DNA of 64,000 nucleotides from the NCBI GenBank assembly GCA_035516965.1, contig DATIZR010000043.1:1-64000 (forward strand), given 5' to 3'. The DNA is from Nitrospirota bacterium (lineage in GTDB: Bacteria > Nitrospirota > UBA9217). The notes below the pieces were generated by a model. That model made no database searches, was not told where the DNA came from, and saw only the letters and a program-made list of their open reading frames with translations. Below, piece by piece: positions 1 through 64,000 of this stretch (position 1 is its first letter; every line of letters starts with the position of its first letter). The position numbers were made by a program, and so were the translations under genes.

Positions 1-157
1 TAAACAGCGGCATTGTTACTGGCACCCCTTAAGGTGTTAACTGCACGTATCTGCTAATCGTTCTTTCTCAAGTTGTTCCGGTAGCCTGGTTTGCGTTGTG
101 ATCTGGTTTGCTAGCCGCGGTTGCTTGCTTCCCTAAAAGGGATTACTCAGGTCTTGA

Positions 158-526
158 TCATACATATCCTCGGGCCTTGAGTGCTATCCGGAGATGGCGG
201 ATCCATTTGTTGACCGTGTTGGTTTCGACCTGTTTACCAGAGCGCTCTGCGTCCAGGCTGAACAGGTGAGTCCTGATCTCGTCAAGAACCTTAGCCTTGA
301 TGCCGACCATGGTTCGGTTGCCGTAGAAGTCGAGGAGTTTCTGGAGGGCCAGCACATCGGCGCGTTGGGTGTTCGGGCTCTTGTCTTTCCGGAATTCCTT
401 GTACTCGGCAATAAGACCCGGAGATGATTTGTCCGAGTCTTGTCCGATGAATTTTTGCAACACCTGTATTGTCTTGACAATGCTATCTGCTTGTTTTATT
501 ATCCTTCTCCACAGGGTCGGGTCCAT
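158..526 (-). pseudogene. Truncated tyrosine-recombinase (integrase) N-terminal fragment
   Basis: The reading frame gives about 122 residues. Its second half looks like the helical core-binding (SAM-like) N-terminal domain of phage and island integrases: an SPNTQRADVLALQKLLDFYG-like helix, then a helix ending in NTVNKWIRHLRIALKARGY. The frame stops there, so the catalytic domain with the R-H-R-Y residues is absent, and I see no continuation in other frames down to base 1. I chose the ATG at 526 because the longer frame would translate through the tRNA fragment. The gene reads away from the tRNA-Gly 3' end at 545-571, the usual place for an integrase next to its attachment site. The family call rests on pattern recognition of a divergent domain. 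Confidence 0.6.
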
Positions 527-544
527 TTTCTGAGTGAGGTTTGA

Positions 545-571
545 CAGGTTCGAGACCCGTCGCCCGCTCCA
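545..571 (+). other. Displaced 3' end of a tRNA-Gly gene (attachment site)
   Basis: The segment reads as a T-loop TTCGAGA, the 3' half of a T stem CCCGT, an acceptor strand CGCCCGC, U73 and an encoded CCA at 569-571. The acceptor strand and U73 match bacterial tRNA-Gly. The left half of the T stem (ACAGG) has one mismatch and nothing upstream folds as the rest of a tRNA, so only the 3' end is present. This is what remains when an element integrates into the 3' end of a tRNA gene: the intact copy should lie beyond the left edge of the window, with the element between. Confidence 0.75.
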
Positions 572-609
572 TTTTCGCTTTCGTAGCGGCAACTCCTTCG
601 CAAACCGAC

Positions 610-640
610 CCCTTCCTGTTCGTTCAGGGAGGGTTTTTTT
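610..640 (+). terminator. Rho-independent terminator, probably of the former tRNA-Gly gene
   Basis: The stem CCTTCCTG/CAGGGAGG (611-618 with 625-632, one G-U pair, plus C610-G633) has a six-base loop and is followed by seven T residues at 634-640. It lies 40 bases after the CCA end of the tRNA fragment, as expected for a tRNA terminator, and before cobU. Confidence 0.8.
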
Positions 641-681
641 GTCCGGGGAGCCTCACCTACTCAAACAGGAAACAACAGCAG

Positions 682-1203
682 ATGGCGGACAGAATTTATT
701 TCATCACGGGCGGCGCCCGGTCGGGCAAATCGGCCTTCGCAGAAAAACTGGCAGGAACGATGGCCGGCAGCCGGGCGTATATCGCGACGGCGCAGGCCCT
801 GGACGAGGAAATGGCCGCCCGGATCGCGAAGCATCGCAGGGACCGGGGCACGGTCTGGGACACTTATGAGGAACCGCTCGCGGTCGCTGAGCTGCTCGGA
901 AAGCTTTCTGGCAGGTACTCGGTGACGCTTCTTGACTGCCTCACGCTGTGGCTCAGCAACGTCATGGCCCATACCGGAAGCGACGGGAGCGTTGTCTCCC
1001 GGACCGATGAACTTGCGGCCGCGGTCAGGGGCTTCAAGGGGAGCTGCATCCTCGTTTCGAATGAAGTGGGCCTCGGCATCGTGCCCGACAACCCGCTGGC
1101 CCGGAAATTCCGCGATCTTGCCGGCATGCTGAACCAGAAAATGGCCCATCTGGCGGACGAAGCATATTTTACCGCGGCCGGAATCCCGGTGAGGATCAAG
1201 TAA
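682..1203 (+). CDS. cobU: Adenosylcobinamide kinase / adenosylcobinamide-phosphate guanylyltransferase
   Basis: CobU phosphorylates adenosylcobinamide and then adds GMP to give adenosylcobinamide-GDP, in nucleotide-loop assembly of vitamin B12. The 173-residue protein has the P-loop GGARSGKS at residues 10-17, a His at 51 in RIAKHRRDRG that matches the guanylylated histidine of the family, and the later motifs LLDCLTLWLSN and VSNEVGLGIVP. Length is normal. The ATG at 682 follows a weak AGGA; the longer frame upstream would run through the terminator and tRNA remnant. It heads cobU-(cobT stub)-cobS-cobC. No cobalamin riboswitch is visible upstream, and the gene now sits at the junction with an integrated element, so its promoter is unclear. 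Confidence 0.93.
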   Translation: MADRIYFITGGARSGKSAFAEKLAGTMAGSRAYIATAQALDEEMAARIAKHRRDRGTVWDTYEEPLAVAELLGKLSGRYSVTLLDCLTLWLSNVMAHTGSDGSVVSRTDELAAAVRGFKGSCILVSNEVGLGIVPDNPLARKFRDLAGMLNQKMAHLADEAYFTAAGIPVRIK

Positions 1204-1221
1204 GCAGAAACTCGTACCAAC

Positions 1222-1416
1222 GATGTAGGGCACCGGAAGATGCTGGAGCACCTGGAGCAGGTGCCGCTTCTAGACCTGAACCTTCGGCTCGGGGAAGGAA
1301 CCGGCGCGGCGCTCGGCATCTCGCTGGTCGAGGCCGGATTGAAGGTGCTTGCCGAGATGGCGACGTTCGCTTCGGCCGGCGTTGCCGAGAAGAGCGAAGA
1401 GCAGGTCAGCACGTAG
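1222..1416 (+). pseudogene. cobT: C-terminal stub of cobT (DMB phosphoribosyltransferase)
   Basis: Just after the cobU stop, and in the same frame, the DNA encodes about 60 residues matching only the C-terminus of Cob[21 protein letters not shown] followed by [10 protein letters not shown] and [10 protein letters not shown]. Full CobT is about 350 residues, so more than 80 percent is missing. The retained GEG segment is the part thought to carry the catalytic glutamate of CobT. There is no start codon with a ribosome site at a sensible place, so I read this as a deletion remnant. CobT makes alpha-ribazole phosphate, which the downstream CobC and CobS need. Either another copy exists or lower-ligand activation has been lost. 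Confidence 0.85.
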
Positions 1417-1461
1417 CGGCCAAAGAAGCGCAACCCTGCCACGGACAGGGAAAGGGATCTC

Positions 1462-2232
1462 ATGATCAAGAACCTTATAACAGCGGTCCAGTTCCTTACG
1501 ATCTTTACGGTCCACCGTGAGTATCAGGATGAAGAGCGGAGTCTTGCCCGGTCCATAGTGTATTTTCCCATCGTCGGGTTCCTGATCGGATTTATCCTGA
1601 TCAATGCCGACAAGCTCATGATGCTGGTCGCGCTGCCGCAGACCATCGCCAATCTCCTCCTGGTCGGGCTTTCCGTGCTGGTGACCCGCGCGCTACACAT
1701 CGACGGCCTGGCCGATACTATGGATGGCCTCATGGGGGGGCGGGACCCGTCATCGCGTCTTGCGATCATGAGGGACAGCAGGCTTGGCACTGCGGGAGCG
1801 GTCGGGATTTTCTTCGTTCTGTCCGTGAAGTACCTGTCGTTGAACAACCTGTTCGAGAGCGAGCGGGTCGCCGCGCTCCTGACGGCACCGGTACTTGCCC
1901 GCTGGTCCCAGACGCTGATGCTGTTCAATGCGGAATACGGCAGGGAAGAGGGCATGGGCAAGGCGTTCGTGGGGCGTCTCCGGGCCAGCGGGCTCACTGC
2001 CGCCACCGCCATCGCACTCGGCCTTCTTGCATTCGTCGCCTTTCGCATGGACGCCCGCACGCTGATCCTCATCCTGAGCATGCTCGCCTGCGTTCTGCTT
2101 CTGACCTTCCTGGCCCGCTGGTATTTCAAGCGCAGGCTGGGGGGCGTGACCGGCGATGCTATCGGCGCGGTGAGCGAACTGAACGAAGTGCTGGTACTGC
2201 TTCTCTTCGTCATCTTCTCAAGCGGGAATTAA
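1462..2232 (+). CDS. cobS: Adenosylcobinamide-GDP ribazoletransferase (cobalamin synthase)
   Basis: This integral membrane enzyme joins adenosylcobinamide-GDP to alpha-ribazole (or its phosphate) to make cobalamin. The 256-residue protein has several hydrophobic helices and the family signature DGLADTMDGLMGGRDPSSR at residues 81-99, which holds the metal-binding acidic residues, followed by MRDSRLGTAGAVG. Length is typical. It starts 45 bases after the cobT stub and ends one base before cobC, so cobS and cobC are surely cotranscribed. Confidence 0.95.
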   Translation: MIKNLITAVQFLTIFTVHREYQDEERSLARSIVYFPIVGFLIGFILINADKLMMLVALPQTIANLLLVGLSVLVTRALHIDGLADTMDGLMGGRDPSSRLAIMRDSRLGTAGAVGIFFVLSVKYLSLNNLFESERVAALLTAPVLARWSQTLMLFNAEYGREEGMGKAFVGRLRASGLTAATAIALGLLAFVAFRMDARTLILILSMLACVLLLTFLARWYFKRRLGGVTGDAIGAVSELNEVLVLLLFVIFSSGN

Positions 2233-2233
2233 C

Positions 2234-2836
2234 ATGACGGTCACGCGGGTCTATCTCATGCGCCATGGTGAAGTGCAGAACGGCGGAGAGAAGCGGTACA
2301 ACGGCCACATCGATATCGACATAACCGGGAAAGGCGTCGAGCAGATGCATCGGCTCGCCGGCCTCCTGTCGGGAAAGCCGGTTGCCGAGGTCTATTCCAG
2401 CGACCTTATCCGGTCCCTGCGGGGAGCGGAGATCATAGCGCAGGCACTCGGCGGCACCGGCCGGACGGCCCTCCGGGAGCTCCGGGAACGGAGCGTTGGC
2501 GTCTGGGAAGGGCTGACCGCCGAAGAGATCAGGGACCGGTATCCCGGGGAATACGCGGCTTGGCGCTCGGACTTCCTCAATTACCGGCCGCCGAACGGCG
2601 AGTGCCTGCTCGATGTCCGCGACCGCGTCCTGCCAGTGTTCCGGAAGGCGGTGATAACCCATCCCGGAGAAGAAATCGCCATGCTGCTGCACGGCGGCGT
2701 GAACCGGGTGGTCCTCGCCGACGCCCTGGGCCTTGATCTCCGGAACCTGTTCCGGATCGAGCAGTCTTTCGGGGCCCTCAATATCATCGACTACTTTGAT
2801 GACGGCATGGCGGTTGTCAAGCTCCTGAACGGGTGA
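2234..2836 (+). CDS. cobC: Alpha-ribazole phosphatase-like histidine phosphatase
   Basis: The 200-residue protein belongs to the phosphoglycerate-mutase-like histidine phosphatases, with the catalytic RHGE at residues 10-13 and a second histidine in LLHGGVNR. The family removes phosphate from alpha-ribazole-5'-phosphate or from adenosylcobalamin phosphate. The family alone would not settle the substrate; one-base spacing from cobS does. Sequence after the stop (2837 on) is the promoter region of the thiamin operon. Confidence 0.88.
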   Translation: MTVTRVYLMRHGEVQNGGEKRYNGHIDIDITGKGVEQMHRLAGLLSGKPVAEVYSSDLIRSLRGAEIIAQALGGTGRTALRELRERSVGVWEGLTAEEIRDRYPGEYAAWRSDFLNYRPPNGECLLDVRDRVLPVFRKAVITHPGEEIAMLLHGGVNRVVLADALGLDLRNLFRIEQSFGALNIIDYFDDGMAVVKLLNG

Positions 2837-2847
2837 CAGGAAAAACG

Positions 2848-2876
2848 TTGACTTTGCCAATTCCCTGCTGTATTGT
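2848..2876 (+). promoter_or_regulatory. Sigma-70 promoter of the thi operon
   Basis: TTGACT (2848-2853) and TATTGT (2871-2876) are separated by 17 bases and sit just upstream of the TPP riboswitch, so transcription would start close to the 5' side of the aptamer. Confidence 0.7.
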
Positions 2877-2888
2877 GGGATCATAAAA

Positions 2889-2978
2889 ACCTGGGGGAGC
2901 CGAATGGCTGAGAGTCCTGAAGGGACGACCCTTAGAACCTGATCCGGATAGTGCCGGCGTAGGGAAGGCAAGGAAAGC
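2889..2978 (+). promoter_or_regulatory. TPP (THI-box) riboswitch aptamer
   Basis: The aptamer has the classical THI-box parts in order: GGGG near 2892, CTGAGA at 2909-2914, the ACCCTTAGAACCTGATC segment around 2928-2944, and the closing GCCGGCGTAGGGAA around 2953-2966. It lies between a sigma-70 promoter and an intrinsic terminator and directly precedes thiS, so TPP should switch off the operon by transcription termination. Confidence 0.95.
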
Positions 2979-2998
2979 ATCTCAGCAGCACATGCAAG

Positions 2999-3025
2999 CC
3001 GTATCCTTCCGGGTACGGTTTTTTT
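2999..3025 (+). terminator. Riboswitch expression-platform terminator
   Basis: The stem CCGTATCC/GGGTACGG (2999-3006 with 3011-3018, one G-U pair) has a TTCC loop and is followed by seven T residues. It sits about 20 bases after the TPP aptamer and 58 bases before thiS, so it is the likely attenuator. Confidence 0.88.
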
Positions 3026-3083
3026 ATTTCAGCGGTGCGGTAGTACCTGTTGCAGGTGAGCGCAGGGGAATCGGGAACCGGGC

Positions 3084-3350
3084 ATGCATATTGTTCTGAA
3101 TGGAGAAAAAAGGGAAGTCCCCGACGAACTGACGGTCGGCTCCCTGCTCGCACATCTGAATATCCAGCCGCAGCGCGTGGCCGTTGAGCTGAACGAGATG
3201 ATTGTCAGGAAAGAACGCTATGAACAGTCCGTTGTCAGGGACGGCGATTCTCTAGAAGTCGTCAGCTTCATGGGCGGCGGAGGTTTTTCAGCAATGGTTG
3301 TCCGTACCGGTCCCTTTCGGGGAACGTTTAATAAGAAGATAGAGAAGTAA
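3084..3350 (+). CDS. thiS: Sulfur carrier protein ThiS with C-terminal tail
   Basis: ThiS carries sulfur as a C-terminal thiocarboxylate for the thiazole ring of thiamin. Residues 1-67 form a normal ThiS beta-grasp ending SFMGGGG (64-67), where the family normally stops. Here the frame continues for 21 residues ([14 protein letters not shown]..., 67/68-88) before TAA at 3348-3350. Neither shifted frame stops near the GG, so one frameshift would not restore a normal end. A protease would have to expose the GG before adenylation, unless another ThiS exists. It is followed 16 bases later by thiG. Confidence 0.9.
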
Positions 3351-3366
3351 AAGCGAGGAACGGGAA

Positions 3367-4146
3367 ATGAACGATGTGCTTGTCATAGCGGGAATCCAGT
3401 TTCACTCACGCCTCTGGGTTGGGACCGGGAAGTACAGGGATTTTGCGGAGACGAAGAAGGCGATCGAGATTTCCGGGACGGACGTGGTCACGGTCTCGGT
3501 CCGGCGCGTGAACATCATCGACAAGAGCAAGGAGAACCTGCTCGACTACATCGACCCGACAAAGTACAAGATCCTGCCGAACACGGCCGGTTGTTACACG
3601 TCCAAGGACGCGATCCGGACAGCGCTGCTCGCTGCCGAGGCGGGGATCACCAAGCTCGTCAAGCTCGAGGTGATCGGCGATGCGAAGACACTGTTCCCGG
3701 ACAATGAGGCGACGCTCGAAGCGGCGAAGGTCCTGGTCAAGGAGGGGCTGATCGTGCTGCCCTATACCAGTGATGATCCGATCATGGCAAAGAAGCTCGT
3801 CGATATCGGCTGTCCGGCGATCATGCCGCTCGCCGCGCCGATCGGCTCCGGTCTCGGCATCAGGAACCCTTACAATATCCGGATCATCATGGAGACCGTG
3901 AAGGTTCCCATCATTGTCGACGCCGGCGTCGGAACGGCTTCGGACGTTGCGCTCGCCATGGAGCTGGGGTGCGACGCGGTGCTTCTGAACACGGCCATAG
4001 CCGGGGCCCAGGACCCGATTGCCATGGCTGAGGCCATGAAGTATGGCGTCCTCGCCGGCCGTCTCGCGTATAAAGCGGGACGAATACCGAAAAAGCTCTA
4101 TGCCACGGCCAGCAGTCCGCTGGAAGGAGTGATCGGGAGCTCATGA
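3367..4146 (+). CDS. thiG: Thiazole synthase
   Basis: ThiG condenses deoxyxylulose 5-phosphate, dehydroglycine and ThiS-thiocarboxylate sulfur to make the thiazole phosphate. The 259-residue protein is a TIM barrel with the imine-forming lysine in [10 protein letters not shown] (about K99), an early [10 protein letters not shown] segment, and the phosphate-binding [10 protein letters not shown] and [10 protein letters not shown] loops. Length is normal. It sits directly after thiS and before thiE. No thiH or thiO is visible, so the source of dehydroglycine is not in this window. Confidence 0.96.
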
Positions 4147-4225
4147 TTCATTGCAAAGTGGCTGAGTGCAAATGTGAATGTGATCCCGGGTCTTCCACTT
4201 TCCGGTCTGCAATTTGACATGTGCA

Positions 4226-4849
4226 ATGAAATTGGATTTTAAACTCTATCTCATTACCGACCGGAAACAGACGAAGGTTCCGCTGCCTGATGCGGTACGG
4301 ATGGCGCTCCAGGGCGGCGTCAGGGCGATCCAACTCCGTGAGAAGGATCTTCCCGTACGCGACCTTCTTGACCTGTCCCATGAACTCCGGAAACTGACCC
4401 GGCAATTCGGTGCAAAGCTTTTCATCAATGACCGCGTTGATGTCGCCGTTGCGGTCGATGCAGACGGAATTCATCTCGGACATCAGAGTATGCCGCCCGA
4501 AGCGGTCAGAAAGATAGTGGGCAGGGACAGGATCATAGGGGTATCGACGCACAACATTCTGGAAGCAAAGGCAGCTGAAGCAGGAGGGGCGGATTTCATA
4601 ACCTTTGGGCCTGTATTTTTTACTCCATCAAAAGCAAGCTTTGGAGATGCAGTGGGGTTGGAATATCTGAAAAGTGCTAGCAATGCAGTATTAATCCCTA
4701 TATATGGGCTTGGTGGCTTAAAAAGTGGGAATATAAAACAAGTCATTGCTTACGGCGCCTATGGTGTTTCCATGATCTCGGCAATCTTTACTGCTGATGA
4801 CATCCAGAAGGCTGCTGAAACAGCGGTGGGAGAAGCAGGCCGGAACTGA
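4226..4849 (+). CDS. thiE: Thiamin-phosphate synthase
   Basis: ThiE joins HMP-pyrophosphate to thiazole phosphate, giving thiamin phosphate. The 207-residue protein has YLITDR at the first strand, QLREKDL (36-42), the FGPVFFTPSK loop and a C-terminal YGLGGL segment. I chose the ATG at 4226; a TTG at 4214 in the same frame is possible, and neither has a clear ribosome site. From about 4555 to 4760 the gene is distinctly AT-richer than its neighbours, with AAA, ATA and TTA codons that are rare elsewhere in the operon. Confidence 0.93.
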   Translation: MKLDFKLYLITDRKQTKVPLPDAVRMALQGGVRAIQLREKDLPVRDLLDLSHELRKLTRQFGAKLFINDRVDVAVAVDADGIHLGHQSMPPEAVRKIVGRDRIIGVSTHNILEAKAAEAGGADFITFGPVFFTPSKASFGDAVGLEYLKSASNAVLIPIYGLGGLKSGNIKQVIAYGAYGVSMISAIFTADDIQKAAETAVGEAGRN

Positions 4850-4920
4850 TGCAATGACAAGGCGGCCACCCATGGGTACTCTGAGGGTATCCGCCGTGCC
4901 GACACAATCGAGGTGATCTT

Positions 4921-6240
4921 ATGACGCAGATTCTTGAAGCAAGGAAAGGCAATATCACACCCGAGATGGAAGCTGTGGCCCGGGCTGAAGGAGTCGGCAT
5001 TGACCATATCATCGATGGAGTGGCCCGGGGCACGATCGTCATTACCAGAAACAAGACGCATGCGTCAATAAGCCCGCTCGGCATCGGAAAGGGACTTCGG
5101 ACCAAGATCAACGCGAACATCGGGACCTCGAAGGACCGGATGTCTATTGAAGGCGAGCTCGAAAAGCTGAAAGTTGCCGTAGTCGCTGGCGCTGATGCGG
5201 TCATGGACCTGTCGACCGGCGGACCTATTGTCGGGATACGCAGGGAGATCCTGAAGCACTCCACTGTCTCCATCGGCACCGTGCCGATCTATCAGGCTGC
5301 GGTCGAGACCGTTGAACAGGGGAAACCGATAGTCCAGATGGACCCCGACCTCCTGTTCCGGGTGATCGAGCAGCAGGCAGAGGAAGGCGTGGATTTTGTG
5401 ACCGTGCACTGCGGCGTCACCACCTCGAGCTTGGAGCGGCTCAAGAAACAGGGCAGGATCATGGACGTCGTCAGCCGGGGGGGCGCTTTCCACATAGAAT
5501 GGATCATCTATAATGGGATGGAGAACCCGCTGTTCACGCAGTACGACCGGCTGATCGAGATTGCCAAGAAATATGACGTCACCCTTTCGCTCGGCGACGG
5601 CATGCGGCCGGGGTGTCTTGCCGATGCCACGGACCGTGCCCAGATCGAAGAGCTGATCACGCTGGGAGAACTGCGCGACGTCGCCCATGAAGGAGGGGTG
5701 CAGGTGATGATCGAAGGACCGGGCCACGTGCCGATCAACCAGGTCGAGACGAACATGAAGATCCAGAAGGAACTCTGCAAGGGAGCGCCGTTCTATGTGC
5801 TCGGGCCGCTCGTGACCGACGTGGCTCCCGGCTATGATCATATAACTTCCGCCATCGGCGGCGCCATTGCGGGGGCCGCCGGTGCCGACTTCCTCTGCTA
5901 TGTAACGCCGTCCGAGCATCTTCGTTTGCCGGACCTTGATGACGTGCGCGAGGGAGTCATCGCCTCCCGCATCGCGGCCCACGCAGCCGATATCGCAAAA
6001 GGTGTAAAGGGCGCAATGGACTGGGACAAGGAAATGGCACGGCGTCGCAAGGCGCTTGACTGGAAAGGTCAGATCGAGCTGTCGATGAATCCCGAACGCG
6101 CGCGAAAATTGCGCGAATCGAGCATGCCGAAGGAATCGGACGTCTGCACCATGTGCGGCGAGTTCTGCTCCATGAAGGGCATGTCGCAGTACCTGAAGAA
6201 GGAAGACCGTAGCCGGAAAGCAGAAGTAACAAAACCATAG
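4921..6240 (+). CDS. thiC: Phosphomethylpyrimidine synthase (short form)
   Basis: ThiC is a radical-SAM enzyme that rearranges aminoimidazole ribotide into HMP phosphate. The 439-residue protein is the short form without the N-terminal domain of the 600-residue enterobacterial enzyme. Core motifs include MDLSTGGPI, SLGDGMRPG, EGPGHVP and the zinc-site region. The C-terminal cluster motif reads CTMCGEFC with Cys at about 409, 412 and 416, which is CX2CX3C. A good ribosome site (GAGGTG) lies seven bases before the ATG at 4921. Confidence 0.96.
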   Translation: MTQILEARKGNITPEMEAVARAEGVGIDHIIDGVARGTIVITRNKTHASISPLGIGKGLRTKINANIGTSKDRMSIEGELEKLKVAVVAGADAVMDLSTGGPIVGIRREILKHSTVSIGTVPIYQAAVETVEQGKPIVQMDPDLLFRVIEQQAEEGVDFVTVHCGVTTSSLERLKKQGRIMDVVSRGGAFHIEWIIYNGMENPLFTQYDRLIEIAKKYDVTLSLGDGMRPGCLADATDRAQIEELITLGELRDVAHEGGVQVMIEGPGHVPINQVETNMKIQKELCKGAPFYVLGPLVTDVAPGYDHITSAIGGAIAGAAGADFLCYVTPSEHLRLPDLDDVREGVIASRIAAHAADIAKGVKGAMDWDKEMARRRKALDWKGQIELSMNPERARKLRESSMPKESDVCTMCGEFCSMKGMSQYLKKEDRSRKAEVTKP

Positions 6241-6271
6241 GGCAATTCCTGTTAAGCGAAAGGTACCAAAC

Positions 6272-7123
6272 ATGAACAGATTCAAAGAAATCTTCATTCT
6301 CACATCGTTACTGTGCCTGCCGTATATTGCTCATGCGCAGGAAAAAGCGCTCCAGCCCGAGATCATCCTTGAACCAGCGAAGCCCGGACCGGGAGATCTT
6401 TTGGTCGTTACCATCAAGAACGCACCAGGGACGCCGGAAGGTAAGTTTAACAACAAGAAGATCTACTTCAATCCTTCGAAAGATTCGTTCAAGGCAATAG
6501 TCGCCATCGATTACTTTACCGAACCCGGGAAGTACGATCTCGAAATTTCTTCGAATGGCTCTACTCTCAAACAGGTCGTGGAAGTCATCAAGAAGGAATA
6601 TGAGGTCCAGCAGTTGACTCTCCCCAAACACATGGTGGAACTGTCTGCCAAAGACGAGGCGCGCGCTGAGCGGGACCAGCAAAAAATGGCGGCTATCTGG
6701 CCCAACGAAACCGGCCGTTCATGGACGGGAGACTTTGTCAATCCTCTTGAAGGCGAGATTATAACGCCTTTCGGCGTCCGGAGGATCATCAATAACATTC
6801 CGAAAAGCCCGCACACCGGCGTTGATGTCAAGGGAAATAAAGGAGATAAAATAATCGCACCGAATAACGCAGTAGTTGCCCTCGTCGACAACCAGTTCTT
6901 TGCCGGCAAGGCACTGGTGCTGAACCACGGCCAGGGCATTTACACCATGTTCTTCCACCTCTCCAAGGTCCTCGTCAAGCCGGGACAGGAAGTCAAGAAA
7001 GGTGATGTCATTGCGCTTGTCGGCTCCACGGGCCGCGCCACGGGACCGCACTTGCACTGGGGGGCGCGGGTGCAGGGCGCGCGTATAGACCCGCTGGAAC
7101 TGGTACATCTGAAGTTGGAATGA
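6272..7123 (+). CDS. Secreted M23 (LytM-type) peptidase
   Basis: The 283-residue protein starts with a signal peptide (residues 1 to about 22, cleaved near AHA-QE). A beta-rich middle domain (about 25-110) resembles a bacterial Ig-like or substrate-binding fold, and a C-terminal LytM domain follows. Zinc ligands are visible as HTGVD (H181, D185) and GPHLH (H260, H262), so the enzyme looks active rather than a degenerate activator. Such enzymes cut peptidoglycan cross-links in the periplasm. It lies between thiC and thiD in the same direction, 31 bases after thiC, but has no evident role in thiamin synthesis. Confidence 0.9.
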   Translation: MNRFKEIFILTSLLCLPYIAHAQEKALQPEIILEPAKPGPGDLLVVTIKNAPGTPEGKFNNKKIYFNPSKDSFKAIVAIDYFTEPGKYDLEISSNGSTLKQVVEVIKKEYEVQQLTLPKHMVELSAKDEARAERDQQKMAAIWPNETGRSWTGDFVNPLEGEIITPFGVRRIINNIPKSPHTGVDVKGNKGDKIIAPNNAVVALVDNQFFAGKALVLNHGQGIYTMFFHLSKVLVKPGQEVKKGDVIALVGSTGRATGPHLHWGARVQGARIDPLELVHLKLE

Positions 7124-7196
7124 GACCGGACTTGCCTCTCAGCTGCGGAGCCGATAAAAATATTACATTGTGTCTTGATAGTGAACAAGAGAGCGC

Positions 7197-7964
7197 ATGC
7201 GAAAAGTCCTCTCCATAGCAGGCTCCGATCCGTCCTCCGGTGCGGGCATCCAGGCTGACCTGAAAACGTTCCAAGCCCTTGGCGTCTTCGGTATGGCCCT
7301 GCCTGCTGCGCTCACGACCCAGAACAGCCGCGGTGTTTTCGGCGTTAAAGGCATTACTCCCGGCATGCTGTCAAAACAGCTTGACGCCCTCCTTTCCGAC
7401 ATCTTGCCAGATGCAGTTAAGACCGGCATGCTCTTGACGAAACGGAATGTGGAGACCGTTGCCACGACCATCAATAAATACTCGATCAAGAGCCTTGTTG
7501 TCGATCCTGTGCTGAAATCGAGCTCGGGCAGACCCTTGCTTCAGCCTGGAGCTCTTAAATCACTCGCCGGAAAGTTGTTTCCTCTTGCGATGATCGTTAC
7601 TCCGAATATTCCCGAGGCGGAGGTTCTGGCCGGAATTTCGATAACATCGGAAGGGGACATGGATCATGCTGCGGGCAAGATCATGGACCTCGGCCCGAAA
7701 TATGTCCTGATCAAAGGCGGCCACCGAATCGGTCCGGCAGCGGACACTCTCTATGGAGGCAGAAGCGTGCTCAGCTTTTCCACACCCCGAAGAAGAGGCC
7801 AGTTTCACGGCACAGGGTGCGTTCTTTCCTCGGCAATTGCCGTGTTCATAGCAAAGGGATTGCCTGTGGAAAAGGCTGTGGAAAAGTCAAAACAGTTTGT
7901 GGATAAGATGTTGACAACCGCGGAGCCGCCGGGAAAGAGCAATATAAAATACTTTCAGTTCTAA
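7197..7964 (+). CDS. thiD: HMP / HMP-phosphate kinase
   Basis: ThiD phosphorylates hydroxymethylpyrimidine and its monophosphate to HMP-PP, the ThiE substrate. The 255-residue ribokinase-like protein has the diagnostic IAGSDPSSGAGIQADLK at residues 7-23, VVDPVLKSSSG, and the anion-hole FHGTGC loop near residue 204. With thiS, thiG, thiE and thiC it nearly completes thiamin phosphate synthesis; thiL, thiF and thiH are not in the operon. Confidence 0.95.
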   Translation: MRKVLSIAGSDPSSGAGIQADLKTFQALGVFGMALPAALTTQNSRGVFGVKGITPGMLSKQLDALLSDILPDAVKTGMLLTKRNVETVATTINKYSIKSLVVDPVLKSSSGRPLLQPGALKSLAGKLFPLAMIVTPNIPEAEVLAGISITSEGDMDHAAGKIMDLGPKYVLIKGGHRIGPAADTLYGGRSVLSFSTPRRRGQFHGTGCVLSSAIAVFIAKGLPVEKAVEKSKQFVDKMLTTAEPPGKSNIKYFQF

Positions 7965-8100
7965 AATCCACCGCAGAGGCACGGAGCTACGGAGAAGATC
8001 CATTTACACAGATTGTTTATATTGGATTGGCGATGATCAATAGCAATCACGGTGTGTCGTTTGGCTTTCCTTATGTTACCACTGCATCTCGGCAGGAATA
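7965..8100 (+). repeat. Intergenic spacer with a dispersed CCGCAGAGGCACGGAG-type repeat
   Basis: No gene is visible. Bases 7971-7996 read like the common intergenic element built on CACAGAG/CACGGAG words, and similar words recur in other spacers here (33210-33225, 48440-48540, 52695-52725). I see no terminator for thiD and no clear promoter for rph. Confidence 0.4.
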
Positions 8101-8124
8101 TTGACATGTTCATGGGAGATCGAC

Positions 8125-8832
8125 ATGCGCGTTGACGGCAGGAAGGCGGACGAGCTCCGCAAAGTGAAGATAATACGAAACTATATTAAATCCGCCGAAG
8201 GCTCGGTGCTGATCGAGATGGGCGATACCAAGGTCATCTGCACGGCAACGGTTGATAATTCTGTTCCGCCCTTTCTTCGGGGCAAAGGAACAGGCTGGGT
8301 GACCGCCGAGTATGCCATGCTGCCGCGCTCGTCCTATCAGCGCATTCAGCGGGAACGGGGCAAGGTGGGCGGCCGCACGCACGAGATCCAGCGGCTCATC
8401 GGCAGATCGCTCCGTTCCGTCGTGGACATGACCGCGCTCGGAGAACGGTCGGTGCTGATCGACTGCGACGTGGTCCAGGCGGACGGAGGAACGCGGACGG
8501 CATCCATCACGGGGGCCTATGTTGCGTTGGCGGATGCTCTCCGTCATATCAAGAGACAGGGACTCATCGAAACGACCCCGCTCATGGACTTTCTCGCCGC
8601 GATCAGCGTCGGGATCGTGGGCGGAACGCCCATGCTCGACCTGTGCTACGCCGAGGACTCCGGGGCTGAAGTGGACATGAACCTCGTGATGACGGGCAAG
8701 GGCAAGATCGTGGAAGTGCAAGGAACAGCGGAAGGCGAGCCGTTCTCGAAAAGCGAACTGGCCAAGCTCCTCGCCCTCGGAGAGAAAGGCATCAAGGCAC
8801 TGGTGAAGAAGCAGAAAGACCTGCTCAGATGA
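8125..8832 (+). CDS. rph: Ribonuclease PH
   Basis: RNase PH is a phosphorolytic 3'-5' exonuclease that trims tRNA 3' ends. The 235-residue protein begins [12 protein letters not shown] and has the family segments [48 protein letters not shown] and [19 protein letters not shown] chose ATG 8125 (GGAGAT at 8114-8119) over an upstream in-frame start. Its stop overlaps the start of the next gene (ATGA). Confidence 0.95.
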
Positions 8833-9401
8833 CGGCGTTCCTCACGTCGCTGGCGATTGTATTTCTTGCCGAGATGGGTGACAAGACCCAGCTCCTGGCC
8901 ATGGCCTTTGCCACGAGGTTTCGCTGGCAGACGGTCATGGGGGGGGTGTTGGCCGCAACGGCCGCGAACCACTTTTTCGCTGTCCTGGCCGGGAAGTACC
9001 TTACATCGTTCATCCCTCTCTCCTCCGTTAAGATCGGTGCAGCGGTATCGTTCATTCTCTTCGGGCTCTGGACCATCCGCGGGGACAAACTGCATGATGA
9101 GGACAAGCGGTTCAACTTCAGCCCCTTTTGGACGGTAACGGCCGCTTTTTTCCTGGCCGAGATGGGGGATAAGACCCAGCTGGCCACCGTGGCACTTGCC
9201 GCCGATTTCAATGCCGTCATACCGGTATGGGTGGGGACAACAGCAGGAATGCTGATCGCGGACGCTTTCGGTATCGTCATCGGAGTTGTACTGCACAAAA
9301 GGATACCGGAAAAACAAATCAAATGGTTCTCAGCCGTCGTTTTCATCCTTTTCGGGCTCTGGGGATTATATGGGCCTGTGATGCAGCAGATGGGTAAATG
9401 A
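8829..9401 (+). CDS. GDT1/TMEM165 (UPF0016) family cation transporter
   Basis: The 190-residue membrane protein has about six hydrophobic helices arranged as two homologous halves, each with the family signature EMGDKTQ (residues 15-21 and 111-117). Members move Mn2+ or Ca2+, often by exchange with protons; bacterial examples protect against manganese. It overlaps rph by four bases and is surely cotranscribed with it. I see no Mn-responsive riboswitch upstream. Confidence 0.9.
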
Positions 9402-9486
9402 TGGTGAGAGCCCGATGGTCCACCCTCCTTCCCGACCGGCATGCCTCTCGTACTGATACCTGCCGCCTTGCATTGACTGTTTGCTC

Positions 9487-9515
9487 TTGACAAGCGTTCG
9501 TGGCTGCAATACTAT
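9487..9515 (+). promoter_or_regulatory. Sigma-70 promoter of the IclR-family gene
   Basis: A consensus TTGACA (9487-9492) is separated by 17 bases from TACTAT (9510-9515), 76 bases before the ATG. An imperfect inverted repeat, CTTGTTTTAGAACGAG, lies at about 9523-9538, just downstream of the expected start site. It could be an autoregulatory operator, but that is a guess. Confidence 0.65.
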
Positions 9516-9591
9516 TAAACACTTGTTTTAGAACGAGGGTTTCGCTGGCCGGGGCCGCTGTTATCCGGGCAGAGTCAAGGAGCAGATCACA

Positions 9592-10395
9592 ATGGTCACG
9601 AAGCGGGAAAAGGCAAATTATACGATCCAATCCGTTTCTCACGCCCTCGACATACTCGAGTCATTCACGAAGACCGAGGACGAACTGGGTGTGACCGAAT
9701 TATCAAAGCGGCTGGGACTGCACAAGAACAATGTTTTCCGGCTGCTCGCTACGCTGGAGCACCGCGGCTACATCGATCAGAACAAGGCTACCGAAAACTA
9801 CCGGCTCGGCCCTAAAACTCTCCAGATCGGCGCCATTTTCATCGAGCAGCGTGAATGCCGCCGCCAGGCGCGTCCCATCATAGAGAACCTCATGGCCCGG
9901 TCCGGCGAGACAGCGGTCGTTGCCGTGCTTCGCGGGATCAAGGTCATCTACATGGACAGTGTCGAGACGAACAGGACGGTCCGCGCCGTATCCCGCATTG
10001 GAGCGATGCTTCCCGCTCACTGCACCGCCATGGGCAAAGCCCAGCTAGCCGTCCTTCCCGTTGAGGAAATAGAGCGGCTCTACCCTGAAGCGTCCCTGCA
10101 GCCCATGACCGAAAAAAGCATCAAAACGAGGGAGGCTCTTCTGACGGAATTGCGGAAAACCGCAAACAAGGGATACGCCATCGAGAACGAGGAGTGCGAT
10201 CTGGATGTAAGGAGCGCGGCAGTGCCAGTCAGGGACTTCTCGAAAAATGTCATCGCTGCGATCGGAATCGTAGCTCCGTCCGCCCGGCTGACCGATGAGC
10301 GGCTTGAAAATGGCGGTGTTCTCTCCTTCATCCAGGAGGCGGGCAAGGCCCTCTCGTCGAAACTCGGCTACATCGCCCCTTCGGGGAAAAAATGA
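9592..10395 (+). CDS. IclR-family transcriptional regulator
   Basis: The 267-residue protein has an N-terminal winged helix-turn-helix (about residues 10-75: IQSVSHALDILESF, then ELSKRLGLHKNNVFRLLATL) and a C-terminal IclR effector domain with GAMLPAHCTAMGKAQLA and ENEECDLDVRSAAVPVRD. The family usually senses small aromatic or organic acids and controls catabolic genes. No catabolic operon adjoins it: rph and the GDT1 gene lie upstream and larE downstream, so its target cannot be named from context. Confidence 0.92.
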   Translation: MVTKREKANYTIQSVSHALDILESFTKTEDELGVTELSKRLGLHKNNVFRLLATLEHRGYIDQNKATENYRLGPKTLQIGAIFIEQRECRRQARPIIENLMARSGETAVVAVLRGIKVIYMDSVETNRTVRAVSRIGAMLPAHCTAMGKAQLAVLPVEEIERLYPEASLQPMTEKSIKTREALLTELRKTANKGYAIENEECDLDVRSAAVPVRDFSKNVIAAIGIVAPSARLTDERLENGGVLSFIQEAGKALSSKLGYIAPSGKK

Positions 10396-10480
10396 TCTGC
10401 CTGTCCGTTCCATGCGAGGGGTTCTATCCGCGGGGATGCATTATCACGGCCTCCGCAATCCTTTAGAATTCATCCTGTTA

Positions 10481-10510
10481 TTGACACTTCCGCTCCAGCT
10501 GTGTTATTAT
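10481..10510 (+). promoter_or_regulatory. Promoter abutting larE
   Basis: TTGACA (10481-10486), an 18-base spacer and TATTAT (10505-10510) end only seven bases before the larE ATG at 10518. Transcription would begin at or next to the A of the start codon, leaving no room for a ribosome-binding site. Confidence 0.65.
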
Positions 10511-10517
10511 CGCGACA

Positions 10518-11390
10518 ATGACGATTGAACATAAATGGGAACATCTCAAGGAACTGCTCCGCGAGATGGGCTCCGCAGTCATTGCTTACTCCGGCGGCGT
10601 TGACAGCTCCCTGGTACTGAGGGCCGCCGTTGAGGTCATGGGTCCACGTGTCATAGCCGTCACCGCGGATTCCCAAACCTATCCTCCGGCCGAACTCGCT
10701 GAAGCAAGCGGGTTCGCCCGCTCCCTCGGCGTCGATCACCGCGTCATTCAAACCGACGAACTTGCCTGCGAGGAATTTGCGGCCAATCCTCCCGATCGCT
10801 GTTATTTCTGCAAGAAGGAGCTGTTCGGCAAGTTGAAGGATATTGCCGGGGGCGAGGGGATCCCCTTCATCCTGGATGGTTCGAATGCCGATGACCTGAA
10901 GGACTTCCGGCCGGGCAGCAGGGCCGCAGCGGAGTTCAGGGTCAGAAGCCCGTTGAGGGAAGCCGGGTTCACCAAGAATGACGTACGTGATTGCGCCAGG
11001 CTGCTGGCTCTGCCTCTCTGGGACAAGCCGTCCGCGGCCTGCCTGTCTTCCCGCATACCCTACGGTAGAAGGATAACACCGGACATTTTGAAGACCATCC
11101 TGTCGGCCGAAGACCACCTCCATGCACTCGGCATCGGCCAGGTGCGCGTCCGTCATCATGGCGATACGGCAAGGATAGAGATAGACCGGCGTGATTTCAG
11201 CCTGCTGCTCTCTGATGAGACGGCCCGGACCATAGTAAGCGGACTCAAGGCGCTCGGCTATACCTACGTCTGCATCGATCTCGAAGGGTATCGGACGGGC
11301 AGTATGAATGAGGGCATCCTCCGACACACAGAAGGCGGAGCGGGGAGCCGGGAAAAAATGATGCTCGATGCAGGATGCAGGAAACCATGA
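10518..11390 (+). CDS. larE: ATP-dependent sacrificial sulfur transferase LarE
   Basis: LarE AMPylates the pyridinium carboxylate precursor of the nickel-pincer cofactor of lactate racemase and donates sulfur. The 290-residue protein has the PP-loop SGGVDS (25-30), CYFC at 95-98, GSNADDLKDFRPG and PSAACLSSRIPYG with Cys 175, which corresponds to the sacrificial cysteine of the Lactobacillus enzyme. Extra cysteines (95, 98) resemble the cluster-dependent LarE class, but I cannot decide which mechanism applies. larB, larC and larA are not in the window. The start is fixed by the PP-loop spacing and a promoter directly upstream. Confidence 0.88.
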   Translation: MTIEHKWEHLKELLREMGSAVIAYSGGVDSSLVLRAAVEVMGPRVIAVTADSQTYPPAELAEASGFARSLGVDHRVIQTDELACEEFAANPPDRCYFCKKELFGKLKDIAGGEGIPFILDGSNADDLKDFRPGSRAAAEFRVRSPLREAGFTKNDVRDCARLLALPLWDKPSAACLSSRIPYGRRITPDILKTILSAEDHLHALGIGQVRVRHHGDTARIEIDRRDFSLLLSDETARTIVSGLKALGYTYVCIDLEGYRTGSMNEGILRHTEGGAGSREKMMLDAGCRKP

Positions 11391-11446
11391 AAGGATGCCG
11401 TATCATCCCTCGTGGCTCATGGACCCTCATCACAAAGGAGTAGTGC

Positions 11447-12724
11447 ATGAAGGTGCTTGTCGTAGGCGGCGGGGGAAGGGAGCATGCGCTGGTCTGGAAG
11501 ATTGCGCAGAGCCCGAGAGTGAAGCGTATCTTTGCGGCGCCGGGGAACGCCGGCATTGCAAACCTCGCGGAATGCGTCCCGATTAAAGCTGAAGATATCA
11601 AGGGGCTGCTGGAATTCGCGCGATCCAGGGCCGTTGATCTGACACTGGTCGGGCCTGAAGGGCCGCTCTCCATGGGAATCGTGGACGAGTTCACGAAGGC
11701 CGGTCTCAGCATCTTCGGACCCAGCGGCAAGGCGGCGATCATCGAGGGAAGCAAGCGGTTCTCCAAGGACCTGATGAAGAAGTACGATATCCCGACGGCG
11801 GACTATGCGGTTTTCACCGATCAAGCCCGGGCAGAAGCCTACGTGCGGGATAAGGGGGCGCCCATCGTGGTCAAGGCCGACGGCTTGGCCGCGGGCAAGG
11901 GTGTCGTCGTGGCCGAGTCCGTTGAAGATGCAGTGAACGCCCTGGACCTCATCATGGCGCAGAAGGCCTACGGTGCGGCCGGAGAACGGGTCGTGGTCGA
12001 AGAGTGCCTCAAGGGTGAAGAAGCATCGTTCATGGCTTTTTCCGACGGCAAGACCGTCGTGCCGATGGCGTCATCGCAGGACCATAAGCGGGTGTTCGAT
12101 GCGGACAAGGGGCCGAACACGGGCGGTATGGGGGCCTACTCTCCGGCCCCGATCGTGACGGCGAAACTGGAACGCCAGGTCATGGAGACGATCATGATTC
12201 CAACGGTGCGGGCCATGGAGAAGGAAGACCGGCTGTTCCAGGGAGTGTTGTACGCCGGGCTCATGATACACAACGGGGAGGCTAGGGTGCTGGAGTTCAA
12301 CGCACGCTTCGGCGATCCGGAGACACAGCCCATCATGGCCCGTCTCGACACGGACCTCATCGACATCATCGAGGCCATTCTGGCCGGCAGACTCGCTAAG
12401 ACCGATATCCGGTGGAAGCCGGATTCCGCGGTGTGCGTTGTCATGGCATCGGGGGGCTATCCCGGGAACTATGAGAAGGGCGTCGAGATTACCGGGCTGG
12501 AGCGGGCGGCGGAGCGCAGCAATGCCATGGTCTTTCATTCGGGGACGTCGGTCAGGAATGGAAAGATCGTAACCGACGGCGGAAGGGTGCTCGGCGTGAC
12601 CGGGCTCGGCCCTACGGTGGCCGCGGCCATCGACAGCGCCTATGCGGCTGTTCACGATATCTCTTTTCAGGGGGCGCACTACCGGAGGGACATCGGCGCA
12701 CGGGCGCTCGAGACGGGTACGTAA
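11447..12724 (+). CDS. purD: Phosphoribosylamine-glycine ligase
   Basis: PurD performs the second committed step of purine synthesis, joining glycine to phosphoribosylamine with ATP. The 425-residue ATP-grasp protein starts MKVLVVGGGGREHALVWK and has GPEGPLSMGIVD, SKRFSKDLMKKY, PIVVKADGLAAGKGVVVAE and FNARFGDPETQP. A clear AAAGGAG lies seven bases upstream of ATG 11447. It is followed 51 bases later by purE. Confidence 0.96.
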   Translation: MKVLVVGGGGREHALVWKIAQSPRVKRIFAAPGNAGIANLAECVPIKAEDIKGLLEFARSRAVDLTLVGPEGPLSMGIVDEFTKAGLSIFGPSGKAAIIEGSKRFSKDLMKKYDIPTADYAVFTDQARAEAYVRDKGAPIVVKADGLAAGKGVVVAESVEDAVNALDLIMAQKAYGAAGERVVVEECLKGEEASFMAFSDGKTVVPMASSQDHKRVFDADKGPNTGGMGAYSPAPIVTAKLERQVMETIMIPTVRAMEKEDRLFQGVLYAGLMIHNGEARVLEFNARFGDPETQPIMARLDTDLIDIIEAILAGRLAKTDIRWKPDSAVCVVMASGGYPGNYEKGVEITGLERAAERSNAMVFHSGTSVRNGKIVTDGGRVLGVTGLGPTVAAAIDSAYAAVHDISFQGAHYRRDIGARALETGT

Positions 12725-12775
12725 CGAAACGACGCACGAAAAGTTCACATTTCTAATATTGCAGAGGAGTTCATC

Positions 12776-13405
12776 ATGGGAAAACCACTGGTTGGAATAC
12801 TGATGGGGAGCGATTCGGACCTCCCGATCATGCAGGAGGCGGCAGCGATGCTGCAGGAGTTCGGCATCGATTATGAGATGACGATAGCCTCAGCCCACCG
12901 TACGCCGAAGAAAGTGCTGGAATATGCCCAGAGCGCCGAGAAGCGCGGACTGAAGGTCCTGATCGCCGGAGCGGGCTGGGCCGCCCATCTGGCCGGCGTC
13001 GTTGCCTCTCATACCACGCTGCCGGTGATCGGCGTGCCGATCGATTCTTCACCGCTCAAGGGGCTCGATGCACTTCTTGCGACTGCCCAAATGCCCGGCG
13101 GTGTGCCGGTCGCAACGATGTCACTGGGCAAAGGCGGCGCGAAAAACGCAGGCGTATTTGCAGCACAGATCATCGGCGTTGGCGATGTGAAGGTCGCGAA
13201 CCGGATAAAGGTCTTCAAAGTGGAGATGGAACGGGACGTGGAGGACAAGGCAAGGCGGCTCCAGGCGATTTCGACGGTTTCGACGGCCCAGAAGGAGGCG
13301 GCTCCCATTGAGGCTGCAGGCGCCGGTCCGGCAAAGAAGAAATCCCGCCGCCGGCGCTGGAAGAAAAAGCCGGCAGGCTCCGCGCCACAAGGGCCGGCAT
13401 CGTGA
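12776..13405 (+). CDS. purE: N5-carboxyaminoimidazole ribonucleotide mutase with basic C-terminal tail
   Basis: Class I PurE moves the carboxylate of N5-CAIR to give CAIR. Residues 1 to about 163 are a standard PurE: GSDSD (11-15), SAHRTP, IAGAGWAAHLAG, TMSLGKGGAKNAG. The remaining 45 or so residues are an Ala/Pro-rich linker, a cluster AKKKSRRRRWKKKP (about 186-199) and a short end, which PurE normally lacks. No separate purK is seen in the window. The stop overlaps the GTG start of the next gene (GTGA). Confidence 0.93.
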   Translation: MGKPLVGILMGSDSDLPIMQEAAAMLQEFGIDYEMTIASAHRTPKKVLEYAQSAEKRGLKVLIAGAGWAAHLAGVVASHTTLPVIGVPIDSSPLKGLDALLATAQMPGGVPVATMSLGKGGAKNAGVFAAQIIGVGDVKVANRIKVFKVEMERDVEDKARRLQAISTVSTAQKEAAPIEAAGAGPAKKKSRRRRWKKKPAGSAPQGPAS

Positions 13406-14253
13406 AGACCGAGCTTGAATGCCTGCCCTGCTTCTTCGGGCAGGTCCGGCGCACGCTCACCCATGCAGGAGTGAACGGCGAGCGAGGACGGGAGATAGCC
13501 CGCAGGGCCGAAGCGATCATTAACAAGGCTTCGCTCGATGAGGTTCCCGCTCGCACGACCACCATTATCCACAGACTTCTGCGCCGGGAAACCGGGATCG
13601 ACCCCTACCAGCGGCTGAAGGATGAGTACAACCGGATCGCCCTCGAAATACTGCCGGGTGTAGAGGCCCGCGCCCTGGCCGTGTCGGACCGGCTGGAAGG
13701 AGCGGTCCGTGCGGCGATCGCGGGAAATGTCATTGATTTCGGAATCTACGACAGCATCGATCTCGAACGGGCGATCGATGACTCATTCTCACTTCCCTTG
13801 TCGCATGCGGACTATGCTGCGTTCGCCCAGGCGCTCGAGGGATCTCGGAACATTCTCTATCTCTGCGACAACGCCGGCGAGATCGTCTTCGACCGCATCC
13901 TGATCCAAGCCCTGCGGGAGCAGGGCCGGTCCGTGACGGCCGTTGTGAAGGGATCCCCGGTGATCAACGATGCCACGCTTGAGGATGCCGCTGCTGTCGG
14001 GCTGTCCGAATTCGCGGAGGTCATTGACAACGGCAACGACGGGATCGGAACGCTGCTGGAATGTTGCTCCCCGCGCTTCCTGGCCGCGTATTTTTCGGCG
14101 GATCTCATCGTCAGTAAGGGACAGGCCAACTACGAGACTCTCGCGAAGGAGGACAACGACCGCATATTTTTCCTGTTCAAGGTCAAGTGCCCTGTCGTGG
14201 CCGGGGCGCTTAAGCGGAACAACGGAGACATCGTTCTGATGAGGAACGGGTGA
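13402..14253 (+). CDS. DUF89 / damage-control metal-dependent phosphatase
   Basis: The 283-residue protein starts with GTG overlapping the purE stop. It has the N-terminal MKTELECLPCFF with Cys 7 and 10, the DUF89 metal site CDNAGEIVFD (about 155-164) and SKGQANYETL near the end. DUF89 enzymes are thought to hydrolyse damaged or toxic phosphometabolites such as fructose phosphates and glycating sugars. Four-base overlap with purE shows cotranscription with purine genes, but the true substrate cannot be inferred. Confidence 0.88.
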   Translation: MKTELECLPCFFGQVRRTLTHAGVNGERGREIARRAEAIINKASLDEVPARTTTIIHRLLRRETGIDPYQRLKDEYNRIALEILPGVEARALAVSDRLEGAVRAAIAGNVIDFGIYDSIDLERAIDDSFSLPLSHADYAAFAQALEGSRNILYLCDNAGEIVFDRILIQALREQGRSVTAVVKGSPVINDATLEDAAAVGLSEFAEVIDNGNDGIGTLLECCSPRFLAAYFSADLIVSKGQANYETLAKEDNDRIFFLFKVKCPVVAGALKRNNGDIVLMRNG

Positions 14254-14304
14254 GACATCGGAACACGGATCGCATCCGGTTGATTGTGTGCAGGAGAGCC
14301 CGGG

Positions 14305-14919
14305 ATGGCCGCTGATATCATCAAGATTGATCCCGCCCATCCGGAATTTGCATTTGTCCGCTGCAGGGATGTGATCTCGCGGGGAGGGGTTGTCATCTAT
14401 CCCACGGATACCTTTTATGGTCTGGGAGTCGACCCCGCCAATGCCGAGGCTGTCAAGAGGCTCTTTTCCATCAAGGGGAGATCCGTGGACCAGCCAATCC
14501 TCCTTTTGATCAGGGACGGCATTGAGGTAGGGAACTGGGTCGCTGAATTGAACGCCGAAGGCCGGCGACTGATGGCGGCCTACTGGCCGGGGCCACTCAC
14601 GCTCGTGTTCACCGCAGGGAGCCGGGTGCTCCCCCTGCTGACAGGGGGGAGCGGCACCATCGGGATCAGGGTGCCGGGCAGTGAACTGACGAGGCAGCTG
14701 CTTTCGTTCATCGGCACCGCGCTTACCGGAACGAGCGCAAATCGCTCCGGCCAGGAAAGCCCCACTACGGCGGAACAAGCGGCCTCGTCCCTGGGCTCGC
14801 AGGTGGATCTGATCCTCGACGCCGGAGCAGCGCCCGGGGGCCTACCCTCCACCATCGCCGATGTGAGCACGGGCCGTGTGTGCGTTATTCGCGAGGGGGC
14901 TGTGAGGCTTTCACCGTAA
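14305..14919 (+). CDS. Sua5/YciO/YrdC-family threonylcarbamoyl-AMP synthase
   Basis: The 204-residue protein has the YrdC-fold motifs GGVVIYPTDTFYGLG (about 26-40), KGRSVDQPILLL, YWPGPLTLVF, GTIGIRVPG and GTSANRSGQESPT. Enzymes of this family make threonylcarbamoyl-AMP for the t6A base in tRNA, though YciO-like paralogues have unclear roles. ATG 14305 has AGGAG at 14292-14296; an in-frame TTG lies upstream at 14284. Confidence 0.88.
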   Translation: MAADIIKIDPAHPEFAFVRCRDVISRGGVVIYPTDTFYGLGVDPANAEAVKRLFSIKGRSVDQPILLLIRDGIEVGNWVAELNAEGRRLMAAYWPGPLTLVFTAGSRVLPLLTGGSGTIGIRVPGSELTRQLLSFIGTALTGTSANRSGQESPTTAEQAASSLGSQVDLILDAGAAPGGLPSTIADVSTGRVCVIREGAVRLSP

Positions 14920-15044
14920 ATCGGACCGCGCCGCTTTCCGGGACTGCAGCCTTCCGGTCGCGAGTTGGACGATCCCATTTCATACGACAGCAATCGATGG
15001 TTCCCCGAAGCCGCGGCGAACTTCGGCTCTGAAAAGGACGGACG

Positions 15045-16361
15045 ATGAAAAAAGTTTTTGTGCTGGACACCAATGTGTTGCTCCATGACCCGCGGGCGAT
15101 CTTTGCGTTCGAGGACAATGATGTCGTGATCCCGATCGTGGTGATCGAGGAACTGGACAAGTTCAAAAAGGGGATCGATGAAATCGGCAGGAACGCCCGC
15201 CAGGTGTCGCGAATCCTTGATGAATACCGTCAGAAGGGAAAGCTCTCCCAAGGGGTGACGCTTGAGGGCGGCGGGAACCTCCGCGTTGAGTTGAACCACC
15301 AATCTCCGGAATATCTCCCGCACGAGTTGATCGCGGCCAAGGCAGACAACCGCATCCTCGCGACGGCCTTGAACCTGAAGCATGATGATCTTCCCGTGGT
15401 CCTCGTGACCAAGGACACGAACCTGAGGATCAAGGCAGATGCCGTGGGCATCCATGCCGAGGACTTCGAGTCCGAGACGATCATGATCGATGAGCTCTAT
15501 TCCGGAGAACTGGAGCTTGCCGTCGAGCCCTCCGCGATCGAGGAGTTCTACGCTAATGGGGAACTGCCGGCAGCCGATCCCCGGCCTTACGCAAACCAGT
15601 TCGTGCTCCTCAAGAACAAGGCCAATGCATCGCAGACCGCTCTTGCCCGGTACAGCCAGCAGAAGTTCTCCTTTGTGCCGATCGCCAACGTGAAGCACGG
15701 GGTCTGGGGCATCACCGCCCGGAACAAACAGCAGCAATTTGCTCTCGATCTGCTGTTGAATGATGACATCCGCCTCGTGACGCTGGTGGGCAAAGCCGGC
15801 ACCGGCAAGACTCTTCTGGCGCTGGCGGCGGGACTTGAGAAGACCATCGATTCCCGTTCATTCCTGCGCCTCGTCGTATCCCGCCCCGTATTCCCCATGG
15901 GGAAGGACATCGGCTTCCTGCCGGGCGATATCGAAGAGAAGCTCAAGCCCTGGATGCAGCCGATACGCGATAACCTCGACTTCCTCGTTGGTTCCTCGGC
16001 GCAGCCGGGCAGGGCGAAGGGGAAAAAGGACCTGCAGAGCCTTTTCGACCTCGGCATGATCGAGGTGGAGCCGCTCACGTATATCCGCGGTCGCAGCATG
16101 CCCAACCAGTATCTGATCGTCGACGAAGCTCAGAACCTGACGCCCCACGAGATCAAGACGATCATAACGCGGGCCGGCGAGGGCACAAAAGTCGTGCTCA
16201 CGGGCGACCCCTACCAGATCGACAACCCCTACATTGACTCTTCAAGCAACGGCCTTTCCTATGTTGTTGAACGGTTCAAATCTGAGTCGCTCGCGGGACA
16301 CATCACCCTGGTCAAGGGTGAGCGATCGGATCTCGCCGAACTCGCAGCAACCTTGCTGTAA
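15045..16361 (+). CDS. PhoH-family PIN-ATPase
   Basis: The 438-residue protein joins an N-terminal PIN nuclease domain (FVLDTNVLLHDP at 5-16, IPIVVIEELDKFKKG, then KDTNLRIKADA near 125-135) to a C-terminal PhoH ATPase with Walker A GKAGTGKT (about 249-256), LIVDEAQNLTPHE and VVLTGDPYQIDNPY. This architecture (PhoH2/YlaK type) is linked to RNA unwinding and cleavage. Here it has no partner antitoxin gene. The 125 bases upstream hold only a GC-rich hairpin near 15006-15027. Confidence 0.93.
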   Translation: MKKVFVLDTNVLLHDPRAIFAFEDNDVVIPIVVIEELDKFKKGIDEIGRNARQVSRILDEYRQKGKLSQGVTLEGGGNLRVELNHQSPEYLPHELIAAKADNRILATALNLKHDDLPVVLVTKDTNLRIKADAVGIHAEDFESETIMIDELYSGELELAVEPSAIEEFYANGELPAADPRPYANQFVLLKNKANASQTALARYSQQKFSFVPIANVKHGVWGITARNKQQQFALDLLLNDDIRLVTLVGKAGTGKTLLALAAGLEKTIDSRSFLRLVVSRPVFPMGKDIGFLPGDIEEKLKPWMQPIRDNLDFLVGSSAQPGRAKGKKDLQSLFDLGMIEVEPLTYIRGRSMPNQYLIVDEAQNLTPHEIKTIITRAGEGTKVVLTGDPYQIDNPYIDSSSNGLSYVVERFKSESLAGHITLVKGERSDLAELAATLL

Positions 16362-16394
16362 AGTCAAAAGTTGTTTCCATTCTTTTTTCCCTTA

Positions 16395-16420
16395 CCGCCC
16401 TGTCTGCAGGGCGGCTTTCT
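16395..16420 (+). terminator. Probable rho-independent terminator after the PhoH gene
   Basis: A perfect stem CCGCCCTG/CAGGGCGG (16395-16402 with 16407-16414) with a four-base loop is followed by the weak tract CTTTCT. It lies 33 bases after the PhoH stop. Confidence 0.6.
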
Positions 16421-16486
16421 GGCGGCACCGGCGGTCCCCAGCAGGAACGGGCAACGAGTGACGCTCGCTGCGATGCCTGAAAAGCC

Positions 16487-16515
16487 TTGACACCGATTAC
16501 GCTAGTATGTTAATT
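16487..16515 (+). promoter_or_regulatory. Promoter of resB-ccsA
   Basis: TTGACA (16487-16492) is followed after 17 bases by TTAATT (16510-16515), in an AT-rich patch 35 bases before the resB start. The -35 is consensus and the -10 is weak. Confidence 0.5.
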
Positions 16516-16550
16516 TTAAAAATCTTTTGTGCCAGGCGGGAGGCGCTGCA

Positions 16551-18056
16551 TTGGAAAATCAAAAAGGGCTTGTGGAAATTGCCGCGGAGAAGGTATGGAA
16601 ATTCCTTTCCTCAGTAAAGCTCGCTGTCATACTGCTCATTATTCTGGCCATCGTATCGGTCATCGGCACGGTCATCCAGCAGAATGAATCCCCCGAAAGG
16701 TATCTGCGCGAATACAGCCAGACCACCGTCACGCTGTTCGAGGCGATCGGCTTCTTCGATATGTATCACACGTGGTGGTTCGTGCTTCTTCTGTTCCTGC
16801 TTACGGCTAACCTGACGGTCTGCACGCTCGACCGGTTCCCTCCGACCTGGAGAATCATCAAAGCGCCTCTCAAACCGATTGAGGACGAGGGCTTGAAGGC
16901 CCTGCCGTTCAAGCAGGAGATCGTCTTCAAGGGGGATGCTGGATCGGCACTGGAGCGCGTGTCCCGTACGCTTGCCGCCCACCACTACCGGGTCAGCGAG
17001 TATCACGGAGCAGGGGCCATTCAGCTTATGACGCAAAAGGGCGCTTACAGCCGTCTCGGATACATCATCACCCATGTCAGCATCCTGCTCGTGTTCATCG
17101 GCGCCCTGATCGGGGCGTTTTTCGGGTTCAAGGCGTTCTTGAACCTGCCGGAGGGCGGCGCATCGAAAGTCGTATATCTCAGGAACGAGCCCATGTGGGA
17201 CAAGATCGTGGACTCGCTGGGAGTTGCTAAAAGTCCTGTCATCCCGAGCGCGGAAGGAGGCCTGCCGGCAATGCCGCTGGGTTATTTCGTCCGCTGCGAC
17301 AACTTCGACGTCGACTACTACATCAATGCCAAAGGAATGCCGACCGGCATGCCTTCCGAGTACCACAGCACGCTGAGCGTGTTCGACCAGAACGGGCAAA
17401 AAATACTCGACAAGCGGATCCGCGTGAACGATCCGCTGACCTTTCACGGCATTACCTTCTATCAGTCCAGCTACGGCATGATCCCCGACGGACGCGGCAA
17501 GATCGTCCTGAACGTCCGCCGCAAGGACAGTCCCCGGTCCGAAGGCGAAACGATCGCTCTGGATCCCGGTCAAGCGCAGTATGTGCCGTCGATCGACCGG
17601 ACGATCAAAGCAGTCAGCTTCGCCCCCTACGGAATGCGCGACCCGGCAACCGGCCAAGTCCAATTCTTTCACACCGAGAACGACGAACTGATCAACCCGA
17701 CGGTAGAAGTGGAGATACTGAAGGGCACGACGCTTGTCTCCAGGAGTTATCTGCTGAAGATCGACCCACTCCAGCCTTCCCTTCCCGAGGATTATGTGAT
17801 CAGCTTCGTGGAGTACTGGGGCGCCCGTTACACGGGACTCCAGGTGACGAAGGACCCCGGCGTATGGATCGTTTATACGGGTTTTATCCTGCTCTGCATT
17901 GGTCCGCTCATCGCATTCTTCGGCTCCCATCGTAAGCTCTGGGTGAGGATCCAGGATCGGAAAGGGCAGGCGGTCGTCACGGTGGCCGGCTCGTCCAACC
18001 GCAACCGGATCGGATTCGAGCGGGAGTTCAGCCGGATCGTTGACAAGATCAGGTAG
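16551..18056 (+). CDS. resB: Cytochrome c biogenesis protein ResB
   Basis: ResB (Ccs1) works with CcsA in System II cytochrome c maturation, carrying haem across the membrane and attaching it to apocytochrome c. The 501-residue protein has three N-terminal membrane helices (FLSSVKLAVILLIILAIVSV, WWFVLLLFLLTANLTV, a third near HVSILLVFIGALIG), a large periplasmic domain with the ITFYQSSYG segment, and a final helix GVWIVYTGFILLCIGPLIA. I chose TTG 16551 because GGGAGG at 16538-16543 is spaced seven bases from it and the family segment starts just after. ccsA follows 23 bases later. Confidence 0.93.
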   Translation: MENQKGLVEIAAEKVWKFLSSVKLAVILLIILAIVSVIGTVIQQNESPERYLREYSQTTVTLFEAIGFFDMYHTWWFVLLLFLLTANLTVCTLDRFPPTWRIIKAPLKPIEDEGLKALPFKQEIVFKGDAGSALERVSRTLAAHHYRVSEYHGAGAIQLMTQKGAYSRLGYIITHVSILLVFIGALIGAFFGFKAFLNLPEGGASKVVYLRNEPMWDKIVDSLGVAKSPVIPSAEGGLPAMPLGYFVRCDNFDVDYYINAKGMPTGMPSEYHSTLSVFDQNGQKILDKRIRVNDPLTFHGITFYQSSYGMIPDGRGKIVLNVRRKDSPRSEGETIALDPGQAQYVPSIDRTIKAVSFAPYGMRDPATGQVQFFHTENDELINPTVEVEILKGTTLVSRSYLLKIDPLQPSLPEDYVISFVEYWGARYTGLQVTKDPGVWIVYTGFILLCIGPLIAFFGSHRKLWVRIQDRKGQAVVTVAGSSNRNRIGFEREFSRIVDKIR

Positions 18057-18079
18057 TAATTTCAGGGAGGAATCGATTG

Positions 18080-19318
18080 ATGAATAGCTCCTTACTTTTT
18101 AATATCGCCACACTGGCTTACCTCGTTGCCATGGTCCTGTACATCAGCTTTCTGGCATTCAAGAAGGAAGCCATCGGAAAGACTGCATCCATTATCACCT
18201 ATACCGGGTTCGCGATCCAGACCGCTGCATTGTTCACGCGGTGGTGGGAGTCTTACCAGATGGACATCGGCAGGGTGCCCTTGTCGAACCTGTTCGAATC
18301 ACTCGTATTCTTCACGTGGAGCACGGTTCTCATCTACATCATCGTCGAGTTGAAGTACAAGACGAGGGTCTTTGGTGCCTTCGTTCTGCCCGTGGCGTTT
18401 CTAGCGCTGGCGTTTATCAATGTCTCCGGCATCAGCAGCGAGATCACGCCGCTCGTCCCTGCCCTCAAGAGCAACTGGCTGTTCTACCATGTACTCGTGA
18501 GCTTCCTCGGGTACGCCGCGTTCGGCATCGCCTTCGCCATCAGCATGCTCTATCTGCTCATGGACACCGAGGACCGCGGCACGTCCTTCAATATGGTCTC
18601 TGGCATCGTTGCGATCCTTGCCCTTGCAACGCTCGGCTATATCATGGCGGGTCATGGCATGAAAACCTCATTCTGGCTGGGCCTTGGAGTACTGGTACTG
18701 GCGTGGTTCATCTTCCTCATCGTCTCCGGTTCCCGCCACAAGGCGCAGGTCTTCCTTTTCTGGTCGTTCTGCGTGACGCTGGCGGTCGGCCTGCTGATAG
18801 CCATGGGCATCGATTTCGTTTATCTCATCCAGCTCAAGAATCTGGCCGCCGGGGAGTCTTTCAAGAAACACATGTTCGAAGCCACCTTCGTCAGTTCCTC
18901 GCTGCCGGTGGTGCTCGTCAGCTGGGCGGTCATCATCGCGATCTTCGTGATCGTCTGGTTGCGGGGAATGCGTCTGAAGTCCTTCCTGCATCAGTACATG
19001 CCGACGATGGACCAGCTGGACGATGTGACGTACAAAATGATCGCGATCGGCTGGCCGCTGCTGACCGCCGGCATCATCACCGGGGCGGTCTGGGCAAACA
19101 GCGCCTGGGGAACGTACTGGAGCTGGGACCCGAAAGAGACCTGGTCGCTCATCACCTGGTTCGTGTACGCCATCTATCTCCACGCACGGTATGTCCGAGG
19201 TTGGAAGGGCAGCCAGATGGCGGTTATCTCCGCGGTCGGTTTCCTCGCGGTTATCTTTACCTATCTGGGTGTCAATCTCGTTCTTTCCGGTCTTCATTCC
19301 TACGGTGGCATGAATTAA
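18080..19318 (+). CDS. ccsA: Cytochrome c biogenesis protein CcsA (CcsB type)
   Basis: This polytopic membrane protein is the haem handler and ligase partner of ResB. The 412-residue sequence has many hydrophobic helices and the tryptophan-rich WWD signature WGTYWSWDPKETWSLITWF (about 343-361), with conserved histidines in flanking helices (for example FYHVLVSFLGYAAFG). It is longer than minimal CcsA because of an extra poorly conserved region in the middle (about 200-300). GGGAGG at 18065-18070 supports the ATG. No thioredoxin-like CcsX or c-type apocytochrome gene adjoins it. Confidence 0.93.
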   Translation: MNSSLLFNIATLAYLVAMVLYISFLAFKKEAIGKTASIITYTGFAIQTAALFTRWWESYQMDIGRVPLSNLFESLVFFTWSTVLIYIIVELKYKTRVFGAFVLPVAFLALAFINVSGISSEITPLVPALKSNWLFYHVLVSFLGYAAFGIAFAISMLYLLMDTEDRGTSFNMVSGIVAILALATLGYIMAGHGMKTSFWLGLGVLVLAWFIFLIVSGSRHKAQVFLFWSFCVTLAVGLLIAMGIDFVYLIQLKNLAAGESFKKHMFEATFVSSSLPVVLVSWAVIIAIFVIVWLRGMRLKSFLHQYMPTMDQLDDVTYKMIAIGWPLLTAGIITGAVWANSAWGTYWSWDPKETWSLITWFVYAIYLHARYVRGWKGSQMAVISAVGFLAVIFTYLGVNLVLSGLHSYGGMN

Positions 19319-19347
19319 GGCATCCCTTCCCACATCGACAGCAAGGA

Positions 19348-19385
19348 CGCCGGACATCGATCACGATGCCGGCGTTTCTTTTTTC
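19348..19385 (+). terminator. Rho-independent terminator of resB-ccsA
   Basis: The stem CGCCGG-(A bulge)-CATCG / CGATG-CCGGCG (19348-19359 with 19364-19374) has an ATCA loop and is followed by TTTCTTTTTT. It lies 30 bases after ccsA. Confidence 0.85.
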
Positions 19386-19496
19386 ACGGTCCTGGAATCC
19401 GCCGGTCCAACCAAGGCTCCGCTTGATCGATATGCTATACTTTAACCAAGACAGACAGTCCCTTTACGGTCCAGGTTTGAACCCGGGAGGTGCCCC

Positions 19497-19901
19497 ATGA
19501 GAGAATTCAGATGTGCAAGTCTAGGGAACAAGTGTTCGTGGAGACATGTTGCAACGGAAGAGCTGCTCGCCGACATGGTCGCGCTCCATCTGCGGGATGT
19601 CCATGGCATACCAGCGGTGACTCCTGAACTGCTGGGGAGCATAAAAAAGGCCTATTCCCCGGCGGGGCCAGAGGCAGTTGCCGAGGCAACTGCTGCCGGG
19701 ATGAAGGTGTATGACTGTGACCTTGGCCCCGGCTGCAGGTGGAAATATATCGCGATGACCGAAGAACTGATCGCTGACGGCACAGCGGTTCATGCGCGAG
19801 AAGTTCATGGAATCAGGGATTTTTCACCGGAGATGGCGGCCCGCGTAAAACGGTCTATCCGCACGTGGAGCGGGGAGGGGCTGCAGAAGAAGACAGCATG
19901 A
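19497..19901 (+). CDS. Tandem DUF1059 small protein
   Basis: The 134-residue protein contains two copies of a DUF1059-like unit: MREFRCASLGNKCSWRHVA..DMVALHLRDVHGI (about 1-37) and KVYDCDLGPGCRWKYIA..DGTAVHAREVHGI (about 70-107). Each has the same pattern C-x6/7-C-x-W/K and H-x6-HG, spaced like a small metal-binding knuckle. The family is usually a single 55-60-residue unit of unknown function. ATG 19497 has GGGAGG nine bases upstream. It stands alone between ccsA and the convergent lipoprotein gene. Confidence 0.8.
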   Translation: MREFRCASLGNKCSWRHVATEELLADMVALHLRDVHGIPAVTPELLGSIKKAYSPAGPEAVAEATAAGMKVYDCDLGPGCRWKYIAMTEELIADGTAVHAREVHGIRDFSPEMAARVKRSIRTWSGEGLQKKTA

Positions 19902-19941
19902 CATGCTGTGAGGGAGGGAAGACGGCAAACTGCCTTCCCTC

Positions 19942-21588
19942 TTATCGTTTCACGGTAACATCAACCCGTTTGTCGATGGAATAGATAGGATATATCTTAA
20001 AGTCCTTGACCCAGGGCTGAACGACGAAATAATCGGCCCGGTGCCACATGAAAACCCAGGGCGCGTTCCGGATGATGCGGTCCTCGGCCTTGCGGTAGAG
20101 CGCATACCGTTGGCGTTCGATCATAGTGTGCTGTGCAGCCTCGATCAGCCGGTCGAGTTCGGGGTCGTTGCACCGGGTACGGTTGCCTCCGGAGCCGACG
20201 CTTGCCGAATGGAACAGCGGGAAGAGAAAGTTCTCCGGATCCGGGTAGTCCGCCCACCACGAGAGCCAGAAGGCGTCAGGCTCTCCTTCGTTCACCGCGT
20301 GTTTGAAAGCGCTCCAGTCCAGTTGGGTGATCGTGGCGTTCAATCCCGCATTCCCGAGATAACGCTGGATGACTTCCACGATATCCAGCACCTCGGGATC
20401 TGCCGGGATGTAGATCCTGACGTCAGTTCCCTTCGCCCGCGCCTCCTCAATCAATTCTTTTGCCTTCCGCGGATCGTATTGATACCCGCCCGAGATCAGC
20501 GTCAGCCGGTCGTTCTTCCAGAGTCCGGGAGGGATCGGGCCTGAAGCGAGCACACCCCTTTTTTCAAAGAGGGTATTCAGGATATGCTGCCGGTCAATGG
20601 CCATGTTCACAGCCTGCCGTACGCGGATATCGTCAAAGGGGGGACGGGTGCAGTTCAGACCGAGATAGTAGCTGTTCAACCCTGGCTTGCCGTAGACGTG
20701 ATCCCGCCATGCTGGATCGGTGGTGTAGCGCCTGTATTCGGAGGAAGGTATCTGGAGGATGTCGAGCCTGCCGGTTTCGAATTCCACGACGGCGGTGAGA
20801 TCCTCGGGTATGACCCGGTACGAGATGCCGTTCAGCTTTGGACGTCCTTCGAAGTAGTCCTCCCTCGCAGAAAGGGTGATAGACTGGCCGTGTTTCCATT
20901 CGGTCAGCACGTAGGGTCCGCTGCCGACCGGATGAGTGCCGAAATCCTGTCCCAGCCGGTCAACTTCCTCCCGGGGTACGACATAGGCGGTCGTCATGGC
21001 CAGAAGCGACAGGAAGGGTCCGAAGGGCTGCCTGAGAGTGAGCGCCAGGGTGTGATCATTAACGACCCGGATTCCGGATATCTTCCGGGATCTGCCGGCG
21101 AGATAATCGTCGGCTCCCTCGATCTTGTCCAGGACCCAGGTAAGAGGCGCCTTTGATGCGGGCGTCAGGACCCGCTCGAAGGAGTAGCGGAAATCGTCCG
21201 CTGTCACCCGGCGGCCGTTGCTGAAGCGGACGTCCCGTCTCAAGCGGAACGTGTAGGTCCGCTGATCCGGAGAGAGCGACCAGGACCGGGCTATGTCAGG
21301 CACAATGTCGAGATTTTCGTTGAAGCGGACCAGTCCGTTGAAGAGCTTTGCGGCGATCGAGCCGCCCATGACATCGGTGATGAGTGCGGGATCAAGCGTG
21401 GTCGGATTGGTGTTCAGCCGGAGATAGAGGTAGCCGGGAAGCAGACTGTCGTCGGCTTTCCGGCATGCAGCGGGGAAAACCGAGATCAGGATGAACGCGA
21501 TAAGGAACAGCAGTGCGCGTGTGAATGCCCCGTCATTTCCGGGACGCGTTGATAAGCGCCGTAAAAAGCTTTTTTGTGTACCGGTCAT
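19942..21588 (-). CDS. Peptide/nickel ABC transporter substrate-binding lipoprotein
   Basis: The 548-residue protein has a long N-terminus, a hydrophobic segment and the lipobox FPAAC (Cys near 42), then a family 5 solute-binding fold: LNTNPTTLDPALITD, FNGLVRFN, VPDIARSWSLSPDQRTYTFRLR, and the C-terminal DAFWLSWWADYPDPENFLFPLF. These proteins capture oligopeptides or related solutes outside the inner membrane. No permease or ATPase genes adjoin it, so it is an orphan binding protein. Its start overlaps the end of the upstream hydrolase gene by 56 bases, which makes this start less certain, though the lipobox frame has no other good start. Confidence 0.88.
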   Translation of the reverse strand: MTGTQKSFLRRLSTRPGNDGAFTRALLFLIAFILISVFPAACRKADDSLLPGYLYLRLNTNPTTLDPALITDVMGGSIAAKLFNGLVRFNENLDIVPDIARSWSLSPDQRTYTFRLRRDVRFSNGRRVTADDFRYSFERVLTPASKAPLTWVLDKIEGADDYLAGRSRKISGIRVVNDHTLALTLRQPFGPFLSLLAMTTAYVVPREEVDRLGQDFGTHPVGSGPYVLTEWKHGQSITLSAREDYFEGRPKLNGISYRVIPEDLTAVVEFETGRLDILQIPSSEYRRYTTDPAWRDHVYGKPGLNSYYLGLNCTRPPFDDIRVRQAVNMAIDRQHILNTLFEKRGVLASGPIPPGLWKNDRLTLISGGYQYDPRKAKELIEEARAKGTDVRIYIPADPEVLDIVEVIQRYLGNAGLNATITQLDWSAFKHAVNEGEPDAFWLSWWADYPDPENFLFPLFHSASVGSGGNRTRCNDPELDRLIEAAQHTMIERQRYALYRKAEDRIIRNAPWVFMWHRADYFVVQPWVKDFKIYPIYSIDKRVDVTVKR

Positions 21589-22258
21589 TGATCGTTTTTT
21601 CCGGATGCCACTGGACAGCGATCAGAAAGGTGTTCTTTCCGCGGGATTCCAGGGCTTCAAAGACACCGTCCGACGACACGGCGGCAAGCCTCAGCCCCCG
21701 TCCGGGGTTTTTGATGCTCTGGTGATGCGAACTTCTCACCTTGAGGGAGCAGTCGCCTTTTTGGCGTCCGCCCAGGATCTGACATATCCGGGTGCCTTCG
21801 AACACGCTTACCGTATGATACACTTTTTCGCCCGGCTTTGCCGGTCCGTGTTTCAGCGCTTTCCTGATCTGGAGGGAAATATCCTGATACAGGGTGCCGC
21901 CAAGGGCGATATTCACCAACTGCGCGCCGTGGCAGATGGCAAGCACCGGTTTTTTTGTCCGGGCCACGGCACTGAAGAGGTTGAGTTCGAAACGGGTCCG
22001 CTTGTCCGGAGACGGGCGCATGCGCGCGTCTTTGAGCGGCCTCTCGTTGTAGAACCGGGGACTGATGTCATCACCGCCCGTGAACAGGAACCCATCAAGC
22101 CGGTTCACGAGATCGGAGATGGAAGTCTCGATCCCAAGAAGCGGAACCGGTATGCCGCCTGCCCGGAGCACCGCCCTACCATAGTCCTGGTCAAGGATGT
22201 TCAGGTCCCTCGTGGGCTGGACGTCCAGATTCATGGTAATGCCGATCAACGGTTTCAT
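21533..22258 (-). CDS. Class I glutamine amidotransferase-like hydrolase (peptidase C26, PuuD type)
   Basis: The 241-residue protein begins MKPLIGITMNLD and has FLFTGGDDISPRFY, the nucleophile Cys in AICHGAQLVNIALGG, and the His-Glu pair in AVQWHPEK. Peptidase C26 members hydrolyse gamma-glutamyl bonds, such as gamma-glutamyl-GABA in putrescine use. The ATG at 22258 has GGGGAGG just upstream. It overlaps the peptide-binding lipoprotein gene, suggesting use of imported gamma-glutamyl compounds; that link is inference. Confidence 0.9.
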   Translation of the reverse strand: MKPLIGITMNLDVQPTRDLNILDQDYGRAVLRAGGIPVPLLGIETSISDLVNRLDGFLFTGGDDISPRFYNERPLKDARMRPSPDKRTRFELNLFSAVARTKKPVLAICHGAQLVNIALGGTLYQDISLQIRKALKHGPAKPGEKVYHTVSVFEGTRICQILGGRQKGDCSLKVRSSHHQSIKNPGRGLRLAAVSSDGVFEALESRGKNTFLIAVQWHPEKTINDRYTKKLFTALINASRK

Positions 22259-22423
22259 CCCGCACCTCCCCGTGGTCATCGTAAGCAGCCACGTCTTTTT
22301 TATAGCATACTGGGGAGGGCTTGTCAGCGTGAGATTCTAATTTGAGATTTATTAGCAATCTCTCTTTGTGGCCAGGCAGCGCTGATAATGCATGATTCGC
22401 GGGACAACGGGCGCCGGGGGAAA

Positions 22424-23344
22424 TCATCCCATCAGGAATTCAAGGATGGCCTTCTGCGTGTGGAGCCGGTTCTCTGCCTGGTCGAATACGGCCGAGCGGG
22501 GGCCGTCAATCAGCTCGGCTGCAATCTCTTCACCGCGATGCGCGGGAAGGCAATGCATGACGATCGCACGCGGCGAGGCGGCGGCCATGAGCGCGGCATT
22601 CACCTGAAAGCCGCGGAATGCGTCGACACGCTTGGCGTGTTCACTCTCCTGTCCCATACTCGCCCAGACGTCGGTATAGACGATGTCCGCGTCCTTTGCC
22701 GCCTTCGCAGGGTCGCTTGAGAGCTTCAGTTCGGAACCGGTCCCGGCGGCGATCTGCCGGGCCTCGCGCATGATCCCCGCATCAGGTTCGTAGCCGGGAG
22801 GACAGGCGAGAGAAACGTGCATTCCCGTCTCCACGCATGCCTCTATCAGGGAATGAGCCATGTTGTTGCCGTCCCCGACATAGCAGAGCCGGAGCCCCTT
22901 AAGCTTTCCGAGCTTCTCGTTGATCGTGAAGAGGTCGGCAAGGGCCTGGCAGGGGTGATGGAGGTCCGAGAGCCCATTGATGACCGGGATCGAAGCGTTC
23001 GTTGCGAGCTCCTCCACGGTGGACTGGGCGAATGTACGGATCATGATCCCGTCAAGGTACCGGGAAAGGGTTCTCGCCGTATCGGAGAGGGGTTCCCCCC
23101 GCCCGATCTGAAGGTCGTTCGGCGAGAGGAACAGGGCCTGTCCTCCCAGCTGATACATGCCGACTTCAAATGACACGCGCGTGCGGGTGGAGGACTTCTC
23201 GAAGATCATACCGAGCGATTTGCCCTTCAACGGCTGGTGACTCTTTCCCTGTTTTTGCATCTTCTTCAGGGCAGCGGAACGTTTCAGGATATTTTCGATC
23301 TCCCGGGGAGTCAGGTCTGAGACTGCGAGCAGGTCTTTTTTCAT
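22424..23344 (-). CDS. argF: Ornithine carbamoyltransferase
   Basis: ArgF makes citrulline from ornithine and carbamoyl phosphate. The 306-residue protein has the carbamoyl-phosphate loop SSTRTR (51-56), DLHHPCQALAD and the ornithine-binding MHCLPAHRGEE near the C-terminus. I chose the ATG at 23344 (GGAG seven bases upstream; MKKDLLAVSDLT is the typical start). It follows argD by 103 bases and is probably in the same operon. Confidence 0.95.
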   Translation of the reverse strand: MKKDLLAVSDLTPREIENILKRSAALKKMQKQGKSHQPLKGKSLGMIFEKSSTRTRVSFEVGMYQLGGQALFLSPNDLQIGRGEPLSDTARTLSRYLDGIMIRTFAQSTVEELATNASIPVINGLSDLHHPCQALADLFTINEKLGKLKGLRLCYVGDGNNMAHSLIEACVETGMHVSLACPPGYEPDAGIMREARQIAAGTGSELKLSSDPAKAAKDADIVYTDVWASMGQESEHAKRVDAFRGFQVNAALMAAASPRAIVMHCLPAHRGEEIAAELIDGPRSAVFDQAENRLHTQKAILEFLMG

Positions 23345-23447
23345 TCGCTCTCCAATGGTTCCGTCCGGAACCACCTTACTATTTGGGTCCAAACCATACG
23401 AGGCGGCCGGGAAAAGCCGCCTGTGCGCAGATGCTGCCCGATCCCGA

Positions 23448-24641
23448 TCAGCGTTTCGAAAAAATCCGGTCCAGCGTGTCGATCAGGCTGTCGATCTCTT
23501 CTTCGGTTATGATGAGCGGCGGCATGAACCGGAGCACGGTGTCCATCGTGCAATTGATCAGGAAGCCCTCCTTGAGGCAGGCGCTGACAACGTCCTTCCC
23601 CTCGAAGTCCAGCTCCATGCCGATGAGCAAGCCCATTCCGCGCACGTCTTTGATGAAGGCGTATTTCTGCCGGAGCCCTGCAAGCCGTTCCCGGAAATGC
23701 CTTCCCAGATGCTCCACGGCAGGAATGATGATGTTGTCCTCGAGCAGGGCTTCCAGGGACGCCAGGGCTGCCGCGCAGGCAAGCGGGTTACCTCCGAAGG
23801 TGGAACCGTGGGAACCGGGAGTAAAAGCCTGCGCAGCCCGGTTTGTAGCGATCAGCGCGCCGATGGCCATACCAGCTCCAAGCCCCTTCGCGAGAGCCGC
23901 GACGTCGGGCTGAATTCCGGTATGTTCGTATGCGAAAAGGCGGCCAGTTCTGCCCATACCGGTCTGGACCTCGTCGAGCACCAAAAGGATGCTGTGCCGG
24001 TTGCAGAGTTCACGAAGCCCTCCTAAATATCCAGGCTCCGGGATGTTAACGCCGCCCTCCCCCTGAAGCGGCTCCACGAGAATGGCGCAGGTACGTTCGT
24101 TCACCGCCTTCTCAGCGGCAGTGAGGTCATTGAACGGCACGTACTGGAACCCCTCCAGGAGGGGCTCAAAGGTTTTATGGATCTTCGTCTGTGCTGTAGC
24201 AGAGAGCGATCCCATGGTCCGGCCATGAAAGGAACCTGCCATGGTAACGATCTCGTAACGGTCCTGTTTCAGCACCTCGCGGCTGTACCTGCGCGCCAGC
24301 TTGATGGCCGCTTCAACCGCCTCGGTCCCTGAGTTGCAGAAAAAAGCCTTATCGGCGAAGGAATTCCGGACCAGCGCCTTTGCCAGGTTGATCTGCGGTT
24401 CGTTATGATAGTGATTCGAGACGTGCATGAGGCGCTGCGCCTGCTTTTGGAGCGCAACGACAACGCGGGGATGGCAGTGGCCGAGATTATTCACGGCGAC
24501 ACCGGACACAAAATCAAGGTACTCTCTGCCGTCGGAGTCGTAGACCTTGGCACCGCGGCCCTTCACGAGCACGAGCGGCTGCCGTCCATAGGTGTTCATC
24601 AGATATTGTTGAGACTCTGCAAGAACGTCGTCGGTGATCAT
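23448..24641 (-). CDS. argD: Acetylornithine aminotransferase
   Basis: ArgD transaminates N-acetylglutamate semialdehyde to N-acetylornithine. The 397-residue class III aminotransferase has FVSGVAVNNLGHCHP, FCNSGTEAVEAAIKLAR, LDEVQTGMGRTG and the PLP lysine in AALAKGLGAGMAIGA. A TTG three codons upstream is possible, but the ATG at 24641 is preferred. No ribosome site is visible and the best promoter lies directly upstream. Confidence 0.94.
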   Translation of the reverse strand: MITDDVLAESQQYLMNTYGRQPLVLVKGRGAKVYDSDGREYLDFVSGVAVNNLGHCHPRVVVALQKQAQRLMHVSNHYHNEPQINLAKALVRNSFADKAFFCNSGTEAVEAAIKLARRYSREVLKQDRYEIVTMAGSFHGRTMGSLSATAQTKIHKTFEPLLEGFQYVPFNDLTAAEKAVNERTCAILVEPLQGEGGVNIPEPGYLGGLRELCNRHSILLVLDEVQTGMGRTGRLFAYEHTGIQPDVAALAKGLGAGMAIGALIATNRAAQAFTPGSHGSTFGGNPLACAAALASLEALLEDNIIIPAVEHLGRHFRERLAGLRQKYAFIKDVRGMGLLIGMELDFEGKDVVSACLKEGFLINCTMDTVLRFMPPLIITEEEIDSLIDTLDRIFSKR

Positions 24642-24650
24642 GATTTGCAA

Positions 24651-24679
24651 AAAATATCACAGTCATAGTGAAAAATCAA
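24651..24679 (-). promoter_or_regulatory. Possible argD promoter very close to the start codon
   Basis: On the minus strand, TTGATT (24679-24674), a 17-base spacer and TATTTT (24656-24651) end nine bases before the argD ATG. Both hexamers are imperfect. No convincing ARG box was seen. Confidence 0.35.
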
Positions 24680-24919
24680 ACACAAAATGGGAAGACGGGA
24701 CGTATCATTATCAGTGCAGGAGCCTTCAGGAGGTTCGTGACAAAGGAGTTGGTCTCTCGAGGGGGTGTACCAGAGGGATTATCGGATGTCTCCCGGACAG
24801 CTGGCCGGCCCGGCCGAAGAAAGACGTGCCGTTTGTGCTCCACGGGACCTGAGGGCCGGGATTTCTCCGGCCTTCTATGAAATTGATTGCCGAAGAAAAG
24901 CCTTCGGGCCGTTCCGAGA

Positions 24920-26282
24920 CTACTTCAAGCGCTCTTTGGCCTTTTTAGCCGCCTGGCTCGATGGAGCCGTTGCGACAGTCTTCTGCCAGAAGTCCTTTGC
25001 CTTGTCCGATTTTTCTCCCAGGTACGCATAGGCGTTCCCTATCTTGAGAGGTACATCTCCGCCTGGAAGTCCGCGTTCGGAGCGTACTTTGCAGCGTCCC
25101 CATAGCCCTCGAGCGCCCGCTTGAGCGCCTTGTTCTTATTGTAGGAGGGTTTGGGTTTCGCGGCGTCCCACAAATACAGATCGCCCTTCAATTCGTATGC
25201 TTCGGGGTAATGACGCTGTGCGGAAAGCGCCTTGTGGATGAATTTCTCCGCATTGTCCAGCTTGTCTACGGCCTCCAGCAGCCTGGCCCGAGAAAGAAAG
25301 ACATCGGCTGCCTTCTTGTTCCGCTTTTCCAGGGCCGACAGAGTGCGGTCGATCTCCTTATACCTGTTCTTCCAGCCGCTGTCGTTGTTGATCTTCTGAC
25401 GGCGCAGTTCCTCGATCTGGGCGTTAACCGCGGCCAGTTGGGAACCGAGGCCGCCGTCGGCAGCGGCCGGGGCGGGGCGTTCAAAGTCTACCTTTTTCGG
25501 TTCTGCGGAGGGAGCAAGATCAATGCTGCTCTTGACCATCTGTCCCGCAGCGATTGGATTGTCCTCGTTCTCCTTCAGGATCGTCGCATCAGCGGTCTTC
25601 GCCTTCACAACCGAAACCTCGATCGTTCCGGTCTCGTTGCGTTCGATGTCAAGAACTTCGCCGGTCTTCGGATGCTTGATGATCCGGCCCTCCTGGTGGA
25701 CGATGAACTGCATGCCCGGTTTGACGCCTGCCCGCTTGCCGAGGTCGATCAGGGTCTTGTTCCCGTCACGCTGGACGATATATCCCTCCAGAGGGAAGTC
25801 CCCGATGATCTTGTCCGCCATCTGGACCACCAGGTCCTCCAGCTTGGCCGCGCTCGTGCTTTTCACGTTCTCCGCCGCCACGATCGAGCTGCCCTCCACC
25901 TCGATGATCCTGGCATTCACCTCCATCAGGTTCTGGAACTGCATCACCGATCCGGTGATCACAACCTTCGCGCCCAAGACCCTGCCGAGCTTCGAGGAGC
26001 CGCTCTCGTCCACGAGACCCGAAGCGTGCATCTTTTGCTCCTCCAGGACCTTTTCCAGCAAGACGTCTTTCGATGACGTCGAATCGGCCCTCCTTCACGA
26101 GGGCGGTAATGAGCCATTCAGCGACGATCTTGCCCATATCGCTGGTATCACGAATCCCCCCCTGGAGCTGGAAGTCGAGGACAGCGATTTTTGTTTTTTT
26201 TGAATTCAGCTGAAGCAGAGGAGGGCAGGACCTCGGCAATGAAAACCAAGGCGAGTAAGAAACTGAAGATGACCCGTTTCAT
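24920..26282 (-). pseudogene. CsgG-family / TPR periplasmic protein, broken by three frameshifts
   Basis: Joining three frames gives one protein of about 450 residues. The ATG at 26282 has GGAGGAG-like spacing and a signal peptide MKRVIFSFLLALVFIAEVLP. A CsgG-type beta-alpha domain follows (KIAVLDFQ..., RFDVIERR, LGAKVVITGSV), then a FlgT-C-like beta domain (KRAGVKPGMQFIVH), and a C-terminal TPR-like region ending KKAKERLK at TAG 24922-24920. Frame breaks lie in an 8-base A run (26194-26201 on the plus strand, as T), near 26061-26070, and near 25040-25048. Only the first is at a homopolymer. The protein would be secreted and act with an outer-membrane export system if intact. It may be a decayed gene or a locally poor sequence. 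Confidence 0.75.
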
Positions 26283-26605
26283 TTTATGTCTCCTCTATCA
26301 TTCATTGCCGTGCTGGAGCTAGATGCTGATGCATGCCTAGGTATAAAGTCTTATATCAGGCTGGTAAATCAACATAATCAAGAGGTGAAATCAAATCGAA
26401 ATTTACGCTGAGTTCAGCCATTCTTGCATAGTGATGAGCCCCATTATACTTAAGCTCATTGCGATAATACCAAATTGAGCATCTGGACGGGGTGGTTGCG
26501 GGTTACGACTCTATCAGGTCGGCTCACGACAGCAGTCTGACAAAAAGGTTCGGCCCTTTAACTTCACCTATGCACCGTAGCACTGGAAGGGGAGAGTATT
26601 TTTTA
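26283..26605. other. AT-rich divergent intergenic region without a visible gene
   Basis: This spacer separates the minus-strand CsgG-like gene from the plus-strand aminotransferase. It is clearly AT-richer than the flanks, has no frame with coding character, and holds the ribosome site of the CsgG-like gene at its left end. I see no structured RNA signature. Confidence 0.5.
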
Positions 26606-26634
26606 TTGACAAAATTTCACTACTGTTCTATTAT
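26606..26634 (+). promoter_or_regulatory. Strong sigma-70 promoter of the aminotransferase gene
   Basis: TTGACA (26606-26611), a 17-base spacer and TATTAT (26629-26634), in an AT-rich patch. Transcription would start about 60 bases before ATG 26699 and may drive the aspartate-family block. Confidence 0.8.
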
Positions 26635-26698
26635 CAATTTTACTTTTTAAATTGCATGGTTAGGGCCGTTAAAGTCATTGAAAAAGAAAGAGATAGAA

Positions 26699-27874
26699 AT
26701 GCCTGATCGCTATGCCCGGATCAAGAGGCTGCCGCCCTATGTCTTCGGAATCGTGAACGCCATGAAGATTGAGGCGCGCAAGCGCGGCGAGGACGTTATC
26801 GACCTGGGCATGGGCAATCCCGACCAGCCTACGCCTCGGCACATCGTGGACAAACTTGTCGAGGCCGCACAGAATCCCAGGAACCATCGCTATTCAGCGT
26901 CCAGGGGCATAACAAAGCTTCGTACCGCCATCTGCGACCGGTATCGGAGGAACTACGGCGTTGAGCTTGATCCCGAAACCGAGGCCGTGGTCACGATCGG
27001 ATCCAAGGAGGGGCTGTCCCACCTTGCACTTGCCGTAATCGAGCCCGGGGACGTGGTTCTCACGACCACACCGGCCTATCCGATCCATCCCTACAGCGTC
27101 ATCATCGCGGGCGGCGAGGTGCGTTCGATTCCCCTCAGGAAGGAAGGAGACTTCCTTGCCGACATGCAGGAGGCCTTCAAGAACACGTGGCCGCGGCCAA
27201 AGATGCTGATCATCAACTTCCCGAACAACCCGACCACCGCCGTCGTGGATGTCGCGTTCTTTCAGAAGATCGCCGACTTTGCCCGGGAGAACGACATCAT
27301 TGTCGTCCATGATCTCGCCTATGCCGATCTGAACTTCGACGGGTACCGGGCGCCGAGCTTTCTGCAGGCTAAAGGTGCGAAGGATGTAGGCGTGGAGTTT
27401 TACAGCCTGACGAAAAGCTTCAACATGGCCGGCTGGCGTGTCGGCTTCTGCGTCGGGAACAGGGAGGTCGTCGGCGCGCTCATCAAGATAAAGAGCTATC
27501 TTGACTACGGTATGTTCCAGCCGATCCAGATCGCCTCGATCATTGCCCTGAATGGTCCGCAGAAGTGCGTCAAGCAGACCTCCGACATGTACCAGTCGCG
27601 GAGGAACGCGCTCATCGAAGGCCTCGGAAAGTCCGGCTGGGGCATAGAAAAGCCGAAGGCAACCATGTTTGTCTGGGCCGAGATCCCCGAGCCCTTCAGG
27701 AAGAAGGGTTCCCTGGAGTTCTGCAAACATTTGATCAGGGAAGCGAAGGTCGCGGTCTCTCCTGGCATCGGTTTCGGCGAATACGGCGATCACTATGTGC
27801 GCTTCGCCCTCATTGAGAACGAGCAGCGGCTGCGCCAGGCTGCCAGGGGCATCAGGAAGGCGCTGCAGAAATAA
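26699..27874 (+). CDS. AlaC-like class I/II pyridoxal-phosphate aminotransferase
   Basis: The 391-residue fold-type I aminotransferase starts [19 protein letters not shown] and has [47 protein letters not shown] and the PLP lysine in [16 protein letters not shown] (about K238). This profile fits glutamate-pyruvate transaminase AlaC and its close relatives, which also include aspartate and LL-diaminopimelate aminotransferases. Position just upstream of homoserine dehydrogenase favours a role in alanine, aspartate or methionine-linked transamination; the substrate is not settled. ATG 26699 is preferred over a TTG seven codons upstream. Confidence 0.85.
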
Positions 27875-27925
27875 AATCTCAATCCTGATTTCTAAATCTT
27901 GAGCGGATTTTTCAACATTCCTCTA

Positions 27926-27954
27926 TTGTCGTTTTACATCGTTTAGAATATGAG
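27926..27954 (+). promoter_or_regulatory. Possible promoter of hom
   Basis: TTGTCG (27926-27931), 17 bases, TATGAG (27949-27954) in an AT-rich spacer, 38 bases before hom. The -10 is weak. The gene also has AAGGTGG seven bases before its ATG. Confidence 0.35.
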
Positions 27955-27992
27955 GCTTCGAATTTAAGTTTTACAACTCAAGGTGGACGTCT

Positions 27993-29309
27993 ATGTCATC
28001 CAAGAAATCAATCAATGTGGGCATTATTGGCTTTGGCACGGTCGGGACGGGAACGGCGCGCATCCTGATCGAGAACGCTGAAGTCATCAAGAAGAGGCTT
28101 GGCGCTCCGGTCGTCCTGAAGAAGATATCGGACCTCGACATCAAGCGCGACCGCGGTATCAGGCTTGGTGAGGTGAAGCTCACGACCAGTGCGCAGGAGA
28201 TCGTAAGTGATCCTGACATCGATATCGTGGTGGAGCTCATCGGAGGGTATAAGCCTGCGAGGGAGTTCATGCTCGAGGCGATCAGGAACAAAAAACATGT
28301 GGTGACCGCGAACAAGGCGCTGCTCGCCGTGCACGGTGAAGAGATCTATGCTGCCGCAGAGAAGTCCGGAGTCACCCTGGGATTCGAAGCGTCCGTCGCA
28401 GGCGGCATCCCGATCCTCGCCGCCATCAGGAACGGCCTTGCGGCGAACAACCTAAGGTCCATTTACGGCATTGTGAACGGTACCTGCAATTACATCCTGA
28501 CGCTCATGACGAACGAAGGCAGGAAGTTCGAGGAGGTCCTGAAGGAGGCCCAGTCCATGGGCTATGCCGAGGCGGACCCGACCTTCGACATCGAGGGGAT
28601 CGATTCGGCGCACAAACTTGCCGTCCTGACCATGCTTGCCTATGGCACACCGGTGAAGTTCGAGGACATCTATACCGAGGGCATATCCAAGATCACGCCA
28701 CTGGACATCGATTTCGCGAAGGAACTGGGGTGCAAGATCAAACTGCTGGCGATCACGAAAATGGTGAACGGTGAAGTGGAGGCGAGGGTGCATCCGACCA
28801 TGCTGCCCGAGTCCTATCCGATCGCGACGGTGGACGGAGTGTTCAACGCGCTTTCGGTCGTTGGCGACGCCGTTGGCTCCACCATGTTCTACGGAAGGGG
28901 GGCCGGCGACATGCCGACGGGAAGCGCCGTGGTGAGCGATATCATCGATATCGGTCGGGACATCCTCGCCGGCTGCGTAAACAGGTCCCCGGTCGCGGCC
29001 TTCCGGGACCGCGCACCGCTCAGGATCAGAAAGATGGAGGACATCACGTCCTGTTACTATCTCCGCTTTTCGGCCATGGACAGGCCGGGCGTTCTTTCGC
29101 GGATCTCCGGAGTGCTCGGCAGGAACAATATCAGCATCTCGTCCGTGATCCAGAAGGGGCGGGGCGCTGCCGCGGCAGTGCCGCTGGTCATGATGAGCCA
29201 TGAGGCGGTCGAGCGTGATGTGCGGAAAGCGCTTGATGAGATCAATACCATGGATTGTGTGGCCGGTCCGACCCTTGTCATCAGGGTCGAAGAAAGCAGC
29301 CAGGGGTAG
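27993..29309 (+). CDS. hom: Homoserine dehydrogenase
   Basis: Hom reduces aspartate semialdehyde to homoserine, the branch point to threonine and methionine. The 438-residue protein has the Rossmann motif VGIIGFGTVGTG (9-20), the VVTANKALLA segment, GTCNYIL, the catalytic-region AEADPTFDIEGIDSAHK, and a C-terminal ACT domain (about 350-425, YYLRFSAMDRPGVLSRISGVLG), which usually gives feedback control by threonine. It heads the sulfur-relay genes tusA-thiF-JAMM-ubiquitin-like-NIL and then an ApgM-like gene and lysC. Confidence 0.96.
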   Translation: MSSKKSINVGIIGFGTVGTGTARILIENAEVIKKRLGAPVVLKKISDLDIKRDRGIRLGEVKLTTSAQEIVSDPDIDIVVELIGGYKPAREFMLEAIRNKKHVVTANKALLAVHGEEIYAAAEKSGVTLGFEASVAGGIPILAAIRNGLAANNLRSIYGIVNGTCNYILTLMTNEGRKFEEVLKEAQSMGYAEADPTFDIEGIDSAHKLAVLTMLAYGTPVKFEDIYTEGISKITPLDIDFAKELGCKIKLLAITKMVNGEVEARVHPTMLPESYPIATVDGVFNALSVVGDAVGSTMFYGRGAGDMPTGSAVVSDIIDIGRDILAGCVNRSPVAAFRDRAPLRIRKMEDITSCYYLRFSAMDRPGVLSRISGVLGRNNISISSVIQKGRGAAAAVPLVMMSHEAVERDVRKALDEINTMDCVAGPTLVIRVEESSQG

Positions 29310-29409
29310 ACGAAAAGTTCGATTTTCAACATGCTATGGTCGAAATGTCGTAACTGCCTTATAGTCATTATTTTAATATTTTGCTGGGTAAGGTACCCGG
29401 GAGTTTGTC

Positions 29410-29670
29410 ATGGCCGAAGAATTCAAGCCAGATAAGATCCTCGATATCAAGGGCCAGGTCTGCCCCTATACGTTTGTGCGTTCCAAGCTGACCATTGAAA
29501 AAATGAACCTTGGCGAGGTGCTCGAGATCGTCACCGACCACAAACCTGCATCCGAAAACGTACCGAAGAGCATGGAGAACGAGGGACAGAAGGTTCTGAA
29601 GGTCGATCAGACTGCGGAAAAAGAGTGGCATATCTTTGTTCGAAAAGAGAAAGAGAAGAAAAAAGGATAA
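29410..29670 (+). CDS. TusA/SirA-family sulfur-transfer protein
   Basis: The 86-residue protein has the TusA signature DIKGQVCPYTFVRSKL with the sulfur-carrying Cys at 18, followed by a short beta-alpha region and a Lys/Glu-rich end. TusA proteins pass persulfide sulfur between partners. Position between hom and the E1-like, JAMM and sulfur-carrier genes suggests it feeds sulfur into the same relay, possibly as donor for thiocarboxylate formation. Confidence 0.88.
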   Translation: MAEEFKPDKILDIKGQVCPYTFVRSKLTIEKMNLGEVLEIVTDHKPASENVPKSMENEGQKVLKVDQTAEKEWHIFVRKEKEKKKG

Positions 29671-29785
29671 GTGTAACCACCGATGAAAACGGATTAACAC
29701 CGAGGGAAGTCGCTTCGATTTATTGTTCCTGTGTTTCTCCGCGTGCCCCGACAACATCGGGACCAGTGGATACAAGGTGATCATC

Positions 29786-30589
29786 ATGGAATTTACGGAA
29801 GACCAGATACTGAGGTACAGCAGGCATATCCTGCTTCCCGAAGTGGGGGGCGACGGCCAGGAACGGATATTGAACGCCAAGGTCGTGCTTGTCGGCGCAG
29901 GAGGACTCGGCTCCCCGGTCGGATACTATCTTGCCGCTGCCGGCGTGGGCACCATCGGCGTGATCGACAACGATCGTGTCGAAATATCGAATCTCCAGCG
30001 CCAGATCGCTCATAATACGGGCAGGATCGGCGTGCTGAAGGCCGATTCGGCCAAGGAGACCTACGAGACGCTGAACCACGACGTTAACGTCGTGACCCAC
30101 AAGGAGCGGCTCACGTCTGCGAACATCAAGAACATCATTAAGGACTACGACATCGTTGTGGATGGGAGCGATAACTTCCCGACGCGGTATCTCGTGAACG
30201 ATGCCTGCGTCATGCTCAAGAAAACGCTGGTGAGCGCGGCCGTCTTCCGGTTCGAGGGGCAGGTGATGACCATCGTGCCGGGGGAAGGCCCCTGCTACCG
30301 CTGCCTCTTCGAGGTCCCGCCGCCGCCGGGCATGGTCCCGTCGTGCCAGGAAGCCGGCATCCTCGGTGTCGTGACCGGTGTGATCGGCACGATCCAGGCG
30401 ACCGAGGTCATCAAGGCTATCCTGGGAATAGGTCACGCGCTCAAGGGCAGACTCCTGCTGTGGAACGCTCTGGACATGCACTTCCGCACTGTCAAGGTCC
30501 CGCGAAACCGGGAATGCCCTGTTTGCGGAGAGCATCCGACGATAACCGAACTGATCGATTACGAGCAGTTCTGCTCCATGCACCATTGA
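29786..30589 (+). CDS. E1-like adenylyltransferase (ThiF/MoeB/HesA family)
   Basis: The enzyme adenylates the C-terminal glycine of a ubiquitin-like sulfur carrier. The 267-residue protein has the nucleotide-binding GAGGLGS (37-43), DNDRVEISNLQRQ, DGSDNFPTRYLVND, a possible catalytic Cys 187 in VPSCQEAGILG, and two zinc CxxC pairs (C170/C173 in CYRC, C244/C247 in CPVC). AAGGTG precedes ATG 29786. A JAMM peptidase gene 72 bases downstream and a sulfur carrier after that point to carrier activation for homocysteine or cysteine synthesis rather than molybdopterin. It may also serve ThiS, since the thi operon has no thiF. Confidence 0.9.
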   Translation: MEFTEDQILRYSRHILLPEVGGDGQERILNAKVVLVGAGGLGSPVGYYLAAAGVGTIGVIDNDRVEISNLQRQIAHNTGRIGVLKADSAKETYETLNHDVNVVTHKERLTSANIKNIIKDYDIVVDGSDNFPTRYLVNDACVMLKKTLVSAAVFRFEGQVMTIVPGEGPCYRCLFEVPPPPGMVPSCQEAGILGVVTGVIGTIQATEVIKAILGIGHALKGRLLLWNALDMHFRTVKVPRNRECPVCGEHPTITELIDYEQFCSMHH

Positions 30590-30661
30590 GATGACGGAGA
30601 GCGGAATGCAGGGGCAGCCCTTGTTGTGCTGCCCGGTTCGATTTTGGAATGCGTGGGCCTT

Positions 30662-31084
30662 ATGCTGAAAATAAATAAAAGCGACCTTCAGGTCATCGTG
30701 GAACACTGCCTTGCCGGCTACCCGAACGAAGCCTGCGGCATGTTGGGTGGCAGGAATGGAAGCGTGGAGAAGGTATATCCCATGAGGAACGCAAAGCCGG
30801 GTCCCGATTACTACGAAATGGACCCCGAGGAGCAGTTCCGCGTGATGAAGAACATCAGGGACAGCGGCCTCGAGATGATCGGCCTGTTCCATTCCCATCC
30901 AACCGGTCAGGCATATCCTTCCTCTGTTGATGTGGAGCAGGCCTACTGGCCCGGAACGCAGCTCCCGAACTACCCCGACGCGATCTACGTCATTCTGTCC
31001 CTGATGGACCGCTCCAAACCGGTGGCACGGGGTTTTTCCATAGAAGAAGGCAAGGTAGCAGAAGTAACGGTGACGGTGCTGTAA
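30662..31084 (+). CDS. JAMM/Mov34 (M67) metallopeptidase, Mec+/HcyD type
   Basis: The 140-residue protein is a minimal JAB1/MPN peptidase with all zinc-site residues: Glu 23 in PNEACG, H77 and H79 in HSHP, then S87 and D90, matching HxHx7Sx2D. Relatives clip residues from the C-terminus of ubiquitin-like sulfur carriers: Mec+ removes cysteine from CysO, QbsD and HcyD remove tails to expose GG. The adjacent carrier ends GGK and ThiS at 3084 ends far past its GG, so this enzyme has two obvious possible substrates. ATG 30662 fits the family start. Confidence 0.9.
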
Positions 31085-31151
31085 CCGGGAGAACGTCATC
31101 GTCCTCGGAAAGGACGGTGACAGGAGTTTCATCATCCAGGAGGAGGAATGC

Positions 31152-31427
31152 ATGGCTATTAAGGTTAGGATCCCGACGCCGTTGCAGAAGATCACGAACG
31201 GCAAGGCCGAAGTGGAATGCAGTGCGAAGAACATTGCGGAACTCGTGGACGCTCTCGAAAGGGACTACCCGGGAATGAAGGAGCGGCTGTCCGAGGGCGG
31301 AAAGATACGGCGGTTCATCAACATCTATGTGAATGAAGAGGACATCCGTTTTGTGAACAGGGAGGAGACCGCCCTCAAGGACGGAGACGACATATCGATC
31401 GTACCGGCCATAGCGGGAGGGAAGTAA
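31152..31427 (+). CDS. ThiS/MoaD-like ubiquitin-like sulfur carrier ending GGK
   Basis: The 91-residue beta-grasp protein starts [15 protein letters not shown] and ends [15 protein letters not shown]. Length and the SIVPAIAGG end match the CysO/HcyS group better than MoaD. The last residue is lysine after the GG pair, so one residue must be removed before thiocarboxylation. GGAGGAGG just upstream of ATG 31152 gives a strong ribosome site. It follows the JAMM gene by 67 bases and precedes the NIL gene. Confidence 0.9.
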
Positions 31428-31531
31428 CGACCGGCCTTCCTGGCGGGAAGCATCGAGGATTCGTGAGATCGCCGCTTCTCTGCCTCATCCCATTCGCAAG
31501 TATTCGATTGCTGCCGGTCAAGGAGAAGAGG

Positions 31532-31774
31532 ATGGCTACAAAGAGAGTCAAATTGACATTTCCTCAGGACCTGATCAAGGAGCCGGTGATCTTCACCATG
31601 GCCAGAAAATTCGACATCATGCCGAATATCAGGCGCGCCAAGGTAACCGAGTCGGTTGGTGAAGTGGTGCTGGAGCTTGAGGGCACGGAAAAGAAACTCG
31701 AGGAAGGGATTGCGTACCTGAAGGAGCGGGGCGTAGCTGTCGAAACCACGGAAGGGGACGTCCCAGGCGCGTGA
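31532..31774 (+). CDS. Stand-alone NIL-domain protein
   Basis: The 80-residue protein is almost only a NIL domain: ATKRVKLTFPQDLIKEPVI, DIMPNIRRAKV, GEVVLELEG, then a helix LEEGIAYLKERGVAVE. The NIL fold is an ACT-like ferredoxin fold also found at the C-terminus of methionine ABC-transporter ATPases and fused to ferredoxins in anaerobic homocysteine synthesis. No cysteines are present here, so there is no iron-sulfur cluster. AAGGAG at 31520-31525 supports ATG 31532. Context suggests methionine or homocysteine sensing or synthesis. Confidence 0.85.
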   Translation: MATKRVKLTFPQDLIKEPVIFTMARKFDIMPNIRRAKVTESVGEVVLELEGTEKKLEEGIAYLKERGVAVETTEGDVPGA

Positions 31775-31888
31775 TGATTCCCTTTTTTTGCCAGGGTTCC
31801 GCGCCGGATACCACACCAGCGGTCGGAGCGGACGGAACTGCCCGGTCTGCGATGTATCGATGCTGGGCGTCAGGGCGATAGTTCTTCT

Positions 31889-33112
31889 ATGAAATATATT
31901 ATTCTGCTTGGCGATGGAATGGCCGACCGGCCGCACGCGATGCTGGGGGGGAAAACCTGTCTGGAGGCGGCGAAGACGCCCAATCTCGATCAGCTTGCGA
32001 CGGCGGGCCAGGTGGGGATGGTCCACACGGTGCCTGAAGGATTCCCCCCGGGGAGCGATGTGGCAAACCTAACCGTCATGGGCTATGATCCCCGGAAGTA
32101 CTATACCGGCCGTTCACCCCTGGAAGCGGCAAGCATCGGGGTTGAGTTGGCTCCCGATGATGTCGCCTTCCGCTGCAATCTGGTTACGCTCCGCATCACC
32201 GGCGGCATGACCGCCGGCGGCGGGCGCCGCGCCGTCATGGAGGATTTCAGCGCGGGCCACATCAGCAGCCAGGAGGCGCGCGTTCTGATCGAGGAGATCG
32301 ACGGCAGGCTGGGCACGGACCGCATCCGTTTTTACCCGGGAGTGAGTTATCGTCATCTCATGGTCTGGAAGGGAGGCAATGACGGGACCGAGTGCACGCC
32401 TCCCCACGACATCCAGGACAAGGAAATTCAGGACTATCTGGCCCGCGGTGAGGGCAAGGAGACGATCAACGGGCTCATGGAGGCATCCGTGGACCTGCTC
32501 ACGTCCCATCCCGTGAACAGGAAAAGGCTGGAGAACGGCAAACGTGCTGCGAACAGCATCTGGCTCTGGGGCCAGGGGCGAAGGCCGAGCATGCCGACCT
32601 TCCGGGAGAAGTATGGACTGGAAGGGGCGATGATCTCGGCGGTCGACCTTACCAAAGGGATCGGCATTTACGCGGGTTTTGAAGTGATCGATGTCCCCGG
32701 CGCAACGGGCTGGATCGATACGAACTATGTCGGCAAAGCAGAGCACGCGCTCTGGGCGCTCAAGGCCAGGGATATCGTCTACGTCCACGTCGAGGCTCCC
32801 GATGAAGCGGGGCACACGGGCGACCTCAAGAACAAGATGAAGGCAATCGAGGACTTCGATGAATTCATCGTAGGAAACATCATGCACGGCATGAAGCAGT
32901 TTGACGAGTACCGGATCCTGGTTCTTCCGGACCATCCGACTCCGCTCGAGCTCAGGACCCATTCAAGCGAGCCGGTCCCCTTCGTTCTGTTCGACAACAG
33001 GCAGGAGCGAACCGGGGATCCGGTACACTACGACGAACGGATCGCGCTGCGGAAGGACGCGCTCGTCTTCAAAGAAGGGTACCAGCTGATGGATTATTTT
33101 TTGAAGAAATGA
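31889..33112 (+). CDS. ApgM-like phosphatase-superfamily protein; proposed homoserine kinase
   Basis: The 407-residue protein has the alkaline-phosphatase-superfamily start IILLGDGMADRP and later LPDHPTPLELRTHSSEPVPF metal motifs. The family contains cofactor-independent phosphoglycerate mutase of the archaeal ApgM type and a related group proposed to be an alternative homoserine kinase because it sits with threonine genes in species lacking ThrB. Here hom lies upstream and lysC downstream, with no thrB visible, which favours the homoserine-kinase idea. Sequence alone does not separate the two. Confidence 0.85.
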   Translation: MKYIILLGDGMADRPHAMLGGKTCLEAAKTPNLDQLATAGQVGMVHTVPEGFPPGSDVANLTVMGYDPRKYYTGRSPLEAASIGVELAPDDVAFRCNLVTLRITGGMTAGGGRRAVMEDFSAGHISSQEARVLIEEIDGRLGTDRIRFYPGVSYRHLMVWKGGNDGTECTPPHDIQDKEIQDYLARGEGKETINGLMEASVDLLTSHPVNRKRLENGKRAANSIWLWGQGRRPSMPTFREKYGLEGAMISAVDLTKGIGIYAGFEVIDVPGATGWIDTNYVGKAEHALWALKARDIVYVHVEAPDEAGHTGDLKNKMKAIEDFDEFIVGNIMHGMKQFDEYRILVLPDHPTPLELRTHSSEPVPFVLFDNRQERTGDPVHYDERIALRKDALVFKEGYQLMDYFLKK

Positions 33113-33249
33113 AGCATAAATAAATTGAGCCGCGGAGGACAGATCGGTCTCAAAAAATATTCAGGGTTCAAAATTCCAAATTTCGATATTTATTTTATTC
33201 TCTGTGCTCTCTGTGGCGACGATTATTACCAGAACAACGGAGGAGAAGG

Positions 33250-34467
33250 GTGCTCATAGTTCAGAAATACGGCGGTACGTCCGTTGGGAATCCCGAACGT
33301 ATCAGGAACGTGGCGAGACGGGTTGTACGGACCAAAGAGGAGGGTCATGACGTCGTGGTGGTCGTATCTGCCATGAGCGGGGAAACGGACAAGCTTATCA
33401 ACCTGGCCAACCAGGTGAGCGAGAATCCCGATCCCCGGGAAATGGACATGCTCGTATCCACAGGGGAGCGGGTCACCATCGCGCTGCTCGCCATGGCGAT
33501 CCAGTCTCTCGGGCACAAGGCGCAGTCCTTCACGGGCCGGCAGGCCGGGATCATCTCGGACAGCGTCCATACCCGGGCTCGCATTGAGAAAATCACCGGA
33601 GAACGGCTGCGGTGTGCCGTCAGGGAAGGCAAGATCGCCGTGGTTGCGGGCTTTCAGGGCATCACGGAAAAGGATGATGTCAGCACGCTCGGCCGCGGGG
33701 GGTCGGACCTCTCTGCCGTGGCCGTTGCCGCGGCGCTGAAGGCAGACGTCTGCGATATCTACACCGACGTTGACGGCGTCTATACGACGGACCCCAACAT
33801 GGTCCCGCAGGCGCGAAAGCTCGACAAGATATCCTATGACGAGATGCTCGAACTGGCGAGCCTCGGGGCCAAAGTGCTCCAGACCCGGTCCGTCGAGTTC
33901 GCGAAAAAATACAATGTACCGGTGCGGGTGCTCTCGAGCTTCAACGACAACCCGGGTACCCTGGTGACCAAGGAGGATGCAGATATGGAGAAGGTGGTCG
34001 TGTCCGGCGTGGCATATGACAAGAATCAGGTGAAGGTGACGGTCCAGGGTGTGCCGGACAAGCCGGGCGTTGCAGCGAATATCTTCAATACCATTTCGGA
34101 CAACAACGTGGTGGTTGATATGATCATTCAGAACATCGGCGAGGGCGGCCTCACGGACATGTCATTCACGGTGCCGAGGACCGATGCCAAGAAGATTCTG
34201 GAGGTCATGAAGAAGGTCGTGGCCGAGATCGGCGCGAAAAATGTGAACATCAAGGAAGATATTGCCAAGATATCGATCGTCGGCGTGGGCATGCGCTCTC
34301 ACTCCGGTGTGGCGGCGAAGATGTTCTCGGCAATGGCCAAGGAAGGCATCAACATCATGATGATCAGCACGTCGGAGATCAAGATTTCCTGCGTGATCGA
34401 TGCGAAGTATACGGAGCTTGCCGTCCGGGTGCTGCACGACGCTTTTGAGATGGACAAAGCTGCGTGA
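33250..34467 (+). CDS. lysC: Aspartokinase
   Basis: Aspartokinase makes aspartyl phosphate, the first step to lysine, threonine and methionine. The 405-residue protein has [13 protein letters not shown] (5-17), [31 protein letters not shown], and two C-terminal ACT domains (about 265-400) that normally bind lysine and threonine for feedback inhibition. The start is GTG 33250, with GGAGG six bases upstream. The 137-base spacer before it is AT-rich and carries a short CTCTGTGCTCTCTGTGG repeat; no lysine riboswitch is visible. Confidence 0.95.
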
Positions 34468-34547
34468 TGATGCCGTGAGGAGCCAGGAGGGGACGCTCCT
34501 CCGAATGCCGGGGTTTGAACTTTACCCTCACTCTCTATCGGAATTCT

Positions 34548-36140
34548 ATGAAGCCCAAAGTGCAACTATACGACACCACGCTCCGCGACGGTGCTCAGGC
34601 CGAGGATGTGAATTTTTCGGTCGAGGACAAGATCCGTGTTGCGCGCAAGCTCGACCAGTTCGGCGTCCACTATATCGAGGGAGGCTGGCCTGGCTCGAAC
34701 CCCCGCGACGTGGAGTTCTTCAAGGAGATGGGGCGTGTCAGGCTCAGGAAGGCGAAGCTCTCCGCGTTCGGGTCGACCCGCCGCGCCCGGCTCAAGGCCG
34801 CCGCTGACCCCAGCATGCGCGCGCTGGTCTCCGCAGGTGCGCCGGTCGCAACGATCTTCGGCAAGACCTGGGACCTGCACGTTCTGAAAGCGCTCGGGAC
34901 CAGTCTGAACGAGAACCTCGACATGATCGAGGACTCCGTAGCGTTCCTGAAGAAACACCTTGATGAGGTGGTCTACGACGCCGAACACTTCTTCGACGGA
35001 TATAAGGCAAACCCCGAGTATGCCGTCCAGACGCTACTCGCCGCGGAGGGAGCGGGCGCCGACTGCCTCGTCCTGTGCGACACGAACGGCGGTACGCTGC
35101 CCCACGAAGTCGAAGAGATCATCGCCCGGGTGAAAAGGACGATCGCGACGCCCTTCGGAATCCATGCGCACAACGATGCCGAACTCGCCGTGGCGAACTC
35201 ACTGACGGCGATACGGATGGGCGCGGTCCAGGTGCACGGCACGATGAACGGCTATGGTGAGCGGTGCGGAAACGCCAATCTCTGCTCCCTCATCCCGACG
35301 CTTAAACTGAAGCTCGGGATCGAATGCGTCCCGGACGCCAGCCTGTCCCGTTTGCGCGACGTGTCGCGTTATGTGGATGAGCTGGCGAACCTGCCGCATC
35401 GCAAGCGCCAGCCCTACGTCGGCGACAGCGCATTTGCCCACAAGGGCGGAGTGCACGTCGATGCCATGGCAAAGAGTTCGCTGACCTATGAACATATCAA
35501 GCCGGAGCTGGTGGGGAACCGGCGGCGCATCCTGGTCTCCGATATGGCGGGCAGGAGCAACATCCTTCAGAAGGCGGCGGAACTCGGCATCAGGCTTACC
35601 CGGGACAGCCCCGAGCTCGGAACGATCCTCAAAAAGGTCAAGGAACTCGAGAACGAGGGGTATGAATTCGAGGGTGCGGAAGGATCGCTCGAGCTCCTGA
35701 TGCTGCGCGCGGGTCACAGCTATGAGTCCGTCTTCTCCATGTTCGATCGCATCGACTACCGCATCCTGACGGAGAAGCGCAAGGTCGATCCCAATGCGGT
35801 CAGCGAAGCGACCGTTACGGTGGAGGTGGGGGGCAATATCGAGCACACGGCCGCTTGGGGGAACGGGCCGGTGAATGCACTGGACAAGGCGCTTCGCAAG
35901 GTGCTGCCGAAGTACTTCCCGGGCAAGGGACTGGAGAGCGTACGGCTCATCGACTACAAGGTGCGCGTCCTGACCGCCGCCGCGGGGACGGCCGCGCGGG
36001 TCCGCGTCCTGATCGAATCCGGAGACGGCAGGAACAAGTGGGGCACCGTCGGCGTATCGGAGAACGTGATCGAGGCGAGCTGGCAGGCGCTCGTGGACAG
36101 CATTGAATTCAAACTGCTCCGGGCGAAGAAAAAGCCGTGA
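34548..36140 (+). CDS. cimA: (R)-citramalate synthase
   Basis: CimA condenses pyruvate and acetyl-CoA to citramalate, giving a threonine-independent route to isoleucine. The 530-residue protein has the HMGL-like start LYDTTLRDGAQAEDVNFS, GIHAHNDAELAVANSLTAI, GTMNGYGERCGNANL and FAHKGGVHVDA, and a C-terminal LeuA-type regulatory domain (about 400-520). Length fits the citramalate synthase family better than homocitrate or isopropylmalate synthase. It follows lysC by 80 bases, completing a block for aspartate-family and branched-chain precursors. Confidence 0.92.
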   Translation: MKPKVQLYDTTLRDGAQAEDVNFSVEDKIRVARKLDQFGVHYIEGGWPGSNPRDVEFFKEMGRVRLRKAKLSAFGSTRRARLKAAADPSMRALVSAGAPVATIFGKTWDLHVLKALGTSLNENLDMIEDSVAFLKKHLDEVVYDAEHFFDGYKANPEYAVQTLLAAEGAGADCLVLCDTNGGTLPHEVEEIIARVKRTIATPFGIHAHNDAELAVANSLTAIRMGAVQVHGTMNGYGERCGNANLCSLIPTLKLKLGIECVPDASLSRLRDVSRYVDELANLPHRKRQPYVGDSAFAHKGGVHVDAMAKSSLTYEHIKPELVGNRRRILVSDMAGRSNILQKAAELGIRLTRDSPELGTILKKVKELENEGYEFEGAEGSLELLMLRAGHSYESVFSMFDRIDYRILTEKRKVDPNAVSEATVTVEVGGNIEHTAAWGNGPVNALDKALRKVLPKYFPGKGLESVRLIDYKVRVLTAAAGTAARVRVLIESGDGRNKWGTVGVSENVIEASWQALVDSIEFKLLRAKKKP

Positions 36141-36233
36141 GCCGGAGCCGGGCTGAAAGGGCAGAGATCCGGCGAAGGGCTTCCCCTCCCGGATCCAGAC
36201 GGTCCCGTCCCTGATGTCAGTCGAGGTTATCAG

Positions 36234-36659
36234 ATGATCGAAGAAGAAGGCATCGTAGCGGAAATTTACGGAGATATGGCCAAAGTGGCGATCCTGAAAA
36301 AAAGCGCCTGCGAACAGTGCGCCGCTTCCGGTGTCTGTCATCCGGGCGATGAGGAGCTGATGGAGGCCGCGAACCCGCTCGGGGCACGGAAGGGCCAGAA
36401 GGTCAAAGTCGTCATCGCGCCCCAGATCTATCTCAAGGCCTCGATCATCCTGTACGGTATTCCGATGGCCGCATTCATCACGGGGGCCATCCTGGCGAAG
36501 AAGACGGCGATCGCGTACGGAGCTGCAGACTCGGACCTGTGGGCTTTTCTCGCCGGGACCGCCTGTCTCGTGGTATCTTTCATGTTCATCCGGGGCTATA
36601 ATAAGAAGGTGGAAAAAACACAGAAATACAAACCCGTGATCGGCGAGATCCTTTCCTGA
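36234..36659 (+). CDS. RseC/MucC-family membrane protein
   Basis: The 141-residue protein has the RseC-like N-terminus MIEEEGIVAEIYGDMAKVAI, a cysteine cluster CEQCAASGVC (Cys 26, 29, 35), and two membrane helices (about 70-90 and 100-120). Family members are linked to SoxR reduction and to sigma-E control, and often accompany Rnf complexes. No rnf or sigma genes are near, so the role is open. The cysteines could hold an iron-sulfur cluster or zinc. Confidence 0.85.
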   Translation: MIEEEGIVAEIYGDMAKVAILKKSACEQCAASGVCHPGDEELMEAANPLGARKGQKVKVVIAPQIYLKASIILYGIPMAAFITGAILAKKTAIAYGAADSDLWAFLAGTACLVVSFMFIRGYNKKVEKTQKYKPVIGEILS

Positions 36660-36686
36660 GCTGAGGCACAAAGGGCGAGAAAGACT

Positions 36687-36953
36687 ATGAGACTGATCAA
36701 AACTCCAGATGAAGCAAGACGGTTGGCACGGACGATCCTGTCCGATATCCTGCTGTACAACCAGGCCAAGGTCAAGGAGGGGATCGAAAAAGACAGCCTC
36801 TTCGACGTGTTGACCGACGAACTGGCGGAGGGGAAGAAGTATTATGAGAGCATGGTGGATGAAGGCATCCGTAGTGGTACGAATTATTTCAACGAAGCCG
36901 TCGTCGACGTACTGCTGAAACAGGGAGGCAAGATAAAATCCGAGATCTGGTAG
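36687..36953 (+). CDS. Hypothetical small acidic helical protein
   Basis: I do not recognise a named family. The 88-residue protein reads as three amphipathic helices (EARRLARTILSDILLYNQAK, ELAEGKKYYESMVDEGI, NEAVVDVLLKQG), without cysteines, a signal peptide or membrane segments. It starts 27 bases after the rseC-like gene and ends 43 bases before the EF-G paralogue, so the three probably share a transcript. Confidence 0.7.
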   Translation: MRLIKTPDEARRLARTILSDILLYNQAKVKEGIEKDSLFDVLTDELAEGKKYYESMVDEGIRSGTNYFNEAVVDVLLKQGGKIKSEIW

Positions 36954-36996
36954 CATGAATGCATAAGAGCATATTATCGTCCGAAAGGAGTGTCGT

Positions 36997-39114
36997 ATGA
37001 AAAGCGCAGACATCAAGGACATCCGCAACATTGCCATTCTCTCGCACGGGGCGGCAGGCAAGACCTCGCTTGCCGACGCCATGGTCTTCGCCGGAGGCGC
37101 CGTTGAGCTCCTGGGAAGCGTGGATAATGACACCTCGGTCTTCATGCACGAACCCGAAGAGATCGCGAGGAAGATCACCATCACCTCCGCCCTCGGCTAC
37201 GTCGACTGGAAGGGCGTCAGGCTCAATATCATCGATACTCCCGGATACATCAATTTCCTGGAAGAGACCAAGGGAACCCTCCGCGCTGTTGACGGCGCCG
37301 TGCTCATCATCTCGGCCATTTCCGGTGTGAAAGCAGAGACCGAAAAGATCTACCGTTTTGCCTGCGATTACGAGATCCCCCGCATTGCCTTCGTCAGCAA
37401 ACTCGACAAGGAACGCGCCGACTTTTTCCGGGCCATCGGCGACATGGAGAAGTACTTCTGCAAGAATGCCGTTGTTCTCCAGCTGCCCATCGGCCTGGAG
37501 GACAAATTCTCCGGCGTTGTTGATCTGATCACGATGAAAGCGAGGATGTTCGCCCACGACGGAAGCGGCAAGATCGAGGAAAAGGACGTCCCTGCGGACA
37601 TGAAGGAGCAGGCTGCCGCATACCGGAAAAAGATGGTGGAGCAGATCGCCGAGACCGAGGACAGCCTCCTTGAAAAGTATCTGGACAAGGGTGATCTTTC
37701 CCAGGAGGATCTTATCGCAGGCCTCAAACACGGCACGACCGGGGGGGGGCTCCTGCCCGTTCTGTGCGGCTCTCCGGTCAGGAACATGGGGATCGAGCCG
37801 CTCCTGGACATGATCATCACGTGCCTGCCGTCGCCCGCCGAGCACGCGAGGATCGTCCAAATCAAGGGGACCGAAACGAAATCGGGAGCCGAGATCACTC
37901 TCAAGCCCGCGGCCGAAGAGCATCTGGCCGCCATGGTGTTCAAGACCATCAACGATCCCTTTGCAGGAAAACTGTCTCTCGTCCGCGTGTATGCCGGCAC
38001 CCTGAAGGCTGACTCCGCGGTTTTTAATTCAACAAAACAGATGAAAGAAAAAATAGGCACCCTGTTCCATATCCAGGGGAAGAAGCAGGTGTCCGCCCCG
38101 GCCCTGACCGCGGGTCAGATCGGAGCCGTCGCTAAGCTGAAGGAAACCGTGACGGGTGATACGCTCTGCTCGGAGCAGCATCCCATCGTCCTGAACTTCG
38201 CAAAGTTCGCCGACCCGGTCATGTCCTACGCAATCGCGCCCAAGACGCGGGGCGATGACGACAAGGTGAGCACCGGCATTCACAAGCTCCTGGAGGAGGA
38301 CCCGACGCTCCGGTTCACCTATGACGAACAGACCAAGGAAATGGTGCTGTCGGGCATGGGACAGGTCCACCTGGAAGTCACCCTGGAGAAGCTCAAGCGG
38401 AAGTTCGGGGCGGACGTAACGATGAAGACCCCCAAGGTGCCCTATAAGGAGACCATCCGCGCGAAGGCCGAGGCACAGGGGAAATACAAGAAACAGACCG
38501 GCGGCCACGGCCAGTACGGCGACGCATGGATCAAGATCGAGCCGCTTCCGCGGGGGAGTGGATTCGAATTCGTCGACAAGGTCGTGGGCGGCGTGATCCC
38601 TCGCCAGTATATCCCGGCCGTGGAAAAGGGCGTGGCCGAGGCCATGCACGAGGGTACCCTCGCCGGCTATCCCGTTGTGGACATCCGGGTTACGGTTTTC
38701 GACGGGTCGTATCATTCGGTCGACTCTTCGGAAATGGCCTTCAAGGTAGCGGGTTCCATGGGTTTCAAGAAAGCCGTGGAGTCCGCCAAGCCCGTTCTGC
38801 TCGAACCGATCATGAGCGTCGAGGTGATCTCGCCGGACGACACCCTGGGAGCCGTGATCGGCGACCTGAATTCCCGGCGCGGCAAAGTGCAGGGAGTCGT
38901 TCCCCAGGCGAACGGGCAGGCCATCAAGGCGCTGGTTCCCATGTCGGAGATGCTCTCCTATGCCCCGTCGCTCAACTCGCTCACGAGCGGCAGGGGGATG
39001 TATACCATGGAATTCTCCGGGTACGAGGACGTACCGAGCCACCTGTCTCAGAAGATCATGCAGGAGCGGTCCGCCCAGTTGCACGGCGGTAACCACAACC
39101 AGAAGGAAAAATAA
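36997..39114 (+). CDS. Elongation factor G-like GTPase (EF-G paralogue)
   Basis: The 705-residue protein has the five-domain EF-G layout: GTPase (about 1-280), a domain II barrel near 310-395, domain III, domain IV with TGGHGQYGDAWIKIEP, and a C-terminal domain with the family's DLNSRRGKVQGV motif. G1 reads HGAAGKTS (17-24) rather than the HIDAGKTT of EF-G and the G4 motif is SKLD rather than NKxD, so this is a paralogue, not the main FusA. Similar EF-G-like proteins are known with uncertain function. AAAGGAG precedes the ATG. Confidence 0.9.
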   Translation: MKSADIKDIRNIAILSHGAAGKTSLADAMVFAGGAVELLGSVDNDTSVFMHEPEEIARKITITSALGYVDWKGVRLNIIDTPGYINFLEETKGTLRAVDGAVLIISAISGVKAETEKIYRFACDYEIPRIAFVSKLDKERADFFRAIGDMEKYFCKNAVVLQLPIGLEDKFSGVVDLITMKARMFAHDGSGKIEEKDVPADMKEQAAAYRKKMVEQIAETEDSLLEKYLDKGDLSQEDLIAGLKHGTTGGGLLPVLCGSPVRNMGIEPLLDMIITCLPSPAEHARIVQIKGTETKSGAEITLKPAAEEHLAAMVFKTINDPFAGKLSLVRVYAGTLKADSAVFNSTKQMKEKIGTLFHIQGKKQVSAPALTAGQIGAVAKLKETVTGDTLCSEQHPIVLNFAKFADPVMSYAIAPKTRGDDDKVSTGIHKLLEEDPTLRFTYDEQTKEMVLSGMGQVHLEVTLEKLKRKFGADVTMKTPKVPYKETIRAKAEAQGKYKKQTGGHGQYGDAWIKIEPLPRGSGFEFVDKVVGGVIPRQYIPAVEKGVAEAMHEGTLAGYPVVDIRVTVFDGSYHSVDSSEMAFKVAGSMGFKKAVESAKPVLLEPIMSVEVISPDDTLGAVIGDLNSRRGKVQGVVPQANGQAIKALVPMSEMLSYAPSLNSLTSGRGMYTMEFSGYEDVPSHLSQKIMQERSAQLHGGNHNQKEK

Positions 39115-39252
39115 TATTCCCGGCATGGAACGAAACAATGCCGTGAGCCGTCAAGCGAAGACATCGACGGGTTGAGACGAATTACCGTGGAGGGAGTTCC
39201 TGCGGTGACGATGAGTGCACCGACGACTACCTCTTCTCATTAAGGAACCTCC

Positions 39253-40509
39253 ATGTACAGAAAAGACACGCTTTCCAACGGCATCCGGGTCGTTTCCGAG
39301 ACCCTTCCCAAGTCCCGGTCCGTCTCCATCGGTGTCTGGGTCAAGGTCGGCTCCCGGCATGAGCCCCCGGAACTGGGCGGCATCTCCCACTTCATCGAGC
39401 ACCTGTTTTTCAAGGGAACAGAGAAGAGGACCGCCAAGGACATCGCCATCGAGATGGACTCCATAGGCGGCGAGATGAACGCGTTCACGTCGCAGGAGAC
39501 GACAACGTACTACGTCAAGGTCGTCGATGAACACCTGCCCATCGCGATCGATCTTCTCTCCGACATCCTCCTCGGCTCCCGGTTCGATCCTGTTGAAATG
39601 GACAAGGAACGCAAGGTCATCCTTGAGGAGATCAAGAGCGTTGAGGACACGCCCGATGACTACATCCACGAACTGTTCACGGCGACCGTCTGGCCCAGCA
39701 ATTCCCTGGGCAGGCCCATCCTGGGCACGCGGGAGACCATCAAGGGGCTCAAGCATGCGGATATCCTGTCCTACATCAACGACTACTACTGCCCGAAGGA
39801 GATCGTGATCTCCGTTGCGGGGAATTTCGAGCACGCCCGGCTTGTTGATCTCCTGGAACAGAGCTTCGGAAAACTGTCGCGCACGGGGATCCCCAAGAAA
39901 GAGGCCACCCCGGCCTTTACCCGGGATGTGTCGGTCAAGAAGAAACAGCTTGAACAGGTGCAGCTCTGCATTGGCAGCAAGGGCCTGAACTATGCTCATG
40001 AGAACCGCTTCGTGGCATCGGCGCTCAATACCGTTCTCGGGAACAGCATGAGCTCCCGTCTTTTCCAGGAGATACGGGAGCAGAACGCGCTTGCCTATTC
40101 CATCTATTCCTACGTTACCGCGTACCGGGACACCGGTCTCATCACGATCTATGCCGGCACAGACCCGTCGAATGCGCTCGAAGTGGTGAGACTCGTGCTG
40201 AAGGAGATCAGGAATATCCAGGAAGAAGGCATCACACCGGCGGAGGAGATGCGGGTAAGGAACCAGATCAAGGGGAGTCTTGTCCTCTCCCTCGAGAGCA
40301 GCAACAGCCATATGAGCAGGCTTGCACGCCAGGAGATCTATTTCGGCAAGTACCTTTCCATGGACGATATCATCAAGGGCGTGGAAAAGGTTACCCGCGA
40401 GCAGGTGCAACACCTTGCGCAGCACCTCTTTACGAAGGAGAACATCTCGCTTACCATCCTCGGCCCCTTGAACAAGTCCGATGTTCCGGATTCGGTCCTG
40501 GAGATTTAG
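39253..40509 (+). CDS. Cytoplasmic M16 zinc peptidase
   Basis: The 418-residue protein has no signal peptide and carries the M16 zinc motif HFIEH (H46, E49, H50) with the following ERKVILEEI glutamate segment. It resembles mitochondrial processing peptidase beta and bacterial PqqL/YmxG-type M16B enzymes, which degrade peptides inside a clam-shell chamber. AAGGAACC precedes ATG 39253. dut and two periplasmic M16 genes follow. Confidence 0.92.
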   Translation: MYRKDTLSNGIRVVSETLPKSRSVSIGVWVKVGSRHEPPELGGISHFIEHLFFKGTEKRTAKDIAIEMDSIGGEMNAFTSQETTTYYVKVVDEHLPIAIDLLSDILLGSRFDPVEMDKERKVILEEIKSVEDTPDDYIHELFTATVWPSNSLGRPILGTRETIKGLKHADILSYINDYYCPKEIVISVAGNFEHARLVDLLEQSFGKLSRTGIPKKEATPAFTRDVSVKKKQLEQVQLCIGSKGLNYAHENRFVASALNTVLGNSMSSRLFQEIREQNALAYSIYSYVTAYRDTGLITIYAGTDPSNALEVVRLVLKEIRNIQEEGITPAEEMRVRNQIKGSLVLSLESSNSHMSRLARQEIYFGKYLSMDDIIKGVEKVTREQVQHLAQHLFTKENISLTILGPLNKSDVPDSVLEI

Positions 40510-40581
40510 AGACGGCGGACAGAAGAATATCATCGTATGCTGCCGGATGATTTCTGCTACCTGACTGTTTGGTTGCCAACA

Positions 40582-41034
40582 ATGTTCGACCAGTTCACGG
40601 TCAAGATAACGCAGCTCACGAATGCCGAAGGGCTGCCCGTTCCTCACTATCAGACGGAGCATGCAGCCGGCGTGGACCTGTATGCGGCGGTCGAAGGGGA
40701 GACCGCCATTGCGGCGGGTGCCTGGAAGCTGGTCCCCACCGGCATTGCGGTCGCGATTCCCGAGGGGTATGAAGGACAGGTCCGCCCCCGAAGCGGACTG
40801 GCCCTCAAACACGGCATCGGGCTGCTGAATTCGCCGGGTACGATCGATGCGGACTACCGCGGCGAAATAGGCATAATTTTGTTCAATTTCGGCGAAAAAC
40901 CGTTTACTATCCATCGGGGTGACCGGATCGCACAGCTTGTCTTCACAAAGGTGGAAAGGGCCCTGTTCGTGAAAGTAGAATCATTATCCGGGACCGCGCG
41001 AGGCCCCGGAGGCTTCGGTCATACGGGCCGGTAA
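40582..41034 (+). CDS. dut: dUTP diphosphatase
   Basis: Dut hydrolyses dUTP to dUMP, keeping uracil out of DNA. The 150-residue protein has the five trimeric dUTPase motifs: [41 protein letters not shown] and the C-terminal [12 protein letters not shown] chose the ATG at 40582 (MFDQFTVKI) over an upstream in-frame ATG at 40537 because homologues start here; the ribosome site is weak in both cases. Confidence 0.95.
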
Positions 41035-41104
41035 TGGATGATCCATGAGTTGATCTGTTGCTGAGAAGCGGTCTTTTCATCGCCGGGAAACAGGAGAGGG
41101 AAGC

Positions 41105-42484
41105 ATGAACCGAATACTAGTTTTACTGGTTGCAGGCGTTCTGTCGCTTTTGTTGTCGTCGGCTGTTCACGGCCAGACCATGAACGTCACGGAAAAAGTG
41201 CTGCCGAACGGTCTGAAGGTGCTGTTGAAGGAGGACCATAAGTCCCCCGTAGCGACGTTCCAGGTCTGGTACAAGGTCGGCTCGCGGAACGAAAGACTGG
41301 GGACCACGGGCATATCCCACCTACTCGAACACATGATGTTCAAAGGCACGGCCAAGCACGGGCCCAAGACCTTTTCCCAGACCGTGATGCGGAACGGCGG
41401 GAATGATAATGCATTCACCGGCAAGGACTACACAGCGTATTTCGAGAACTTCTCCGCCGATCGCATCGACATCTCGCTCGATCTCGAATCGGACCGCATG
41501 CAGAACCTGCTGATCGAACAAAGCGCGTTCCAGTCGGAGCGCGAGGTCGTGAAGGAGGAGCGTCGCATGAGGACCGACGACGATCCGACCTCGGCCATGG
41601 TCGAGGAAATGATGGCCATGGCGTTCATGGCGCACCCCTATCAATGGCCGGTCATCGGCTGGATGGCGGACATCAACAATATCACCCGCGATGACCTCTT
41701 TGCCCATTACCGGGCCTACTATGCGCCGAACAATGCGACGATCGTCGTGGCCGGCGATTTTGACGCGAAGGCGCTCCTGCCCAAGATCGAGAAATACTTC
41801 GGACGCATCCCGAGCCAGCCTGCTCCTCCCAGGGTCGGCGCTGTCGAGCCGAAACAGCAGGGAGAGCGGAGAGTGACGGTCAGGAGGCCTGCCGAACTCC
41901 CGGCCGTATTTGCGGGCTACCACGCGCCCGATATCAAGAATCCTGACACCTATGCGCTGGAGGTCCTGCAGGGCATCCTTTCGTCGGGAAAGAGCTCCCG
42001 GCTGTACCGGTCGCTTGTCTATGATCAGCAGATCGCGCTCTATGCCGGAGGCGATTATGACAACATCGCGAACGATCCGAACCTCTTCTATGTATATGCA
42101 GGGGTGATGCCGGGCAAAACAACGGACGAGGTCGAAAAGGCCCTGTATGCCGAGATCGAAAAGCTCAAGACCGTTCCGGTCGCGGACGACGAGCTCCAGA
42201 AGGCTAAGAACCAGATCGAGTCGAGCTTTATCATGGGACAGGATTCGATCTTTTACCAGGCCATGCTGATCGGGCAGTTCGAGAGCGTGGCGGACTGGAG
42301 ACTGCTCGAGAAGTACGTCGGCAATATCCGGACGGTAACCAAGGACGATGTCATGCGGGTTGCCAAGGAATATTTTTCGGAAGACAACCGGACGGTGGGC
42401 ATCCTGGTGCCCATCAAGGAGAGCGGCGAAAAAGCCATGAACAGGGGAGGGCACACATCGTCGGGAATCATGGAACACCATTAA
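41105..42484 (+). CDS. Periplasmic M16 zinc peptidase (active subunit)
   Basis: The 459-residue protein begins with a signal peptide (MNRILVLLVAGVLSLLLSSA, cleaved near VHG-Q) and has the zinc motif HLLEH (H72, E75, H76) and the downstream EERRMRTDDDP region with the third zinc ligand glutamate. The family pairs an active subunit with an inactive partner. That partner is encoded next, 42 bases downstream. Confidence 0.93.
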   Translation: MNRILVLLVAGVLSLLLSSAVHGQTMNVTEKVLPNGLKVLLKEDHKSPVATFQVWYKVGSRNERLGTTGISHLLEHMMFKGTAKHGPKTFSQTVMRNGGNDNAFTGKDYTAYFENFSADRIDISLDLESDRMQNLLIEQSAFQSEREVVKEERRMRTDDDPTSAMVEEMMAMAFMAHPYQWPVIGWMADINNITRDDLFAHYRAYYAPNNATIVVAGDFDAKALLPKIEKYFGRIPSQPAPPRVGAVEPKQQGERRVTVRRPAELPAVFAGYHAPDIKNPDTYALEVLQGILSSGKSSRLYRSLVYDQQIALYAGGDYDNIANDPNLFYVYAGVMPGKTTDEVEKALYAEIEKLKTVPVADDELQKAKNQIESSFIMGQDSIFYQAMLIGQFESVADWRLLEKYVGNIRTVTKDDVMRVAKEYFSEDNRTVGILVPIKESGEKAMNRGGHTSSGIMEHH

Positions 42485-42526
42485 CGGCCGCAGCGTGCAA
42501 CCCTGCAGGAACGGAGAACAATCGCT

Positions 42527-43855
42527 ATGAAGTCTATAATAAACTCTCTCACGCTGATCGTGATCCTCTTGGCATTGCCTCTGGCGGCACCAGCCCAGCC
42601 GATCGGGAAGCGCATCGTGCTCGAGAACGGCATGGTCCTGCTGCTCTCGGAAAAGCATGATATCCCCATGGTCACGATCAATGTCGCGCTCAGGGCGGGC
42701 AATGCAGCCGTGCCTGCGGACAAGCCGGGCCTCGCGTCGATCACGGCCGCTCTTCTGACCCAGGGGACCGAGCGCCGGACGGCGCAGAAGATCAGCAGCG
42801 AGATCGATTTCATCGGCGGCTCGCTGTCCACGGGAGGCGGCGACGACTTCGCTTCGGCCGGCCTGAAAGTGCTCAAAAAGGACCTCCGGACCGGGCTCGA
42901 TCTGCTCTCGGACGTGCTCATGCACCCTGTCTTCGATCAGAAGGAGATCGACCGCAAGGTCCGCTCGACGCTTGCAGAGATCCAGCGGCAGAAGGAGGAG
43001 CCGGGAATCGTCGCCAGTGAAGCGTTCGAGAAACTGGTTTATGGCGATCATCCCTACGGCCGGACGAACGATGATGTGGCCGCATACATCCCCAAGCTGA
43101 CGCGGCAGGACATCCTTGACTTTTACCGTTCCCGGTACAGCCCGTCGGGGACGATCATCGCGGTGGTCGGTGACGTGACGGAAAAAGAGATCATACCGCT
43201 GCTGGACGAATACTTCAAAGGCTGGAAGCGGATAGAGCCTGTTGCGGAGACGAGCGTCCCGGTTCCGGTCATCGATGCCGTGACCGTGAAAAAGATCGAC
43301 ATGAACGTCGTCCAGGCGAGCATAGACCTCGGCCATATCGGCATCAGCCGCGAGAACCCGGACTACTACGCGGTCCTGATCATGAACTACATTTTGGGCG
43401 GCGGGGGCTTCTCCTCGCGCCTGATGGACAATATCCGTGACAACAAGGGCCTTGCCTACGGTGTGCACAGTGCCTTTTCAGCACAGAAGGAGACCGGCCA
43501 CTTTTCGGTGAGCATCCAGACGAAGAACGAGTCGGCGAACGAGGTCATCGCCGAAACCCTGAAAGAGATCCGCAGGATCCAGAGCGAACCGGTATCCGAA
43601 AAAGAACTTGCCGACGCCAAGGCCTATCTGACGGGCAGTTTTCCGCTCCGCATGGACACGTCGGCGAAAATAGCAGCGCTGCTCACCTCGATCGAGATAT
43701 ATCATCTCGGGCTCGATTATCCGCAGAAGTATTCCGGATTGATCAATTCCGTCACGCGCGGAGACATCCAGCGGGTTGCGGGAAAGTATCTCCATCCCGA
43801 CAGGCTGGTGATCGTGGTCGTCGCAAACCAGGAAAAGGCGAAACTGAAATATTGA
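42527..43855 (+). CDS. Periplasmic M16-like protein lacking the zinc motif
   Basis: The 442-residue protein has a signal peptide (to about residue 24, PAQP) and an M16 fold, with NPDYYAVLIMNYILGGGGFSSRL in the C-terminal half, but at the place of HxxEH it reads GLASITAALL, so zinc cannot bind. Such proteins are non-catalytic partners that complete the peptidase chamber. It lies directly after the active M16 gene and almost touches mutL. Confidence 0.9.
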   Translation: MKSIINSLTLIVILLALPLAAPAQPIGKRIVLENGMVLLLSEKHDIPMVTINVALRAGNAAVPADKPGLASITAALLTQGTERRTAQKISSEIDFIGGSLSTGGGDDFASAGLKVLKKDLRTGLDLLSDVLMHPVFDQKEIDRKVRSTLAEIQRQKEEPGIVASEAFEKLVYGDHPYGRTNDDVAAYIPKLTRQDILDFYRSRYSPSGTIIAVVGDVTEKEIIPLLDEYFKGWKRIEPVAETSVPVPVIDAVTVKKIDMNVVQASIDLGHIGISRENPDYYAVLIMNYILGGGGFSSRLMDNIRDNKGLAYGVHSAFSAQKETGHFSVSIQTKNESANEVIAETLKEIRRIQSEPVSEKELADAKAYLTGSFPLRMDTSAKIAALLTSIEIYHLGLDYPQKYSGLINSVTRGDIQRVAGKYLHPDRLVIVVVANQEKAKLKY

Positions 43856-43881
43856 TCTGTGGATTCAGTCTGCTCTCGTCT

Positions 43882-45687
43882 ATGCCTTCTCTCATAAAAA
43901 TTCTTCCCGATCATGTCATTAACAAAATAGCGGCCGGCGAGGTGGTGGAGCGGCCCGCGTCGGTCGTGAAAGAACTTGTCGAGAACTCCCTGGATGCAGG
44001 TGCGTCCGAAATCACGGTTGACATCGAACAGGCCGGACGGCGCATGATCCGGGTAACGGACGACGGGTCAGGGATGTCGGGGGAAGACGCCCGCATGGCA
44101 TTCGAGCGCCATGCGACAAACAAGATTGTGAGCGACGGCGATCTCGAAGCGATTCGGACCATGGGCTTCCGCGGCGAAGCACTTTCGAGCATCGCCTCAG
44201 TGTCCCAGGTGCGGATGATCACGGCAAAAAGGGGGTCGCCGGCCGGCATCCTGATCGAGATCGAAGGAGGAATGCTCAAAGCCGCTTCGGAGGCGGCTGC
44301 ACCGTCGGGAACCTCGATGGAAATAGCGCATTTGTTCTTCAATACTCCCGCACGGCTCAAATTCCTGAAGAGCCCGGCAACGGAGTTTTCCCACATCGTG
44401 ACGGCGCTGTCCCGGCTGGCCATGGCCCACCCCGGTGTCCGGTTCCGCCTATTGCACAACAAAAAGCAGGTTTTGGACCTTCCGGCATCGCAGTCCCTGC
44501 GAGAACGCACGTTTCAATTGTACGGAGCGGAAATTGCAGATCAGATGGCCGAGTTCTCGGGCGGCAGGGATGCCATCCGGGTGTATGGCCTGCTCGGCAG
44601 GCCCGGCGTCACGCGCGCCGACAGAACGTACCAGGACTTTTACGTGAACGGCAGGGCGATCAGAAATGCTTCGCTTACCCATGCGCTGTACGGTGCTCAC
44701 GGCGACATGCTGATGCGCGATCGTCATCCGATGGCCTTTGTTTTCATCTCCATTGACCCGGCGCTGGTCGATGTGAACGTCCACCCTGCCAAGGCGGAGG
44801 TGCGGTTCCGGAATCAGCCACAGGTCCACGATCTTGTGCGTGATGTCATCAGGGAAGGCCTGCGCGGTCAGGCCATGCACGCGGGGCAGCAGGAACCGGG
44901 AGCCTCGACGGTCCGTGCAGAATCGGTCGGCGAAGCGCTTGCGGCATACGGAACGGGACGGATGAATGGGGCAAACGAGAGGTCCTATCCGTCGGTCCTG
45001 TACGGCCGGAGAAAATCGGATCTGGGACCGGATCAACCCCGGGACCCGGGAGCTGCCGGGGCTGCGCAGGCTTCGGCAGTGCAGCAACGGCTACCGGGAG
45101 AAGACCTCGTCGATATCCTCGTTCCCATAGCCCAGATCCACAGTTCCTTTATCATCGCGCAGTCGCGGGACGGCATGGCCATGATCGACCAGCATGCGGC
45201 CCATGAACGGGTCCTGTTCGAGAAGCTCCAGGACCAATTTTCCGCCGGAGATATTCAGCTCCAGGACCTTCTGGTGCCCCTCCCGGTCGAAGTGGGCCCT
45301 GCTCAGGCCGCCCTGCTCGCGGAACACATCCCTGAACTCGGCACGGTCGGCTTCATCGTCGAGGATTTCGGGAACGGAACCTTCATGATCAAGACGGTGC
45401 CCGCACTGCTCGTGGGTGCCGACCACAAGCGGCTGCTTCTTGACATCCTTGACGAGGTCGGCCTTCACGGCACGAGCGGAAGGGCGGGGCAGCTGCGGGA
45501 TGAGATCCTGAGCGTGATGGCCTGTCACCCGGCTATCAAGGTCCACCGGAAGCTTGATTTCCGCGAGATGGAGCGCCTGCTGACGGACCTGTCCCGGTGC
45601 CGCATGCCGCATACCTGCCCGCACGGCAGGCCGACCATGGTCCGCTTCTCGGTGGATGATATCAGGAAAATGTTCAAAAGAATATAA
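43882..45687 (+). CDS. mutL: DNA mismatch repair protein MutL (endonuclease type)
   Basis: MutL links mismatch recognition to strand removal. The 601-residue protein has the GHKL ATPase N-terminus: KIAAGEVVERPASVVKELVE, DDGSGM, TMGFRGEALSSI, GTSMEIAHLFFNTPARLKFL. A linker spans about 345-410. The C-terminal domain keeps the nuclease motif DQHAAHERVLFE (about 436-447), matching DQHAx2Ex4E, plus ACHPAIK and CPHGRPT. It is thus the nicking type used by bacteria without MutH. I chose ATG 43882; the frame is open upstream into the previous gene. No mutS is in the window. Confidence 0.95.
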   Translation: MPSLIKILPDHVINKIAAGEVVERPASVVKELVENSLDAGASEITVDIEQAGRRMIRVTDDGSGMSGEDARMAFERHATNKIVSDGDLEAIRTMGFRGEALSSIASVSQVRMITAKRGSPAGILIEIEGGMLKAASEAAAPSGTSMEIAHLFFNTPARLKFLKSPATEFSHIVTALSRLAMAHPGVRFRLLHNKKQVLDLPASQSLRERTFQLYGAEIADQMAEFSGGRDAIRVYGLLGRPGVTRADRTYQDFYVNGRAIRNASLTHALYGAHGDMLMRDRHPMAFVFISIDPALVDVNVHPAKAEVRFRNQPQVHDLVRDVIREGLRGQAMHAGQQEPGASTVRAESVGEALAAYGTGRMNGANERSYPSVLYGRRKSDLGPDQPRDPGAAGAAQASAVQQRLPGEDLVDILVPIAQIHSSFIIAQSRDGMAMIDQHAAHERVLFEKLQDQFSAGDIQLQDLLVPLPVEVGPAQAALLAEHIPELGTVGFIVEDFGNGTFMIKTVPALLVGADHKRLLLDILDEVGLHGTSGRAGQLRDEILSVMACHPAIKVHRKLDFREMERLLTDLSRCRMPHTCPHGRPTMVRFSVDDIRKMFKRI

Positions 45688-45714
45688 TCGCCTGTATCGC
45701 GTATTCAGGCGGTT

Positions 45715-46119
45715 ATGAAGGCGGCAATGATGGCAAGAATGATAGCTCCCGGCGTTGTGCTGGTGTCGGCACTGGCCCTTTCCACATCCTGCGCTACGGG
45801 GATCACCCGCGAGGAACTCCTGCAGCAGATGCAGGAGGGCAGGCAGCCGCTGATCGTCGACGTCAGGTCCCAGGGGGAGTACGACCGGGACCATGTGCCG
45901 GGCGCCGTGCATATCCCGTTCTATTCCATCCGTTCGGGGCTGGCGGCGCTCGGGCTGCCGAAGACCGATCCCCTGGTGCTCTATTGCGAGCACGGGCCGC
46001 GCTCGGGCATTTCCAGCTTGGCCCTGTATCTCTCCGGGTATGAAAAGATTTATTCCCTGGACGGTCATATGAAGGGCTGGCGCCAGAACCAGTTCCCGAT
46101 CGAGACCATCAACTACTGA
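45715..46119 (+). CDS. Rhodanese-domain lipoprotein
   Basis: The 134-residue protein has a lipoprotein signal (lipobox LSTSC, Cys 26) and one rhodanese domain with IVDVRSQGEYDRDHVPGA and the active-site Cys 91 in YCEHGPRS. Single-domain rhodaneses transfer sulfane sulfur; this one should face the periplasm. It sits between mutL and miaA with no functional link that I can see. Confidence 0.9.
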   Translation: MKAAMMARMIAPGVVLVSALALSTSCATGITREELLQQMQEGRQPLIVDVRSQGEYDRDHVPGAVHIPFYSIRSGLAALGLPKTDPLVLYCEHGPRSGISSLALYLSGYEKIYSLDGHMKGWRQNQFPIETINY

Positions 46120-46122
46120 TCA

Positions 46123-47067
46123 ATGTCCGAGCAGAAACCTATCCTGATCATTGCCGGGCCGACTGCCGTAGGCAAGACGGACGCCTCGATCCAGCTGGCC
46201 CGGGAACTGGGCGCGGAGATCGTGAGCGCCGATTCGATGCAGATCTACCGCTCCCTGGACATCGGCACGGCGAAGCCGACTGCTGAGCAGCGGAGGCTGG
46301 TCTATCATCATCTGATCGACATCGTCGAGCCGGATCAGCCCTACAGCGTGGGCGACTATCTCCGTGACGCGCGGACTGCCATCGAGGGTATCCTTTCCTC
46401 GGGAGGAGTCCCCCTGGTTGTCGGCGGCACGGGGTTGTACATACGGGCGCTTACCCGCGGCCTGTTCTACGGGCCTCCGGCGGACCTGGATCTCCGGGAA
46501 CAACTCCTCAAACGGGAATCGGAGGACCCCGGCTGCCTCTATTCCGACCTGGTGAAGGTCGATCCCGAGGCTGCCGTCAAGATCCATCCGAATGATCTCC
46601 GGAGAACGGTCCGGGCGCTTGAGGTGTTCTATCTGCGTGACCGGAAGCTCTCGGATTTTCACCGCGAGCATGCGTTCCAGGACGCACCGTACCGGTTCAC
46701 CCTGGTTTTCCTGGCGAGAAGCAGGGCGGAGCTGTATCCCCGCATCGAGCGACGGGTCGAGCAGATGCTTTCGGCGGGGCTCGAGGACGAAGTGAAGGCG
46801 CTCCGGGAGAGGGGCTACGACCCCGAACTTCCGTCCCTGCAGGGCCTCGGGTATCAGCACTTCATGAACTTCTTTCTCGGCAGGACGACGCGGGAGGAGG
46901 CGATCATGCTGCTCAAGCGTGATACCAGGCGCTTTGCGAAGCGGCAGTTCACCTGGTTTCGGCGGGAACCGAATGCTGTGTGGATCGACGTGACCGGCCT
47001 GACCGAACCCGGGGAAATTGGGGCGCGAATAAAGAAATCCGTTGATATTTCAAATAAGTTAGTATAA
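46123..47067 (+). CDS. miaA: tRNA dimethylallyltransferase
   Basis: MiaA adds the dimethylallyl group to A37 of tRNAs reading UNN codons. The 314-residue protein has the P-loop GPTAVGKT (12-19), the [16 protein letters not shown] segment, [11 protein letters not shown] and the C-terminal [13 protein letters not shown]. The hfq gene follows, the same order as in many Proteobacteria. Confidence 0.96.
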
Positions 47068-47134
47068 GATGATCAAAATTATTTTGTCAGGAATGCGCTG
47101 CACCGGAGCGTGCATGTGCTTCCCGGAGGGCTGG

Positions 47135-47398
47135 ATGGGAAAGTCGCAGGTGAATCTTCAGGATATTTTCCTGAACCAGATGCGCAAGGAAAAGATCCCG
47201 GTTACAATGTACCTCGTGAACGGTGCGCGTCTTACGGGCACCATCAAGGGCTTTGACAACTTTGTCATCCTGATGAAGCAGGACAACCAGCAGCTCGTCT
47301 ACAAACACGCGATCTCGACAATCATTCCCGACAAGCCCATCGAGCTGTTGGAGGTGGACGCGAAGAAAGCCGATCAGGAACAGCCGGTTCAGGGCTGA
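47135..47398 (+). CDS. hfq: RNA chaperone Hfq
   Basis: Hfq forms a hexameric ring that matches small RNAs with mRNAs. The 87-residue protein has the Sm1 segment [29 protein letters not shown] split over 7-34, [10 protein letters not shown] (39-48) and the Sm2 YKHAIST (56-62), followed by a short acidic tail. I chose ATG 47135 (GGAGG at 47125-47129) over an upstream in-frame start at 47069. A GC-rich hairpin without a T tract lies after it (47409-47426). Confidence 0.95.
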
Positions 47399-47525
47399 GG
47401 GCTTCAGAGCGCCGCATCCGCGGCGCGACGGCGCATCCGGAACGTCGTTTGCCTGTCAGCAGCAGACCAGTGACCAATTCATCGACAGCGTATCTCCATT
47501 CCGGAAACCGAAGGACCACTCGGGC

Positions 47526-48416
47526 ATGGCTCAGAGAAATGCAGGAAAAGAAGCGATCAGGGTCGGCGTGATCGGCGGAAGCGGTCTGTATGAAATGGAG
47601 GGGTTGACCAGGGTCAGGACCGTCAGGCTCTCCACCCCGTTCGGCAGGCCGTCCGACGATTTCATCATCGGAACGCTCCACGGAATCAGAATGGCATTTC
47701 TTCCGCGCCACGGCCGCGGCCACCGCATCCTTCCCACCGACATCAATTACCGGGCGAACATCTGCGGCATGAAGACGCTCGGCGTGGAACGGATCATCTC
47801 GGTGAGCGCCGTCGGCAGCATGCGGGAGGAGATCGAGCCGGGGCACATCGTCATTCCGGACCAGTTCTACGACCACACGAAACACCGCCGGTCAACGTTC
47901 TTCGGAAACGGCATCGTGGCCCATGTGGGCATGGCCGATCCGGTGTGCGGGACCCTCTGCACCACGCTCATCGAGGCGGGTCTGAAAGTAGGAGCAACGG
48001 TCCACCGCAAGGGCACCTACCTCTGCATGGAGGGGCCCCAGTTCTCGACCCGTGCCGAGTCGCTCACCTACCGGAAATGGGACGTTGACGTCATCGGGAT
48101 GACGAACGCCACGGAGGCGAAGCTGGCGCGCGAAGCGGAGATCTGCTACAGCACGATCGCCCTGGCGACCGACTACGACTGCTGGCATCACAGCGAGGAG
48201 GCCGTGACGGTCGAAGCCGTTCTCGAAGTGATGAGGCACAATATCGAAGCATCCAAGGACATAATCCGGGAAGCCGTACGGACACTGCCGGAGGCCAGGT
48301 CCTGCTCCTGCGGCGATGCGCTCCGGAACGCGATCATGACTCCTCAGAAACTGATGCCGGCGAAGACGAAGAACGACCTTGCGCCGATCATCGGAAAATA
48401 TTTGAAGAAGAAGTGA
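47526..48416 (+). CDS. mtnP: S-methyl-5'-thioadenosine phosphorylase
   Basis: MtnP cleaves methylthioadenosine with phosphate to adenine and methylthioribose-1-phosphate, the substrate of MtnA encoded at 56953-58014. The 296-residue protein has GVIGGSGLYEMEG, TPFGRPSD, LPRHGRGHRILP, MEGPQFSTRAES and NATEAKLARE, typical of the trimeric PNP/MTAP family. ATG 47526 is preceded by only a weak ribosome site (the sequence before reads CCACTCGGGC). Confidence 0.93.
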   Translation: MAQRNAGKEAIRVGVIGGSGLYEMEGLTRVRTVRLSTPFGRPSDDFIIGTLHGIRMAFLPRHGRGHRILPTDINYRANICGMKTLGVERIISVSAVGSMREEIEPGHIVIPDQFYDHTKHRRSTFFGNGIVAHVGMADPVCGTLCTTLIEAGLKVGATVHRKGTYLCMEGPQFSTRAESLTYRKWDVDVIGMTNATEAKLAREAEICYSTIALATDYDCWHHSEEAVTVEAVLEVMRHNIEASKDIIREAVRTLPEARSCSCGDALRNAIMTPQKLMPAKTKNDLAPIIGKYLKKK

Positions 48417-48429
48417 AGCGGGATGCGGG

Positions 48430-48545
48430 AACCAGGTATCCACAAATGAACACAGGGAATGCGAAAATGTCGAAGACTCTCTCTAGAGGGATGGAGACCC
48501 ATTGAACCGGTTTCATCAGTGTTCATCTGTGGTTATATATTATTT
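48430..48545 (+). repeat. Spacer with an inverted pair of ATGAACAC-type repeats
   Basis: Two imperfect inverted copies, around 48441-48458 (ATCCACAAATGAACACAGG-like) and 48515-48534 (ATCAGTGTTCATCTGTGGT-like), flank a core of about 55 bases. No coding frame is seen. The words match the dispersed intergenic repeat type noted elsewhere in the window. Confidence 0.45.
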
Positions 48546-48559
48546 GTCGGAGGTCATTC

Positions 48560-49468
48560 TTGAGTCTGCTCGTTGTCGGTACCGTCGCACTTGATTCCGT
48601 CAAGACCCCGTTCGGGAACGTTGATAACGCGCTAGGCGGTTCGGCAACGTATTTTTCCACATCTGCCAGCTATTTTACCGATGTCCGGCTGGTCGCGGTC
48701 ATCGGCGAGGATTTCCCGAAGGAGCATATCCAGTTCCTGAAGAGCAAGAATATCGATACGCGCGGGCTGGAGGTTCAGACAGGCGAGACCTTCCGGTGGC
48801 AGGGCGAGTATGGTTATGACCTGAACGAGGCCAGGACGCTGGCCACCCACCTGAACGTTCTGGCGACCTTCAAGCCTGCCATCACCCCCGATTTCAAGAG
48901 TTCCGACGTCGTGTTCCTGGCGAACGTCGATCCGGAGATCCAGCTTGACGTACTGAGACAGGTCAACAGGCCGAAGCTGGTTGCCTGCGACACCATGAAT
49001 TACTGGATAGCAAGCAAGCCCGACGCGCTCAAGCGGACCTTGAAGGAAGTCGATGTTCTCACGATCAACGAGGCGGAGATCCGGCAGCTAGCGGGCGAGG
49101 CAAGCCTGGTGAAGGCGGCCAGGACGGTGCAGGCCATGGGACCGAAGACCGTCGTGGTCAAGCAGGGGAGCTACGGGGCGCTTATGTTCAACGGCCACAG
49201 CGTATTCAGTGCTCCGGCGTATCCGCTCGAGACGGTTTTTGATCCTACCGGCGCGGGAGACACTTTCGCAGGCGGCTTTATGGGCTATCTCACGAGCACG
49301 ATGAACTTCTCAGAGGACAGCATGCGAAAGGCCGTGATCTTCGGCAGTGTCATGGCGTCGCTTAATGTCGAGGCTTTCAGCCTCGATCGGCTCAGGAGCC
49401 TTGATTACCGGGAGATCGAGGGGCGGTACCGCGAATTCAAGCAGCTCACGCATTTCGAGGATATCTGA
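48560..49468 (+). CDS. PfkB-family sugar/nucleoside kinase
   Basis: The 302-residue ribokinase-fold protein has GGSATYFSTSASYF, DVLTINEAEIRQLAG and the anion-hole DPTGAGDTFAGGFMGYL near 228-244. It starts with TTG 48560, with GGAGG seven bases upstream. Substrate cannot be read from sequence. It heads a same-strand set with a Pro-rich protein, a TPR lipoprotein and RodZ. Confidence 0.9.
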   Translation: MSLLVVGTVALDSVKTPFGNVDNALGGSATYFSTSASYFTDVRLVAVIGEDFPKEHIQFLKSKNIDTRGLEVQTGETFRWQGEYGYDLNEARTLATHLNVLATFKPAITPDFKSSDVVFLANVDPEIQLDVLRQVNRPKLVACDTMNYWIASKPDALKRTLKEVDVLTINEAEIRQLAGEASLVKAARTVQAMGPKTVVVKQGSYGALMFNGHSVFSAPAYPLETVFDPTGAGDTFAGGFMGYLTSTMNFSEDSMRKAVIFGSVMASLNVEAFSLDRLRSLDYREIEGRYREFKQLTHFEDI

Positions 49469-49532
49469 AAGGACGGAACTCCGCGCAGCAGGCGCGTCGT
49501 TCCCCTGATCCACTCGTTCCGATCCGAACGCC

Positions 49533-50408
49533 ATGTTTACGATTGACGCTACCATAACCGATCTGAAGATCGCCGACAGGAACCTCATCCGGGTGCTGTT
49601 CTCCATGAACAACCACCAGGTGGCGAACCCCGAAACAAGCCTCGAGGAGGCGCGCAGTTACGTCTTCTTTTTCCGCGAGGGCGGCAAGATCCAGGCCTAT
49701 GTCGGGCTCTACTTCATCAGCACCGACCGGAGGCGCTACTATTCCCATTCCAGCAATCCCTTCCCGGAAGAAAGTCTGGCCGACGTGGAAGACGAAGCGC
49801 GAAGCTTTGCCGAAGGCCTCGGGGCGATGCTTGATGAATTGGATTTCGCTAAAATGTCGCCCGATCAGAGGAAGCGATGGATCGAAGACCAGGAGTTTCT
49901 CTCGGGCAGAAAAAAAGAGACAAAAGCAGATGCAGCGCAGCCGGCTGCTGCGGCTCAGGCCGCGCCTCCCGCTGAAAAACCCGTCCAGACGGCACCTCCG
50001 GTCCAGCCTGCGCCAGTCATGCAACCGCAGGAGCTGCCCGTGGCCCCGCAATCACAGCCGGAGCAGCCTCCGGCACCGGTCGAGCGACCGCAGCCCCCGC
50101 AACAGCCGTCGACTCCTGCTGCGGGACCAGCCGACAGAACGCGCCCGGCGCAGGTCCAGCCGTCATCTCCGTCTCCCCGGAGAGCTGCCCCTCCTGCACA
50201 GGCGGCCGCGCCGCCCCGGGCGCCGGCCCCTGCTCCGGAACCGGACCACCAAGAAACTACGGTGACGCCCGAGGTCGTGTTCGAGGAAGCCGTGAAGGCA
50301 GGCGTGGTGAAGGCGCCGATGGCGCAGCTCAAGAAGGATGTCCGGAGCGCAACAGGTATGGTCAGCAGAGAAAAAGAGGCTCTGGCCCGCCTGTTGGCCT
50401 CCTTTTAA
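49533..50408 (+). CDS. Unrecognised protein with a globular N-terminus and a long Pro/Ala/Gln-rich linker
   Basis: I do not recognise a family. The 291-residue protein has a folded-looking N-terminal domain of about 125 residues (ATITDLKIADRNLIRVLFS, YVFFFREGGKIQAYVGLYFI, an aromatic RRRYYSHSS stretch). Roughly 115 residues (132-245) follow, rich in proline, alanine and glutamine and probably disordered, then a C-terminal helix EVVFEEAVKAGVVKAPM to the end. It lacks a signal peptide. It lies between a PfkB kinase and a TPR lipoprotein and is likely cotranscribed with them. Confidence 0.8.
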   Translation: MFTIDATITDLKIADRNLIRVLFSMNNHQVANPETSLEEARSYVFFFREGGKIQAYVGLYFISTDRRRYYSHSSNPFPEESLADVEDEARSFAEGLGAMLDELDFAKMSPDQRKRWIEDQEFLSGRKKETKADAAQPAAAAQAAPPAEKPVQTAPPVQPAPVMQPQELPVAPQSQPEQPPAPVERPQPPQQPSTPAAGPADRTRPAQVQPSSPSPRRAAPPAQAAAPPRAPAPAPEPDHQETTVTPEVVFEEAVKAGVVKAPMAQLKKDVRSATGMVSREKEALARLLASF

Positions 50409-50426
50409 TGTGAAGGAGTCTGATGT

Positions 50427-51170
50427 ATGATGCGATCGTTACTTGTTGTCATCCTTCTTGCAGCGGCCTGTGCAACCACCTCAGGCACCGGTCCGGACAA
50501 AGCTAAAATGGCCGAAGGCTATTACATGAAAGGCCTCTCCTACGTCCAGGAGAAGAAATATGAACTGGCTTCGGTAGAATTCAACCGCTCAATCCAGACG
50601 GACAGCGATTACAAGCAATCCTACTACATGCTGGGCGTGATCAGCGATAGCCGGGGACAGTATGACGCTGCAATAGCCTATTACAAGGAAGCGCTGGCGA
50701 TCGATTCGAATTATTCCGAAGCCTACAATGCATTGGGCACGGTGTATTCCAAGCAGCAGAAGTGGAAGGAAGCCCTGAAGGCCTTCAACAGGGCGCTTGA
50801 GAACAAATTGTATGCGACGCCCCATGTTCCCTATCTGAACATCGGACGCGTCTACCTGGCGCAGAAGGATTACGAAAAGGCCATAGCAGCATTCCGCGAA
50901 GCAAAGCGGTATGCAAGTTACGACTTCATCATGTATGAGCTTGGATCGGCTCTCTTCGACGCGGGCAGGGTAAAGGAGTCCATCACGGAATTCCGGGAGG
51001 GGGTGGCCATATCTCCTCAGAACGCTAACCTCAGGTTCAGCCTGGGAGTTGCCCTTGTCAAGGACGGCAACAAGAGGGCGGCAGTGGAAGAGTTCCGGAA
51101 GGTCGCCGAGATTACACCCGGCAGCGATCTGGCGCGTCAGGCAAAAGATTATCTGAAGACCCTGAGGTGA
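50427..51170 (+). CDS. TPR-repeat lipoprotein (PilF/PilW-like)
   Basis: The 247-residue protein has a lipoprotein signal (LLAAAC, Cys near 15) and about six tetratricopeptide repeats, for example KYELASVEFNRSIQTDSDY, QYDAAIAYYKEALAIDSNY and KWKEALKAFNRALENK. The pattern resembles PilF/PilW, the lipoprotein that helps the type IV pilus secretin assemble, but no pilus genes adjoin. AAGGAG precedes the first of two ATGs. Its stop overlaps the region of the rodZ ribosome site. Confidence 0.88.
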   Translation: MMRSLLVVILLAAACATTSGTGPDKAKMAEGYYMKGLSYVQEKKYELASVEFNRSIQTDSDYKQSYYMLGVISDSRGQYDAAIAYYKEALAIDSNYSEAYNALGTVYSKQQKWKEALKAFNRALENKLYATPHVPYLNIGRVYLAQKDYEKAIAAFREAKRYASYDFIMYELGSALFDAGRVKESITEFREGVAISPQNANLRFSLGVALVKDGNKRAAVEEFRKVAEITPGSDLARQAKDYLKTLR

Positions 51171-51175
51171 AATTG

Positions 51176-52120
51176 ATGGGTACGTTAGGCCAGTATCTAC
51201 GAAACGGCCGCGAGGCCAGGGGCATCGATATCCGCGATGCGGCCCAGCAGACGCGAATCAGCGTCAATTACCTGAAAGCCCTTGAAGAGGAGGATTTTTC
51301 AAAACTGCCCGGCGACGTGTTCGTCAGGGGGTTTCTGAAGAATTACGGAAAGTTCCTCCACCTGGACCAGGACGAGCTGCAGAAACGATACGCAGAACTC
51401 ACACCCAAGGCCCCGGCTGCCGCACCCGCTGCAGAGGTCAGCGCGGCTCCAGAAGAGAAGAAGGAACCTGTGGAGAGCGGCCCCCGGGTGAAAAGGTCCA
51501 TCGAACCTTATCTTTGGGGAGCTGCGATCACTATCTCATTGCTCCTGCTCCTGTTCACGTCCATGCCCGGCAGGCATAGCGGTAAGAGTCGTCAGCAGGA
51601 GAAGAACGCCGGCTCCCCCTTCCTGTCGTCTCTTCCGACGGACTCAGCCGGCGGAACGTTGAACGCCGGCAAGCTCTATCTTGAAGTCGTGGCGATGGAT
51701 GACACATGGCTGCTGGTCCGCACCGATACGAGCCCGCAAAAGAAGGCAGTGCTGAGAAAAGGAGAAAGCCTGATCTGGAGCGCCGACGAGCGGTTTCTCC
51801 TGAGCTATGGCCGTGCAAATGCGTTGAAACTGATCCTGAACGGCCAGGAGATTGAAGTACGGGATGCAGGGAGCGCACCGATCAGGGACCTTGCCATAAC
51901 GCGCACGGGTATCCTGAACCCCCCGCCTGCCCCGAAACAGCCGCAACCCCTCCGTCCGAGGCCGAGACCCGTGGTGCAAAACCAGGAGGCAACCGGACAG
52001 ACCGCTACGAACGCCTCGTCGCCCCTTCCGACCACGCCTGCCCCAACTGATCTAACTGCGCCGGCGCCTGCCCCCGCCCAGCCGGTCCGCCCTACCATTA
52101 CGATCACTCCGGGTGATTGA
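51176..52120 (+). CDS. rodZ: RodZ-like cytoskeletal membrane protein
   Basis: RodZ anchors MreB filaments to the inner membrane. The 314-residue protein has an N-terminal helix-turn-helix (MGTLGQYLRNGREARGIDIR to about 75), an Ala/Pro/Glu linker, one membrane helix (about 108-130, YLWGAAITISLLLLLF), a periplasmic DUF4115 beta domain (about 160-240, LYLEVVAMDDTWLLVRTD) and a Pro-rich tail. I chose ATG 51176 (GAGGTG upstream) over GTG 51167. Cell-shape genes are not otherwise present. Confidence 0.9.
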   Translation: MGTLGQYLRNGREARGIDIRDAAQQTRISVNYLKALEEEDFSKLPGDVFVRGFLKNYGKFLHLDQDELQKRYAELTPKAPAAAPAAEVSAAPEEKKEPVESGPRVKRSIEPYLWGAAITISLLLLLFTSMPGRHSGKSRQQEKNAGSPFLSSLPTDSAGGTLNAGKLYLEVVAMDDTWLLVRTDTSPQKKAVLRKGESLIWSADERFLLSYGRANALKLILNGQEIEVRDAGSAPIRDLAITRTGILNPPPAPKQPQPLRPRPRPVVQNQEATGQTATNASSPLPTTPAPTDLTAPAPAPAQPVRPTITITPGD

Positions 52121-52164
52121 AGGCAAGCCTTCTGCTCATGCAGTCGAGCCCTGTTATCATGGAA

Positions 52165-52203
52165 ATAGCCCCGGTCCTGATTAACGGACCGGGGCTATCG
52201 TTT
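52165..52203 (+). terminator. Hairpin terminator between rodZ and the convergent Mut7-C gene
   Basis: A perfect 13-base-pair stem ATAGCCCCGGTCC/GGACCGGGGCTAT (52165-52177 with 52186-52198) with an eight-base loop is followed by CGTTTG. The T tract is short, but position after rodZ and strength of the stem support termination, possibly for both strands. Confidence 0.7.
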
Positions 52204-52222
52204 GTGGAAGGGTTCCCCAGAA

Positions 52223-52684
52223 TCATTGTCCATCGCCGGGCGCCCGGCCGGTCAATTTCATGTTCCTGACATGGCTGCCTGCCCAGTAAACTCTTCCGCA
52301 CGATCCGCATTGCAGAAAATCGTGCTCATGGTGATACACGTAGTCGGGAACCCGATCCCTGGATATTTCCTTCGCCAGAGGGATAAGCGTCGAGTTGCAG
52401 AGAGAGCAGCGGGTGAGGGGCTGCGGGAAGCCGGCGCAAGAGGGAAGGGCCGAGAGCACTTCATTCACCTGTTCCTGCGCAATGTCGGAGCGGATGAACA
52501 GGTGACGGGAGGCCAGGGGACGGTGAGCAAGGCCGTTGTCGCGGGTAAGGATCATCCTCTCATGCTCGAGGGATATCCGGATGATCTCGTTATCATCGAG
52601 CGAACGGTCATAGAGAACGTCAAAGCCGAGCAGCCTCAGTTTCTTTGCAAGCCTGCCCAGCATGACATCAGCGATGAACTTCAT
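52223..52684 (-). CDS. Mut7-C RNase-domain protein
   Basis: The 153-residue protein joins a PIN-like Mut7-C domain (MKFIADVMLGRLAKKLRLLG with Asp 6, DDNEI, LTRDNGLAHR) to a C-terminal zinc ribbon with CSLC and CGSC pairs. The family is predicted to be a ribonuclease. It converges on rodZ and is separated by 241 bases from copA. Confidence 0.87.
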   Translation of the reverse strand: MKFIADVMLGRLAKKLRLLGFDVLYDRSLDDNEIIRISLEHERMILTRDNGLAHRPLASRHLFIRSDIAQEQVNEVLSALPSCAGFPQPLTRCSLCNSTLIPLAKEISRDRVPDYVYHHEHDFLQCGSCGRVYWAGSHVRNMKLTGRAPGDGQ

Positions 52685-52925
52685 GGAAACATTATACCGC
52701 AGAGGACGAAGAGGAGAAAGACTACGGGACGCGGATAATGATCAATTGAAACCAAGTAAGTGAAGGATTTTGCATGTGTTGGCTTTATGTCCGAATGTAT
52801 CCCTGTTGAATTGTGGCGAAACACTGGTTTGATGTCCAAGCTGTCGATAATCCGCTGTCTGGGGAACGACGGCAAAGGAACAAACATAATTTTGCGATGG
52901 CCCGTTAAACCATGCTCGTCCCCGA

Positions 52926-55367
52926 TTAAGAGAATTTTCTTAATCTCAAGGAATTGGTCACAACGCTGACCGAACTGAAGGCCATGGCAGCGGAGGCGAA
53001 CATGGGGTTCAGCAGGCCGCCGGCCCCGAAAAAGGGGTAGAGAACGCCCGCGGCCACGGGTATGCCAATGACGTTGTAGAAAAACGCCCAGAACAGGTTC
53101 ATCCTGATGGTCTGCATGGTCCTGCGCGAGAGCCTCATGGCCTCAGCAACGACGCGCAGGTCGTCCTTGATCAGCGTCACGTCAGAGGCCTCGATCGCCA
53201 CGTCGGTTCCCGTCCCGATCGCGATGCCGACATCGGCCTGAGTGAGCGCGGGTGCGTCATTGATCCCGTCACCGACCATCGCAACCACCCGGCCACCGGC
53301 CTGGAGTTTCCTGACGTTCTCCATCTTGTCCGAGGGCAGCACCTCCGCCAGTACGCGGGAGATGCCGAGCTCTCCGGCAATGGCCCCAGCGGTCCTCCGG
53401 TTGTCGCCGGTCAGCATGTACACCTCGAGGCCGAGTCCCTTCATCCGCTCCACCGCCTCCCGGGAATGCTCTTTGAGCGTATCGGCAACGGCAACGATTC
53501 CTGCAGCCTTGCCGTCGATCGCGACGAACATGGGAGTTTTCCCCCGGGAAGAGATCCCTTCGCCCTCAACGGCAAGACGGCCCAGGACCACGGCCCTGTC
53601 AGACATGAGCCTTTCGTTGCCCAGCACGACCTCTTTTCCCTTGACGATCGCGCGGATTCCGTGGCCCGGCAGGGCCTCGAACTCATCAGGCTGTTCGAGA
53701 GCGATGCCCCGGCCAAGAGCACAGCGAACGATCGCTTCTCCGAGCGGATGCTCGGACCCTTTCTCGGCTGAACCCGCAGAGGCAAGGAGCTCCTGTTCGC
53801 TTATTCCATTCGCGACCACGTCCGTGACGGTCGGCTCGCCGCGGGTCAGGGTTCCGGTCTTGTCCAGAACGATCGTATCGATGCGCTGCGCCCGTTCGAG
53901 GCTCTCGGCGTTCTTGAACAGAATGCCGTGCTCGGCACCCTTGCCGGTCCCGACCATGATAGCCGTAGGCGTTGCCAGTCCCATGGCACAGGGGCAGGCG
54001 ATGATCAGCACGGCGATGAAATTTACGAGCGCAAGCGTGAACCGCGTCTCGGCGGGACCGAGGAGGTACCAGATCAGGAACGTCACCAGGCCGATGCTGA
54101 TGACCGTCGGGACAAAGATGCTCGAAATGGAATCGGCCAGGCGCTGGATCGGCGCTTTGGACCCCTGCGCTTCCTGGACCATGCGGATGATATTGCTGAG
54201 CATGGTGTCCCGGCCTACCTTGGTCGCCTCGAAGGTGAAGGTTCCGGTCTTGTTGATCGTGGCTCCGATGACCGTGTCGCCTGTCCGTTTGTCAACGGGA
54301 AGGCTCTCGCCGGTCAGCATGGACTCGTCCAGCGAGGACGATCCGCTCCGGATCACCCCGTCCACGGGCACCTTCTCGCCCGGACGCACGATGATCAGGT
54401 CGCCGGCCTCGACCTCTTCGATCGGAATGTCGTGCTCGCCCTGCTCCCGGATGACACGCGCCGTCTTTGGCTGGAGCCCCATGAGCTTCTTGATCGCTTC
54501 ACCGGCCCGGCTCTTTGCACGGGCCTCGAGGAACTTTCCGAACAGGATGAGCGTGATGATCATCGCCGAGGTGTCGTAGTACGCGCCGCCGTGGCTGCCC
54601 ATGTGCCCGAACAGACCGGGGAAAAAGGTGATCGCAACGCTGTACCCATAGGCCGCGGAGGTCCCGACCACGACAAGCGTGTTCATGTTGGTGCTGCCGT
54701 GTTTGATCGAGGCCCAGGCGTTCTGATAGAAGTGGCGGCCGGCCCAGAACTGCACCGGCGTGGTGAGCAGGAACAGGATGAACCACATGGTCCGTCGGGG
54801 GAGGAGGGACAGCCCCGGGATCATGTCCTGCATGCTCCCGATCAGGACGAGGACGGAAAGGGTTGCGCTCACTACAAGCTTCGTCTTGAGCTCATGGAGC
54901 TCGCGCTCCCGCGCTTCTTTTTCGATGTCCAGGGCAGTACGGCCCTCTACCTGGACGGGTATGCGGAAGCCTTCCCGCTCGATCGACCGGCGGATATCGC
55001 GGAGGCTTATCTGGCCAGGGATGTAGTCCAGCTCGACAGTGCCCGCTGTCGCGTTTACCCGGGCGTTCAACACGCCGTCGATAGCCGAGGCAGTTCGCTC
55101 AAGCTCAGGCACCCGCGAGACATCCAGATCGATGACCGGGATGGTGACGGCTTCGGTCACTGCCTGATAACCGGACTCGCGGATGCTGGAGATGAATTGA
55201 TCAAGGCTGACGACCGCAGGGTCGAATTCGACAACGGCCTTTTCGTTCGCGTAGTTGACATTCGTGCTTTTCACGCCAATGAGCCTGGACAGGTCCTTCT
55301 GGATCGCCGCGGCGCAGTTGACGCAGGTCATTCCTCTTACCGGGATGACGGCCTTTTTCGTTTCCAT
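52926..55367 (-). CDS. copA: Copper-exporting P1B-type ATPase
   Basis: CopA pumps Cu+ out of the cytoplasm. The 813-residue protein has one metal-binding HMA domain with GMTCVNC (Cys 15, 18), a second HMA-like domain (about 70-145) in which the CxxC is missing ([15 protein letters not shown]), a TGES motif, the transmembrane CPC in [15 protein letters not shown] (about 457), [22 protein letters not shown] and [16 protein letters not shown]. Eight membrane helices are expected. No chaperone or CueR-like regulator is adjacent. A palindrome overlaps its stop codon (52924-52945). Confidence 0.95.
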
Positions 55368-55372
55368 GGGTC

Positions 55373-55401
55373 ATATTACCACAAAGTGACGGCAGGGACA
55401 A
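55373..55401 (-). promoter_or_regulatory. Possible copA promoter abutting the start codon
   Basis: On the minus strand, TTGTCC (55401-55396), 17 bases and TAATAT (55378-55373) end five bases before the copA ATG (55367). This would give a leaderless or nearly leaderless transcript; no ribosome site is visible. Confidence 0.45.
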
Positions 55402-55790
55402 AGCGGGAATAGGGAATAGCGTGCCGGATTAAAACAGTGTTGGATTTCCGAGGGGAGAGGGATGCTTACGACCGGTCATGTTGTTACGATTTCTCAGTGC
55501 CGTGACGTGCAATCACCGTGATACACACAGGTTTAATTATTTTTATCACAATTGTATCACGACGGGACAGCAACGGTACCGTGGTACCGTTGTCGGAAGC
55601 TACTTTTGCCGTTCATCTGCGAACGTACTGCGTACACTGAGAAACGATCCCTCCGGAAGGACTTGACTCTCTCAGGTGTGATGAACAGGAAACACGTCTT
55701 GCCGAACGGAAAACAACGACTCGATGAATCCAGGAAAAACTATGATGCGCAGTAGTGTTTGGGGCAAGGACCGTCCGTACGGGAACCTCC
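55402..55790. other. Intergenic region with palindromes upstream of copA
   Basis: No coding frame is convincing. The region holds two GTGATAC words in opposite orientation (near 55518-55525 and 55553-55560) around an AT-rich tract, and a near-perfect palindrome at 55571-55592. It separates copA from the gcvT 3' end. No riboswitch or terminator hairpin with a T tract was seen. Confidence 0.45.
55571..55592. repeat. Ten-base inverted repeat CAACGGTACC-GT-GGTACCGTTG
   Basis: Two perfect ten-base arms are separated by two bases. It has the size of a dimeric regulator operator and lies about 200 bases upstream of copA on the non-coding side. It contains two GGTACC hexamers. Confidence 0.7.
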
Positions 55791-56882
55791 TTACTTCTTC
55801 CGGTAGAACGGCAGCTCCACGATGTTGGCGACGATTTCCCTGTCACGAAGTTCGATCTCGATCTCCTGGCCGGGCTGGGCGTACCGGCTCACCACGTAGC
55901 CGAGCCCGATGCCGTTCCGGAGCGCAGGTGAGAATGCGCCGCTGGTCACTACACCGATCTGCCGGTTCTCGGAGAAGATGCTGCCGCCCGGCCGGGGCGC
56001 GCTCTTCTCGGTCAGGAGGAAACCCGCGAGCTTCTCCCGCACACCGGCAGCCTTCTCCGCGAGCAGGGCTTCCTTACCGATGAATTCCTTTTTAAAGTCA
56101 ACGAAGGCTGTCAGGCCCGCCTGGAGCGGCGTGCGTTTTTCGTCAATATCGTATCCGTAGGACGGGTAGCCCATTTCGAGCCGCAGGGTATCGCGGCTCG
56201 CCATACCACAGGGCAACAGCCCGAAGTCGCTTCCCGCGTTCAGGAGCGAATCCCAGAGGGTCTCAGCCTTGTCGGCTGCGATAAAGAGTTCATAGCCAAG
56301 CTCGCCGGTGTAGCCGGTCCGCGCCACGAGGAGCGGCAGGTCGGGGAGGGTCAGCTCCTTCAGGGAACGGGGTTTGAATTTCCTGAACTGAGCGCCGAGG
56401 AATTTCTCAAGAACGCCGGCCGACCGGGGGCCCTGGAGCGACAGCTGTGCAAGGGACCCGGTCACATCGCTGATTTGTGTTCCCGATGAGGCATGAGCAG
56501 TGAGCCACTCCAGGACCTTCTCGGCGTTCACGGCATTCGTCGAAAGCAGGAAGCGCATGGATGTGCCGGCGTTGGAGAGCCTGAAGACGATAGCATCGTC
56601 GATGATGCCGCCGTTGTCGTTGCACAGGAGGCAGTAGTGCGCAGAGTGTTCGGGGATCTTGGCGATGTTCCCCGTGAACATCTTCTGCAGGAACTCCACG
56701 GCAGCCGGTCCCGTGACCTCGATCCGTCCCAGGAAACCGACGTCGAACAGGCCGGCGTTGCCCCGCACCGCATGATGCTCGTCCTGGGCATCCGTAAAAG
56801 CCTGCGGTACCTGCCAGCCCTGGAACTCGGTCAGTTTAACGCTAGCACGCAGGTGTTTCTGGTGGAGCGCAGTCTGTTTCAT
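55791..56882 (-). CDS. gcvT: Aminomethyltransferase (glycine cleavage T protein)
   Basis: GcvT moves the methylene group of the aminomethyl-lipoyl H protein to tetrahydrofolate. The 363-residue protein starts MKQTALHQKHLRASVKLTEF and has AGLFDVGFLGRIEVTGP, DNGGIIDDAIVFRL, RTGYTGELGYELFI, CGMASRDTLRLEMGYPSYGYDID and the C-terminal beta barrel. GAGGAGG precedes the ATG at 56882. It follows mtnA by 70 bases; gcvH and gcvP are not in the window, so the rest of the complex must be elsewhere. Confidence 0.92.
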   Translation of the reverse strand: MKQTALHQKHLRASVKLTEFQGWQVPQAFTDAQDEHHAVRGNAGLFDVGFLGRIEVTGPAAVEFLQKMFTGNIAKIPEHSAHYCLLCNDNGGIIDDAIVFRLSNAGTSMRFLLSTNAVNAEKVLEWLTAHASSGTQISDVTGSLAQLSLQGPRSAGVLEKFLGAQFRKFKPRSLKELTLPDLPLLVARTGYTGELGYELFIAADKAETLWDSLLNAGSDFGLLPCGMASRDTLRLEMGYPSYGYDIDEKRTPLQAGLTAFVDFKKEFIGKEALLAEKAAGVREKLAGFLLTEKSAPRPGGSIFSENRQIGVVTSGAFSPALRNGIGLGYVVSRYAQPGQEIEIELRDREIVANIVELPFYRKK

Positions 56883-56952
56883 GCTGACCTCCTCGCGTTG
56901 CTCGTTGAGAAGACACTGCGGACTGGATGCTGGAGACCGGGACCGACGCCGG

Positions 56953-58014
<1,062 letters not shown>

Positions 58015-58068
58015 TGAGATTGCTCCTTCGGTTTGAATAAACGGACGGGAAATTCTGTCTTCTGATTA

Positions 58069-58097
58069 AATATAAAGGAAGCGCGGGGGATTGTCAA
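58069..58097 (-). promoter_or_regulatory. Strong sigma-70 promoter of mtnA-gcvT
   Basis: On the minus strand, consensus TTGACA (58097-58092), a 17-base spacer and TATATT (58074-58069), preceded by a T-rich tract that could act as an UP element. It lies 54 bases before the mtnA ATG. Confidence 0.8.
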
Positions 58098-58155
58098 AAA
58101 AAAATGTTGGTTTTTGGGCCTCAAGAAGGGGCAGAGGGCTTTCCCGGGGAGGCTA

Positions 58156-59067
58156 TCAGGTTGCGCAGCGCTGGACCGCAAGGGTGCCGCTTCTTCCCTC
58201 GATCGTGCCGTCGACGAGATCGCAGACAGGGATTGCGGTCGGTTCCCGGAGGAGGTCGCGGGCGATGTCATCCAGCCTCCTGACCTCGATCCTCCGCATA
58301 CTCAACTGCTGCAGGAGCGTCCTAAAAAGGCCTATCTGCTTCATCCCCTCGAGTTCGGCATGGATGGTGAGCACGTTCACGACGCGGGGCCGGAGCACGG
58401 AACAATACTGATCGACGATTCGCTCATCGGGATATTCCGGCCTGCCAAGCAGTTCGTCCAGCGTCGGGAGCGTTGTGGGGATCTGGACCGTTCTGAACAC
58501 CGAGCCGCCCGCGCGGGGAAAGAAGGGGTGGCTGCCCCGGGCATCGCTGGCGTAGAGAAGGCCTGCGTCATCGTAGGCAGCGAGGCTGAAAGCGTTCGCC
58601 TGCCAACCCGCCGACCCGGCGGTCCTTGCCGGTTCGCCGAAGACGCGTTCGAATTCCGCTCTGGCCCTGCCGAACTCCCGCTCCACCTCATCGCGGCTCA
58701 TCTTCGCAAGTCCGTCCTGCCAGCGGATATGGTCATAGCAGTGGATACCCGCCTCATGGCCCCTGTCGCGGGCAAGCCGCATGATGACCTCGTTCCTTCG
58801 GCCCACGTGCGGTCCCGGCAGCAGAACGCCGTTCAGCAGGGTGCGGATGCCGTAGGTAGAGACGACGCTGGTGCGGCTCACCTTGCTCAGGAACCCCGGG
58901 CGGAAGATGCGCTTGATAGCCCGGCCCGTATTGTCCGGACCGAGGGAGAAGAGGAACGTGGCCTTGATGCCGAACTCATCGAACAGGGCGAGGAGGTTGG
59001 GCACGCCGATGCGCGTGCCCCGGTCGGTATCGACGTCGATCTTGATGGCGAGGAGGGGATCGTTCAT
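58156..59067 (-). CDS. arnD: 4-deoxy-4-formamido-L-arabinose-phosphoundecaprenol deformylase
   Basis: ArnD removes the formyl group from undecaprenyl-phosphate-Ara4FN so that the sugar can be passed to lipid A. The 303-residue NodB-fold protein has KIDVDTDRGTRIGVP (9-23), the SLGPDNTGRAIKR segment, HCYDHIRWQ and TIHAELEGM, which align well with enterobacterial ArnD. I chose the ATG at 59067 (MNDPLLAIKID). It ends the arn operon; mtnA follows after its own promoter. Confidence 0.92.
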   Translation of the reverse strand: MNDPLLAIKIDVDTDRGTRIGVPNLLALFDEFGIKATFLFSLGPDNTGRAIKRIFRPGFLSKVSRTSVVSTYGIRTLLNGVLLPGPHVGRRNEVIMRLARDRGHEAGIHCYDHIRWQDGLAKMSRDEVEREFGRARAEFERVFGEPARTAGSAGWQANAFSLAAYDDAGLLYASDARGSHPFFPRAGGSVFRTVQIPTTLPTLDELLGRPEYPDERIVDQYCSVLRPRVVNVLTIHAELEGMKQIGLFRTLLQQLSMRRIEVRRLDDIARDLLREPTAIPVCDLVDGTIEGRSGTLAVQRCAT

Positions 59068-59084
59068 GAACGTTAAAGAATAGT

Positions 59085-59165
59085 TAGCGCGAAGGCGCCA
59101 AGGACGCAAAGAAGACCGGATGCTGATCGTTCATTTGTGAACCTTCGCGCTCTTTGCGCCGCAGC
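59085..59165. repeat. Inverted GCGCGAAGG/CCTTCGCGC repeat in the arn operon
   Basis: The spacer between arnD and the decarboxylase gene has GCGCGAAGGCGCCAAGGACGCAAAG near 59088-59112 and its inverted counterpart CCTTCGCGCTCTTTGCG around 59142-59158. The arms could fold into a long hairpin. The words match the GCAAAGA-type intergenic elements common in some bacterial genomes. Confidence 0.5.
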
Positions 59166-59187
59166 GGTTCGGCAATTTCGTTCGAGA

Positions 59188-60228
59188 CTATACGTCCAAC
59201 TCTTGAGACGGCCTGCCGAGGTGGTAGTCCAGAGTTTTCCTGAGCGCAGTCTTGAGGTCCGTCGTGGGCTTCCAGCCGAGATAGGTTTCCGCGTTCCGGA
59301 TCGACGGCACGCGGGTAAGTATGTCCTGATAGCCCTCCCCGTAGTATTCCTTCGACCGGACGGTCACGATCCGGACGCTGTCGGCAAGCTTCGCGAACCG
59401 GGGATAGGTCCGGATGAGCGCTATCAGCGTTTCGGCAAGCTCTCTGATCGACATGTCGTTGGATGGGTTCCCGATGTTGAAGATGCGGCCATCCGCGGCG
59501 CTGTCCCGGTTCTCGATGATCCGGATCAGCGCGTCGATGCCGTCGTCGATATAGGTGAAGCTCCTGCGCTGCTCTCCGCCGTCCACGAGCTGGATGTCCT
59601 TGCCGCGGAGGATGTTCCCGATGAACTGGGTGAGCACGCGCGAGCTGCCCTCCTTGGGCTCGAGGATGTTGTCCAGCTTCGGGCCGATCCAGTTGAAGGG
59701 GCGGAAGAGCGTGTATTTCAGCCCTTCCTTCATGCCATAAGCATGGATCACGCGGTCCATGAGCTGCTTGGAGCAGGAGTAGATCCAGCGCGGCTTGTTG
59801 ATCGGGCCGAGCACGAGGTTCGAGGCCTCCTCGTCGAACTCGCGGTCGGGGCACATGCCGTACACTTCGGACGTGGACGGGAAGAGGACGCGCTTTTTGT
59901 AACGCACGCATTTCCTCACGATGTCGAGATTGGCCTCGAAGTCTAGTTCGAACACGCGCAGCGGGTCGGTGACGTAGGTGGCCGGCGTGGCGATGGCCAC
60001 GAGCGGCAGGACCACATCGCACTTCTTGACGTGGTACTCGATCCATTCGCGGTTGACGGTGATGTCGCCTTCGACAAAACGAAAACGCTCGTGGCCCAGG
60101 CACTGGTCGAGCTTGTCCGTGGACATATCCATGCCGTAGACTTCCCAATCCTTGTTCTTCAGGATGTGCTCCGTCAGGCTGTTGCCGATGAAGCCGTTGA
60201 CTCCGAGGATCAATATTTTCAGGCCCAT
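59188..60228 (-). CDS. UDP-glucuronate oxidative decarboxylase (ArnA C-terminal domain as a separate gene)
   Basis: The enzyme oxidises and decarboxylates UDP-glucuronate to UDP-Ara4O. The 346-residue short-chain dehydrogenase has [11 protein letters not shown] (8-18), the S-E pair in PSTSEVYG (S120, E121) that matches the ArnA catalytic residues, [16 protein letters not shown], and EYYGEGYQD with a following arginine. It corresponds to residues 314-660 of E. coli ArnA but has no formyltransferase domain, which is encoded just upstream (60252-61172). I chose the ATG at 60228; one four codons upstream is also possible. Confidence 0.92.
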
Positions 60229-60251
60229 GCTCCGCTCCATTTCATTTCCCG

Positions 60252-61172
60252 TTATTTTCCCAGGATCCGCCCCGCCTCGAGCCCCTGCATCTCGCGGTCG
60301 GCATCTTCCTCGACTTCGTCCTCCCATTCCCAGTTGACGATCTCCAGGGCGCCGCTGCCGGTGGCAACCGTGAATGGGTCTTCAGACAGAACCTGCCCCG
60401 GTTCGCCTCCCGAGGGGGGAAGCGGCCTTGCCCACCAGATGATGAGCTTCCTCCCGTTGACCTCCGTGAAGGCTCCCGGATAGGGTTGGGTCACGGCGCG
60501 GATCAGATTATATATTTTCCCCGCGGCCCCCGTCCAGTCAATGCGGCCGTCCTCGGGCTTCCGCCCCCCGAAATAAGAGGCCAGCGCTTCGTCCTGTTTA
60601 CGGCGCGGCGCGGTCCCCGACGTGATCGCCCCCAATTGTCGCTCGAGCACCAGGCGCGCCGCCTTGACGGCCTTCAGAAAAACGTCCTTGGCCGTGTCCT
60701 CGGGCCCGATGGAAACCTTTTCCTGGTCAACGATGTCCCCGGCGTCGGCCTGTTTGACCATATGGTGAAGGGTGACGCCCGTTTCCGTTTCTCCGTTCAG
60801 CACGGCCCAGTTGATCGGCGCCCGGCCCCGGTACTTGGGAAGAAGGGAGCCGTGCATGTTGAAAGCTCCGAGCGGCGCCAGGTTCAGGATCTCCTCCTTG
60901 ATCATGTTCCGGTAGTAGAAGGAAAAGAGGAGGTCCGGCTCCCAGGCCCTGATCTGCTCGACCCATGCCGGCGTGTTGACGGACTCCGGCGTGTAGACCG
61001 GGATGCCGTATTTGCGGGCTAGTCCTGCGACCGACCGGAACCAGATCTCCTCGTCCGGGTCGTCCTTGTGCGTGATGACGGCGAGCACATTCTCGTCGTT
61101 CTGGATCAGGAGGTCCAGGCACTCATACCCGACCTCGTGATAGGCGAAAACTAACATGCTTGGTTTATTCAT
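60252..61172 (-). CDS. UDP-Ara4N formyltransferase (ArnA N-terminal domain as a separate gene)
   Basis: The enzyme formylates UDP-Ara4N using 10-formyl-tetrahydrofolate. The 306-residue protein has the catalytic Asn-His-Asp set in [12 protein letters not shown] (N105, H107) and QADAGD (D143), equivalent to N102, H104 and D140 of E. coli ArnA. Its C-terminal part resembles the formyltransferase C domain, ending in an acidic stretch. It overlaps arnC by eight bases. Confidence 0.92.
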
Positions 61173-62106
61173 CGATCGTTTCGTACACTTTCCGGATCAC
61201 GAAGCGCGGGCGTCGCCGCACCTCCTTGTAGATCCTGCCGATATATTCCCCGATGATGCCGAGGCCCATGATGCCGATGCCGACGAGGAAGTAGAGAATT
61301 GCAAAGAGGGTGAACACGCCTTCGGCCTCGGGTCCGATCATGAGGCGCCGGATGAACAGGTAGACCACGAAGAGCGTCGACAGGATCGAGACCACCATGC
61401 CGAAGACCGTGAACACCTGAAGCGGCACGACGGAGAATCCTGTCATGAGGTCGAAGTTCAGGCGGATCAGGTCGTAGAGCCGGTACTTCGATACTCCGGC
61501 CGCCCGGGGGGCGTGCTCGACCGCGACCTCGGTCGGCTTCGCGGCAAAGCTGTAGGCCAGCGCGGGGATGAAGGTCGAGGTCTCCTCGCTCGCCACGATG
61601 TTGTCGACGATGTTCCTGCCGTATGCCCGGAGCATGCAGCCCTGGTCTTTCATGCGGATGTTGGTGATCTTTGCGCGAATGCCGTTGATGACGCGGGAGG
61701 CATAGGTCCGGAAAAAGGTGTCCTGACGGTTCCTGCGAAAGCCGCCGACCACGTCGTGGCCCGCCTCGAACGCGGCGAGCAGTTTGGGGATCTCCTCGGG
61801 CGGGTTCTGCAGGTCGGCGTCGAGCGTCACGATGACGTCTCCGCGGACCCGTTCGAAGGCCGCCATGATGGCCATGTGCTGCCCGAAATTGCCGTTGAAG
61901 TCGATGACGCGGACCTCGGCCGGCCGCTGCAGATGAAAATCCCTCAGCATCTCGCCCGAACGGTCACGGCTCCCGTCGTTCGTGAAGAGGATCTCATAAG
62001 GCTTTCCCAGTTTGTCCAGGACGGCCGTCAACCGTGTAAAGAGCGCGTTCAGATTGTCCTGTTCATTGTACACGGGGACAACGACGCTCACGTAGGGTTT
62101 GGTCAT
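61165..62106 (-). CDS. arnC: Undecaprenyl-phosphate Ara4FN transferase
   Basis: ArnC moves 4-formamido-arabinose from UDP to undecaprenyl phosphate at the inner membrane. The 313-residue GT2 protein starts VSVVVPVYNEQDNLNAL and has TNDGSRDRSGE, TLDADLQNPPEEI, the QDTFFRTYASRVIN segment and two C-terminal membrane helices (about 230-255 and 265-290), the usual layout of ArnC/DPM-like enzymes. It overlaps the start of the formyltransferase gene and the end of arnB (ATGA). Confidence 0.93.
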   Translation of the reverse strand: MTKPYVSVVVPVYNEQDNLNALFTRLTAVLDKLGKPYEILFTNDGSRDRSGEMLRDFHLQRPAEVRVIDFNGNFGQHMAIMAAFERVRGDVIVTLDADLQNPPEEIPKLLAAFEAGHDVVGGFRRNRQDTFFRTYASRVINGIRAKITNIRMKDQGCMLRAYGRNIVDNIVASEETSTFIPALAYSFAAKPTEVAVEHAPRAAGVSKYRLYDLIRLNFDLMTGFSVVPLQVFTVFGMVVSILSTLFVVYLFIRRLMIGPEAEGVFTLFAILYFLVGIGIMGLGIIGEYIGRIYKEVRRRPRFVIRKVYETIDE

Positions 62107-63278
62107 GTCCCTTTCCTCCCGAACAGGCCGGCCATGGCGGCGACCACGCGGTCCTGCTCCGCATCGGTCATCAGCGGGAAGAGCGGCAGGCTCACGATGC
62201 GGTCCGATACGGCCTCGGCATTCGGGAAATCGCCGCGCTTGAAGCCGAACCGCTCCCGGTAATAGGGATAGAGATGCACGGCCCGGTAGTGCAGCCCGGT
62301 GCCGACGTTGCGCTCCTTCATCCCCTGCATGAAGGCATCCCGGTCCATGCCCGCACGTTCGGGATTGACGAGCGGGGTGTAGAGGTGCCAGGCGTGGAGA
62401 TGCGGATAGGAAGGAGCCGAGGGCAGGCTGACCTGCGTCCAGTCGGCGAGCAGCTTCTGGTACCGGAGCGCCAGTTCCGTGCGTCGTTTGATGAAGCCGT
62501 CGAGCTGTTTCAGCTGGTGCAGGCCGAGGGCCGCCTGCATGTCCATCATATTATATTTGAAGCCCGGCGCGATGATCTCGTAATGCTGGCTGCCCTTCTT
62601 CCCGAAGCGGTTCCAGGCTTCGCGGTCCATCCCGTGGAAGCGGAGCAGGGCCACGTCGCCTGCCATCTTCTCATCACTGGTCATCACGCAGCCGCCCTCG
62701 CCGGTGGTCATGTTCTTGTTGGGGTGAAAGCTGAAGACCTGGACATCGCCGAAACTGCCGATCCGTTTTCCCCGGTACTCCGTGCCGATGGCATGGGCCG
62801 CGTCCTCGATCACGCGGAGATTGTGCATCTTCGCGATCGCATACAGCGGGTCGAGGTCCACGGGCAGACCCGCGAAATGCACGGGCATGATGGCCCGCGT
62901 GCGTTTCGTAACGGCCTTCTCGATCTGCCGGACGTCGATGTTGTAGGTCCCCGGCTCGACATCCACCAGGACCGGCTTCCCGCCGGCGAGCACGATGGTG
63001 TTCAGGGTCGCAGCGAAGGTCATGGGCGTCGTGATCACCTCATCGCCGGGCTTCAGTTCCAGCGCAGCCAGCACCAGGTGCAGGCCGGCCGTGGCCGAGG
63101 AAAGCGCAAGGGCGTAGGGCGCCGAACAGTAGGCCTTGAGGTCCTCTTCGAACTGCTTGACCCGCGGGCCCGTCGTGATCCAGCCGGATTTGAGACAGGC
63201 CACCACCTCGTCAATGGCTTCCTGGCTGATCGTCGGACGGGAGAAGGGGAGGAATTCTTCAGTTGGGTTGCTTGACAT
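62103..63278 (-). CDS. arnB: UDP-Ara4O aminotransferase
   Basis: ArnB transaminates UDP-4-keto-arabinose with glutamate. The 391-residue DegT/DnrJ-type protein begins LPFSRPTISQEAIDEV and has SSATAGLHLVLAALELKPGD, IEDAAHAIGTEYRGKRIG and the PLP lysine K188 in FSFHPNKNMTTGEGG, the same number as in the Salmonella enzyme. AAGGA precedes the ATG. It is four bases into arnC. Confidence 0.94.
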   Translation of the reverse strand: MSSNPTEEFLPFSRPTISQEAIDEVVACLKSGWITTGPRVKQFEEDLKAYCSAPYALALSSATAGLHLVLAALELKPGDEVITTPMTFAATLNTIVLAGGKPVLVDVEPGTYNIDVRQIEKAVTKRTRAIMPVHFAGLPVDLDPLYAIAKMHNLRVIEDAAHAIGTEYRGKRIGSFGDVQVFSFHPNKNMTTGEGGCVMTSDEKMAGDVALLRFHGMDREAWNRFGKKGSQHYEIIAPGFKYNMMDMQAALGLHQLKQLDGFIKRRTELALRYQKLLADWTQVSLPSAPSYPHLHAWHLYTPLVNPERAGMDRDAFMQGMKERNVGTGLHYRAVHLYPYYRERFGFKRGDFPNAEAVSDRIVSLPLFPLMTDAEQDRVVAAMAGLFGRKGT

Positions 63279-63345
63279 GGTAATCCTTCACAGAACGATC
63301 GAATAAAAATGAGCCTGCATGCCTGTCAGCTTGCTCTCCGGTACT

Positions 63346-63711
63346 TCAGCTTCTCGTCACGAAATACACGCCCACGCAGATGATCACGATCCCGGTGATC
63401 CGGGTGAGCGACAGGTTCTCCTGGAACAGGTAGTAGCCTGCCACGGCATTCACGATATACCCGACGCTCAGGAGGGGATAGGCAAAGCTCACTTCCACCC
63501 GCGAAAGCACCAGGAGCCAGACTGCGACGCTCACGACGTAGAGGAACAGCCCGGCGAGCACAAATAGATTGCCGGCGACCTGGAGCCCGATCGGCAGAAC
63601 GTTCGACCAGACGAAGTCAAAATGCCCGATACGCCGCATGCCTTCCTTCAGGCAGAGTTGCGCCGCGGCATTCAGGAGTACCCCGAGCAGTATGATCGGC
63701 AGGTATTTCAT
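63346..63711 (-). CDS. Small four-helix EamA/SMR-like protein, ArnE-type flippase subunit
   Basis: ArnE and ArnF together flip undecaprenyl-phosphate-Ara4N to the periplasm. The 121-residue protein has four membrane helices: IILLGVLLNAAAQLCLKEGM, LFVLAGLFLYVVSVAVWLLVL, SFAYPLLSVGYIVNAVAGYYL and ITGIVIICVGVYFV. Only one such gene is present in the operon, so it may act as a homodimer or have a partner elsewhere. The ATG at 63711 overlaps the upstream stop codon by one base. Confidence 0.85.
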   Translation of the reverse strand: MKYLPIILLGVLLNAAAQLCLKEGMRRIGHFDFVWSNVLPIGLQVAGNLFVLAGLFLYVVSVAVWLLVLSRVEVSFAYPLLSVGYIVNAVAGYYLFQENLSLTRITGIVIICVGVYFVTRS

Positions 63712-64000
63712 CAGGGCTCCCTGTTGGTCAGCAGGACCGTATCTTCCGTTCCCGCGACAAGGTAGATCTTGTTCTTGCCGGGCGGCCTGAGGATATCGTA
63801 CAGGCTCCGCTTCGTGAGCATATAGATCCTGGCAGGCTTCTGCCAGCGCTTCCAGAATTCGGCGCTGTGGATCATCCACCCGCTCGTATCCTCAATGCTC
63901 ATGCCGAACTCGAGTTCGCCGGACCAGTCCACGACGGTGATCCTTCTCTCGAGATATACCGGCAGGTCCTGGTAGTAGGTAAGATACGAAACGACCTCGT
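63711..64000 (-). CDS. arnT: ArnT-like lipid A Ara4N transferase, C-terminal end (partial)
   Basis: The open frame enters from the right edge and gives about 95 residues of the C-terminus: VVSYLTYYQDLPVYLERR, WSGELEFGM, EFWKRW, YMLTKRSLYDIL, and a final stretch of beta strands. This matches the periplasmic end of GT39/ArnT proteins, which move Ara4N from undecaprenyl phosphate to lipid A. The membrane part lies beyond the window. It is first in the operon and overlaps the small flippase gene by one base. Confidence 0.85.
   Translation of the reverse strand, partial: EVVSYLTYYQDLPVYLERRITVVDWSGELEFGMSIEDTSGWMIHSAEFWKRWQKPARIYMLTKRSLYDILRPPGKNKIYLVAGTEDTVLLTNREP

What the first reader, a model, noticed from the sequence alone, without database searches (positions are those of the whole stretch)
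3273..3347. ThiS carries a 21-residue tail after its GG motif
ThiS normally ends in Gly-Gly, which is adenylated and thiocarboxylated. Here GGGG is followed by [10 protein letters not shown] and more before the stop. Neither shifted frame gives a normal end near the motif, so a simple sequencing slip does not explain it. ThiS would be inactive until trimmed. The genome has a JAMM peptidase at 30662 that could do this, which would tie thiamin synthesis to the sulfur-relay cluster.
Basis: partly seen in the sequence, partly recalled or inferred. Interest (0 to 1): 0.62.

Follow-up and report, generated by a model that had tools for sequence, protein, structure and literature searches.

The report
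ThiS precursor with unconserved C-terminal tail
The small sulfur-carrying protein that helps make vitamin B1 in this bacterium is encoded with about twenty extra amino acids that must come off before it can work; many of its relatives carry similar but unrelated tails, so it is probably made as a precursor and trimmed, most likely by a metal protease encoded nearby.

Summary
The genome's only thiamin-type thiS (3084-3350, in a TPP-riboswitch-led operon with thiG) ends FMGGGG plus 21 residues before the stop. It is neither a one-off nor a sequencing slip. In a Nitrospirota sample, 51 of 83 ThiS carry extra residues after GGG (mostly 1-23). The longer tails rarely align and stop position shifts within genera, while the core up to GGG is conserved. 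The other two ThiS-family proteins of this genome also lack a free Gly-Gly end: the carrier beside the JAMM gene ends AGGK, with variable caps in relatives, and MoaD is fused to MoaE. Best reading: this lineage makes its sulfur carriers as precursors and trims them to -GG. The JAMM peptidase at 30662-31084 (motif intact) is the leading candidate, by analogy with QbsD/QbsE, PtmS1 and Deinococcus JAMM/MoaD-MoaE. Co-occurrence does not prove it: tails are commoner in JAMM-positive genomes (44/62 vs 7/21), but not significantly once stratified by family, nor across phyla, and some near-complete JAMM-less genomes carry tails. 'Capped carrier plus JAMM' is known; a thiamin ThiS with long drifting caps, in a genome where no carrier has a free GG end, is a new variant.

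The parts
2883..2982 (+). TPP riboswitch (RF00059) leading the thiamin operon
   Evidence: Rfam gathering hit, 74.4 bits, E 2.1e-14
3084..3281 (+). thiS core, beta-grasp domain up to the conserved GGG (residues 1-66)
   Evidence: TIGR01683 equivalog, Pfam ThiS; pLDDT above 90 over residues 1-60
3282..3347 (+). fourth Gly plus 21-residue unconserved tail [21 protein letters not shown]
   Evidence: translation; outside both family models; low confidence, pLDDT about 59 falling to 42; tails of relatives mostly do not align
3367..4146 (+). thiG, thiazole synthase, partner of ThiS
   Evidence: Pfam ThiG, 365.5 bits
4214..4849 (+). thiE-like gene, thiamin operon
   Evidence: ORF; identity from reading the sequence, not searched
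4921..6240 (+). thiC-like gene, thiamin operon
   Evidence: ORF; identity from reading the sequence, not searched
29410..29670 (+). TusA-like sulfurtransferase in the sulfur-relay cluster
   Evidence: Pfam TusA, 71.1 bits
29780..30589 (+). E1-like adenylyltransferase (MoeB/ThiF family)
   Evidence: Pfam ThiF, 283.4 bits; MoeB subfamily NF004281 above cut-off; one of two full-length E1 homologues in the genome
30662..31084 (+). JAMM/MPN+ metallopeptidase, proposed trimming enzyme
   Evidence: Pfam Prok-JAB, 78.1 bits; motif NEACG ... [14 protein letters not shown]; nearest solved chains 2kks and JAMM1 5lda/5ld9
31152..31427 (+). second sulfur carrier (MoaD_arch/SAMP-like, HcyS-like by context), ends AGGK
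   Evidence: Pfam ThiS, TIGR01687; caps in relatives vary
31463..31774 (+). NIL-domain protein of the cluster
   Evidence: Pfam NIL, 66.5 bits

Best explanation
ThiS is translated as a precursor. A peptidase cuts after the conserved Gly-Gly, most likely the JAMM metallopeptidase at 30662-31084, and exposes the C-terminal glycine. An E1-like enzyme then adenylates it, sulfur is loaded as a thiocarboxylate, and ThiG uses it. Because the tail is discarded, selection does not fix where the stop codon lies, so tails in this lineage drift in length and sequence. The same genome caps its JAMM-adjacent carrier (GGK) and fuses MoaD to MoaE, so one peptidase could mature all three. Shown: the tail, its recurrence and lack of conservation in relatives, the absence of any free-GG carrier in the assembly, and the intact JAMM gene. 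Inferred: that trimming happens, and that this JAMM does it.
For: No carrier of the genome ends in GG. The core is intact under an equivalog model and the operon has a TPP riboswitch. In the window's own family 10 of 13 relatives have tails of 2-23 residues, and 10 of 20 genera with two or more sampled members differ in tail length. JAMM-adjacent carriers in family f1 carry variable caps (K, R, C, CR, CGLS, RLKNEVERLGT and longer) in all 8 relatives read plus the window. MoaD-MoaE is fused in at least nine family f1 genomes. JAMM is present in 273 of 296 genomes of the phylum. Pooled, JAMM-positive 44/62 tailed vs JAMM-negative 7/21. Precedents: JAB cleavage of fused ThiS/MoaD proposed in PMC1779556; Deinococcus JAMM cuts MoaD-MoaE to a C-terminal Gly, PMC8832034; capped carriers with JAMM PtmS1 needed for thioplatensimycin, citing QbsD, PMC6006322.
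Against: The family-stratified association is not significant (CMH odds ratio 2.5, chi-square 0.26), and in a 79-genome multi-phylum set there is none (15/60 vs 4/19, p = 1). Near-complete genomes with no JAMM beyond RadC still have tailed ThiS: G182 (12 residues), G178 (AA), G359 (9). One JAMM-less genome carries a ThiS-ThiG fusion (G304). The JAMM gene is not adjacent to thiS. Many JAMM-positive Acidobacteria keep an exact GGG end.
Confidence: 0.6

Rival explanations
1. ThiS is trimmed to -GG, but by another peptidase (a general carboxypeptidase or housekeeping protease chewing a disordered tail back to the beta-grasp core); the JAMM serves only its adjacent carrier and/or MoaD-MoaE.
For: Tailed ThiS in near-complete JAMM-less genomes G182, G178, G359, G029 and in L203 and L239; the tail is predicted with low confidence; the JAMM gene lies 27 kb from thiS.
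Against: A non-specific peptidase must stop exactly at GG; pooled tail frequency is higher with JAMM; reported uncapping of sulfur carriers uses JAMM proteins.
Confidence: 0.25
2. The tail is functional: a regulatory or partner-binding extension kept on the protein, controlling when ThiS becomes active.
For: The tail is long in some genomes; Nitrospira-family genomes (f9) keep a consistent short 1-3 residue cap (SF, SL, SSY, AE, AR, C).
Against: Longer tails do not align between relatives apart from one pair sharing a spacer-like repeat, lengths differ within genera, and the tail is predicted with low confidence.
Confidence: 0.05
3. thiS is decaying or inactive and the thiazole sulfur comes by another route.
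For: As encoded, ThiS cannot be adenylated at a terminal Gly; no second thiS was found.
Against: Invariant core residues kept, TPP riboswitch and thiG intact; dozens of relatives share the state.
Confidence: 0.07
4. Assembly or sequencing error hides a normal stop after GGG.
For: The genome is a 120-contig assembly whose reads were not seen; no second genome of the species was compared.
Against: No shifted frame ends near the motif; independent genomes show the same kind of tail.
Confidence: 0.03

Closest known systems
QbsE/QbsD, thioquinolobactin pathway of Pseudomonas fluorescens
   Same: Sulfur carrier with residues after GG that a JAMM peptidase removes before thiocarboxylation (QbsD role cited in PMC6006322)
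   Different: Two-residue cap (recalled), siderophore pathway, protease and carrier in one cluster; here a thiamin ThiS with a 21-residue unconserved tail 27 kb from the JAMM
PtmS1 with PtmS2/PtmS3, Streptomyces (PMC6006322)
   Same: One JAMM thought to serve several capped carriers in one genome (cap MV or C)
   Different: That genome also has free-GG carriers; here none of the three carriers has a free GG end
HcyS/HcyD of Wolinella succinogenes (own knowledge; gene neighbourhood row 4e in PMC1779556)
   Same: Carrier, JAMM, E1 and TusA/SirA cluster with a residue after GG; resembles the 29.4-31.8 kb cluster of the window
   Different: Homocysteine pathway, not thiamin ThiS; not compared by sequence here
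Deinococcus JAMM DR0402 and MoaD-MoaE fusion (PMC8832034)
   Same: JAMM cuts a fused carrier and leaves a C-terminal Gly
   Different: Molybdopterin synthase, not ThiS; but this genome also has a MoaD-MoaE fusion
ThiS-ThiG fusions (PMC1779556)
   Same: ThiS with sequence beyond GG; JAB cleavage was suggested for such fusions in 2006
   Different: The added part is a conserved enzyme domain, not a drifting tail

Membership tests
ThiS, thiamin sulfur carrier | Beta-grasp domain matching TIGR01683/PF02597 | tested here: met
   77.8 bits vs cut-off 37.45, and 57 vs 22.5
ThiS, thiamin sulfur carrier | Next to thiG under TPP control | tested here: met
   thiG at 3367, TPP riboswitch at 2883
ThiS, thiamin sulfur carrier | Encoded C-terminus is Gly-Gly | tested here: not met
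   GG present internally, 21 residues follow; mature end unknown
ThiS, thiamin sulfur carrier | Adenylation and thiocarboxylation of the terminal Gly | not testable with these tools
   needs protein
Capped sulfur carrier matured by JAMM | Residues after GG | tested here: met
Capped sulfur carrier matured by JAMM | JAMM peptidase with E, HxH and S..D motif in the genome | tested here: met
   window 30662-31084
Capped sulfur carrier matured by JAMM | JAMM gene clustered with the capped carrier | tested here: not met
   not for thiS (27 kb away); met for the AGGK carrier at 31152
Capped sulfur carrier matured by JAMM | Cap occurs only where a JAMM is present | tested here: inconclusive
   pooled 44/62 vs 7/21, p 0.004; stratified and cross-phylum not significant; exceptions G182, G178, G359
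Capped sulfur carrier matured by JAMM | Cleavage after GG shown | not testable with these tools
   needs an enzyme assay

The most novel reading that the evidence does not exclude
In this lineage every beta-grasp sulfur carrier (thiamin, molybdopterin, and the JAMM-cluster carrier) is made without a free Gly-Gly end and one JAMM peptidase matures all of them, acting as a single gate on three sulfur pathways; freed from selection on the stop codon, ThiS tails drift neutrally.
Probability: 0.4. Interest if true: 0.6.

Novelty: new variant of a known kind. Interest (0 to 1): 0.42.

Why it matters
If true, it extends JAMM uncapping from siderophore, homocysteine and molybdopterin carriers to the thiamin carrier. 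It would show that ubiquitin-like precursors with disposable tails, as known for ubiquitin and SUMO, are routine in a bacterial phylum. It also warns annotators that ThiS stop codons in such genomes do not mark the mature end. One mass spectrum or one JAMM knockout can test it.

Tried and rejected
Sequencing slip: both shifted frames stay open 15 and 19 codons, and relatives have tails. A second normal thiS: none found. Tail DNA as a repeat or mobile element: no other copy in the genome. JAMM co-occurrence as proof: not significant within families or across phyla. Weak JAMM hits in G029, G295, G359, G275, G101 and G122 proved to be RadC; G314 has a different, divergent MPN-like hit. GC3 of tail (0.48) vs core (0.63): too short to lean on. 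HcyS/HcyD papers are not in the library.

Full report
Observation. The ORF 3084-3350 (+) encodes 88 residues ending [27 protein letters not shown]. The NCBIfam thiS equivalog model ends at residue 66, the third Gly, with a score well above its cut-off; Pfam agrees. The gene follows a TPP riboswitch (2883-2982) and precedes thiG, with thiE- and thiC-like ORFs after it. A predicted structure gives a confident core (pLDDT above 90 over residues 1-60) and a low-confidence tail (ten-residue blocks of 59, 59 and 42). Both shifted frames stay open for 15 and 19 codons.

Is there another thiS? The assembly (97.7% complete) has three ThiS-family proteins: this one; the carrier at 31152-31427, which ends AGGK; and a MoaD-MoaE fusion on contig 49 (SGG, then MoaE). 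None ends in GG.

Is the tail unusual? Within the window's family (f1), ThiS of 13 other genomes ends after the Gly run with 23, 18, 9, 9, 12, 3, 0, 2, 0, 0, 2, 2 and 2 further residues. The same-genus relative carries a 23-residue tail (EISSECGVRSADFKAKKRSQNHE). Across the Nitrospirota sample, 51 of 83 thiamin-type ThiS carry at least one extra residue; one of these is an in-frame thiS-thiG fusion. Lengths differ in 10 of 20 genera with two or more sampled members. In pairwise local alignments the six longest f1 tails mostly scored no better than shuffles; one pair (G005 and G001) did, both looking like spacer repeats (SIADFGLRIAD, CGVRSADF). The core, by contrast, has invariant residues including GGG. 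This fits a stop codon that is free to drift because the extension is discarded.

Taxonomy. In a multi-phylum set of 80 loci most ThiS, including most Acidobacteria, end exactly at GGG, so the trait is lineage-biased.

Other carriers. The JAMM-adjacent carrier in f1 relatives ends AGG plus R, R, C, CR, CGLS, RLKNEVERLGT, a GYNRRVRR tail or a tail of more than 20 residues; the window's has K. MoaD is fused to MoaE in at least nine f1 genomes; G002 is an exception, with a solo MoaD ending SGG. Precursor forms are therefore general in this family, not only for ThiS.

The JAMM. 30662-31084 is a Prok-JAB protein (78.1 bits) with NEACG and [14 protein letters not shown] intact. Its nearest solved relatives are 2kks (uncharacterised) and JAMM1 5lda/5ld9. 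It lies with TusA, an E1 and a NIL protein, resembling the 'ThiS/MoaD-like, JAB, E1, SirA' neighbourhood type 4e of Iyer et al. 2006. The genome has two full-length E1-like proteins and a second, divergent JAMM-like protein on contig 1.

Does JAMM do it? At E 1e-10, 273 of 296 Nitrospirota genomes have a JAMM. JAMM-positive genomes have tails in 44 of 62, JAMM-negative in 7 of 21 (Fisher p 0.004, uncorrected for kinship). Stratified by family the difference is not significant (CMH odds ratio 2.5), and in a 79-genome multi-phylum set there is none. Family f4, in which no JAMM was found, keeps an exact GGG end in all four ThiS read, as expected. But G182 (12 residues, listed 100% complete), G178 (AA) and G359 (9) have tails with at most RadC-type hits. 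Either assemblies miss genes or another peptidase can trim. Trimming is therefore a strong inference; the JAMM as its agent is a good but unproven one.

Known kind. Iyer et al. 2006 (PMC1779556) suggested that JAB could free ThiS or MoaD from fusions. A Deinococcus JAMM cuts MoaD-MoaE (PMC8832034). Capped carriers and the JAMM PtmS1 serve thioplatensimycin, with QbsD cited as the model (PMC6006322). HcyS/HcyD is a related case from my own knowledge. I found no paper in the library on a capped thiamin ThiS, within the limits of that library.

Verdict. It is best seen as a new variant of the known capped-carrier system. The striking point is that no sulfur carrier found in this genome has a ready-made Gly-Gly end.

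Noticed in passing
window 31152-31427; L143, L144, L148, L149, L150, L152, L153, L070: The carrier beside the JAMM ends AGG plus a variable cap in all 9 family f1 genomes read (K, R, C, CR, CGLS, RLKNEVERLGT and longer).
   Followed up: partly
G000 contig 49, 29107-29703 (L146 4099-4770): MoaD-MoaE fusion; fused in most family f1 genomes, solo MoaD ending SGG in G002, solo MoaD with residues after GG (SEGC or SCATWAREGV) in G029, G140 and G359.
   Followed up: partly
L033, L111, L141, L340: ThiS-like domain fused to a cysteine-synthase-like protein right after FMGGG, in family f2 and in G325.
   Followed up: no
L211, L232, L303, L338: In-frame ThiS-ThiG fusions, one of them in a genome with no JAMM found (G304).
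   Followed up: no
L145 1446-1874: Second, divergent JAMM-like protein (HSHVVSEAFPGSSD) elsewhere in the window's genome.
   Followed up: no
window 27993-36140: Sulfur-relay cluster flanked by homoserine-dehydrogenase- and aspartokinase-like genes, suggesting a homocysteine or methionine role for the AGGK carrier (functions read from sequence only).
   Followed up: no
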